Below are positions 1 through 35,756 of a DNA stretch of 35,756 nucleotides, in pieces. Source of the stretch: Candidatus Dormiibacterota bacterium (GTDB lineage: Bacteria > Chloroflexota > Dormibacteria > Aeolococcales > Aeolococcaceae); assembly GCA_036495095.1 (NCBI GenBank), contig DASXNK010000142.1:1-35756 (forward strand). Direction: 5' to 3'. A program made the translations under genes and the position numbers. The notes under the pieces were generated by a model. The model had not been told where the DNA came from. It made no database searches and saw only the letters and a program-made list of their open reading frames with translations. Each line of letters begins with the position of its first letter. Within the stretch, counting starts at the first letter, position 1.

Positions 1-390
1 GATGTGGCCCTGCTTGGCCCAGTCCAGCGCCTCGAGAAGGGCGCCCCCGCCGGCCTCCTTGAGGACGAACCCGCGCGCCCCGATGGCGAGCGCGCGGCGG
101 AGGATGCGCGCGCTCGGGAACGAGGTGAGCACGATCACCTCCAGCGGCGGCTCGCGCAGCCGGGCCTCGCGAATGATGTCGATCCCCGAGCCGCCCTTCA
201 GCTGCATGTCGGCGATCAGCAGGGTGGTGGTCTCGGGCAGCGTGCTCATCCGCATCCGCGCCTCGGTCAGGCTGCTCGCCTCCGCGACCACGCGGAACCG
301 CCCCGTGCCCTCGAGGAAGCTGCGCACCCCCACCCGGACGACCGCGTGGTCGTCGACGACGAAGACGTCGGTCCGTTCCTCGGTGGTCAT
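1..390 (-). CDS. Response regulator receiver domain, partial (3' end beyond window)
   Basis: The visible 130 residues form a CheY-like receiver domain: an acidic pair near residues 13-14 (VVDDH), the phospho-acceptor Asp in the IADMQL strand near residue 59, the LTSF Thr/Ser switch and the conserved Lys in FVLKEA. The output domain lies off the left edge; the NarL/LuxR class is likely from the receiver style, but this is inference. The ATG at 390 overlaps the stop of the upstream GH18 gene by four bases (ATGA), so translation is probably coupled to it. No partner kinase is adjacent; the nearest intact kinases are at 17769-18944 and 25968-28568. The phospho-relay role is well supported, the target is not known. 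Confidence 0.85.
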   Translation of the reverse strand, partial: MTTEERTDVFVVDDHAVVRVGVRSFLEGTGRFRVVAEASSLTEARMRMSTLPETTTLLIADMQLKGGSGIDIIREARLREPPLEVIVLTSFPSARILRRALAIGARGFVLKEAGGGALLEALDWAKQGHI

Positions 391-1850
391 GACGCGTGAA
401 CCTCGACGTGGGGCATGGGGCCGGGCGACGGCAGCGGCACCAGCGGCGGCGGCGCCGGAGCGGGCACCGGCGCGGGCGGCGGCGGCGCCGGCCGCGGCGG
501 TGCGGTGGGAGCGGCGGGAGCGCGCCGCTGCGGGGGGGCGGCGGCCACCACCGGCGGCGCCGTCGCGGCCGGGGTCGGCGCCGGGCCGAGGGCGAGCTTG
601 ACCGGCGCGGCGTGGCCGAGCACGGCGCGGGCCATGGCGGGGTCGTTGCCGTCCATCCCCAGCGCCCAGATGCCCACCCCGCGGAGGTGCGCGGCGTCGG
701 CGAGCTCGGCCTTCATCGCGATCGACTGCGGGTCCTCGTAGTAGGCGAGGTGCCACTGGCCCGACGCCTCCTGCCAGGAGGTCCACGGCGCCGCGGTGAC
801 CGGGTCCCAGTAGCGGGGGTGGCCGGCGGTGGCGAGCTCCGCGTAGGTCACCGGCTTCGACGGACCCGACGCGGGGGCGGCGTGGTCGCCGCTCGCGGTC
901 GGCCAGTCGACGCCGTAGAAGGGCATGCCGAGGATCACCTTCCCCGGCCCCGCGGCGGCCGCGTAGGCCGCCACCGCCGCGCCGTCGTTGCTCGGCGCCC
1001 CGCGGAGTGGTGCGACGGCCGAGGGGTTGTCGCCCTGCATGTTGTAGGCCATGACGAAGAAGGCGTCGACGGCCGGGGCGATGCGGGCGACGTCGAAGTA
1101 CCCGGCGGTGTCGCTCGCCGAGTTGGCGTAGGTGTCGACGGTCACCTGCCAGCGCGGGTTGGCGGCGTGGAGCGCGTTCGCCACCGCCACGGTGAAGCCG
1201 GCGAAGGCGCCGCGGTCCTGGTTGCCGATGCCCTCGAGGTCGAGGTTCACACCGTCCATCCGCCGGGCGGTGACGGCGTCGACGAGCTCGTGGCTCAGCC
1301 GTGCCGGGGCGCCGGGGTCGTTGACCAGGCTGTGCAGGGTGGCGGCGTCGAACTGCTTGGCGGTGAGCACCACCCCGGCACCGGCACCGTGGGCGCGGTC
1401 GACCAGCCCGGTGAGCGCGGCGCTCTGGTAGCCGTCCCAGCCGTCGCCGCCGCGGAGCAGCGAGCCGTCGCCGTTGACGTCCACGCCGAAGTAGGCGACG
1501 GTGGTGAGCGCGCGCAGCGGGTAGCCCCCCGCGGCGCCCAGGTTCCAGTACGGGGCGAAGCCGAAGATCTCGTGCGGGTGCAGGGCGTGCTCGGCGTAGC
1601 CGCTGGCGGGGAGCGCCACCGCCTGCCCCGGCGGCGGCGGCGGCGCGCTGCGGGGGACGCCCGCGGGGGCGCCGGGGGCGGCGGGCCGGAGCAGGCTCAG
1701 GGAGTGCGGGGCGGCGGCGGAGGGGAGGGCGCGGTGCGGTGTCGCCGCGCAGAGCCCGGCGCCGGCGGCGACCAGCGCCACCACGGCGAGGGCGTTGCGC
1801 CGTCGCGCCGGCAGCATGGCGATACGGCGGGACAGGGCACGGACCACCAT
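387..1850 (-). CDS. Secreted glycoside hydrolase family 18 (chitinase/spore-peptidoglycan hydrolase-like) protein
   Basis: A 487-residue exported protein. A basic N-terminus and hydrophobic stretch (residues about 18-36) form a signal peptide or anchor. A Pro/Ala-rich linker leads into a GH18 TIM barrel from about residue 93 (IFGFAPYWN) to 415. The catalytic strand reads DGVNLDLE (199-206): Glu206, the expected acid, and Asp204 are present, but the first inner Asp of DxxDxDxE is Asn202. MAYN (267-270) matches the conserved substrate-site MxYD strand with Asn for Asp. The last ~65 residues are Pro/Ala-rich and disordered. The start has a strong AGGAGGGGAGGGG ribosome site and lies 12 bases after the previous gene; the stop overlaps the response regulator. 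It probably cleaves beta-1,4-GlcNAc linkages in chitin or peptidoglycan; the substrate is inference. Confidence 0.85.
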   Translation of the reverse strand: MVVRALSRRIAMLPARRRNALAVVALVAAGAGLCAATPHRALPSAAAPHSLSLLRPAAPGAPAGVPRSAPPPPPGQAVALPASGYAEHALHPHEIFGFAPYWNLGAAGGYPLRALTTVAYFGVDVNGDGSLLRGGDGWDGYQSAALTGLVDRAHGAGAGVVLTAKQFDAATLHSLVNDPGAPARLSHELVDAVTARRMDGVNLDLEGIGNQDRGAFAGFTVAVANALHAANPRWQVTVDTYANSASDTAGYFDVARIAPAVDAFFVMAYNMQGDNPSAVAPLRGAPSNDGAAVAAYAAAAGPGKVILGMPFYGVDWPTASGDHAAPASGPSKPVTYAELATAGHPRYWDPVTAAPWTSWQEASGQWHLAYYEDPQSIAMKAELADAAHLRGVGIWALGMDGNDPAMARAVLGHAAPVKLALGPAPTPAATAPPVVAAAPPQRRAPAAPTAPPRPAPPPPAPVPAPAPPPLVPLPSPGPMPHVEVHAS

Positions 1851-1862
1851 CCCCTCCCCTCC

Positions 1863-3083
1863 TCAGGCCGGCAGTCGCAGCTGGCGGGCGACGTAGATGG
1901 CGAGGTCGGGACGCAGCGCCATCACCCGCACCGGCAGGCCGCCGACCCTGGTCTCGATCTCGACGTAGCCGGCGCGGTAGAGGATCTCCGACGGCTGGCC
2001 GTTGCCGATGTCGATCTTGAAGCCGCCCCGCCCGGTCCACGGCGAGCCCAGGCTGGCGTCGAGCGGCTGCTCGACCACGATCTGCTCGCCGTTGCCCACG
2101 AAGTTCTGGACGTAGTACAGCACCGGCGGCGAGTCCGGCCCGAGCTGATGGCCGACGTTGGCGGCGAGGTCGAGGTGGAAACCCCCCGGGGTCTGGACCA
2201 GCAGCGCCTTGGCCGCGCCCCGCGGCGGCCCGTCGATGATCTCGTCGGGGATCTGCTCGGCCGAGTCGGGGAGCAGCACCTTCGCCGGCCGGAAGGCGTC
2301 GGGGCCGAAGCTCGGCGACCGGTCCACCTTCACCGCCTCGGCGGTGCGCACCGTCTTGCCGGCGAAGACGATCACCTCACGGAGCATGACGTCGTCGGCG
2401 GTGACGCAGGAGTCGACCGTGGCCTGGTTGTCGGCGGAGCCGATCGGCTGGCTGCCGAACTGGTCGTACACGTAATGGATGCAGTGCTCGCCGAGCACCG
2501 TCGACCCGCCCTTGCGGGTCGCCTTGCCGGCCCCGACGGCGGCGTCGAGCGCGGGCTGAGAGATCAGGCCGCCGAGAATCGCGGGCGCGTGCGGGGTCGT
2601 GAACCCGTCGCCGCTGCCGCCGAGGGTCACCGTGTTGGTGCGGGTGACGATGCTGCCGGAGAGCACCGCGCCCCCGGGGGGCGGCCCGGCACGGTGCTCG
2701 AGACGCACGTCGAACGGACGCTTCACCGCCAGGTAGTCGGTCTGCACCCTGGTCTCCGGGCCGGCGCTGTCCTCGACGTGATAGCTGACCGTGAAGGTCT
2801 GCGCCGGCTGCACCGCGGGCGGCGGCGGCACCTCGGCGGCACTGTTGCCGCCGCCCCGGCCGCGGACGGCGAGGAGGCCCAGCGAGGCCACCAGCACGAG
2901 CAGGGTGGCGCCCACGACCAGCGCGATGCCGAGCACGCGCCGCGACCGCGGTGGCGCCGCCGCGGCGGTGCGGGTGGCGCCGGTGGCCACCGGCCGGTGT
3001 CCGTTGGTCGACCCCACCACGGGGAGGGCGCGATCCGTCCTGGATGCGCCCTTGACACTCCACGAGCTGCGTCGTCTCGGCAC
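1863..3083 (-). CDS. Membrane-anchored extracytoplasmic protein of unknown function
   Basis: I do not recognise a named family. From the GTG at 3083 the protein has 406 residues: a basic, polar N-terminus of about 48 residues, one hydrophobic segment (about 50-73), a short Pro-rich stalk, and a ~310-residue outer domain. The outer domain alternates beta-rich motifs such as DYLAVKRPFDVRLEHR near its start and GYVEIETRVGGLPVRVMAL at its end. This is loosely like LolA/RseB-type lipid-binding folds, a weak guess. Two Cys lie in the central part. The GTG was chosen because it sits 13 bases after the CopC-CopD stop and follows GGGAAGGGAGCAG; an upstream ATG at 3221 would overlap the previous gene by 125 bases. 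The next gene follows after 12 bases, so it is in the same transcription unit. Confidence 0.75.
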   Translation of the reverse strand: MPRRRSSWSVKGASRTDRALPVVGSTNGHRPVATGATRTAAAAPPRSRRVLGIALVVGATLLVLVASLGLLAVRGRGGGNSAAEVPPPPAVQPAQTFTVSYHVEDSAGPETRVQTDYLAVKRPFDVRLEHRAGPPPGGAVLSGSIVTRTNTVTLGGSGDGFTTPHAPAILGGLISQPALDAAVGAGKATRKGGSTVLGEHCIHYVYDQFGSQPIGSADNQATVDSCVTADDVMLREVIVFAGKTVRTAEAVKVDRSPSFGPDAFRPAKVLLPDSAEQIPDEIIDGPPRGAAKALLVQTPGGFHLDLAANVGHQLGPDSPPVLYYVQNFVGNGEQIVVEQPLDASLGSPWTGRGGFKIDIGNGQPSEILYRAGYVEIETRVGGLPVRVMALRPDLAIYVARQLRLPA

Positions 3084-3096
3084 CTGCTCCCTTCCC

Positions 3097-4569
3097 CTAC
3101 TGGCACCCGGAGCCGAACAGCCCGGGCTCAACCACATTCTGCACATCTCCGGGGAGGGCGCGGCCGTTGAACAGCGGGGGCAGCTGGGTCTCGCCGAGCA
3201 CGGCGGCGAGCACCAGCACACCGAGCAGCAGCACCGCCTCGGCGATCACCACCCGGCGCAGCGACAGCACCGTCGGCCCCGCACGCCGTCCCCGTCGCGC
3301 CGCCTCCGGCAGCTCCTGCTCGCGGCGGTGGGCGGCGACCATGCGGTTGTTCACCAGGCCGAAGATCAGGGCGAGGGCGACCCCGGTCACCTTGAAGCCC
3401 GCCACCACCCCGTAGCCGGTGCACCAGAGCGCGTTGAGGTTGGAGAGCAACCGCACCAGGATGATCAGCCCGGTGGCGACGAGGACCCCGGCGGTCACGG
3501 TCATCACCCGCGAGAAGCGGCTCACCGCCGCCCAGATCTGCGCCGCGTCGCCGCCGGGGAACACCACCACCAGCAGCGCCAGCAGGCCGCCCGCCCAGAA
3601 GGCGGTGAGCAGGATGTGGCTCATCATCATCGGGATGTAGAGCCACTCCGGGCTGGCGCTGCCGGTGCCGACGTGGGTGCCGGCGACGAACGCGCCCGCC
3701 AGCGCCAGGGCGAGGACGGCGAGCACCACCGGCAGCCGGTCGAGGGCCCGGGCGTCGCGGCCGCGGCGCACGATCAGCATCACCACGCCGACGAGGCCGA
3801 GCCAGAGCAGCGCCTTCACCCCCCAGAGGGCGCCGATCGACGAGGCGACGATCCGCGAGGTGCCCACGCCGATGAGCAGCTCGCTGAGCCGCTCGGCGTT
3901 GAGCCAGAGCAGCACCGGCATCAGCACCGCGGAGGCCGCACCGGCGACGAGGAGCGCCCGCCAGGCCCTGCCGGCGGGCAGCGGCGGACCGGCCGCGGTG
4001 GCGAGCACCGGGCGGCTGCGCCAGAGCAGCGCGCCGAGGAGGACGATGCCGAGCACCGCGTAGAGGAGGACGATCTCCACCGACCGCGCCGCCTCGATGA
4101 GCCCGGTGAGCCCGGCGGCGCCACCGCCGCTCTCGAAGCTGCCCACCCGGCGCGCGGCCTGGCTGATGTCGCTCTGCAGCGCCGCCGCGGTCTGCGGGGT
4201 GCGCACCGCGAAGTAGTACTGGCCGACCACGGGGTGGGCGTCGAGGCCGACCGCCACCCAGGTGACCAGGAGCACGCCGGCGGCGGTGGGCTTCAGCCGG
4301 GCGACGATGGTCTCGTCGTCCTGGAAGGCCGGGGGGCCGGCGAGTGCCGATCCCTGGTCGCCCTCGACGGTGAGCCGGAAGAGCGAGCGGTCGACCGGCT
4401 CGTTGTACCTGAGCAGCACCTGGGACTGCGGCCCCGTCACCGTCGACGAGGGTGCGGGGAGCACCGCCAGGATCCGGGCGTGGGCCTGGGCATGGAGGGG
4501 GAGCGCGAGCAGCAGCCCGGCCGCCACCACGGTGGCGGCCAGGCCACGGCCCAGCCAGACGATGCGCAT
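3097..4569 (-). CDS. Copper-binding CopC domain fused to CopD membrane domain
   Basis: A 490-residue fusion of a periplasmic-type CopC domain and a polytopic CopD domain (YcnJ/PcoCD-like). The signal peptide ends at AQA, so His30 becomes the mature N-terminus. Together with the DAH motif (Asp110, His112) it recreates the CopC Cu(II) site of an N-terminal His plus DxH. RYNEPVD (54-60) is the typical CopC strand. From about residue 160 there are roughly eight transmembrane helices with the CopD pattern. Known family members import or handle copper at the membrane. The ATG follows GGAGCGCGG and lies 31 bases after the preceding stop; the downstream gene starts 13 bases later. I see no copper-responsive operator nearby. 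The assignment is firm; import versus resistance is open. Confidence 0.9.
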   Translation of the reverse strand: MRIVWLGRGLAATVVAAGLLLALPLHAQAHARILAVLPAPSSTVTGPQSQVLLRYNEPVDRSLFRLTVEGDQGSALAGPPAFQDDETIVARLKPTAAGVLLVTWVAVGLDAHPVVGQYYFAVRTPQTAAALQSDISQAARRVGSFESGGGAAGLTGLIEAARSVEIVLLYAVLGIVLLGALLWRSRPVLATAAGPPLPAGRAWRALLVAGAASAVLMPVLLWLNAERLSELLIGVGTSRIVASSIGALWGVKALLWLGLVGVVMLIVRRGRDARALDRLPVVLAVLALALAGAFVAGTHVGTGSASPEWLYIPMMMSHILLTAFWAGGLLALLVVVFPGGDAAQIWAAVSRFSRVMTVTAGVLVATGLIILVRLLSNLNALWCTGYGVVAGFKVTGVALALIFGLVNNRMVAAHRREQELPEAARRGRRAGPTVLSLRRVVIAEAVLLLGVLVLAAVLGETQLPPLFNGRALPGDVQNVVEPGLFGSGCQ

Positions 4570-4600
4570 CCGCGCTCCGACCGTTCCGTGCGCTCTCAGC

Positions 4601-5923
4601 TCACCTCACGGACGTGGGGACCGGCGGCGCCGCCGGCAGCATCCGGAGGACGTCGGTCAGGGTCCGCTCCGCCGCATCGGACGGTGTCGCGGCACCCGGC
4701 GCCGCGCTGACCCCCAGCGCCGACGAGGGCACCGGCTGCTTGCCGCCGGGCGCCCCCGGGAGGCCCGGGAGGGCGGGCGGGAAGGGCTGCTTGCTGCAGC
4801 CGTTCTGGGTGCAGTGGTCCGGCGGGAAGGTCGGCGGGTTGGGGCCGGGCGGGGGCGCCGCCTGGCTGAAGGGGGCGGGCTGGGCGACCAGGTCGCAGGG
4901 GCCGAGGCCGGCACGGACGTGCTCCTCGACGCGGCCGAGCTCGAGGGCGCCCGCCGAGGTGGTCTTGCCCCGGGTCGCCTTGGGAGCCAGCCGGGCCTGG
5001 ATGCCCGCACCCTTGATGTCGAGGTGGCCGCCACTGACCGCGGCGCTGCCGGGCTGGAGCTGGAAGTCGGCCTGGCCGATGCCGGCGGCCTCCAGCGCCT
5101 GGGAGAACTTCTGCTGCTGCTCGTTGAACGCCTTGCGCTGGGCCTCGCCCGGGCTGGCGGTGCCGCCCTGGACGCTGAAGCCGTCGCCGCTGAAGCTGTA
5201 GACGGAGGCGTTGGCGTTGCGCACGCCGTGGAAGTCGAGCTTCCAGGTGCCCACCGCGCCCTCGGGGGTGCCGTCCATGCTCCACTTGATCTCGGAGCGG
5301 AGGAAGTCGATGTGCAGCGCGCCGATGTTGATGTCATACCCGGTGGCGACCTCGCTGCCGCCGACGGTCTTGCCGTCGTAGGTGACGTCGGAGTGGGCCA
5401 GGCTCTGGCCGCCGTTGGCGTTGGCGCCCTCGGGGGTGCCGAGCACCAGGGCGCGGGCGTCGGACACCGCCTTGCGCGGCTCCGCGTAGGCGGTGGTGTG
5501 GGCGAAGGGGCCGTCGTCGTGCTGGTCGGCGGTGCGGCCGTTGACGGGCGGCGGCCAGTAGGCGTTCGCTCCGGTCGGGTTGGCCGGGTAGACGCCCGAG
5601 GTGCCGAGCACGATCTCGCCGGCATAGCCCTCGTAGTACTCGGTCGCCAGCGCGCGCGAATCCGGCTGCGCGGTGATCGCGGCCGAGCTGTAGGGACCCC
5701 CGGCGAGGTTCTGGTAGGGGATCTCCAGGATCCCGGCGATCACCAGCGCGTTGCCGTCGGCGTAGTAGTCGGTGAGGCACTGCGGCCCTTCGCTCACCGG
5801 CCCCGCGTCGATCGCCTCCGACGCCCGTGCGTAGCGCGCGCCCGCGGTCGCCAGCATGCTGCCGGCCACCGTCAGGACCAGCGCCGTGCGGGCGACGCGC
5901 CCCCGGCTCCTCCGCCTGCCCAT
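4601..5923 (-). CDS. Secreted protein of unknown function with Pro-rich, Cys-containing tail
   Basis: No family recognised. The 440-residue product has a twin-basic N-terminus (MGRRRSRGR), a hydrophobic core and a likely cleavage near residue 35, so it should be exported. The body (about 45-330) is Gly/Ala/Asn-rich with short beta-strand-like runs and a charged helical stretch around FNEQQQKFSQALEAAG. The last ~110 residues are Pro-rich and hold a Cys pair in HCTQNGCSKQ plus another Cys before them, possibly disulphide-bonded. The ATG at 5923 is preferred over starts at 5944 and 5947 because it has AGGAGGGG six bases upstream and leaves a 20-base gap after LivF. Its position between an ABC transporter and CopC-CopD suggests a cell-envelope role, no more. 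Confidence 0.75.
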   Translation of the reverse strand: MGRRRSRGRVARTALVLTVAGSMLATAGARYARASEAIDAGPVSEGPQCLTDYYADGNALVIAGILEIPYQNLAGGPYSSAAITAQPDSRALATEYYEGYAGEIVLGTSGVYPANPTGANAYWPPPVNGRTADQHDDGPFAHTTAYAEPRKAVSDARALVLGTPEGANANGGQSLAHSDVTYDGKTVGGSEVATGYDINIGALHIDFLRSEIKWSMDGTPEGAVGTWKLDFHGVRNANASVYSFSGDGFSVQGGTASPGEAQRKAFNEQQQKFSQALEAAGIGQADFQLQPGSAAVSGGHLDIKGAGIQARLAPKATRGKTTSAGALELGRVEEHVRAGLGPCDLVAQPAPFSQAAPPPGPNPPTFPPDHCTQNGCSKQPFPPALPGLPGAPGGKQPVPSSALGVSAAPGAATPSDAAERTLTDVLRMLPAAPPVPTSVR

Positions 5924-5943
5924 GGAATCCCCTCCTAGCTTCA

Positions 5944-6990
5944 TCACCGTCCCTCGCCCGTTGCCACTGCTGCTGGGCTCTTCGCCCCTGCTGCCCGCTG
6001 ACCCGCCGTCTTGGCATGGGCCATGTAACCGTTCTCCTCCAGCCAGCTCGCCGCCTGCTGCGAGGGGCCGTGGAACTTGACCCGGCCGCGCTCGAGCACG
6101 TGGATCGTGTCCGCGGCCTTGAGCAGGACCCCGATGTACTGCTCGACGAGCACGATGATCCGGCCCTCGTCGGCGATCGACCGGACCGTGCCGACCAGGT
6201 CGGCGACGATCCGCGGGGCCAGGCCGAGCGACAGCTCGTCGAAGAGGATCACCCGCGCGCCGGTGACCAGCGCGCGCCCGATCGACACCATCCGCTGCTC
6301 GCCGCCCGAGAGCCGGAAGGACGGGACCTTCTCGCGCTCCTTGAGGCGGGGGAACATGGTGAAGATCTTCTCGACGCGGTCGTTGACCTCGGCCTTGTCG
6401 AGCCCCCAGCCGCCCACGGTGAGGTTCTCCCGCACCGACAGCGAGGGGAAGACGCGCCGGCGCTCGGCGACGTACACGATGCCCGCCTGGCCACGCCGGT
6501 GGGCGGGCCAGCCGGTGATGTCGCGGCCGTCGAGGTCGACGCTGCCGCCCTGGGTCCTGACCAGGCCGGCGATGCCGGAGAGCAGGCTGGTCTTGCCCGC
6601 CCCGTTGGCGCCGATGACGCCGACCACCTGGCCCGGGGGACAGTCGAGGCTGACGCCCCGCACCGCCGGCACCGGGCCGTAGAAGACCTTGAGATCACGG
6701 ACCGTCAGCCCGGTGCCCTCGACCGCCGCCCTCGCCGGCGGGGACGGGGGCGCCGCAGCGCCGGCCGGCACCGCGGTCTGGGCCTGCGACTGCGCCACCG
6801 GCGCTGCCGCCGCCTGCGGCTGGGACCTGGCCCACTCCAGGCGCCCCTCGGGCACCTGTGGCGCCGAGTAGTCGCGGCGCTGCACCGCGGGCATCGACGG
6901 GGCCGGCTGCGCCGGCTGGGCCGGCTGCCCCCCCGGAGGGGTGCGCAGCGAGAAGCCCGGGTCGGTCTCGATGGAGTTGTCGTCGCTCAT
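5944..6990 (-). CDS. livF: LivF-type ABC transporter ATP-binding protein with long disordered N-terminus
   Basis: A 348-residue ATPase of the branched-chain amino acid/amide (HAAT) transporter family. The C-terminal ~240 residues hold Walker A GANGAGKT, signature LSGGEQ, Walker B VILFDE and the LivF-type LVEQ in place of the H-loop His. The N-terminal ~85 residues are Pro/Gln/Ala-rich with repeated QPAQPAQPA-like units; ordinary LivF proteins (about 235 residues) lack this. The ATG at 6990 shares its A with the TGA of the LivM-LivG gene, indicating translational coupling. An in-frame reading continues upstream across the previous gene, but homology begins only here. It should energise import of an amino acid, amide, urea or short organic acid; the substrate cannot be told from the ATPase. 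Confidence 0.93.
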   Translation of the reverse strand: MSDDNSIETDPGFSLRTPPGGQPAQPAQPAPSMPAVQRRDYSAPQVPEGRLEWARSQPQAAAAPVAQSQAQTAVPAGAAAPPSPPARAAVEGTGLTVRDLKVFYGPVPAVRGVSLDCPPGQVVGVIGANGAGKTSLLSGIAGLVRTQGGSVDLDGRDITGWPAHRRGQAGIVYVAERRRVFPSLSVRENLTVGGWGLDKAEVNDRVEKIFTMFPRLKEREKVPSFRLSGGEQRMVSIGRALVTGARVILFDELSLGLAPRIVADLVGTVRSIADEGRIIVLVEQYIGVLLKAADTIHVLERGRVKFHGPSQQAASWLEENGYMAHAKTAGQRAAGAKSPAAVATGEGR

Positions 6991-8864
6991 CACGCGGTCA
7001 CCAGCTCGCCCAGGTAGACACGCCGCACCTGCTCCTCTTGCATCACGCTCTCGAGCGGTCCCTGCACCAGCAGGTGACCGTCCTCCATCACCATCAGGTG
7101 CTGGGCGATCGAGGTGATGAACTTGAGGTCGTGCTCGATCGCGAGCAGCCCCCAGCCCTCCTTCGCCTGCAGCCCGATGAGCACCTCGACCAGCCGCTCG
7201 GCCTCCTCGTCCTCGAGGCCGCTCACCGGCTCGTCGAGCATCAGCACCTGGGGTCGCACCGAGAGCGCGCGGATCAGCTCCACCTCGCGGCGCACGCCGA
7301 AGGGGAGCGCGATCACCGGCACCTCGCGCATCGCGCCGAGCCCGAAGTGGTCGAGCAGCCAGTCGATCCGCTCGACGCGCTCCGGGGAGCCGCCGCCGTA
7401 CCCGCAGACCACGTTCTGCCCGACGGTGAGGATGTCGGCGAGGCGGGGCTGCTGGAAGGTCCGGCGCACACCCATGCGGGCCCGTGCGAACGGCGGCCGT
7501 CCGCTGATGTCCTCGCCGCCGAGGAGCACCGTCCCCTCGCACGGGACGAAGCCCGTCAGCGCGTTGAACAGGGTGGTCTTGCCGGCCCCGTTGGCGCCGA
7601 CGATCCCGACCCGCTCGCCGGGGCCCACCCGCACGCTGACACCGTCCACCGCGGTGACCCCGCCGAACCGCACGGTGATCTGGCGACCCTCGAGCGCCGC
7701 CGCCCCCGAGACGGTGGTGCGCGGCGCCACCGGGGGCGGGGCGACGGTGGTCAGGTCGCTGAGCCGCACCGGGGAGGTGCCGGCGCCGTTCGCGCCGTTG
7801 ACCGCCACCCCGGTGAGCTCCATCTCGGAGCCGTCCGGCTCGGCCGGCGTCCTGCCGCGCACCCGGTCCGCAAGCGAGCGGAGGGCGACACCGAGCCGGT
7901 CGCGGTGCCGGCCGAGCAGCAGGGCGACGAGCAGGATCGTCCCGGAGAGGAAGTTCGGCGAGGGACTGATGCCGAAGTGCTCCAGGGTGATCGGGAGGCC
8001 GACGAACGCGATCGCGACCAGCACGATCGACGAGAGGTCGCGCATCCCGCTGGCGATCGGGATGGCGAGGAAGATGACCGAGAAGATGATGCCGAAGCTG
8101 AACGGCGACGGCGGGGTGCCGTTGACGAACGCCGAGAGGCAGCCGGCCAAGGCGATCAGCAGGCCCGAGACGCCGAAGACGAGCAGCTTGACCGCCCAAT
8201 TGCGCAGCCCCGTCGCCGAGGCGCCCTCGGGCACGTGCCCGACCAGCACCGCGTGGAAGCCCTGCCGCGACCTCAGCAGGCGGTGCACCCCGTACATGCT
8301 GGTGAACACCACCACCGCGGCCACCAGGTAGATGAGGCGCTGGGTGTCGAACCAGCCGCTGAGGTCGGGCTGGTAGACGCTGCGGCCGGCGGCGCCGCCG
8401 GTGAGCACCGGGATCGAGAAGATCACCTTCTCGATCCCCACCTGGATCACCAGCGAGGCGACCACGAAGTACAGGCCGGTCACCGCCAGCGAGGCCAGCC
8501 CGCCGAGCAGCGAGAGCCCGATCACGCAGACGATCGCGATCGCCAGACCGAGAAGGTGGTGGCCGATCCCGCCCTGCGCGCCGTTGTAGGCGAAGAGGTA
8601 GGCGGCGAGGCCGGCCATGCCGGCGCCGTTGAGCGGCAGCTCGCGCAGCGCGGCGATGGGCAGGAAGAGCCCGAGGCCGATGAGCGCGGCCACCACCGAC
8701 GACGAGCCCGCGTAGAGCAGGTCGTTGGGGAGCAGGAAGAACCCCGCCACGGTGAGCGCGAGCACCACCGTGAGCGGCGAGAACCTCGGCTTGGGAAGGC
8801 GCAGGGCGGCGAGGCGCGAGACCGCCCCGCCCGGTGCCACGGCGCCCGTCACTGGTGCGTTCAT
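6990..8864 (-). CDS. LivM permease fused to LivG ATP-binding domain
   Basis: A 624-residue fusion. Residues about 30-330 contain 9-10 hydrophobic helices with the LivM pattern. A charged linker (about 335-395) follows, then an ATP-binding domain with Walker A GANGAGKTT, the Q-loop TFQQPR, a divergent signature LPFGVRREVE in place of LSGGQ (normal for LivG), Walker B VLMLDEP and the H-loop AIEHD. LivM and LivG are usually separate proteins. The ATG is preceded by GAGGAAGGGGAG and lies 10 bases after the LivH stop. With LivH and LivF it completes two permeases and two ATPases in three polypeptides. The assignment is firm. Confidence 0.93.
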   Translation of the reverse strand: MNAPVTGAVAPGGAVSRLAALRLPKPRFSPLTVVLALTVAGFFLLPNDLLYAGSSSVVAALIGLGLFLPIAALRELPLNGAGMAGLAAYLFAYNGAQGGIGHHLLGLAIAIVCVIGLSLLGGLASLAVTGLYFVVASLVIQVGIEKVIFSIPVLTGGAAGRSVYQPDLSGWFDTQRLIYLVAAVVVFTSMYGVHRLLRSRQGFHAVLVGHVPEGASATGLRNWAVKLLVFGVSGLLIALAGCLSAFVNGTPPSPFSFGIIFSVIFLAIPIASGMRDLSSIVLVAIAFVGLPITLEHFGISPSPNFLSGTILLVALLLGRHRDRLGVALRSLADRVRGRTPAEPDGSEMELTGVAVNGANGAGTSPVRLSDLTTVAPPPVAPRTTVSGAAALEGRQITVRFGGVTAVDGVSVRVGPGERVGIVGANGAGKTTLFNALTGFVPCEGTVLLGGEDISGRPPFARARMGVRRTFQQPRLADILTVGQNVVCGYGGGSPERVERIDWLLDHFGLGAMREVPVIALPFGVRREVELIRALSVRPQVLMLDEPVSGLEDEEAERLVEVLIGLQAKEGWGLLAIEHDLKFITSIAQHLMVMEDGHLLVQGPLESVMQEEQVRRVYLGELVTA

Positions 8865-8874
8865 CTCCCCTTCC

Positions 8875-9756
8875 TCAGGTCTGCAGGTGCGCCAGGTGGC
8901 GCCGCTTGGTGCCCGCGTAGAACACCGCGATGGCCATGATCACCACCGTCCCCAGCTGCTCGGTCCCCGGGGGCATGATGCCGAGGACGCCGCCGCCGAG
9001 GATGCCCTCGGTGGTGCCGATGAGCACCCCGCCACCGAAGGCCAGGGCGAAGGACTCGAGCCCGCCGAGGATCGCCCCCGCCAGCGCATACACGGAGACG
9101 AACAGCAGCAGGATGGTGTCGAGCAGGGTCCGGTTGCTGATCAGGATCCCGGCCAGCCCGGCCATGCCGCCGGCCATCGCCCACACCCCGATCACGTAGA
9201 TGCTGAGCGGGATGCCCAGGGTGGCCGCACCCGCCGGGTCGTCGTAGATGGCCCGGACGAAGAGACCGAAGCGGGTGTAGCGGATCATCGCCGTGGCCGC
9301 GAGCACCACCGCGAGGGTCACCGCGAAGGTGCCGATCTGGTGCGCGGCGACGAAGGTGAGCGCGAAGTTGAAGCCGCCGGTGCCGAAGGGCGAGACCGGG
9401 GCGATCGTGGTCGGGGGCAGGATCCGGTCGACCAGCGCGAAGAGCAGCAGGGTGATGCAGAGCGTGAAGATCATGACGAAGCCCTTGGGCCAGTCGCTCA
9501 TGAGCAGGTTGCACCAGCCCAGGAACGCTCCGACCGCGGCTCCCACGATCACTGCCGCGACCAGGGAGACGATCACCGGAGCCCCCCATTGGGCGGTCAT
9601 CCAGTAGAAGACGGTCGCTCCCAGGGCGGCGACTCCCGCCTGTCCCAGGTTGACGACGCGGCTGATGCGGTAGGAGGCGACCATGCCGAAGGCCATCAGC
9701 CCGTAGATCGTCCCCAGGAACACGCCGATGATCAGCGCGGAGACGAAGAGCGCCAC
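8875..9756 (-). CDS. livH: LivH-type ABC transporter permease
   Basis: A 293-residue integral membrane protein with about eight hydrophobic helices. It carries the LivH hallmarks GLMAFGMVASYRISRVVNLGQAG near the N-terminus, an ILGGLESF segment near residue 230 and a C-terminal VVIMAIAVFYAGTKR. It forms the channel with the LivM half of the neighbouring fusion. The start is GTG at 9756, with AAGGAG nine bases before it. It lies 137 bases downstream of the binding-protein gene; that gap contains the stem-loop at 9813-9856. The LivM-LivG gene follows after 10 bases. Confidence 0.92.
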   Translation of the reverse strand: MALFVSALIIGVFLGTIYGLMAFGMVASYRISRVVNLGQAGVAALGATVFYWMTAQWGAPVIVSLVAAVIVGAAVGAFLGWCNLLMSDWPKGFVMIFTLCITLLLFALVDRILPPTTIAPVSPFGTGGFNFALTFVAAHQIGTFAVTLAVVLAATAMIRYTRFGLFVRAIYDDPAGAATLGIPLSIYVIGVWAMAGGMAGLAGILISNRTLLDTILLLFVSVYALAGAILGGLESFALAFGGGVLIGTTEGILGGGVLGIMPPGTEQLGTVVIMAIAVFYAGTKRRHLAHLQT

Positions 9757-9812
9757 CGTGAGTTTCTCCTTGTTGGCCGACAGGCCGAAGAGCCGTCGTG
9801 GATTGGAGGAGT

Positions 9813-9856
9813 GAGCCCGGGGGACCCTTGCGTGGAGGTGGAGGCCCCCCGGGCTC
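9813..9856 (-). terminator. Intercistronic stem-loop between binding protein and LivH
   Basis: A perfect 11-bp inverted repeat, GAGCCCGGGGG (9813-9823) and CCCCCGGGCTC (9846-9856), encloses a 22-base loop. There is no U-run on the minus-strand transcript, so it looks more like a partial terminator or mRNA-stabilising element than a full stop. Such elements commonly give a binding protein more expression than its permeases; that role is inference. Confidence 0.5.
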
Positions 9857-9893
9857 GTCGGATTCAGTCAGCCGGCAACGGCCGGTGAGCTGT

Positions 9894-11423
9894 CTAGGTG
9901 TTGACGGGGTCGGGCAGGATGCGCTTCAGGCCGTAGCCCTGGTCGGCATCACCGGTGGTCCACTCGTAGAGGTACTCCCGGTTGAAGGAGTACGGCTCCT
10001 GGCCGTGGTCGCCGTGCGGCCATTTCAGGGTCACTCCCATCCCGCTGTCGAAGGACTGCGTCTCCAGCGCCTGGATGAAGCGGGCGCGGGTGAGGTTGGG
10101 TCCGAGGGTGCGGGCCACGTCGCCGAAGATCTTGGTGCAGACGATCGTGGACTGGGTGATGTGATGGCCCATCACGTACTTCAGGTGGAAGCCGACGATG
10201 TCGAAGCCGGTGTACTTGTTGGTGAGCATCCGCCAGAACTGCAGGCCGGGAAGCGCCTCGTCGGCCGCGGAGTTGCCCTGCGCGCCGGGCACGACCCACG
10301 AGGTGATCGTGGTGACGTGGTTCTTGGTGTAGTCACCGAAGATGGGGCCGTACCCCGGGTCGCCGGTGAGGTGGTTCGCGAAGAAGCCCTTGCTGGGGTA
10401 CCAGTTCTGGCCCTGCGCGTCGTGGAAGAACTTGGCCACGGGAGCCGGCCACGAGAACGAGACGATGGCGTCGGGGTTGGCGACGCGCATCGCCAGCACG
10501 TGCTGCGACTCGTCCGGCGAGTCCCACTCCTGACCGACCTTCTGGACGACCTTGATGCCGTGCTGCTGGAAGACCTGGGTGGCCACGTCGGCCGCCGCGA
10601 TGTCCTCGGAGACGTTCAGGTAGAGGATGCCCACGGTCGCGGGCTTGGTGTTCGTCGAGATCCACTTGGCCACATTGCTCGCCTCGCGCATGCCGTTGGC
10701 ATGGCAGGGGAACATGTAGGGGTCGGTGTACTCGCTCTTGAACCAGCCCCAGCTCATCCACGGCACCTTGTCCTTGGCGAGGGTGTCGTGGATGACGTCG
10801 GTGACGAAGGTCTCGGACGGCACGAACGCGAAGACCTGGCCCTTCAGCTTCTCGTAGCAGGCACGGGCGCGGGTCACGTCGCCGCCGTCGTCGCAGGTCA
10901 GCAGGTTGACCTTGCGACCGGCGACGCCACCGGTGTCGTTGATGTACCGGACCACGGCGTCGGTCATGCGCTGGCTGGCCAGGGCGATGGGGGGACCGAG
11001 GCTGCGGTTCGCCGATGCGATGTTGATGAGGCCGATGTTGATCGACGTCGCGGTCACGCCCACGTCGGAGGCGAAGTTGGCTCCGGGAGCGGGCGCGGCG
11101 GGATTCGGGACCGCCGGCTTGGGCACGACCGGGGCGGGCGGAAGGTTCTTGTTGGCGCCGGCCGCCGGAGCTGCCGGGTTGGCGGCACCCGGCGCTGCGG
11201 GGGCGGGATTGGCGGCGCCGGGCGCGGCGGGCGCCGGGTTCGCGCCACTCGGGTTCTGGGCGCCGGTGCCCGGGGCCTGGCCCTGGGACTGGCTGGAGCC
11301 CTGCACCGAGGCGTCGGTGCGGGCGGTGCTGGAGCCTCCGCCGCCGCACGCCGCCACCGCGACGACGACGCCGGCCGAGGCGACCCAGAAGCGCGCCTGC
11401 CTCGACTTCAATATGTTCCTCAT
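9894..11423 (-). CDS. ABC transporter substrate-binding lipoprotein (Peripla_BP_6/LivK type)
   Basis: A 509-residue type I binding protein for the transporter encoded downstream. The signal sequence ends in VAAC, so Cys26 is lipidated. A long low-complexity Ser/Gln/Pro/Ala linker (27-115), including a 10-residue tandem repeat, tethers the ligand domain. That domain begins near DVGVTATSINIGLI and shows the family pattern INDTGGVAGRKVNL, a Cys pair around the CDDGG...RACYEKL segment, and a typical alternating alpha/beta two-lobe layout to the C-terminus. Family members bind amino acids, amides, urea or aromatic acids; I cannot name this ligand. The ATG at 11423 has AAGGAGGCGG about 12 bases upstream, somewhat far. 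The 382-base gap before it suggests its own promoter. Confidence 0.9.
   Translation of the reverse strand: MRNILKSRQARFWVASAGVVVAVAACGGGGSSTARTDASVQGSSQSQGQAPGTGAQNPSGANPAPAAPGAANPAPAAPGAANPAAPAAGANKNLPPAPVVPKPAVPNPAAPAPGANFASDVGVTATSINIGLINIASANRSLGPPIALASQRMTDAVVRYINDTGGVAGRKVNLLTCDDGGDVTRARACYEKLKGQVFAFVPSETFVTDVIHDTLAKDKVPWMSWGWFKSEYTDPYMFPCHANGMREASNVAKWISTNTKPATVGILYLNVSEDIAAADVATQVFQQHGIKVVQKVGQEWDSPDESQHVLAMRVANPDAIVSFSWPAPVAKFFHDAQGQNWYPSKGFFANHLTGDPGYGPIFGDYTKNHVTTITSWVVPGAQGNSAADEALPGLQFWRMLTNKYTGFDIVGFHLKYVMGHHITQSTIVCTKIFGDVARTLGPNLTRARFIQALETQSFDSGMGVTLKWPHGDHGQEPYSFNREYLYEWTTGDADQGYGLKRILPDPVNT
11154..11243 (-). repeat. Tandem 30-bp repeat in the binding-protein linker
   Basis: Residues 61-90 of the lipoprotein contain two near-identical copies of ANPAPAAPGA and a third variant copy, encoded by tandem 30-bp units. 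It is a flexible tether; the copy number could vary between strains. Confidence 0.7.
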
Positions 11424-11479
11424 CAGCGTATTCCGCCTCCTTCATCCATCAGCAATTGCTGCACCCGGCCTCGTGCAGT

Positions 11480-11520
11480 CAGGGTCCAAGCGATCTCTGG
11501 GGGCCCTGGCATGGACCCTG
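11480..11520. promoter_or_regulatory. Inverted repeat in the leader of the binding-protein gene
   Basis: CAGGGTCCA (11480-11488) is perfectly complementary to TGGACCCTG (11512-11520) with a 23-base spacer, 57-97 bases before the ATG at 11423. It could be an operator for a dimeric regulator or a stem in the 5' leader. Nothing in the sequence chooses between these. Confidence 0.4.
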
Positions 11521-11576
11521 TTCGGGTGAATCTCCGCGCGATAAACACGTGCCCTCCGTGGCGCCAGGCGTCCCCT

Positions 11577-11606
11577 GGGGCGGGGTCGGAATCTCCAACC
11601 CGCCCC
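11577..11606. repeat. GC-rich imperfect inverted repeat
   Basis: GGGGCGGGGT (11577-11586) pairs with ACCCGCCCC (11598-11606) with one bulged G and an 11-base loop. No T-run flanks it. It may be a transcript structure upstream of the binding protein. Confidence 0.3.
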
Positions 11607-11775
11607 CACCGACTCCCGATCCGGCAACTGGAGGGAATTCTGAGACAGCCTCTTCGCGAGTCGATACACCCGCAAGCCGCGCCGAACCGTGTTGACGATG
11701 ACCACCAAAGACGGAGCGGCGGTCGAGAAAGGGGGAGGCGACCGGGGCTGCGGCGACGCTAGCGTGTGGGGTTTT

Positions 11776-11804
11776 CGCCCGGTGAACCGCGGTTCTTCCG
11801 GGCG
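11776..11804 (-). terminator. Hairpin just after the reductase stop, end of oxygenase operon
   Basis: CGCCCGG (11776-11782) and CCGGGCG (11798-11804) form a 7-bp outer stem around the 12-bp palindrome GAACCGCGGTTC (11784-11795). It begins two bases beyond the reductase stop codon. The minus-strand transcript has no U-run after it, so it is a likely but not classical terminator. It supports ending the oxygenase transcript before the transporter genes. Confidence 0.5.
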
Positions 11805-11805
11805 G

Positions 11806-12828
11806 TCAGACCGCCGCGTAGAAGCGGTCGAAGAAGATGCGCCCGTCGCGCACGCCCTTGGCCTCGAGCAGCAGCGACGTGCTGTCGCACATCGGCGGAT
11901 TGCCGCAGAGGTAGACGTCGTACGGGCTGGCGTCGTGGAGGTGGCGCTGGATCGCGTTGGTGACCCTGCCCACCTCGCCGGCCCACCCGTCCCCGGGCAC
12001 CTCGACGACGGGGAGGTGGGTGAACGAGCGCAGCCGCCGGCCGATCGCCGCGATCTCGCCGGCGAGCACCACCTCCTCGGGGATGCGGGCCCCGAAGTAG
12101 AAGTGGAACTCGCGGGGATCGTCGCGCTCGACCGCCTGCTCGAGCATCGACAGGATCGGGGCGATCCCCGAGCCTCCCGCCACCAGCAGCACCGGGTCGG
12201 CGCCCTCGCGGAGGTAGCCGACGCCGTAGGGTCCGCGCACCCGCATCGGGCTGCCCCGCTCGAGCCGGTCGATCTGGCCGCTGAAGCGGCCCCCCTGGAT
12301 GCGCTTGGCGACGAACTCGGTGGTGGGCTGGCGCGACGGGGGGCTGCTGATCGAGTAGGCGCGCCAGTCGTCCTGGCTGCCGGGGACGCCCAGCTGGACG
12401 TACTGCCCGGCGTAGAAGTGAAGGGGGCGCTCGAGCTCGAGGCGCAGCCGCCAGAGGTCGCCGCCGAGGTGCTCGACCCCGGCCACCTCCGCGCGGCGCT
12501 CCTCGGGCACCAGGTCGGGGAGCATCCGCGGGTCGTTCACCGTCGAGCTCTGGATCTCCAGGTCGCAGAGCGGGATGGCGCAGCAGAGCAGCGCCCAGCC
12601 ATCCTCGCGCTCGCCGGGAGGCAGCGAGTAGGGCGAGGCGATGCCGAAGTCGACCTCGCCGTCGAGCAGGAGGTACTTGCAGCTCGAGCAGTTGCCGTGG
12701 AGGCAGCCGTACTTCAGCCGCACCCCCTGGCGGAGGGCGGCGGCGAGCACGCTCTCGCCGGGGTTGACCTCGAAGCTGCGCCCGTCGGGGGTGAGCTGGA
12801 CCTGGTGGATCTCGCTGGTCTCGGCCAC
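11806..12828 (-). CDS. Soluble diiron monooxygenase reductase (2Fe-2S/FAD/NAD, MmoC/DmpP type)
   Basis: A 340-residue electron-transfer protein that passes electrons from NAD(P)H through FAD and a 2Fe-2S cluster to a diiron hydroxylase. The N-terminal plant-type ferredoxin domain has Cys42, Cys47 and Cys50 (CLHGNCSSC) and a fourth at Cys82. The FAD domain has RAYS (156-159). The nucleotide domain has GGSGIAP (218-224) and ends with the LCGNPPM motif and the aromatic C-terminal FYAAV. The start is GTG, 10 bases after the coupling-protein stop, with no good ribosome site, so coupled translation is likely. The order beta, coupling protein, reductase matches known soluble diiron monooxygenase operons. 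Other ring-hydroxylating oxygenases use similar reductases, but the neighbours settle the role. Confidence 0.92.
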   Translation of the reverse strand: MAETSEIHQVQLTPDGRSFEVNPGESVLAAALRQGVRLKYGCLHGNCSSCKYLLLDGEVDFGIASPYSLPPGEREDGWALLCCAIPLCDLEIQSSTVNDPRMLPDLVPEERRAEVAGVEHLGGDLWRLRLELERPLHFYAGQYVQLGVPGSQDDWRAYSISSPPSRQPTTEFVAKRIQGGRFSGQIDRLERGSPMRVRGPYGVGYLREGADPVLLVAGGSGIAPILSMLEQAVERDDPREFHFYFGARIPEEVVLAGEIAAIGRRLRSFTHLPVVEVPGDGWAGEVGRVTNAIQRHLHDASPYDVYLCGNPPMCDSTSLLLEAKGVRDGRIFFDRFYAAV

Positions 12829-12838
12829 GGGGGGAGGA

Positions 12839-13180
12839 TCAGCCGGCGGCCGGGCCGGGCGCCTCCGCCTCGTCCCCCTCGAGGTAGCTCATCTCCGAGG
12901 TGACCAGGAAGTAGTCGCCGCCGGCGTGGGCGCGGCCCACGAAGGTGGCCATGGTCACCAGCCACTGGCTCAGCTGCAGCGGCCGGCCCAGTGCCTCGGC
13001 GACGTCCTCCATCTCGATGCGCAGCTCGCCCTCGCCCTCGATCTTCCAGTAGGTGCCGAAGTCGTGCACCTGAGCGTCGGGATACCGCATCTCCACCACC
13101 TCGATGGTGGCGTCGGCCTCCTCGCTCTTCATCAGGCCGAGGGCTACCTTCCGGCGCGGACCCGAGATCATCGTGCTCAT
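12839..13180 (-). CDS. Monooxygenase coupling (regulatory) protein, MmoB/DmpM family
   Basis: A 113-residue protein of the size and pattern of MmoB/DmpM effector proteins: a short variable head, the VGLxL-like MKSEEADATIEVVE strand/helix, a conserved YWKIEGEGELRIEMEDVAEALG core (residues about 44-65), and SQWLVTMATFVGR. Such cofactor-free proteins bind the hydroxylase and control oxygen activation. The ATG at 13180 overlaps the beta-subunit TGA by four bases (ATGA); a second in-frame ATG three codons later is possible. The last ~13 residues are acidic/Pro-rich and not part of the family core. Confidence 0.9.
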   Translation of the reverse strand: MSTMISGPRRKVALGLMKSEEADATIEVVEMRYPDAQVHDFGTYWKIEGEGELRIEMEDVAEALGRPLQLSQWLVTMATFVGRAHAGGDYFLVTSEMSYLEGDEAEAPGPAAG

Positions 13181-14256
13181 GTTCGGGGGACTCCCCCGCC
13201 CCCTGCCACTGGCGCCGGCGACAGGCCGAGCGCCTCCAGGAGCTCGCGCTGGCCCTGCAGCACCCCGGCGAGGGCGTCGTCGAAGGTGACCACGTCGATC
13301 CGCGCCCGGTCGAAGACGGGGCGCAGCGCGCGGGTGGCCTCGAGCACCGGCGGGGTCCAGGCGTCGATCCACTCCACGATGGTGTCGCGGTTGGCGGCGT
13401 GGCCCTCGACCGGCTCGGCGGTGACCATCCGCACCAGCTCCTCGGTGTAGGCGAGGTTGCGGCGGCGGTCGCGCTCGGTGGTGCTGACGATGAAGGGGGT
13501 GACCGAGTCGCCCCGGTGGGGGCCGCCCCGGCGCACCAGCTGGCTCATGCTCATGTCGGCGAGGATCGGCGCCACCACCAGGTTGACGGCGACGGCGAGC
13601 TCGCCCCAGTCGTCGGTGCTGAGCATCAGCCGCTCGGCGAGGGCGCGGATCGGCTGGTAGATCGGATCGTGGAGCCAGCGCTCCTTGGCGCCCGCGTCCT
13701 CGAAGCCCTCGACGCTCTCCTCGAGCGCCATCAGGTACAGCACCGCCGCCTGGGCGTGGCGCATGTGATCGAAGCCCTGGAAGCAGAGCACGTTGCCGAG
13801 GGTGTCGGAGAGGGCCTCGCGCGAGCCCACCGCGAAGGCGCGGAAGAGCGCGTACTCGAAGAAGGACCAGATCCGGTAGTGCCCGGCGACGACGTCCTGC
13901 AGCCAGGCGGCGTCGACGTCCGCGAACGCGCCGGCGCTGGCGGCGTCCTCGGTGGCCCGCTCGATCGACCGCTCCTGCTCGGCCTGCATCCGCACGTAGG
14001 TGCGCTGCCACTGCTGCGCCGGGTCGCGGAAGTCCCACCAGTGGGGATGCACCAGGCGGGTCGACTCCTTCCGCCACGCGGTGCGGTGCTCGGGACCGGG
14101 GCCGAGGGTGAACCAGCCCTCGATGTCGAACGCGTCCGGACCCGGCTGGGTGTAGCAGGTGACCGCCTCGTACTCGGAGAGGCGGCGCTTGCGCGGGGTG
14201 ATGTAGACGTGGTCGCGCGGCTGCTTGCCGAAGGCCGCTCCCGGTCCGGTGCTCAT
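13177..14256 (-). CDS. Soluble diiron monooxygenase hydroxylase beta subunit
   Basis: A 359-residue beta subunit of the propane/phenol/methane monooxygenase type, ferritin-like but without iron. Matches to the family include YITPRKRRLSEYEAVT near the start, HPHWWDFRDPAQQWQRTYVRMQ, a central FDHMRHAQAAVLYL helix, the DPIYQPIRALAERLM segment, and the late TVEWIDAWTPP-like and TFDDAL stretches. The diiron ExxH ligand pattern of alpha subunits is not present, as expected. In known enzymes beta docks on alpha to form the hydroxylase dimer. No alpha gene lies on either side. The ATG at 14256 follows AGAGGAGG by nine bases; the coupling protein overlaps the stop. The subunit assignment rests on remembered family patterns and is strong. 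Confidence 0.88.
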   Translation of the reverse strand: MSTGPGAAFGKQPRDHVYITPRKRRLSEYEAVTCYTQPGPDAFDIEGWFTLGPGPEHRTAWRKESTRLVHPHWWDFRDPAQQWQRTYVRMQAEQERSIERATEDAASAGAFADVDAAWLQDVVAGHYRIWSFFEYALFRAFAVGSREALSDTLGNVLCFQGFDHMRHAQAAVLYLMALEESVEGFEDAGAKERWLHDPIYQPIRALAERLMLSTDDWGELAVAVNLVVAPILADMSMSQLVRRGGPHRGDSVTPFIVSTTERDRRRNLAYTEELVRMVTAEPVEGHAANRDTIVEWIDAWTPPVLEATRALRPVFDRARIDVVTFDDALAGVLQGQRELLEALGLSPAPVAGGGGVPRT

Positions 14257-14342
14257 CTGCCCTGTCCTCCTCTGTGCCGCGAGGGTACGTACGCCGCCGA
14301 GCGTCCCGCCACCCCCTTTTTCCCCATGCGTGGGAATTCGTC

Positions 14343-14370
14343 GGACGCGGTCCGCGCCGCTCAGGCGGCG
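14343..14370 (-). terminator. Tandem short hairpins at the molybdoenzyme stop
   Basis: CGCCGC (14355-14360) and GCGGCG (14365-14370) form a 6-bp stem whose loop holds part of the stop codon. Directly after it on the minus strand, GGAC (14343-14346) pairs with GTCC (14350-14353). With no U-run this is at best a weak terminator or processing site between the molybdoenzyme and the oxygenase genes. Confidence 0.3.
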
Positions 14371-16598
14371 GGCACGGCCTCCACGGTCACGGGCACGCCG
14401 TTGAGGACGGCGTTGCCGGAGAGGGGGTCGACCATGCTCCCGTCGACGAGCAGGTTGACGTTGACCCCGGGGTGGGCCGCGGCCACCCGCATCGCGGTGC
14501 CCTGGTGGCCCCAGCCGTGGGGGATGCTCACCACCCCGGGCATCACCGCGTCGGTCACCTCCACGGCGATGTCGACACGGCCCACCCGCGAGCCCACCCG
14601 GGCGCGGCCGCCGTCGACGAGGCCGCGCTCGCGGGCGTCGTCGGGGTGCACCTGGAGGGTGCACCGCTCCGGGCCGCGCACCAGCACCTCGACGTTGTGC
14701 ATCCACGAGTTGTTGGACCGGAGGTGGCGGCGGCCCACCAGCACCAGGCCGCCGGCCAGCCGGTCGAGCGACCCGCGCAGCCGCTCGAGGTCGGCGAGCA
14801 GCGGCGCCGGAGCCAGCTCCACGGTGCCGGACCCGGTGCGCAGCGCGCCCGGCAGCCGGGGCCGGAGCGGCCCCAGGTCGAGGCCGTGAGGGTGGGCCAG
14901 GAGCCGCTCGAGGGTGAGCCCCCCGGGGGCCGCGCCGAAGCCGTCGCCGTAGGGGCCGACCCGCAGGTGGAGGTCGAGCAGCCGCTCCGGGCCGCGCCGC
15001 GGCGCCAGCATTCCGAGCAGCTCGGCGGGGTCGCGCCCCTCCACGCGTGAGCCGCGCAGGGTGACCGACCGCTCCACCTCCGCGGCGGCGACGGCATCGT
15101 CGAGCGCCTCCACCGGCGCCGCCGCACCCTGGCCGCCGAGGATGGCGCCGAGGCGGAGGAGCACCTCCCACTCGTCGGGGGTGCCCGGCTCCAGCGGCAG
15201 CACCGGCGGCGAGTAGTGGGCGACGTTGCGCACCGCCAGCTGCAGCAGCAGCAGGTCGTAGTGGGCGCGCGAGAGCGGCCCCGGCGCGGGCAGCACCACG
15301 TCGGCGTGCCGGGTGGTCTCGTTCACGTAGATGTCGACGCCGACCATGAAGTCGAGGCCGGCGAGGGCCCGCTCCAGCCGGCCGGCGTCGGGGTGGCTGA
15401 GCACCGGGTTGCCGGCACAGGTGATCAGCGCCCGCACCCGGCCCTCGCCGGGGGTGTCGATCTCCTCGGCGAGGCAGGCGGCGGGCAGCTCGCCGAGCAC
15501 CTCGGGCAGGCCCCGCACCCGGCTCCGCCAGCGCCCGGTGACGAAGCCGCGCCCGCGGCCGGGCACTCCCACGGTGTTGCGGGCCCCGGCGGCGGCGGCC
15601 GGGAACATCGCCCCGCCCTCGCGGTCGAGGTTGCCGGTGAGCGCGTTGAGGACGTCCACCAGCCAGCTCGCCAGGGTGCCGAACTCCTGGGTGCAGGTGC
15701 CGATGCGCCCGTAGACGGCCGCGCTCGGCGCCGCGGCGAGCTCGCGGGCGAGCCGGCGGATGGTGGCGGCGTCGACCCGGCAGACCGGGGCCACCGCCTC
15801 GGGGGTGAAGGGGGCCAGCGCGGCCCCCACCTCGTCGACCCCGCTGAGGTGGCCGGCGAGCCGCCCCGGCGCCACCAGCCCCTCGGCGAAGAGGGTGCTC
15901 GCCATCGCCGCCAGCAGGTGGGCGTCGGTGCCCGGCCGGATGGCGACGTGCTCGTCCGCCGCCTCGGCGGTGCGGCTGCGCCGCGGGTCGACCACCACCA
16001 GCCGGCCACCCCGCTCCCGCAGCCGCCGCAGCCGGCCGCGCATGTCGGGCGCGGTCATCAGGCTGCCGTTCGACTCCAGCGGGTTGGCGCCGAGGATCAG
16101 CAGGTGCTGGGTGCGGTCGACGTCGGGGACGGGGATGCTCAGCGGCGCGCCGAACATCAGCCCGCTGCTGACGTGCTTGGGCATCTGGTCGAGGGTGCTC
16201 GCCGAGTAGATGTTGGGGGTGCCGGCGGCGCGGAGCATGTGCGGGAGGTAGAGGGCGCCGGCGATCCCGTGGGCGTTGGGGTTGCCGGCGTAGACGGCGA
16301 GGGCCTGGCGGCCGTGCCCGGCGAGCACCGCGCCCAGGCCCCGCTCCACCTCGGCGAACGCCTCCTCCCAGCCCGCCGGCCGGAGCTCACCGTCGCGGCG
16401 CACCAGCGGGGTGCGCACCCGGTCGGGGTCGCGCTCCAGGGCCGACACCCCGACCGCCTTGGGGCAGATGTAGCCGTGGCTGAGGACGTCCTCGCGGTCG
16501 CCGCGCACCGAGAGCACCTCGCGATCGCGCAGCGTCAGCTCGAGACCGCAGGTGGCCTCGCAGAGCGGGCAGGTGCGCAGCGCGGTGCGGTCGGGCAT
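14361..16598 (-). CDS. Molybdopterin-dependent oxidoreductase, DMSO reductase family with 4Fe-4S site
   Basis: A 745-residue molybdenum/tungsten bis-pyranopterin enzyme. The N-terminal 4Fe-4S site is present: Cys10, Cys13, Cys17 and Cys45 (CPLCEATC...ICPKAVG). Cofactor-binding stretches include LILGANPLESNGS, VVVDPRRSRTAEAAD and the C-terminal molydopterin dinucleotide-binding domain with SNNSWMHN, VRVHPDDARERG-like and HGWGHQG motifs. At the usual Mo-ligand segment (about 130-150, SASTLDQMPKH) I see no Cys or Sec, so it is unlikely to be a typical formate dehydrogenase. There is no Tat signal, so it is cytoplasmic. It starts 10 bases after the pseudokinase gene and is 104 bases upstream of the oxygenase genes. 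The reaction is unknown. Confidence 0.88.
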   Translation of the reverse strand: MPDRTALRTCPLCEATCGLELTLRDREVLSVRGDREDVLSHGYICPKAVGVSALERDPDRVRTPLVRRDGELRPAGWEEAFAEVERGLGAVLAGHGRQALAVYAGNPNAHGIAGALYLPHMLRAAGTPNIYSASTLDQMPKHVSSGLMFGAPLSIPVPDVDRTQHLLILGANPLESNGSLMTAPDMRGRLRRLRERGGRLVVVDPRRSRTAEAADEHVAIRPGTDAHLLAAMASTLFAEGLVAPGRLAGHLSGVDEVGAALAPFTPEAVAPVCRVDAATIRRLARELAAAPSAAVYGRIGTCTQEFGTLASWLVDVLNALTGNLDREGGAMFPAAAAGARNTVGVPGRGRGFVTGRWRSRVRGLPEVLGELPAACLAEEIDTPGEGRVRALITCAGNPVLSHPDAGRLERALAGLDFMVGVDIYVNETTRHADVVLPAPGPLSRAHYDLLLLQLAVRNVAHYSPPVLPLEPGTPDEWEVLLRLGAILGGQGAAAPVEALDDAVAAAEVERSVTLRGSRVEGRDPAELLGMLAPRRGPERLLDLHLRVGPYGDGFGAAPGGLTLERLLAHPHGLDLGPLRPRLPGALRTGSGTVELAPAPLLADLERLRGSLDRLAGGLVLVGRRHLRSNNSWMHNVEVLVRGPERCTLQVHPDDARERGLVDGGRARVGSRVGRVDIAVEVTDAVMPGVVSIPHGWGHQGTAMRVAAAHPGVNVNLLVDGSMVDPLSGNAVLNGVPVTVEAVPAA

Positions 16599-16608
16599 AC
16601 CGGGCGCC

Positions 16609-17688
16609 TCAGATCTCCGGGACGGGGACGCTCCCGCTGAGGATGGTCCCGCCGCCGTCGCTGCATCGTACGACGAGCTCGCCGTCGAGCCGTCCCAGCG
16701 CCTCCTGCAGCGAGGCCAGGGCGGGGTCGAGGGGCTGGTCGGGCGAGGCCGGCCCGTCGTCCTCGACGTCGACCCCGCACCGCCGGGGCGTGTACTGGAG
16801 GGTGACCAGGACCGAGGACGCCTCCGCCCGGGTGGCGACGACGTGCAGCCCCACCCGCACCACCGCGAGCAGCACCATCTCCTGCTCGGCGAGCAGGTCG
16901 TAGGGCTCGCCGATCACCGCGAAGTCGGCGGCGAGGTCGGTGAGGCTGGCGAGGCCCTCGACGTCGACCCCGATGGCGGCGGGCAGCCCCTCGGCGACCG
17001 GCTCGAGGGCGCGGAGCACCTCCTCGAGCCAGGCGGCGGCCTCGGCGGCCTGGGCCTCGATGCTGCGAAGGTCGGCGAGGATGTCGGCGTCGGTGGTGGC
17101 GGACACAGTCTCGCTCGCCTTGTGGGCGGCCTCGCTGATGTCGATCAGCCAGGGGCCGAGGCTGGCGCAGAGGTCGCGGGAGATCCTCCGCCGCTCCTCG
17201 AGCGCGCTGCGCCGGGCGGCGCGGCCGGTGTGCATCGCCGTCCCCAGCACCGGGCCGAGCGCGGCCGCGAACTCGAGCGCGAGCCCGCGGGCACGGTCGC
17301 CGACGTGGCCCGGGGTGCGGTTCATCCCATAGAGGACGCCGATCACCTCGCCGCGGTCCTTGATGGGCACGCCGAGCATGCCGTGGACGCCCTCCTGGCG
17401 CACCAGCCGCTGGATCAGCCGCTCCGAGTCGGGGCCGACAGCGACCCGGAGGCCGTCGCGGATCATCTCGGTGCGCACCCCCCAGCCGCCCCGGGTGACG
17501 AGCGCGTCGGGCGCCTCGCGGATGCTCACCCCGGAGGCGTCGGTGCCGACGAGCTCGCCGAACTCGCGGGCGGCGCGCCGCGCCAGGGTGGTGATGTCGA
17601 GCAGGCCGGTGAGCCGTCGTGATGCCTGGGACAGCCGAACCAGGTCGTCCGCGGCCACCGAGTCCGCGAGCGCGGGACGGCGTCTCAT
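16609..17688 (-). CDS. GAF-domain histidine kinase paralogue lacking catalytic residues (pseudokinase)
   Basis: A 359-residue paralogue of the next gene upstream, alike from the N-terminal LSQASRRLTGLL to the GGELVV-like end. Its GAF domain (about 35-155) has lost about 22 residues where the partner reads DGVGGRVLGSARPVAVADY. The HisKA_3 H-box reads RISRDLCASLG: Cys174 replaces the phospho-acceptor His. The N-box reads LHVVATRA, with Val283 for the essential Asn, and the G1 box is DDGPA, not DDGTG. It should be unable to autophosphorylate by the normal route. It lies 10 bases before the molybdoenzyme gene and 80 after the intact kinase. It may act as a sensor or as a dimer partner of the intact kinase. 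The ATG has no clear ribosome site. Confidence 0.85.
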   Translation of the reverse strand: MRRRPALADSVAADDLVRLSQASRRLTGLLDITTLARRAAREFGELVGTDASGVSIREAPDALVTRGGWGVRTEMIRDGLRVAVGPDSERLIQRLVRQEGVHGMLGVPIKDRGEVIGVLYGMNRTPGHVGDRARGLALEFAAALGPVLGTAMHTGRAARRSALEERRRISRDLCASLGPWLIDISEAAHKASETVSATTDADILADLRSIEAQAAEAAAWLEEVLRALEPVAEGLPAAIGVDVEGLASLTDLAADFAVIGEPYDLLAEQEMVLLAVVRVGLHVVATRAEASSVLVTLQYTPRRCGVDVEDDGPASPDQPLDPALASLQEALGRLDGELVVRCSDGGGTILSGSVPVPEI

Positions 17689-17768
17689 GGGCGCAACGAT
17701 CGCGGCCGCACCGGTGGGCTGGGAATCCCCCGTTGTGAGTCAGGCTTTGCCGGAAAGAGGCGGGGACC

Positions 17769-18944
17769 TCAGGAGGTGCCGGTGGGGAGGCTCGCGTGGA
17801 GGGTCATGCCCCCGTCCTCGTTGGCCCCCAGCACCAGCTCGCCGCCGACCCGGGCGAGCCGCTGGCTCAGCGACGCCAGCCCGTAGTGGCAGCCGTCCCG
17901 GGGCACGTCGGTGACCGTGAAGTCCTCCGGCAGCCCGGTTCCGTCGTCCTGGATGAGCACGTCGGCGCTGTCCACGCCGTAGTGGAGGGTGATCACCACC
18001 GAGCTGGCGTGGGCGTGCTTGCCCACGTTGTGCAGGCCCTCCCGGACCACCGCCACCAGCACCGACTCCTGCTCACCGCTGAGCTCGTACGGCTCGCCGA
18101 TGACCGCGAGGTCGGCGGCGATCCCGGTGAAGTTCGCGAAGCTGCTCACGTCCATCCTGACCACCGCGGGGAGCCCCTCCTCGCTGTTGGCGGGGGCGAG
18201 GGCGCGGAGGATGTCGCGGAGCGAGGACGCCGCCTGCGAGGCCCGGGCCTCGATGCACCTCAGCTCGGTGAGCAGGTCCTCGGCGGCGGCGGGCAGGGCG
18301 TCGCTGGTGCGCCGCACCGCGGTGCCGATGCCGAAGAGCAGCGGGCTGAGGTTGTCGTGGAGGTCGCGCGAGATCCGCTGACGCTCCTCGAGCGCGCTCA
18401 GCCGCGAGGCGCGGCGGGCGTGCATGGCCGCGCCCAGCGCCGGACCCAGCGTGCCGGCGAACTCCACCGCCAGGGTCTGGGCGCGATCGCCGATCTCGCC
18501 GGGCGACCGGTTGGCCGCATAGAGCACGCCGATCACCCGTCCGCGGAAGCAGATCGGCACGCCGAGCATCGCCCGGACGCCCTCGGTGCGCATCGACTCG
18601 ACCAGCCGCGGCGAGATCGAGCTCTCGCAGTTGTAGTCGGCGACCGCCACCGGACGCGCCGAGCCCAGCACCCGCCCGCCGACGCCGTCGCCCATGGGGA
18701 TCTCGAGGCCGTTGCGCACCCGGTCGTTGCGGATGTGCCAGCCGGCCCGGGTCACCACCAGGTTCTGCCCCTCGCGCAGACCCAGCGCGGTGACGTCGGT
18801 GCCCACCAGCGCGCCGAGCTCGCGGGTCGCGCGCCCGGCGATCGTGGAGGCGTTCAGCAGACCGGTGACCCGGCGCGACGCCGCCGAGAGTTTGAGCAGG
18901 TCCGCGACGGCAACACAGGCAGAGCCGTCGTCCCTGGATGGCAT
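17769..18944 (-). CDS. GAF-domain sensor histidine kinase (HisKA_3 / NarL-partner type)
   Basis: A 391-residue soluble kinase. A short helix is followed by a GAF domain (about 35-175, with GVPICFRGRVIGVLYAANRS as the typical GAF strand), a HisKA_3 dimerisation helix with His196 in RISRDLHDNLSP, and an ATPase domain with N-box EGLHNVGKHA (Asn306), G1 DDGTG (333-337) and the G2 GLASL segment. It resembles the C-terminal parts of DevS/DosT and NreB kinases, which sense gases or redox state through GAF or PAS cofactors; the ligand here is not evident. No response regulator is adjacent. Known partners of this class are NarL/LuxR regulators, such as those at 1-390 and 25355-25975. The start ATG has GGAGG nine bases upstream. 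Confidence 0.9.
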   Translation of the reverse strand: MPSRDDGSACVAVADLLKLSAASRRVTGLLNASTIAGRATRELGALVGTDVTALGLREGQNLVVTRAGWHIRNDRVRNGLEIPMGDGVGGRVLGSARPVAVADYNCESSISPRLVESMRTEGVRAMLGVPICFRGRVIGVLYAANRSPGEIGDRAQTLAVEFAGTLGPALGAAMHARRASRLSALEERQRISRDLHDNLSPLLFGIGTAVRRTSDALPAAAEDLLTELRCIEARASQAASSLRDILRALAPANSEEGLPAVVRMDVSSFANFTGIAADLAVIGEPYELSGEQESVLVAVVREGLHNVGKHAHASSVVITLHYGVDSADVLIQDDGTGLPEDFTVTDVPRDGCHYGLASLSQRLARVGGELVLGANEDGGMTLHASLPTGTS

Positions 18945-18977
18945 TGCTCGCCGCCTCCGGGGGATCGGGTTGACAAC

Positions 18978-19000
18978 GGCCAGGGGCCTCGCCCCCGGCC
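18978..19000 (-). repeat. GC-rich hairpin in the leader of the GAF kinase
   Basis: GGCC-A-GGGGC (18978-18987) pairs with GCCCC-C-GGCC (18991-19000) around a 3-base loop, with a single mismatch. It lies in the predicted 5' leader of the kinase gene, downstream of the DUF4349 stop. There is no U-run. It may end readthrough from the DUF4349 gene or act in the leader. Confidence 0.4.
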
Positions 19001-19035
19001 GCGAAGGTCATCCCGCCCCACCTCCACTTCCGCGC

Positions 19036-19065
19036 ATGGTGTGTGCGGCGGGGCCGATATGTCAA
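19036..19065 (-). promoter_or_regulatory. Candidate promoter of the GAF kinase
   Basis: On the minus strand a perfect -35 TTGACA (19065-19060, overlapping the DUF4349 stop) is followed after 18 bases by CACCAT (19041-19036), a weak -10. Transcription would begin near 19028 and give a leader of about 85 bases that includes the hairpin at 18978-19000. Confidence 0.4.
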
Positions 19066-20036
19066 GCCGCAGGCGGCCGAACGTCCGGGAGGCGGCGGAG
19101 CCGGCGGCGCACCACCCACGCGACCACGGCGAGGGCGGCGACCGGCAGGATCGTGACCGCGACCAGCAGGCCCCCGGCGATCAGCTGGAGCGCGTTCCCC
19201 GCGCCGGTGCGCAGCGCGTGGAGCAGGGCGGGCTCGCTCGGGTCGGGCGGGGCGACCGCCGGCCTGGCGTCCTTCTCGGCGAGGCCGATGCTCGCGGTGG
19301 CGAGGTCGACGCGGGCGTTGACGGCATTGAGGGCGCCCTGCTCCTGGTCGACCTCGAGCTGGACCTGGGCGATCTGCTGCTCCAGCGAGGCCACCTCCGC
19401 GATCGAGCCGGTGCGGTCGCGCAGCCGCTCCAGCGCGGTGCGGTGGGCGATCGACGCCGCCAGCCGGGCGCCGAGGTCGACGGTCTCGGCGGTGTGGTCC
19501 TGGCTGCCGTAGTTGAGCGCGGACACGGTGAAGGTGGAGGGCAGGCCTCCGATCAGCTCGCTGAGGTGGGCGGCGGGCACCTTGACGGTGACCGCGCCCG
19601 AGGAGATCCGGCCGGTCGAGTCCGGGGTGGTGGTGGACTCGACGACGAAGCCGCCAAGCCCCGTGGCCCGGTTCACCACCGCGTCGAAGGCGTCGAGGAA
19701 GCCGCCGTGGGGCACGACGTACCGGGCGTTCACGGTGCGCTCGACCCGCCCCTGGGCGGTGCCGAGGTTGGCGGGGAGCGACGCGGGGCCGGGCCCGCTC
19801 GCCGCCGTTCCGGAGCCGGCCGTGGACTTGCCGGCGAGGGCGGCCGAGTCCTGGGCCGCCGAGGCCGGGCCCTGCTGGGGTGCGGGGACGGGGGCGTATG
19901 CGGGGGCCCGGGGGGCGGATCCCTGGGCGTTGGCGAGCCCGGCGGTGCTGGAGCCCGGCGCCGCCGCGTCTCCGCAGGCGGCGGCGAGCAGGGCACAGCA
20001 GGCGAGGAGCAGGCAGCGGATGGTGCGGCCGGGCAT
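19062..20036 (-). CDS. DUF4349-containing lipoprotein with C-terminal membrane helix
   Basis: A 324-residue exported lipoprotein. The signal sequence ends in LAAAC, so Cys21 would be lipidated. A Pro/Ala/Gly-rich linker (22-95) leads to the DUF4349 domain: RTVNARYVVPHGGFLDAFDAVVNRA, the GGFVVESTTTPDS strand, a VTVKVPAAHLSELIGGL unit, and a coiled coil around ASLEQQIAQVQLEVDQEQGALNAV. A transmembrane helix (about 282-308) and a basic tail close the protein. DUF4349 proteins are envelope proteins with no agreed function. The ATG follows AGAGGGGG by about eight bases. It is alone on its transcript as far as spacing shows (111 bases from the gene before, 117 to the gene after). Confidence 0.87.
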   Translation of the reverse strand: MPGRTIRCLLLACCALLAAACGDAAAPGSSTAGLANAQGSAPRAPAYAPVPAPQQGPASAAQDSAALAGKSTAGSGTAASGPGPASLPANLGTAQGRVERTVNARYVVPHGGFLDAFDAVVNRATGLGGFVVESTTTPDSTGRISSGAVTVKVPAAHLSELIGGLPSTFTVSALNYGSQDHTAETVDLGARLAASIAHRTALERLRDRTGSIAEVASLEQQIAQVQLEVDQEQGALNAVNARVDLATASIGLAEKDARPAVAPPDPSEPALLHALRTGAGNALQLIAGGLLVAVTILPVAALAVVAWVVRRRLRRLPDVRPPAA

Positions 20037-20147
20037 GGATGGGTCCCCCTCTGGTCCTTCGGTCGACCATATCGACGCGGCGGGGGGCCCGCGGGTTCCC
20101 GACGTCAGCTGGGGCGGGGGTGCACGGGGTCGGCGTCGCCGACGGGG

Positions 20148-20471
20148 TCAGGCCGCCCTCGCCGCCATCTCATCGCCCATCCGCTGCTGGATGCGCTCCT
20201 GCACGTCGAAGAGCACGTCGAGGACGCGGGCCGGCCGCGGCTGGGTGCCCATGGTGCGGGCGAGGCGGCGGCTGTGGCGGCGCACGAACCGGCGGATCTC
20301 GGTCACCAGCGGCTCGGGCGCGGTGCCGTGGTCGAGCTCGACGAGGTCCTCCATCGCTGCCGCGTAGGCCTCGGCGCGGGTCAGCTCGGCGCGGGCGGCG
20401 ATCCGCTCCTCACGAGCGCGCTCGTCGGCGCGGGCGGCCCGCTCCATCTCCCGGACGGCATCCCTCAGCAT
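20148..20471 (-). CDS. Small charged helical protein, hypothetical
   Basis: A 107-residue protein I do not recognise. It is strongly charged and almost wholly helical by composition. The N-terminal half (MERAARADERAREERIAARAEL) looks like a single alpha helix or coiled coil; the C-terminal half has two amphipathic helices with an Arg-rich turn (RRFVRRHSRRLARTM). There is no signal or membrane segment. The ATG is well supported by GGAGGGAGAGGG. A TTACCA-17-TATAGT promoter lies about 75 bases upstream, which supports a real gene. It is divergent from the IlvG-like gene. Confidence 0.65.
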   Translation of the reverse strand: MLRDAVREMERAARADERAREERIAARAELTRAEAYAAAMEDLVELDHGTAPEPLVTEIRRFVRRHSRRLARTMGTQPRPARVLDVLFDVQERIQQRMGDEMAARAA

Positions 20472-20532
20472 CGGCCCTCTCCCTCCATCTTGTTCCGCGG
20501 CCGGACCCGTTCCCCGGCCGATCGATCAGCGA

Positions 20533-20581
20533 AGTGTGATAGCACAGTGCACACTATAAGCCATAGCGTGACTGATGGTAA
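20533..20581. promoter_or_regulatory. Divergent promoter region with dyad between the small helical protein and IlvG-like genes
   Basis: An AT-rich island in GC-rich surroundings. On the minus strand TTACCA (20581-20576), 17 bases, then TATAGT (20558-20553) forms a good promoter for the gene at 20471. On the plus strand TATAAG (20555-20560) could serve the IlvG-like gene, without a clear -35. The inverted repeat AGTGTG (20533-20538) / CACACT (20550-20555), spacer 11, overlaps both -10 elements, as an operator would. It contains the smaller dyad TGTG-ATAG-CACA. Confidence 0.5.
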
Positions 20582-20652
20582 AGAGGGTCGTCAGGTCGAC
20601 GGCAGCCGCCGGTTCGCATACTCCCGGATGCGGGATCAGCGGGGGAGGAGCC

Positions 20653-22272
20653 ATGGAGGGGCACGGGGGGCATGTCGCCGCCGAGGTGCTGCGGCGGCGC
20701 GGCGTCGACACGGTGTTCACCCTCTCGGGGGGCCACCTGTTTCCGATCTACGACGGCCTGGTCGAGCGCGGCATCCGCCTCGTCGACACCCGCCAGGAGC
20801 AGACCGCGGCGTTCGCCGCCGAGGGCTGGTCGAAGCTGACCCGGCGCCTGGGGGTGGCCATGGTCACCGCCGGCCCGGGAGTCACCAATGCGATGAGCGC
20901 GATCGCCGGCGCCCACCTCGCCGGATCGCCACTGATGGTGCTCGGCGGCCGTGCCCCGGAGGCACGCTGGGGCAGCGGCTCGCTCCAGGAGCTCGACCAC
21001 CTGCCCCTGGTGGCGAGCATCTGCCGGCGGGCCGCCACCGCGACCTCGCCCGCCACCCTCGCCGCCGAGGTCGAGGCCACCGCCGCCGCCGCGCTCACCG
21101 CCCACCGGGGGCCCGCCTTCCTCGACGTGCCCCTCGACGTCCTCCTCTCCACCACCGACCCCGCCCTGCCCGAGCCGGTGGTCGCCGAGCGTCCCGCGCC
21201 CGATCCCGACGCCGTCGCCAGGGTGGCCGACCTCCTCCTCGCCGCCGAGCGGCCGGTGCTCATCGCCGGCTCCGACCTCTACTGGGACGGCGGCGAGGCG
21301 GCGCTGGTGCGCTGCGCCGAGGCGCTGGGCCTGCCCGTCTTCACCAGCGGGCTGGCTCGCGGGACCATCCCCGGTGACCACCCCCTCGCCCTCGCCCGCT
21401 GCCGCGGCCGCGCCCTCGCCGAGGCCGACCTCGTGGTCGCCGCGGGCGTGCCCCTCGACTTCCGGCTGAGGTTCGGCGAGCTGGGGGCGGCGAGGGTGGT
21501 CCACCTCTGCGACAGCCCCGGGCAGGTGGCCCGGCACGTGACCCCGGCGGCGTCGGCAGCGGGCGACCTCGGCGCCATCCTCGACCTGGTGGTGGCCGCC
21601 GCCGAGCGCCGCGGGGCGCGGCCCTGCCGCACCGGCTGGCTGGGACGGCTCGGCGACGAGGAGGCGGCACTGCGGGCGCGCGAGACCGCCGAGCTGGAGG
21701 CGGAGGCCTCGCCGATCCGCCCCGGACGCATCTACGGCGAGCTGCGCCGCCGCCTCGACCGCGACGCCGTGGTCATCGGCGACGGCGGCGACTTCGTCTC
21801 CTACGCCGGCCGGCTGCTCGACACCTTCCAGCCCGGCTGCTTCCTCGACCCCGGGCCCTACGGGTGCCTCGGCACCGGCGCCGGCTACGCGATCGCGGCG
21901 CGGCTCGCCCACCCCGACCGCCAGGTCGTGCTGCTCCTCGGCGACGGCGCCGCCGGCTTCTCGCTGCTCGACGTCGACACCCTGGTGCGGTTCAACCTCC
22001 CTGTTGTGGTCATCGTGGGCAACAACAACGGATGGGGCCTGGAGAGGTCGGCGATGCAGCAGTGGTTCGGCTACCACGTCGCCGCCGAGCTGCGCCCCGG
22101 CACCCGCTACGACGAGGTGGTGCACGCCCTCGGCGGCCACGGCGAGCTGGTCACCGAGAGCGCCTGCATCGGCCCGGCGATCGACCGCGCATTCGCCGCC
22201 GGCGTGCCCGCTCTGGTCAACGTGCTCACCGATCCTGACGACGTGTACCCGCGGCGCACCGCGCTCGGATAG
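20653..22272 (+). CDS. ilvG: Thiamine-diphosphate enzyme, IlvG/acetolactate synthase-like
   Basis: A 539-residue thiamine diphosphate enzyme of the acetolactate synthase family. The catalytic Glu49 lies in DTRQEQTAAFAAEGW, the central domain spans about 190-330, and the cofactor motif starts at GDGAAGF (430) and ends at NNN (457-459). GDGGDFVSYAGR, PYGCLGTGAGYA and ELRPGTRYDEVV closely recall the mycobacterial IlvG group, whose true reaction is less sure than IlvB; oxalyl-CoA decarboxylase-like or lyase activity is possible. No small regulatory subunit (IlvN) is present. The ATG at 20653 has GGGGGAGGAG just before it; a start further upstream would run into the promoter. It would act in the cytoplasm on pyruvate or another 2-keto acid. 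Confidence 0.85.
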   Translation: MEGHGGHVAAEVLRRRGVDTVFTLSGGHLFPIYDGLVERGIRLVDTRQEQTAAFAAEGWSKLTRRLGVAMVTAGPGVTNAMSAIAGAHLAGSPLMVLGGRAPEARWGSGSLQELDHLPLVASICRRAATATSPATLAAEVEATAAAALTAHRGPAFLDVPLDVLLSTTDPALPEPVVAERPAPDPDAVARVADLLLAAERPVLIAGSDLYWDGGEAALVRCAEALGLPVFTSGLARGTIPGDHPLALARCRGRALAEADLVVAAGVPLDFRLRFGELGAARVVHLCDSPGQVARHVTPAASAAGDLGAILDLVVAAAERRGARPCRTGWLGRLGDEEAALRARETAELEAEASPIRPGRIYGELRRRLDRDAVVIGDGGDFVSYAGRLLDTFQPGCFLDPGPYGCLGTGAGYAIAARLAHPDRQVVLLLGDGAAGFSLLDVDTLVRFNLPVVVIVGNNNGWGLERSAMQQWFGYHVAAELRPGTRYDEVVHALGGHGELVTESACIGPAIDRAFAAGVPALVNVLTDPDDVYPRRTALG

Positions 22273-22301
22273 TCAGAACGGCGGGTCCGCGGGTTCTTCA
22301 G

Positions 22302-22317
22302 CGTCCCGAAAGGGGCG
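22302..22317 (+). terminator. GAAA-tetraloop hairpin after the IlvG-like gene
   Basis: CGTCCC and GGGGCG (one T-G pair) form a 6-bp stem closed by a stable GAAA loop, 30 bases after the stop. Only a short TCATC follows, so termination strength is uncertain. Confidence 0.35.
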
Positions 22318-22395
22318 TCATCGCATACTGAGGCGCGGGCAGAACGTGTCCAACACCGCGACGACGCCTGATGTCCTGAAAGGGAGAACCGCCTC

Positions 22396-22812
22396 ATGCG
22401 CTCCGAGATGTTGATGACCGAGAACCGGCCCCGGGAGGCCGCAACCGGCGACCACCGCCTCACCGCACGTGCGGTCGCCGTGGTCGCGCTCGGTGCGGTT
22501 GCCTTGATCCATCTGATCGACGCGCCGAGTAAGTTCCAGGAGACGCCATATGTGGGAGCGCTGTACGTCGCGCTGATGGCGGGTGCCCTGCTCGCCGCCG
22601 CGATCCTCCTCCGCCGCGATGACCGTCGAACCTGGGCGGCGGTCGTGGCGCTCAACGGCGGCGCGATCGTCGCCTATGCGCTCTCCCGGACCACCGGCCT
22701 GCCCCTGTCGAGCGGCGACATCGGCCACTGGGGCGAACCGCTGGGCATGGCCGCCCTCTTCGTCGAGGGGGTGCTGGTCGTCCTCGCCGCGAGCAGCCTC
22801 AACGAGGTCTGA
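22396..22812 (+). CDS. Small four-helix membrane protein, hypothetical
   Basis: A 138-residue protein with a polar head of about 22 residues and four predicted membrane helices: around 24-41, 52-72, 78-96 and 113-133. Short polar loops between them include IDAPSKFQETPY and SGDIGHWGEP. I do not recognise a named family, though small membrane proteins of this design are common in high-GC Gram-positive-type genomes. The ATG follows AAAGGGAGAA by about eight bases. It is 123 bases after the IlvG-like gene and converges on the thioredoxin reductase gene. Confidence 0.7.
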   Translation: MRSEMLMTENRPREAATGDHRLTARAVAVVALGAVALIHLIDAPSKFQETPYVGALYVALMAGALLAAAILLRRDDRRTWAAVVALNGGAIVAYALSRTTGLPLSSGDIGHWGEPLGMAALFVEGVLVVLAASSLNEV

Positions 22813-22846
22813 GCGCGACGTCGAGGACGGAGCAGCCCGAGCGAAC

Positions 22847-24064
22847 TCAGGCTTCGACCAGCTCCGGCGAGGGCGTCATCAGGTGGTGGTGCTCTGCGAG
22901 GTACTCGCGGAGGGCGATCAGGGCGGCGATGCCGTCGCCGACGGCGGAGCCGAGCTGCTTGGTCGAGCCCTGGCGGGCGTCGCCGGCGGCGAAGATGCCG
23001 CCCTGGCTGGTGCGGAAGCGGCCGTCGGTGCGGATGAAGCCGCGCTCGTCGAGGTCGACGAGGCCGCGCAGGAAGCCGGTGTTGGGGTCGAGCCCGATGA
23101 AGACGAAGGCGGCGGCGGGCTGGAGCACGGTCTCGTCCCCGCTGGCCCGGTCGCGGATCACCACCTCGGAGAGCCGGTGGTCGCCGCGCAGCTCCTTCAC
23201 CTCGCTCCCGAGGTGGACGGCGAAGCGTGGATCGTCGGTCACCCGGTCGACCAGCAGCCGTGAGGCGGTGAGCTCGGGCTCGCGCTGGACGATGTGGACC
23301 TTCTTCGTGAACTGGGTGAGGAACACCCCCTCCTCGAGCGCGGAGTTACCCCCGCCGACCACCACCAGCTCGTCGCTGCCGCGGTAGAAGGGGCCGTCGC
23401 AGGTGGCGCAGAAATGGACGCCGGCGCCGATCAGGTCGTCCTCGCCGGGGACACCGAGGCGGCGGTAGGTCGATCCCGGGGCGGCGAGCACGGCGTGGGC
23501 GGCGATCCGCTGCCCCGAGCCCAGCCGGAGGCAGAGGTCGTCGCCGTCGCGGTCGATCGCCTCGACACCGACCGCGGAGAGCAGCTCGACCCCGTAGCGG
23601 CGGGCCTGGGCGATGAAGCGGTCGGCGAGCTCGCCCCCGCCCACGCCCTCGGGGAAGCCGGGATAGTTGTCGATGCGCTCGGTCACCCCGGCCTGGCCGC
23701 CGAGGGCGCTGCGATCGACGACGATCGCGTCGATGCCCTCGCGGGCGGCGTAGATCGCCGCCGCCAGGCCGGCCGGGCCGCCGCCGACGATGGCCAGGTC
23801 GTAGAAGGGACGCTGGGCCTCGAGGGTCAGCCCCAGCCGCCCGGCCAGCTCCTCGTTGGAGGGGTCGATGAGGGGATCGCCGTCCCTGAACACGACCGTG
23901 GGGATGGTGCGGCCGCCCTTCTGCAGCTCCTCGACGATCCGCAGCCCCTCGGCGTCCTGGTCGATGTCGACCCAGTCGTAGGCGACCCGCTGCTCGCCGA
24001 GGAACTTCTTCGCACGCCGGCAGTCGGGGCACCACGGCGCCCCGTAGACGGTCACCTCGGCCAT
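22847..24064 (-). CDS. trxB: Glutaredoxin-thioredoxin reductase fusion flavoprotein
   Basis: A 405-residue fusion. Residues 1-80 form a glutaredoxin/NrdH-like domain with a CPDC redox pair (Cys12, Cys15) and the cis-Pro loop TIPTVVF. Residues 88-400 form a low-molecular-weight thioredoxin reductase: FAD site GGGPAG (94-99), redox pair CATC (Cys219, Cys222), the second nucleotide site VVGGGNSA (236-243), and C-terminal GIFAAGDAR. The attached domain probably acts as a built-in electron acceptor, carrying electrons from NADPH to disulphide substrates. The ATG at 24064 has GGAGG six bases upstream. It is a single-gene unit by spacing, 95 bases after the Fic gene. Confidence 0.93.
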   Translation of the reverse strand: MAEVTVYGAPWCPDCRRAKKFLGEQRVAYDWVDIDQDAEGLRIVEELQKGGRTIPTVVFRDGDPLIDPSNEELAGRLGLTLEAQRPFYDLAIVGGGPAGLAAAIYAAREGIDAIVVDRSALGGQAGVTERIDNYPGFPEGVGGGELADRFIAQARRYGVELLSAVGVEAIDRDGDDLCLRLGSGQRIAAHAVLAAPGSTYRRLGVPGEDDLIGAGVHFCATCDGPFYRGSDELVVVGGGNSALEEGVFLTQFTKKVHIVQREPELTASRLLVDRVTDDPRFAVHLGSEVKELRGDHRLSEVVIRDRASGDETVLQPAAAFVFIGLDPNTGFLRGLVDLDERGFIRTDGRFRTSQGGIFAAGDARQGSTKQLGSAVGDGIAALIALREYLAEHHHLMTPSPELVEA

Positions 24065-24159
24065 GTCGAGCCTCCAGGGGTGGGGTCGGGATTCGTCCTG
24101 GCCTCATGGTGCCGCGGCGGCGTGTCGATGGGGTGACACGGCGGCCCCTCCCCCACAAC

Positions 24160-25263
24160 TCAGCCAGCCGGCCCAACCTGGTTCCCGGTGGCGATCCGAC
24201 GCCGGAGCCCGAGGCTCGCCCGATATCGCGTCGAGCGTCCTCTCCCCTCCTGGACGACCAGACCCGCGTCGAGCAGCCGACGGAAGTCGAGGCTGGCGGT
24301 GATCGGGGAGACTCCCGCCTCCGCGGAATAGCCGGCGCGGTCGAGGTAGCCAGTCAGGGCGCGCTCGAGGGCAATGACGAAGCGGTCGGGCCAGCCGAGG
24401 CTGGCGACGAGCGCCTCGCAGCTCTCCCAGCGTGCCGCCGCCGCCTCGATCTCGCGCAGCCGTCGCTCCGCCTGCTCGAGATGTGCGGCGACGCAGAACC
24501 GGACCCAGCCGGTGGCGTCGCGGCTGGGGTTGTACCGCGGCCCCTGCGCCCCCTGGAGCGCGGTGTAGTAGGCGTCGGTGCGCTCGCCGAGGTACTCCTC
24601 GATCGATGCGAACTCGGGCGCCACCAGTCCGTCCCGGGCGAGAACGAGCGACTGGACGATGCGGGCCAGACGTCCGTTGCCGTCCTGGAAGGGATGGACG
24701 GACACCACGTGGAGGTGCGCCATCGCCGCGCGGACGATGGGATGGGCCGCCTCTGCCTCTGCGCCACTCAGCCACCCGATCACCTCCTCCATGAGCCCGG
24801 GCACCTCCTCTGCGTCAGGAGCCCTGTACGCAATGGACCCGTCTCGGTGGGTGACGCTGACCGGCCCCCGCCTCCAGCGCCCCGGGCGCACCTCCGGCTG
24901 GAAGTGACAGACCTCGAAGTGAAGGTCGAGGATCACACGGGTCGACCACTCGAAGCCCGGGTCCTCTCCCATCGCGGAGACATGGTCCATCGCATGGCCG
25001 TAGCAGGCGACGGCCAGCCGGCTCGTCTCATCGGCATTCGGCACCACCTCACGGCTGATGAGAGCCGCGGCGTCCTCCAGCGGCACGCGATATCCCTCGA
25101 TCGACGTCGAGCTGTCGACCGCCCGGGCCATGACGAGGCGCCGGAGACCTCCCATCCACCGCAGCGGCTGCCGGGTGCCCACATGGAGACGCTCCCGCAG
25201 GACGTCGAGCCGGGCCAGGTCGCGCTGGATCGTTCGCGGCAGAGCCGGCAGCCGATGGATCAT
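24160..25263 (-). CDS. Fic-domain protein (class II, N-terminal inhibitory helix) with C-terminal winged helix
   Basis: A 367-residue Fic protein, a family that transfers AMP or related groups from nucleotides to protein hydroxyls. The active motif HPFQDGNGRLAR (190-201) is complete. The inhibitory helix motif (S/T)xxxE(G/N) is at the N-terminus as Ser52...Glu56-Gly57 (STSIEG), which makes it class II and self-inhibited. The last ~75 residues look like a winged helix (GVSPITASLDFRRLLDAGLVV...GRSTRYR), so the protein may also bind DNA, perhaps its own promoter. No antitoxin partner is next to it, consistent with inhibition in cis. The ATG lies six bases after a perfect TATAAT, with no room for a ribosome site, so the message is probably leaderless. 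A housekeeping or toxin role cannot be told apart here. Confidence 0.92.
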   Translation of the reverse strand: MIHRLPALPRTIQRDLARLDVLRERLHVGTRQPLRWMGGLRRLVMARAVDSSTSIEGYRVPLEDAAALISREVVPNADETSRLAVACYGHAMDHVSAMGEDPGFEWSTRVILDLHFEVCHFQPEVRPGRWRRGPVSVTHRDGSIAYRAPDAEEVPGLMEEVIGWLSGAEAEAAHPIVRAAMAHLHVVSVHPFQDGNGRLARIVQSLVLARDGLVAPEFASIEEYLGERTDAYYTALQGAQGPRYNPSRDATGWVRFCVAAHLEQAERRLREIEAAAARWESCEALVASLGWPDRFVIALERALTGYLDRAGYSAEAGVSPITASLDFRRLLDAGLVVQEGRGRSTRYRASLGLRRRIATGNQVGPAG

Positions 25264-25267
25264 TATG

Positions 25268-25291
25268 CGATTATACGATTGTTCGATATTT
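25268..25291 (-). promoter_or_regulatory. Leaderless promoter and 8-bp direct repeats of the Fic gene
   Basis: On the minus strand a perfect -10 TATAAT (25275-25270) ends six bases before the ATG, so transcription should begin at or next to the start codon. No good -35 is visible. Read on the plus strand, the same bases form three direct repeats of period 8: CGATTATA (25268), CGATTGTT (25276) and CGATATTT (25284). This AT-rich patch stands out strongly from its surroundings and may be an operator. Confidence 0.6.
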
Positions 25292-25354
25292 GGCCGACCG
25301 TGCTGGCGATCTGCCGGCCGCCGCCGCCCTGCCGCCGGCTGCTGAGGTCCGGCT

Positions 25355-25975
25355 CTAGATCAGTCCGCGCCGCGAGGCGACCACCACGGTCTCGACGCGG
25401 TTGCGGGTCTGCAGCTTCTCCTGGGCGGAGCGGACGTACGTCTTCACGGTCTGCTCGCCGATGCCGAGCTCGCCGGCGATCTCGCTGTTGCTGAGGCCGC
25501 GCGCCACCAGCTTGATCACCTGGGTCTCGCGGGGCGAGAGCAGGCTGCTGCCGCCGCGTGGCACCACCAGCTCGCTGACCACCTTGGGATCGAAGACCTG
25601 GCCGCCGCGGGCGATGCGGAGCACGGCGTGGACGAGGTCGTAGCGCTCCACGTCCTTGAGCAGGTAGCCCTGCGCCCCCAGCGACATGTAGTCGCGGGCC
25701 ATCCCGGTCTCGAGGAAGGCGCTGAGCACCACGATCCGCACCTCGGGGGCGCTCTGGCGCAGCGCGACGCAGACGTCGAGCCCGCTGATCCCCGGCAGCC
25801 GCGAGTCGAGCACGAGAATGTCCGGGTGGAGCGCGGGCACCTCCTGGACGGCCGCCTCACCGGTGCCCCACTCCCCCACCACCTCGATGCGGGGGTCCTC
25901 GGTGAGCACCCGGCGGATGCCCTCGCGGACCAGCTCGTGGTCGTCGACGATGCCGACGCGGATGGTCTCAGCCAC
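25355..25975 (-). CDS. NarL/LuxR-family response regulator
   Basis: A 206-residue two-domain regulator. The receiver domain (1-120) has the acidic pocket DDH (11-13), phospho-acceptor Asp57 in LVLDSRL, a Ser in the VLSAF switch position and Lys in YLLKD. The LuxR-type helix-turn-helix follows (about 143-205: LSPRETQVIKLVARGLSNSEIAGELGIGEQTVKTYVRSAQEKL). The GTG start lies inside the end of the histidine kinase gene (8-base overlap, GTGGCTGA), so the two are translationally coupled and are surely partners. It should bind DNA when phosphorylated. Possible targets are the divergent hydrolase promoter or its own. Confidence 0.95.
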   Translation of the reverse strand: MAETIRVGIVDDHELVREGIRRVLTEDPRIEVVGEWGTGEAAVQEVPALHPDILVLDSRLPGISGLDVCVALRQSAPEVRIVVLSAFLETGMARDYMSLGAQGYLLKDVERYDLVHAVLRIARGGQVFDPKVVSELVVPRGGSSLLSPRETQVIKLVARGLSNSEIAGELGIGEQTVKTYVRSAQEKLQTRNRVETVVVASRRGLI

Positions 25976-28568
25976 CGCCGACCCTCACCGCGGGCTGGAG
26001 CGGGATGTCGCCGCGCAGGGCGAAGCCGCCGTCCTCGAGCGGGCCTGCCTGGAGCCCGCCGCCGAGCAGCTCGAGGCGCTGGCGGATGAGCCGCAGCCCG
26101 AGCGACGGGCCGTCGTCGACGCCCCCCTGGCGGCTGCCGGCGCCGTCGTCCTCGAGGGTCACCGAGACCTCGCGGACCCCGTAGTTGACGCGGAGGATGG
26201 CGTGGCGCGCCCCGGAGTGCTTCAGCACGTTCTGCACGCCCTCGCGGGCGAGCTCGACGAGGGCGCGGCGGGCCCCCTCGGGCAGGGCGTGCTCGTCGCC
26301 GAGCACCACCATCTCCGCGCTGACGCCGGCGTCGCGCAGGCGCTGGACGTGGGGGAGCATGTCGTCGACCACCCGTGCCGACGAGCGCGAGAGGCTGGTG
26401 GTGGCGCTGATGGCGCGGCGCAGCTCGCTGGTCGCCGACGAGGCCAGCAGGCGGATCTCGTCGACCTGGCCGCGCAGGGTGGCGTCGCCGTTCATCGTGG
26501 TGCTGGCGTGGCGGGCGAGCAGGCCGACCCGGTAGAGCTGCTGGGCGACGGTGTCATGGAGCTCCTCGGCCAGCCGGAGGCGTTCTCGCTGCACGTCGAG
26601 CATCCGCTCGCGCAGCTCCAGGGACGCGTTGACCATCGCCGCGGTGGTGAGCTGCACCAGGGTGGCCAGCCAGGTGCGGCTCTCGTCGTCGATGTCGGAG
26701 ACCTCGGCGACGAACGCCTCGACGCTCTCGAGCGCGCTGTCGCCACTGATCTCGATGGTATCCCAGAGCATCGAGCCGCCACCCGCGATCCGCATCTCGT
26801 CACCGTGGTCCCAGACCAGGGTGGTGCCGTCCTCGGACACGGTCATCAGGCGCGCGGCGGCGAGCGATCCGGAGCTCGCGGAGATCGCGCCGCCGGCCCC
26901 GACCAGGGCGGCGCCGCGCACCGCGTCGAGGTTGAGGGCGACCTCGACCGCAACCTGGCGCACCGCGTCGGGGCCGTGCGCCGCGAGCAGCCGCTGGCCG
27001 CCCTCGAGGAGCATCCGGAGCCGGTCGGCGAGCACCCGCACCGACTCCAGCAGCCCGACGTTGGTGCGCACCTCCTGGGCGCTGCGGCTGGCCGCGTCGG
27101 CCACCTCCTCGTACAGCGAGATGGTCCGCAGCAGGATGGCGCCGGCGCGGGAGGCGAGGGTGAGGAAGGTGCGGTCGCGGGGCGGCAGGATCGCCGGCAG
27201 CTGCCAGAGCAGGGTGGCGCAGTGGTCGCCGAGGACGACGCTGGTGGCGGCGACACCCCCGCGGATGAAGAGCTCACCCTGGGGCTGGCCACCGGCGGCG
27301 GCGGGCAGCTCGGGCACGACCCCGCCCAGCGCCCCCTCATCGAGCCGGCGCACCCCGTGGCGGTCGACCTCGAGGACGCTGGTGCCCTGCTGGCCCTGCT
27401 GCACCAGCCGCAGCGTGCCCACCGCGATGCCCTGGGCGACGCCGCGATGGAGGGCGGTGAGCACCGACTCGACGGTGGGCTGGCGGAGGCCGTCCCAGAG
27501 GATCTGGTTGATGGCGTCCAGCTCCTCGATGCGCTGCTGCTGCTCCTCGCTGCGCTGCAGCTTGGAGAGGCCCACCGCCAGCGACCGGGCGGCGTCGGGG
27601 AGCACGTCGGTGAGCCGCCGCGAGATCCGCGCCGTCCCGGTCTCGACGAGGATCACGCCGGTGCACTCGTCGGCGTTCCAGAGGGCGATGCCCAGCCAGC
27701 TGAGGCCGTCGTCGAAGGTGCCGGCCTGGTAGCCGCCGGCGCTGTTCCGCACCGCGAAGGCGGTGGTCAGCACCGTGTTCGGCCGCGCCGAGGACGCCCC
27801 CGGGCCGCCCGAGGCGAGCAGCTCCAGCCGGTCCTCCGGCACCACCCGCACCAGGTGGACGGCGGCGGCGCCCATGCGCATCGCCAGCCGCATCAGGGTG
27901 ACCCGCAGGTGGTCGGGCTGGGTGTCGTCGGAGAGGATCGAGGCGGTGACCGTGCGCACGCTGTCGAGCAGGTCGGCGCGGCTCTCGGCGGCGGAGCGCA
28001 CCGTGGTGAGCACCGAGACCACAGTCCCGCAGATCACGAAATAGCCGAGCCGCCAGCCCAGGGTCTGGAATGCCGCGGCGCCGTGGAGGCTGCCCGCCGC
28101 CCAGCACCCGAGGGTGTAGATGAGCGCGTAGAAGCAGGGGATGCCGGCGGTCAGCGAGCCGCCGTAGCGCAGCGCCACGCTGGCGATGGCGGGGAAGAAG
28201 ACCAGGTAGATCTCGCTGTCGAGGCCGCCGGTCTGGGCGACCATGGCGGTGATGCAGAGCGGGTCGACGACGGTGGCCACGGCGGGGACGAGCGCGCGGG
28301 TCCGGGGCAGCCGCAGCCCCACCGCCATCGCCAGCGGGTAGACGAGGAGGACGGCCTCGTCGATCGCCAGCCGCGTCCCCCGGCCGGTGCCGGGGATGCC
28401 GGGGAGGACGGCGTAGACCACCAGGCTGAGCACGCAGGCGAGGCGGATCCAGTTGACGGCGCCCTCGACGGACTCCTGGACCGTCCTCGAGCCGGCGGTC
28501 GAATCCCGCGCCGAAGCGGCACCCCCCCGCCCTGAGTGCGCCGGTGGGCCCGGGAACGGCTCCCTCAT
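25968..28568 (-). CDS. Membrane sensor histidine kinase with six helices, GAF-like region and HisKA_3
   Basis: An 866-residue kinase. Residues about 40-190 contain six hydrophobic helices with short loops, a membrane-embedded sensor. Residues about 200-650 hold two regions with GAF-like alternation, recognised by pattern only. The H-box is RLAEELHDTVAQQL with His671, the N-box ELAREGVQNVLKHSG has Asn780, and the G1 box is DDGAG near 808. All catalytic features are intact. It partners the overlapping response regulator. The ATG at 28568 has no ribosome site but follows TACTCT by seven bases, so a leaderless start is plausible. A start at 28715 would lie inside the divergent gene. The signal is unknown; membrane or lipid stress is a guess. 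Confidence 0.88.
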   Translation of the reverse strand: MREPFPGPPAHSGRGGAASARDSTAGSRTVQESVEGAVNWIRLACVLSLVVYAVLPGIPGTGRGTRLAIDEAVLLVYPLAMAVGLRLPRTRALVPAVATVVDPLCITAMVAQTGGLDSEIYLVFFPAIASVALRYGGSLTAGIPCFYALIYTLGCWAAGSLHGAAAFQTLGWRLGYFVICGTVVSVLTTVRSAAESRADLLDSVRTVTASILSDDTQPDHLRVTLMRLAMRMGAAAVHLVRVVPEDRLELLASGGPGASSARPNTVLTTAFAVRNSAGGYQAGTFDDGLSWLGIALWNADECTGVILVETGTARISRRLTDVLPDAARSLAVGLSKLQRSEEQQQRIEELDAINQILWDGLRQPTVESVLTALHRGVAQGIAVGTLRLVQQGQQGTSVLEVDRHGVRRLDEGALGGVVPELPAAAGGQPQGELFIRGGVAATSVVLGDHCATLLWQLPAILPPRDRTFLTLASRAGAILLRTISLYEEVADAASRSAQEVRTNVGLLESVRVLADRLRMLLEGGQRLLAAHGPDAVRQVAVEVALNLDAVRGAALVGAGGAISASSGSLAAARLMTVSEDGTTLVWDHGDEMRIAGGGSMLWDTIEISGDSALESVEAFVAEVSDIDDESRTWLATLVQLTTAAMVNASLELRERMLDVQRERLRLAEELHDTVAQQLYRVGLLARHASTTMNGDATLRGQVDEIRLLASSATSELRRAISATTSLSRSSARVVDDMLPHVQRLRDAGVSAEMVVLGDEHALPEGARRALVELAREGVQNVLKHSGARHAILRVNYGVREVSVTLEDDGAGSRQGGVDDGPSLGLRLIRQRLELLGGGLQAGPLEDGGFALRGDIPLQPAVRVGGG

Positions 28569-28614
28569 TGGAGAGAGAGTACGCCCCGAACGCACTATTC
28601 GGTGAACACCCGTT

Positions 28615-28630
28615 TCCGTCCGGCGACGGA
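28615..28630. promoter_or_regulatory. Perfect dyad upstream of the PHA-depolymerase-like gene
   Basis: TCCGTC and GACGGA flank CGGC, a perfect 6-bp inverted repeat. It overlaps the expected -35 position of the plus-strand promoter whose -10 is TATCCT (28649-28654), and lies between the divergent kinase and hydrolase genes. It is a candidate operator for the regulator at 25355-25975. Confidence 0.4.
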
Positions 28631-28648
28631 CGGCGCGTTGTGGGGCGG

Positions 28649-28661
28649 TATCCTGCCATTG
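28649..28661 (+). promoter_or_regulatory. Leaderless -10 element of the hydrolase gene
   Basis: TATCCT (28649-28654) ends six bases before the GTG at 28661, the spacing that puts the transcription start on the start codon. No clear -35 is seen. It supports the GTG as the true start. Confidence 0.5.
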
Positions 28662-29539
28662 TGGCCGACAGCTGCGAGAACCCCACAAAGCGCACAGACG
28701 GTGCAGCGCAGCCACTGCGGCGCGACCCCGGCCACCCCAGCCGCCGCACCGGCCTGGTCCGCGTCGACGGCCTCGACCTGCGGGTCGCGGTGGAGGGCGA
28801 GGGGCCGCCGCTGCTGCTGATCAACGGGATCGGCGCCAACATCGAGATGTGGGCCCCCTTCGTCGCCCAGCTGCGCGACCGCCAGGTCATCCTCTTCGAC
28901 GCCCCGGGCACCGGGTACTCCTCGCGGACCCGCCAGCCGGTGCGGATGCGGCGGCTCAGCCGGATCGTCACCGGCCTGCTCGACCACCTCGGCCACCAGC
29001 GGGTCGACGTGCTCGGCTACTCCTTCGGCGGCGCCCTCGCCCAGCAGCTCGCCCACCAGTCGCCGGAGCGGGTCCGCCGCCTGGTGCTCGCCGGCACGAT
29101 GTGCGGCATCGGGGTGCCCGCCAACCCCCTGGTGCTGGCGCTGATGGCCACCCCCCTGCGCTACTACTCGCGCACCCACCTCGAGCGGATCTCGCCGCGG
29201 ATCTACGGGGGGCGCAGCCGCCGCGAGCCCGAGGTGCTCCGCCGCCACCTGGCGGCCCGGTTGACCCGGCCGCCGAGCATGCTCGGCTACCAGTGGCAGC
29301 TCTACGCCCTGGCGGGGTGGTCGAGCCTGCTCTGGCTCCACCGCCTCGAGCAGCCGACCCTGGTGCTCCACGGCGAGAAGGACCCGATCGTGCCGCTGGT
29401 CAACTCCCGGCTGATGGCCAGCCGCATCCCGAGGGCCCGGCTCCACGTGCTGCCCGCGGCCGGGCACCTCTTCCTCATCGACCAGCCCGAGGAGCCCGCG
29501 GCGATGGTGATGGACTTCCTCGACCGCGACGCCGCCTGA
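28661..29539 (+). CDS. phaZ: Alpha/beta hydrolase resembling intracellular mcl-PHA depolymerase (PhaZ)
   Basis: A 292-residue alpha/beta hydrolase. The oxyanion segment is LLINGIGANIEMW, the nucleophile Ser lies in GYSFGG, the acid is Asp in GEKDPIVP and the base is His in AAGHLFLID. The run of motifs FDAPGTGYSS, GGALAQQLAH, RISPRIYGG, MLGYQWQLYA, GWSSLLWLH and INSRLMASRIP-like matches, by memory, the medium-chain-length polyhydroxyalkanoate depolymerase of pseudomonads closely and in order. It would release 3-hydroxy acids from intracellular storage granules. The GTG start follows a leaderless -10; an upstream ATG at 28544 would overlap the divergent kinase. A small phasin-like protein follows after 17 bases. 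No PHA synthase is in the window, so a general esterase is the alternative. Confidence 0.8.
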   Translation: MADSCENPTKRTDGAAQPLRRDPGHPSRRTGLVRVDGLDLRVAVEGEGPPLLLINGIGANIEMWAPFVAQLRDRQVILFDAPGTGYSSRTRQPVRMRRLSRIVTGLLDHLGHQRVDVLGYSFGGALAQQLAHQSPERVRRLVLAGTMCGIGVPANPLVLALMATPLRYYSRTHLERISPRIYGGRSRREPEVLRRHLAARLTRPPSMLGYQWQLYALAGWSSLLWLHRLEQPTLVLHGEKDPIVPLVNSRLMASRIPRARLHVLPAAGHLFLIDQPEEPAAMVMDFLDRDAA

Positions 29540-29556
29540 TCAGGAGAGACACCCGA

Positions 29557-29829
29557 ATGTTCGACGAGGACGAGCTGCTCAGCCGGATCGAGGACGGCGT
29601 CCTGTCCCTGGTGCGGCTGGTGCACGAGGCCAACCTGAGCGTGCTCGGCGCCATCGGCGACAGCCTGCCGACGCCGCCGTGGGTCGACATCGTGCCCGCG
29701 GCGCCCCGGCTGCTCGACCACGGCTTCCGCTTCGCCTCCCGGCTGCTCGACCTCCAGCGCCACTACAGCCTCGAGTACCTGGCGCTGCTCGGTGGTCCCG
29801 ACCCGGGCGAGACCGGCTCCGCGGCCTGA
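29557..29829 (+). CDS. Small helical protein, possibly phasin-like
   Basis: A 90-residue protein co-transcribed with the PhaZ-like gene, 17 bases downstream and with an AGGAGA ribosome site. No signal or membrane helix. An acidic N-terminal amphipathic helix (FDEDELLSRIEDGVLSLVRLVHEANLSVL) and a second one (ALRLLDHGFRFASRLLDLQRHYSLEYLALL-like) flank a Pro-rich turn. The closing FASRLLDLQRHYSLEYL recalls the end of granule-bound phasins, which coat PHA granules. This is inference from position and amphipathic character; phasins are usually longer. No other family recognised. Confidence 0.65.
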   Translation: MFDEDELLSRIEDGVLSLVRLVHEANLSVLGAIGDSLPTPPWVDIVPAAPRLLDHGFRFASRLLDLQRHYSLEYLALLGGPDPGETGSAA

Positions 29830-29839
29830 GCTCCTGCCC

Positions 29840-30361
29840 TCAGCCCCCGGCGGGGCCGAATTCGAGGCGGTAGCGCACCGTGGGAACGCCGGCGATGCCC
29901 TCGCACTCGTCGCGGCGGGCGCCGTCGGCGGAGAGCCCCGCCACCTCGTAGAAGCGGCGGGCGCGCTCGGCGCTCTCCAGGACCCAGAGCGTCACCACCT
30001 CGGAACCGCGGCCGCGGAGGTCGGCGAGCGCCCTGGAGAAGAGGCTGTTGCCGACCCCGAAGCCGATCAGGTCGGGCTCGACGTAGAGCGCGTAGACCTC
30101 GTCGCGGCCCTCGGGGGCGTCGGCGTCACGCGAGGGGCCGGTGTGGCAGTAGCCGACGATCTTGCCGCCGGCGAAGGCCACCCAGAGCCGCTCCTCGCCG
30201 CGCTCGCCGCGGGCGATCGCCTGCCACTCCTCCTCGTCGAGGGGCATCTCGTGGAGCACCGCGTCGGGGAGCGTCCCCCGGTAGGCCGCCTGCCAGGCGC
30301 GGCTGCGCAGCGCACCGATCGCCCAGCCCTCGTTCTCGACGGCGGGCCTGACCTCGACCAC
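29840..30361 (-). CDS. GNAT-family N-acetyltransferase
   Basis: A 173-residue acetyltransferase of the GNAT fold, which transfers an acetyl group from acetyl-CoA to an amine. The N-terminal EVRPAVENEGWAIGALRSRAWQAAYRG is the common start of this subgroup; WVAFAGGKIVGYCHTG is the central strand, and EVYALYVEPDLIGFGVGNSLFSRAL includes the acetyl-CoA loop, here GFGVG for the usual Q/RxxGxG/A. The end has LWVLESAERARRFYEVAGL. The GTG at 30361 was chosen because it has AGAGGAGGAG eight bases upstream. TATAGT (30412-30407) on the same strand may be its -10. The substrate is unknown. It converges on the phasin-like gene with a 10-base gap. Confidence 0.88.
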   Translation of the reverse strand: MVEVRPAVENEGWAIGALRSRAWQAAYRGTLPDAVLHEMPLDEEEWQAIARGERGEERLWVAFAGGKIVGYCHTGPSRDADAPEGRDEVYALYVEPDLIGFGVGNSLFSRALADLRGRGSEVVTLWVLESAERARRFYEVAGLSADGARRDECEGIAGVPTVRYRLEFGPAGG

Positions 30362-30442
30362 GGCGGGCTCCTCCTCTGCTGGGACGGACACGGCGGCGGG
30401 CAGCGGACTATAGCGGAGCGCTCCCCCCGGCGCGGTGCCGGG

Positions 30443-30455
30443 TACCCTCGGCCGG
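30443..30455 (+). promoter_or_regulatory. Leaderless -10 element of the BNR lipoprotein gene
   Basis: TACCCT (30443-30448) ends six bases before the GTG at 30455, the spacing seen at the hydrolase and Fic genes. No clear -35. Confidence 0.4.
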
Positions 30456-31441
30456 TGCGCCCTCCCCGCCCCCGCGCCGCGCTGGTGGCCGCCGCCCTCC
30501 TGGCGGCCGGCTGCGGCGGCGCCACCGCCACCCCGCCGCCGGTCCAGGACCACGTCCACGCCGCGGTCCCCGGCGCCCGGCCCGGCGAGATCCTCCTCGG
30601 CACCCACTACGGGCTGCGCATCTCCGAGGACGGGGGCCGGACCTGGCCGGCGGCCGGCGACCTCGCCCACGCCCAGATCCGCCTGCTCACCGCCACCGGC
30701 GGCGGCTTCGTCGCCGTCACCGGGACCGACGGGGGTGCCGCGCAGACCCTCTTCTCCGCCGACGGGCGGCGCTGGCAGCCGGCCACCGGGATGCCCTCCG
30801 GTCGCCCGGTCGCCGCGCTCGTCGCCGGCGCGGCGCCGGGGACGGCCTGGGCCGAGGTCACCGGCACCGGCGTGGTCGGCAGCGACGACGGCGGCCGGAG
30901 CTGGCATGCGGTGCTGCCCACGCCGCTGACCATCAACGACCTCGCCGCCGGGGTCGACGGGCCCGACCTCCTCGCCTACGCCTCGAGCGCGGGGGTCTTC
31001 CTCGCCCGGGGCGCCCAGCTGGTGCCGGTCTTCGACGCCGCGGTGCTCGACGGCGACGTGCAGACGGTCCAGCGCTGGGCGGCCTGCCCCCGCTGCCTGG
31101 TGGCCAGCCTGCCCGGCGCGGTCGCCACCAGCGCCGACGGCGGCCGCCACTGGAGCTCGCACCCCACCCGCCTGCCCTTCACCGCGGTGCAGTCGTGGGC
31201 GGGGGGCGGGCCGGCCCTGCTCGGCCTGGTGCCCGCCCCCGCCACGGCCGATCACGGCGTCTACCTCTCCACCGACGCCGCCGCCACCTGGACCAGGGTG
31301 GTGGACGCCCCGCTGGTCGACCGCCTCCTCCTCCCCACCGCGGCGGACGCGCCGCTGCTCGCCTTCCGCTGGGGGATCGCGGTGTACCGGAGCACCGACG
31401 CCGGCCGGACCTGGACGGCCGAGGGCCCGCTGCACGGCTGA
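30455..31441 (+). CDS. BNR/Asp-box beta-propeller lipoprotein
   Basis: A 328-residue exported lipoprotein. The signal sequence ends in LAAGC (Cys20). The mature part has at least five Asp-box turns (S-x-D-x-G-x-x-W): SEDGGRTW, SADGRRW, SDDGGRSW, SADGGRHW and STDAGRTW, with a degenerate STDAAATW. These mark a sialidase-like or YCF48-like beta propeller with about six blades. Sialidase catalytic Arg residues are not obvious, so it is more likely a scaffold or binding protein than an enzyme. Two Cys in ACPRCL may form a disulphide. The GTG start rests on the lipobox position and the -10 spacing. It is 52 bases before the next secreted protein. Confidence 0.85.
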   Translation: MRPPRPRAALVAAALLAAGCGGATATPPPVQDHVHAAVPGARPGEILLGTHYGLRISEDGGRTWPAAGDLAHAQIRLLTATGGGFVAVTGTDGGAAQTLFSADGRRWQPATGMPSGRPVAALVAGAAPGTAWAEVTGTGVVGSDDGGRSWHAVLPTPLTINDLAAGVDGPDLLAYASSAGVFLARGAQLVPVFDAAVLDGDVQTVQRWAACPRCLVASLPGAVATSADGGRHWSSHPTRLPFTAVQSWAGGGPALLGLVPAPATADHGVYLSTDAAATWTRVVDAPLVDRLLLPTAADAPLLAFRWGIAVYRSTDAGRTWTAEGPLHG

Positions 31442-31458
31442 CCGGCGGCGCCGGCGGT

Positions 31459-31494
31459 TTGACTCCCCCCGGCGCGGCGGCCACACTCGCCGGA
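31459..31494 (+). promoter_or_regulatory. Promoter of the secreted protein gene at 31494
   Basis: TTGACT (31459-31464), a 17-base spacer, CACACT (31482-31487) and then six bases to the ATG at 31494. The -35 matches five of six bases and the spacing is ideal. The transcript would begin at the start codon. This is the best-formed promoter of its kind in the window. Confidence 0.55.
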
Positions 31495-32015
31495 TGAGGC
31501 GGCTGCGCCTGCTGCTGATCGGGGCCTTGCTGCTCTCCCCCCTCCTCGTGGTCTCGGCGCCCGCCACCCACGCCCAGGGCGGCGCCGTCTGCACCTTCGC
31601 GGCGAACTTCCGGGTGCTGCCCGGGTTCTCGACGGTGCCGAGCCGGGGGACGTTCAGCACCGGAGGCGAGACCGGGACCATCGACTGCGTGGGGGCGGTG
31701 TTCGGAGTGCCGGTGGTCGGTGCCGGCACCTTCGGGTTCGAGGGCGAGTACGGCACCGGCGCCTCGGGCGGCGACACCTGCTCTGACGGCGCCGGGCGCG
31801 GGACCTACTCGCTGCACCTGCCCACCCCCTTCGGGGTGGTCCACGAGAGGGGCACCTTCACCGAGGTGTTCGCGGGCAACGCCGGCCAGTTCACCGGCTC
31901 GGGCCCGGTGATGACGATCACCTGCGTCTACCAGTTCCGCCCCACCGAGGGCGACTGCGTCACCACCCCGGCGCGGGCGGAGACCCTCACCGGCCAGGGG
32001 GCGATCGTCGCCTGA
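31494..32015 (+). CDS. Secreted protein of unknown function with conserved-looking cysteines
   Basis: A 173-residue exported protein that I do not recognise. The signal peptide covers residues 1-28 (cleavage after THAQG or AHA-like). The mature part is rich in Gly, Thr and Phe with regular beta-strand alternation and five Cys (CTFAANF, IDCVGA, GDTCSDG, ITCVYQ, GDCVTT), suggesting a disulphide-bonded beta barrel or sandwich. It lies 52 bases after the BNR lipoprotein but has its own promoter. Its role is probably outside the membrane. Confidence 0.75.
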   Translation: MRRLRLLLIGALLLSPLLVVSAPATHAQGGAVCTFAANFRVLPGFSTVPSRGTFSTGGETGTIDCVGAVFGVPVVGAGTFGFEGEYGTGASGGDTCSDGAGRGTYSLHLPTPFGVVHERGTFTEVFAGNAGQFTGSGPVMTITCVYQFRPTEGDCVTTPARAETLTGQGAIVA

Positions 32016-32070
32016 CCGCCTCCCGGGCACAATCGGGCTCCTCAACAGGCCCGAACCCGAGGACGAGCCC

Positions 32071-32874
32071 ATGCCCGTGGCCCTCTACGAGAAGGGCGAT
32101 CGCATCGCCGTGGTCACCCTCAACCGGCCGGAGGCGATGAACGCCATCAGCCCCGAGCTGCACGCCCGGCTGTGGGAGATCTGGGAGGACTTCCGTGACG
32201 ACGACGCCGTCGACGTCGCCATCCTCACCGGCGCCGGGGACGCCTTCTGCGCCGGGGCCGATCTCAAGACCTACATGCCCCGATGGATCGGCGCCGGCTA
32301 CCGCGAGGTGCGTGACAACGTCGCCACCGGGCTGGGCGGCCTCACCCGCGGCCTCCACCGCATCGACAAGCCGGTGATCGCCGCGGTCAACGGCTGGGCG
32401 CTCGCCGGCGGCCTGGAGACGGCGCTCGCCTGCGACATCCGCATCGCCTCGGACCGGGCCCGGTTCGGCTCCTTCGAGGCGCGCCGCGGCTTCCACCACG
32501 CCGACGGCGGCATCGTGCGCCTGGTGAACATCTGCGGCGCCGGGGTCGCCCTGGAGATGCTGCTGACCGCCGAGCCGATCGACGCCGAGCGGGCACTGCG
32601 CTGCAACCTGGTCTCCCGCGTCGTCCCCCACGAGCGGCTGATGGAGGAGGCGCACACCGTGGCCCGGCAGATCCTCCGCAACAGCCAGACCGCGGTGCGT
32701 TCGGCGAAGGAGACCATCCTCGACGTGATCGGCCGCCCCCTCGACGACCAGCTCCGCATCGAGGCGCTCAACGGCTACTCCAGCCTCGGCGCCGACACCG
32801 CCGAGCGGCTGCAGCGCTTCTACGACAGGACCGACGCCGGCCGCGCCGGCAGCCGGGAGACGCCCCTGCCCTGA
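32071..32874 (+). CDS. Enoyl-CoA hydratase/isomerase (crotonase family)
   Basis: A 267-residue crotonase-fold enzyme acting on acyl-CoA. The oxyanion-hole segments are CAGADLKTY and NGWALAGGLE. Both Glu residues used by true hydratases align: one in FGSFEARRGF and one in GVALEMLLTAEPID. Hydration of a 2-enoyl-CoA is therefore likely, as in beta-oxidation. One region is odd: RRGFHHADGG in place of the usual LGxxPGxGG, so the substrate may be unusual. The ATG follows GAGGACGAG. It could also process 3-hydroxyacyl-CoA from PHA breakdown (see the hydrolase at 28661); that is inference. It is 55 bases after the secreted protein. Confidence 0.9.
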   Translation: MPVALYEKGDRIAVVTLNRPEAMNAISPELHARLWEIWEDFRDDDAVDVAILTGAGDAFCAGADLKTYMPRWIGAGYREVRDNVATGLGGLTRGLHRIDKPVIAAVNGWALAGGLETALACDIRIASDRARFGSFEARRGFHHADGGIVRLVNICGAGVALEMLLTAEPIDAERALRCNLVSRVVPHERLMEEAHTVARQILRNSQTAVRSAKETILDVIGRPLDDQLRIEALNGYSSLGADTAERLQRFYDRTDAGRAGSRETPLP

Positions 32875-32908
32875 GCCGGGGGCCGACCCCGCGCCCTCCC
32901 GGGTCAGG
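32870..32908. terminator. Candidate two-way terminator between convergent genes
   Basis: CCTGA (32870-32874) and TCAGG (32904-32908) pair across the region and include both stop codons. Inside, CGGGG (32877-32881) pairs with CCCCG (32887-32891). The outer pairing partly follows from two TGA stops, so only the inner stem adds weight. No T-run. Confidence 0.3.
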
Positions 32909-34235
32909 CGTCGGGCACCCAGCTGCCGTGGAAGCCGAAGGGCACCCGCTGGGGCAGCTCGACGCTCGCCACCGGCGGGGCGGCGAGGTCGGCCGCGTCG
33001 AGGATCACCAGCTGGGAGCGGTCGGTGGCGGCGTCGTGGAGGTAGGTGAGCAGCCACCCGTCCCCCTCGGCGCCGCCCTCGGCGGGGGCGAAGACCGCCT
33101 CGCCGGGGACGCGGCCGGGCCCGAAGTCGTGGCCCACGGTGGCGCCGGTGGCGAGGTCGTAGCGGACCAGCGCCGTCGCCGTGCCACCGAGCAGGTCGCC
33201 CGCGAGGGCGTAGCCGTACCGGTGGGGCAGGCCGGTGCGGCGCTCGTCGAGGCGGGGAAACTCGATGTGCCGGTCGTCGAGGGCGCCCTCGGAGACGGTG
33301 CCGGCCTCGAGGTCGACGGTCCAGCGGTGGAGCGTCGACGGTGGGAGGGTCTCGCCGCCGGGCCCGTCGCGCCACAGGTCGGGGTAGCGCACCGCGTCGA
33401 GCACCACGCTGCCTCCCTCGTCGTGGGCGTTGAGGGTGTGGAACACGTAGCAGGGCTCGATCTCGAACCAGCGCACCGGGGCGCCGGGGACGTCCCGGGG
33501 CATCACCCCGATGCGGGCGCCGTGGCTGTCGCTCCAGCGGTACGGCATGGTGCCCTGCATCGCCAGGCCGATGTCGAAGAGCACCGGCAGGTCGAGGAAC
33601 ACCACGTGCCCGCGGGTGATCGCGAAGTCGTGGATCATCGCCGGCCCGGGTACCTCGATCACCCGGCTCTCCACCAGCGCGCCGCCGGCGTCGCAGCGGT
33701 GGTAGGTGAGGTGGGGTGGCATGAACCCGTAGCCGAAGAAGTGCAGCTCGCCGGTGACCGGGCACTCCTTGGGATGGGCGGTCATCGCGGTGGCGAGGCG
33801 GCCGTCCATGTCGCTGACGCCCACGGTCTCGAGCTCGGGGGTCAGCTCGGTGGGCAGCGAGGACTCGACGAGCGCGTAGAGACGCCCGGCGTGGTGGACG
33901 ATGTGGGTGTTGGCGACGCCGACGCTCAGGTCCACGGTGAGGTCGGGGCGCAGGAAGGGGGCGCCCTCGAGCGCCCGGGTGCGCACCCAGCGGTTGCGGT
34001 ACCAGGCGGCCCGGCCCTCCTCGAGGCGCACCCCGTGGATCATGCCGTCGCCGAGGAACCAGTGCGGCGACGCGCCGTCGCGGGGGTTCGGCCCGTTCCG
34101 CAGGAAGCGGCCGTTGAGGCCCTCGGGGATCCGGCCGCGGACCGGGAGGTCGAGGGTGGTCAGCTCCTCGTGGACCGGGGCGAAGTTCCCGCGCAGGTGG
34201 AAGGGCAGGGTGCCGGTGACGCCGCTCACGCTCAT
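32904..34235 (-). CDS. Carotenoid oxygenase (RPE65/CCD family)
   Basis: A 443-residue non-haem Fe(II) dioxygenase of the carotenoid/stilbene cleavage family. The four iron-binding His positions are visible: TAHPKECP, MIHDFAIT, VFHTLNAHDE and the C-terminal FGFHGSW. The N-terminal GNFAPVHEE and RFLRNGPNP segments are standard. It lacks a signal peptide, so it is cytoplasmic or membrane-associated. It would split a carotenoid, apocarotenoid or stilbene double bond into aldehydes or ketones; the substrate cannot be read from the sequence, and no carotenoid synthesis gene is in the window. The ATG has GAGGGGGACC upstream. The gene converges on the enoyl-CoA hydratase. Confidence 0.93.
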   Translation of the reverse strand: MSVSGVTGTLPFHLRGNFAPVHEELTTLDLPVRGRIPEGLNGRFLRNGPNPRDGASPHWFLGDGMIHGVRLEEGRAAWYRNRWVRTRALEGAPFLRPDLTVDLSVGVANTHIVHHAGRLYALVESSLPTELTPELETVGVSDMDGRLATAMTAHPKECPVTGELHFFGYGFMPPHLTYHRCDAGGALVESRVIEVPGPAMIHDFAITRGHVVFLDLPVLFDIGLAMQGTMPYRWSDSHGARIGVMPRDVPGAPVRWFEIEPCYVFHTLNAHDEGGSVVLDAVRYPDLWRDGPGGETLPPSTLHRWTVDLEAGTVSEGALDDRHIEFPRLDERRTGLPHRYGYALAGDLLGGTATALVRYDLATGATVGHDFGPGRVPGEAVFAPAEGGAEGDGWLLTYLHDAATDRSQLVILDAADLAAPPVASVELPQRVPFGFHGSWVPDA

Positions 34236-34314
34236 CTGGGTCCCCCTCGGACGCGCCTGGTCGTCGATCGTCGAGGGAATGGTGCGCCTTCCCCGCGGTT
34301 CCGGGGGGTCGGGG

Positions 34315-35007
34315 TCAGCTCCTCGACTGGGACGCGGCGGTACGGCGGATGAGCACGGCGAGCGCCACCGCGGCGGCGAGGTCGACGGCCGCGAAGAGGG
34401 CGTAGAGCCACCACACGCTGGTGGTGGGGGTGGCGGCCGCGAGCCGCGGCGCGGTCACCGCCGCCGGGGCCGACAGCGAGCCGCCGGTGAGCGGCGGGGT
34501 GTCGTGGACGGGCACCGCCGGCACCGAGCGCACCACCGGGATGGCCACCACCGTGGCCGGCGGCGCGGCGGGCGGCGGGGCCGCCGGGACCACGGTCACA
34601 TGGGGCACCACCCGGGCGACCGGGGCGGGGCGGACCGGTGCGGGGTGGGCGGGGGGCGCCGCGGGGGCGGCCGGGGCCACCACCGGGGTGCTCGGCGCCG
34701 GGGGCGCCGGGGCCGGCGGGGCGGCCACCGGGAGCAGGCAGCTGCCGCCGAGGCCGGCGGCGCAGGAGCTGCCGAGCAGGCAGACGGTCTGCCCGCAGCC
34801 GCCGGAATCGCCGACGGAGAGCAGGGTGCCGAGCTGGAGCGAGGCCGCCGACGCATCCCGGTAGGGGGGCACGACCAGGCTCAGCTGGAGGGCGATCAGC
34901 GCCACGTACCCGGCGATCGCCGCCGCCACCGCGGCGGTCATCCGCATCCGGCGCAGCGGGAGCCCGGCGTCGGCGGCGCGCAGCAGCGCCGCGGCGACTC
35001 CTCTCAT
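34315..35007 (-). CDS. Pro/Ala-rich bitopic membrane protein of unknown function
   Basis: A 230-residue protein: helix one at about 24-46, a Cys-rich loop (GGCGQTVCLLGSSCAAGLGGSCLL, four Cys), a ~100-residue Pro/Ala/Val-rich stretch, and a second helix near 203-224 with a basic tail. The middle is probably outside the cell. No family recognised. The ATG at 35007 is preferred over the one at 35025 because it follows GAGGGTGATGAG. Its neighbour at 35117 has a similar plan (helix, Pro/Thr stretch, C-terminal helix), and both may be part of a cell-wall or surface system. Confidence 0.65.
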   Translation of the reverse strand: MRGVAAALLRAADAGLPLRRMRMTAAVAAAIAGYVALIALQLSLVVPPYRDASAASLQLGTLLSVGDSGGCGQTVCLLGSSCAAGLGGSCLLPVAAPPAPAPPAPSTPVVAPAAPAAPPAHPAPVRPAPVARVVPHVTVVPAAPPPAAPPATVVAIPVVRSVPAVPVHDTPPLTGGSLSAPAAVTAPRLAAATPTTSVWWLYALFAAVDLAAAVALAVLIRRTAASQSRS

Positions 35008-35103
35008 CTCATCACCCTCTTCCATCCAGCCCGAGATCGGACCGTGGCCCGCCCCGGCCGGTGCCTCGATCCTAGTGCCCCGAACGCCTCGAGGTCAACG
35101 ACC

Positions 35104-35120
35104 CTGAGACGAGGTCTCAG
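35104..35120 (-). terminator. Perfect hairpin over the stop codon of the Thr/Pro-rich protein
   Basis: CTGAGAC and GTCTCAG form a perfect 7-bp stem with a GAG loop; the stop codon (35119-35117) lies in one arm. A second mini-hairpin (GGTC-aac-GACC, 35093-35103) follows on the minus-strand transcript. No U-run, so termination is plausible, not certain. Confidence 0.45.
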
Positions 35121-35659
35121 CGGAGGCGGGTGACCAGGAAGATGGCGCCGCCGCCCATCACCACGAGGAAGGCGAGGACGGTGAGCGGCAGCACGCTGCT
35201 CGAGTCGCCGCCGGGCTGGGGGTTGATCACCGTGGTCGCCCGGGTCGCCTGGGTGGTGGTCGCGGTGGTGTCGGATCCCAGGGCGCTGGCGCCGGTGTCG
35301 GTGAAGGCGACCGGGCTGGGGCTGGGCGTCGGCGGCGGCTTGGGGGTCGCCGTCGGCGGGATGCTCACGTTCCCGGGGAGCACCGCGTAGGTGAGGGTGG
35401 TGGTGGTGGTCGTGGTGGTCACGGTCGGAATCGGCGTGCCTGAAGGAATCGCGGTTGTAGTAGGTAGGCAGACCGTGCAGGCCGGCGGTGGGGCGGTCGG
35501 AGTGGCGGCGGGTTGCACTGACGTGGGCGGCAGTGTTGGTACCGCCGACGGGGTCGGGTCGGTGACCACCGCGCGAGTGGTGGCCGGGCTCAGCAGCAGC
35601 GCCACGAACCCGAGGAGTACGACGGTCGCCGCGATGGCACCGCGACGGGCGGCGCTCAT
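35117..35659 (-). CDS. Secreted Thr/Pro-rich surface protein with C-terminal membrane anchor
   Basis: A 180-residue protein with a signal peptide (about 1-30), a mucin-like Thr/Pro/Ser-rich body including an uninterrupted run of eight Thr, a Cys pair in ACTVCLP, and a C-terminal hydrophobic helix (about 157-177) ending in RLR. The DTGAS motif before the Gly/Ser linker recalls the LPxTG-like surface-protein ending, but there is no true LPxTG, so membrane anchoring is more likely. No family recognised. The ATG has no ribosome site; a weak TACAGT -10 lies at 35716-35711, 52 bases upstream. Confidence 0.65.
   Translation of the reverse strand: MSAARRGAIAATVVLLGFVALLLSPATTRAVVTDPTPSAVPTLPPTSVQPAATPTAPPPACTVCLPTTTAIPSGTPIPTVTTTTTTTTLTYAVLPGNVSIPPTATPKPPPTPSPSPVAFTDTGASALGSDTTATTTQATRATTVINPQPGGDSSSVLPLTVLAFLVVMGGGAIFLVTRLR
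35396..35419. repeat. GGT trinucleotide repeat
   Basis: Eight GGT/CGT codon-sized units on the plus strand (five perfect GGT, CGT, two GGT) encode the eight-Thr run of the surface protein. Replication slippage could change the length without a frameshift. Confidence 0.7.
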
Positions 35660-35756
35660 CGGGAGGACTGCAGCTGAGAGGGTCTCTGGGACATCGCCTG
35701 AGGAGGTCGAACTGTACAGGGACGCGGTGCCGCGCCGTGTCCAGAGCGTCGCACCC

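Follow-up and report, generated by a model that had tools for sequence, protein, structure and literature searches.

Within the 35,756-nucleotide window analyzed here, from a soil Chloroflexi bacterium, the minus strand encodes two neighbouring histidine kinase copies in head-to-tail arrangement, the second of which carries a cysteine at the position of the phospho-acceptor histidine, raising the question of whether this copy is a duplicate in decay or a protein kept for a function other than catalysis. The first gene, K1 (17769..18944), encodes an intact soluble GAF-HisKA_3-HATPase histidine kinase of 391 aa with its phospho-acceptor at His196. Its Pfam matches to GAF (1.1e-14), HisKA_3 (3.5e-11) and HATPase_c (5.1e-07) each exceed the cut-off, giving K1 both the HisKA_3 and the HATPase_c domain of an active DesK-type kinase, and its closest solved structures are DesK and DevS/DosS. 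The second gene, K2 (16609..17688), encodes a 359 aa paralogue in which Cys174 replaces the acceptor. In BLASTP the two proteins are 48% identical across 380 aligned columns (E = 2e-105), a match that identifies them as true paralogues. An initial annotation had described a kinase pair with one pseudokinase copy, and both genes and all of the lesions that it named were recovered by alignment.

The lesions of K2 extend through the catalytic core and set it apart from K1 and from every paralogue aligned. At the acceptor, SRDLHDN (His196) in K1 becomes SRDLCAS (Cys174) in K2, and the Asp adjacent to the acceptor is also replaced, by Ala or Glu in the K2 proteins. The N-box REGLHNVGKHA is changed to RVGLHVVATRA, with Glu and Asn each replaced by Val, and the G1 motif DDGTG to DDGPA, in which DDG itself is intact and the final glycine is gone. 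The Cys, the Val for Asn and the broken DDGTG were all as annotated, and the predicted loss of about 22 residues from the GAF domain is a 23-residue deletion relative to K1. This list of lesions was correct but somewhat understated, as it omitted the loss of the G2 glycine (GLASL to ALASL) and an ATP lid shortened by about 9 residues relative to K1. The Cys174 codon (17167..17169, minus strand) differs from that of the histidine by two base changes (CAC to TGC), which a single sequencing error would not produce, and TGC is present in both genomes that carry the gene; sequencing error at this codon was ruled out.

The domain searches agree with the motifs. In K2 the GAF domain alone exceeds its Pfam cut-off; HisKA_3 falls below it (13.9 bits vs 24) and HATPase_c was undetected in the same search, and the protein thus does not show the domain pair of an active DesK-type kinase above cut-off. 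Judged from its sequence, K2 is a HisKA_3 family member by descent, given its identity to K1, and not as an active kinase. The acceptor histidine is present in all 21 HisKA_3 matches of the host genome, K1 included. Histidine pseudokinases are recognized by the loss of the acceptor histidine or of the ATP-binding motifs, and K2 shows such loss; because both the acceptor and the ATP site are gone, its motifs predict that it is unable to autophosphorylate.

A scan of the genome contigs for K2 returned a single orthologue, in another member of the genus, the MAG Chloroflexi CF_96 (VBHE01000204.1), with 72% identity. This protein matches K2 in the Cys (again encoded by TGC), in both N-box Val residues, in its shortened lid and in an identical GAF deletion, and conservation of K2 therefore rests on two sequences, one orthologue being known. 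In CF_96 the K1 orthologue directly precedes that of K2 (85% identity over the portion on the contig), and the K2 orthologue is followed by a molybdopterin oxidoreductase (87% identity) and then a hydroxylase (86% over the portion held). The order K1, K2, molybdopterin oxidoreductase, MmoY-like hydroxylase beta is conserved in both genomes. Among 110 genomes of the class, K2 had no match at E<=1e-30 outside the genus, and the oxidoreductase and hydroxylase had no comparable match elsewhere at strict thresholds. Phylogenetic analysis places the K2 proteins in one clade (100/100) among active paralogues, with a stem of 0.62 following duplication and shorter tips, and does not resolve any single active paralogue as nearest relative. 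Loss of autophosphorylation, as read from the altered acceptor His, N-box (Glu and Asn), glycines of G1 and G2, and lid, would predate the split between the two species. A search of the genus identified four kinases related to K2 in the host genome: K1 itself and one each on contigs 43, 206 and 31. Most of these have counterparts in other members, and K1 and K2 probably originated from an expansion of soluble GAF histidine kinases inside the genus.

Selection on K2 was estimated by codon maximum likelihood (GY94, F3x4). The omega of K2 is 0.089, with a 2dlnL of 151 against omega = 1, from two sequences only; K1 and the oxidoreductase each give 0.064, and two pairs of active paralogues 0.077 and 0.054. 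K2 has thus changed at a somewhat higher rate than K1. Its least constrained domain is the catalytic and ATP-binding (CA) domain, with an omega of 0.138 vs 0.058 for the GAF domain and 0.053 for the DHp dimerization helices; weakest constraint on CA is what a loss of ATP binding would predict. Since GC3 is about 0.96, dS estimates are model-dependent and counting methods biased, and these place omega at 0.43-0.50 as compared with 0.09-0.10 by codon maximum likelihood; every estimate is below 1, which argues that K2 is maintained. GC content at the three codon positions of K2 (0.79/0.51/0.96) is similar to that of active genes. The annotation had argued for a kept function rather than decay from the open frame, a weak argument alone in DNA of 74% GC and one made unnecessary by the orthologue; the check it proposed, an orthologue alignment with inspection of the Cys and of dN/dS, found the Cys conserved and omega low, and so bore out its conclusion. 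Simple decay is refuted by the identical lesions of the orthologue together with this omega. That K2 is a decaying duplicate at an early stage of loss would fit its many missing catalytic residues, its GAF deletion and its somewhat faster evolution, but is extremely improbable given that the same lesions are frozen in both species, that the frame is intact in both, that the likelihood test speaks against omega = 1, and that codon-position GC resembles that of active genes. Both its pseudokinase status and its retention under purifying selection as a non-catalytic protein are well supported by these comparisons.

Structure predictions for K1 and K2 were built from 4-row alignments and both are low-confidence. 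The K2 model (mean pLDDT 55.8) still shows the DHp helices, and its CA domain folds like that of DesK; at that confidence, it matches the ATP-binding domain of DesK with a TM score of 0.85, and its top Foldseek matches are likewise DesK.

The genes that follow K2 on the minus strand suggest what the pair may control. Starting 10 bases after K2 is a molybdopterin oxidoreductase (14361..16598), a member of the formate dehydrogenase/DMSO reductase superfamily; it is followed by an MmoY-like soluble diiron monooxygenase hydroxylase beta subunit (13177..14349, with the true start inside this stretch), an MmoB/DmpM coupling protein and a monooxygenase reductase with Fer2, FAD and NAD domains (11806..12828). 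The open frame of the coupling protein spans 12839..14077, but only its final ~110 codons (about 12839-13180) form the real gene; the remainder overlaps the hydroxylase gene. The alpha subunit is absent from this contig; an MmoX-like alpha whose DExRH motifs (DEVRH and DEARH) are intact is located on contig 206 (L041 11945-13492, plus strand), approximately 3 kb from the paralogous GAF kinase P206, so that two members of the kinase family adjoin parts of a soluble diiron monooxygenase. A soluble methane/butane-type monooxygenase is apparently split across two loci in this soil Chloroflexi bacterium (window 11806-14349, minus strand, and contig 206). In mycobacteria, MimR/MimS is a two-component system of a monooxygenase. 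No response regulator gene lies beside K1 and K2, the two on the contig being at 25-366 and 25622-25954. Within the 80-base gap between K1 and K2 (17689..17768, minus strand), positions 17718-17739 form a 22-base block that is identical in the orthologous locus and present in one copy per genome in both, as compared with a longest match of mean 7 and maximum 13 in shuffled sequence; it was found nowhere else in the genus with up to 3 mismatches. This block may act as promoter or operator for K2 and the downstream genes. No sigma-70 promoter or terminator consensus was found in the region. Elsewhere in the window are genes for a glutaredoxin domain fused to a pyridine nucleotide-disulphide oxidoreductase (22847-24064, minus strand) and an RPE65-type carotenoid oxygenase (32904-34235, minus strand, E 8e-124).

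K2 is probably a non-catalytic partner that tunes K1, or binds the response regulator presumed to serve K1, and through it controls the oxidoreductase/monooxygenase operon. Pairing with K1 would most likely occur via the retained HisKA_3 dimerization helices; alternatively, K2 may sequester the K1 response regulator. By either route, K2 would tune K1 signalling to the downstream molybdopterin oxidoreductase and soluble diiron monooxygenase genes. The GAF domain is the most conserved part of K2 (81% identity between orthologues, vs 62% for CA), which could point to a ligand-binding role outside two-component signalling with the shortened GAF as the working part. However, the stretch deleted from K2 usually helps to line the ligand pocket in GAF folds and the DHp region is likewise constrained, making this very unlikely. 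A K2 that acts alone, holding or sensing a phosphorylated response regulator without pairing with K1, is also unlikely; it would account for the retained and strongly constrained DHp and has a precedent in DivL (PMC5361649), but the tandem position beside an intact close paralogue favours pairing, and the change of the acceptor-adjacent Asp counts against it.

The initial annotation further suggested that the Cys could sense redox state or be modified. Cys174 is the sole Cys common to both K2 proteins and lies in RRRISRDLC[AE]SLGPW, where 14 of 15 residues are identical between orthologues, one of the two most conserved stretches of K2; together with a neighbouring operon of redox enzymes, this is compatible with redox sensing or modification of Cys174. 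That K2 is a redox sensor, reporting the oxidized or modified state of Cys174 to K1 or a response regulator, nonetheless seems quite unlikely, as a single Cys per chain requires either a small thiol or a second thiol on the other subunit of the dimer, and the region around Cys174 is conserved across all paralogues regardless. More specifically, the Cys of the dead subunit in a K1-K2 heterodimer could be a redox switch setting the activity of the live subunit, and thereby controlling the molybdenum oxidoreductase/diiron monooxygenase operon, a highly improbable arrangement on present indications.

The acceptor histidine is reportedly missing from approximately 1% of histidine kinases, and few such pseudokinases have been studied; the replacements exemplified are Tyr, Gln, Asn, Arg and Asp, with Cys not among them (PMC5361649). 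No Cys-for-His histidine kinase was found in the literature searched, which was covered in part. Pseudokinases of this type are already known in DivL, FasC and ChrS-CA-fs, and it is the Cys replacement that is unusual in K2. DivL of Caulobacter, with Tyr for His, is the inactive partner of CckA and, like K2, has a histidine kinase fold kept by selection without its acceptor, acting on another kinase (PMC5361649); it is, however, PAS-based and couples two pathways, whereas K2 is soluble, GAF-based and encoded next to its own paralogue, with Cys at the acceptor position and its ATP site lost. FasB and FasC of Streptococcus resemble K1 and K2 as adjacent sensor kinases that work as a heterodimer in which FasC is proposed to be catalytically inactive (PMC12675982). 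FasC, however, retains H246 as its acceptor and has the gene for FasA alongside, whereas K2 lacks both an acceptor and a response regulator next to it. In Corynebacterium glutamicum, the pseudokinase variant ChrS-CA-fs, a CA-domain frameshift from laboratory evolution, forms heterodimers with HrrS and confers greater heme tolerance than deletion (PMC9491836). As proposed for K2, this is an inactive kinase working with an active paralogue, although the ChrS variant is laboratory-made, whereas K2 is a conserved natural protein. DesK and DevS/DosS share the HisKA_3 type with K1, and DosS also carries GAF domains; they are catalytically active, whereas K2 is expected to be inactive. K1 and K2, soluble and in tandem, combine close active paralogues, a single operon and a conserved Cys; they offer a compact system for studying the function of a dead subunit in two-component signalling, and hint at monooxygenase regulation in a little-known soil lineage.

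The active paralogues P43 and P25 lie downstream of a short-chain dehydrogenase gene (L040 772-4478 and L043 97-2116, both minus strand). At L040 the next gene encodes a radical-SAM FO synthase-like protein (823 aa, CofH_C), a hint of F420-linked redox metabolism.
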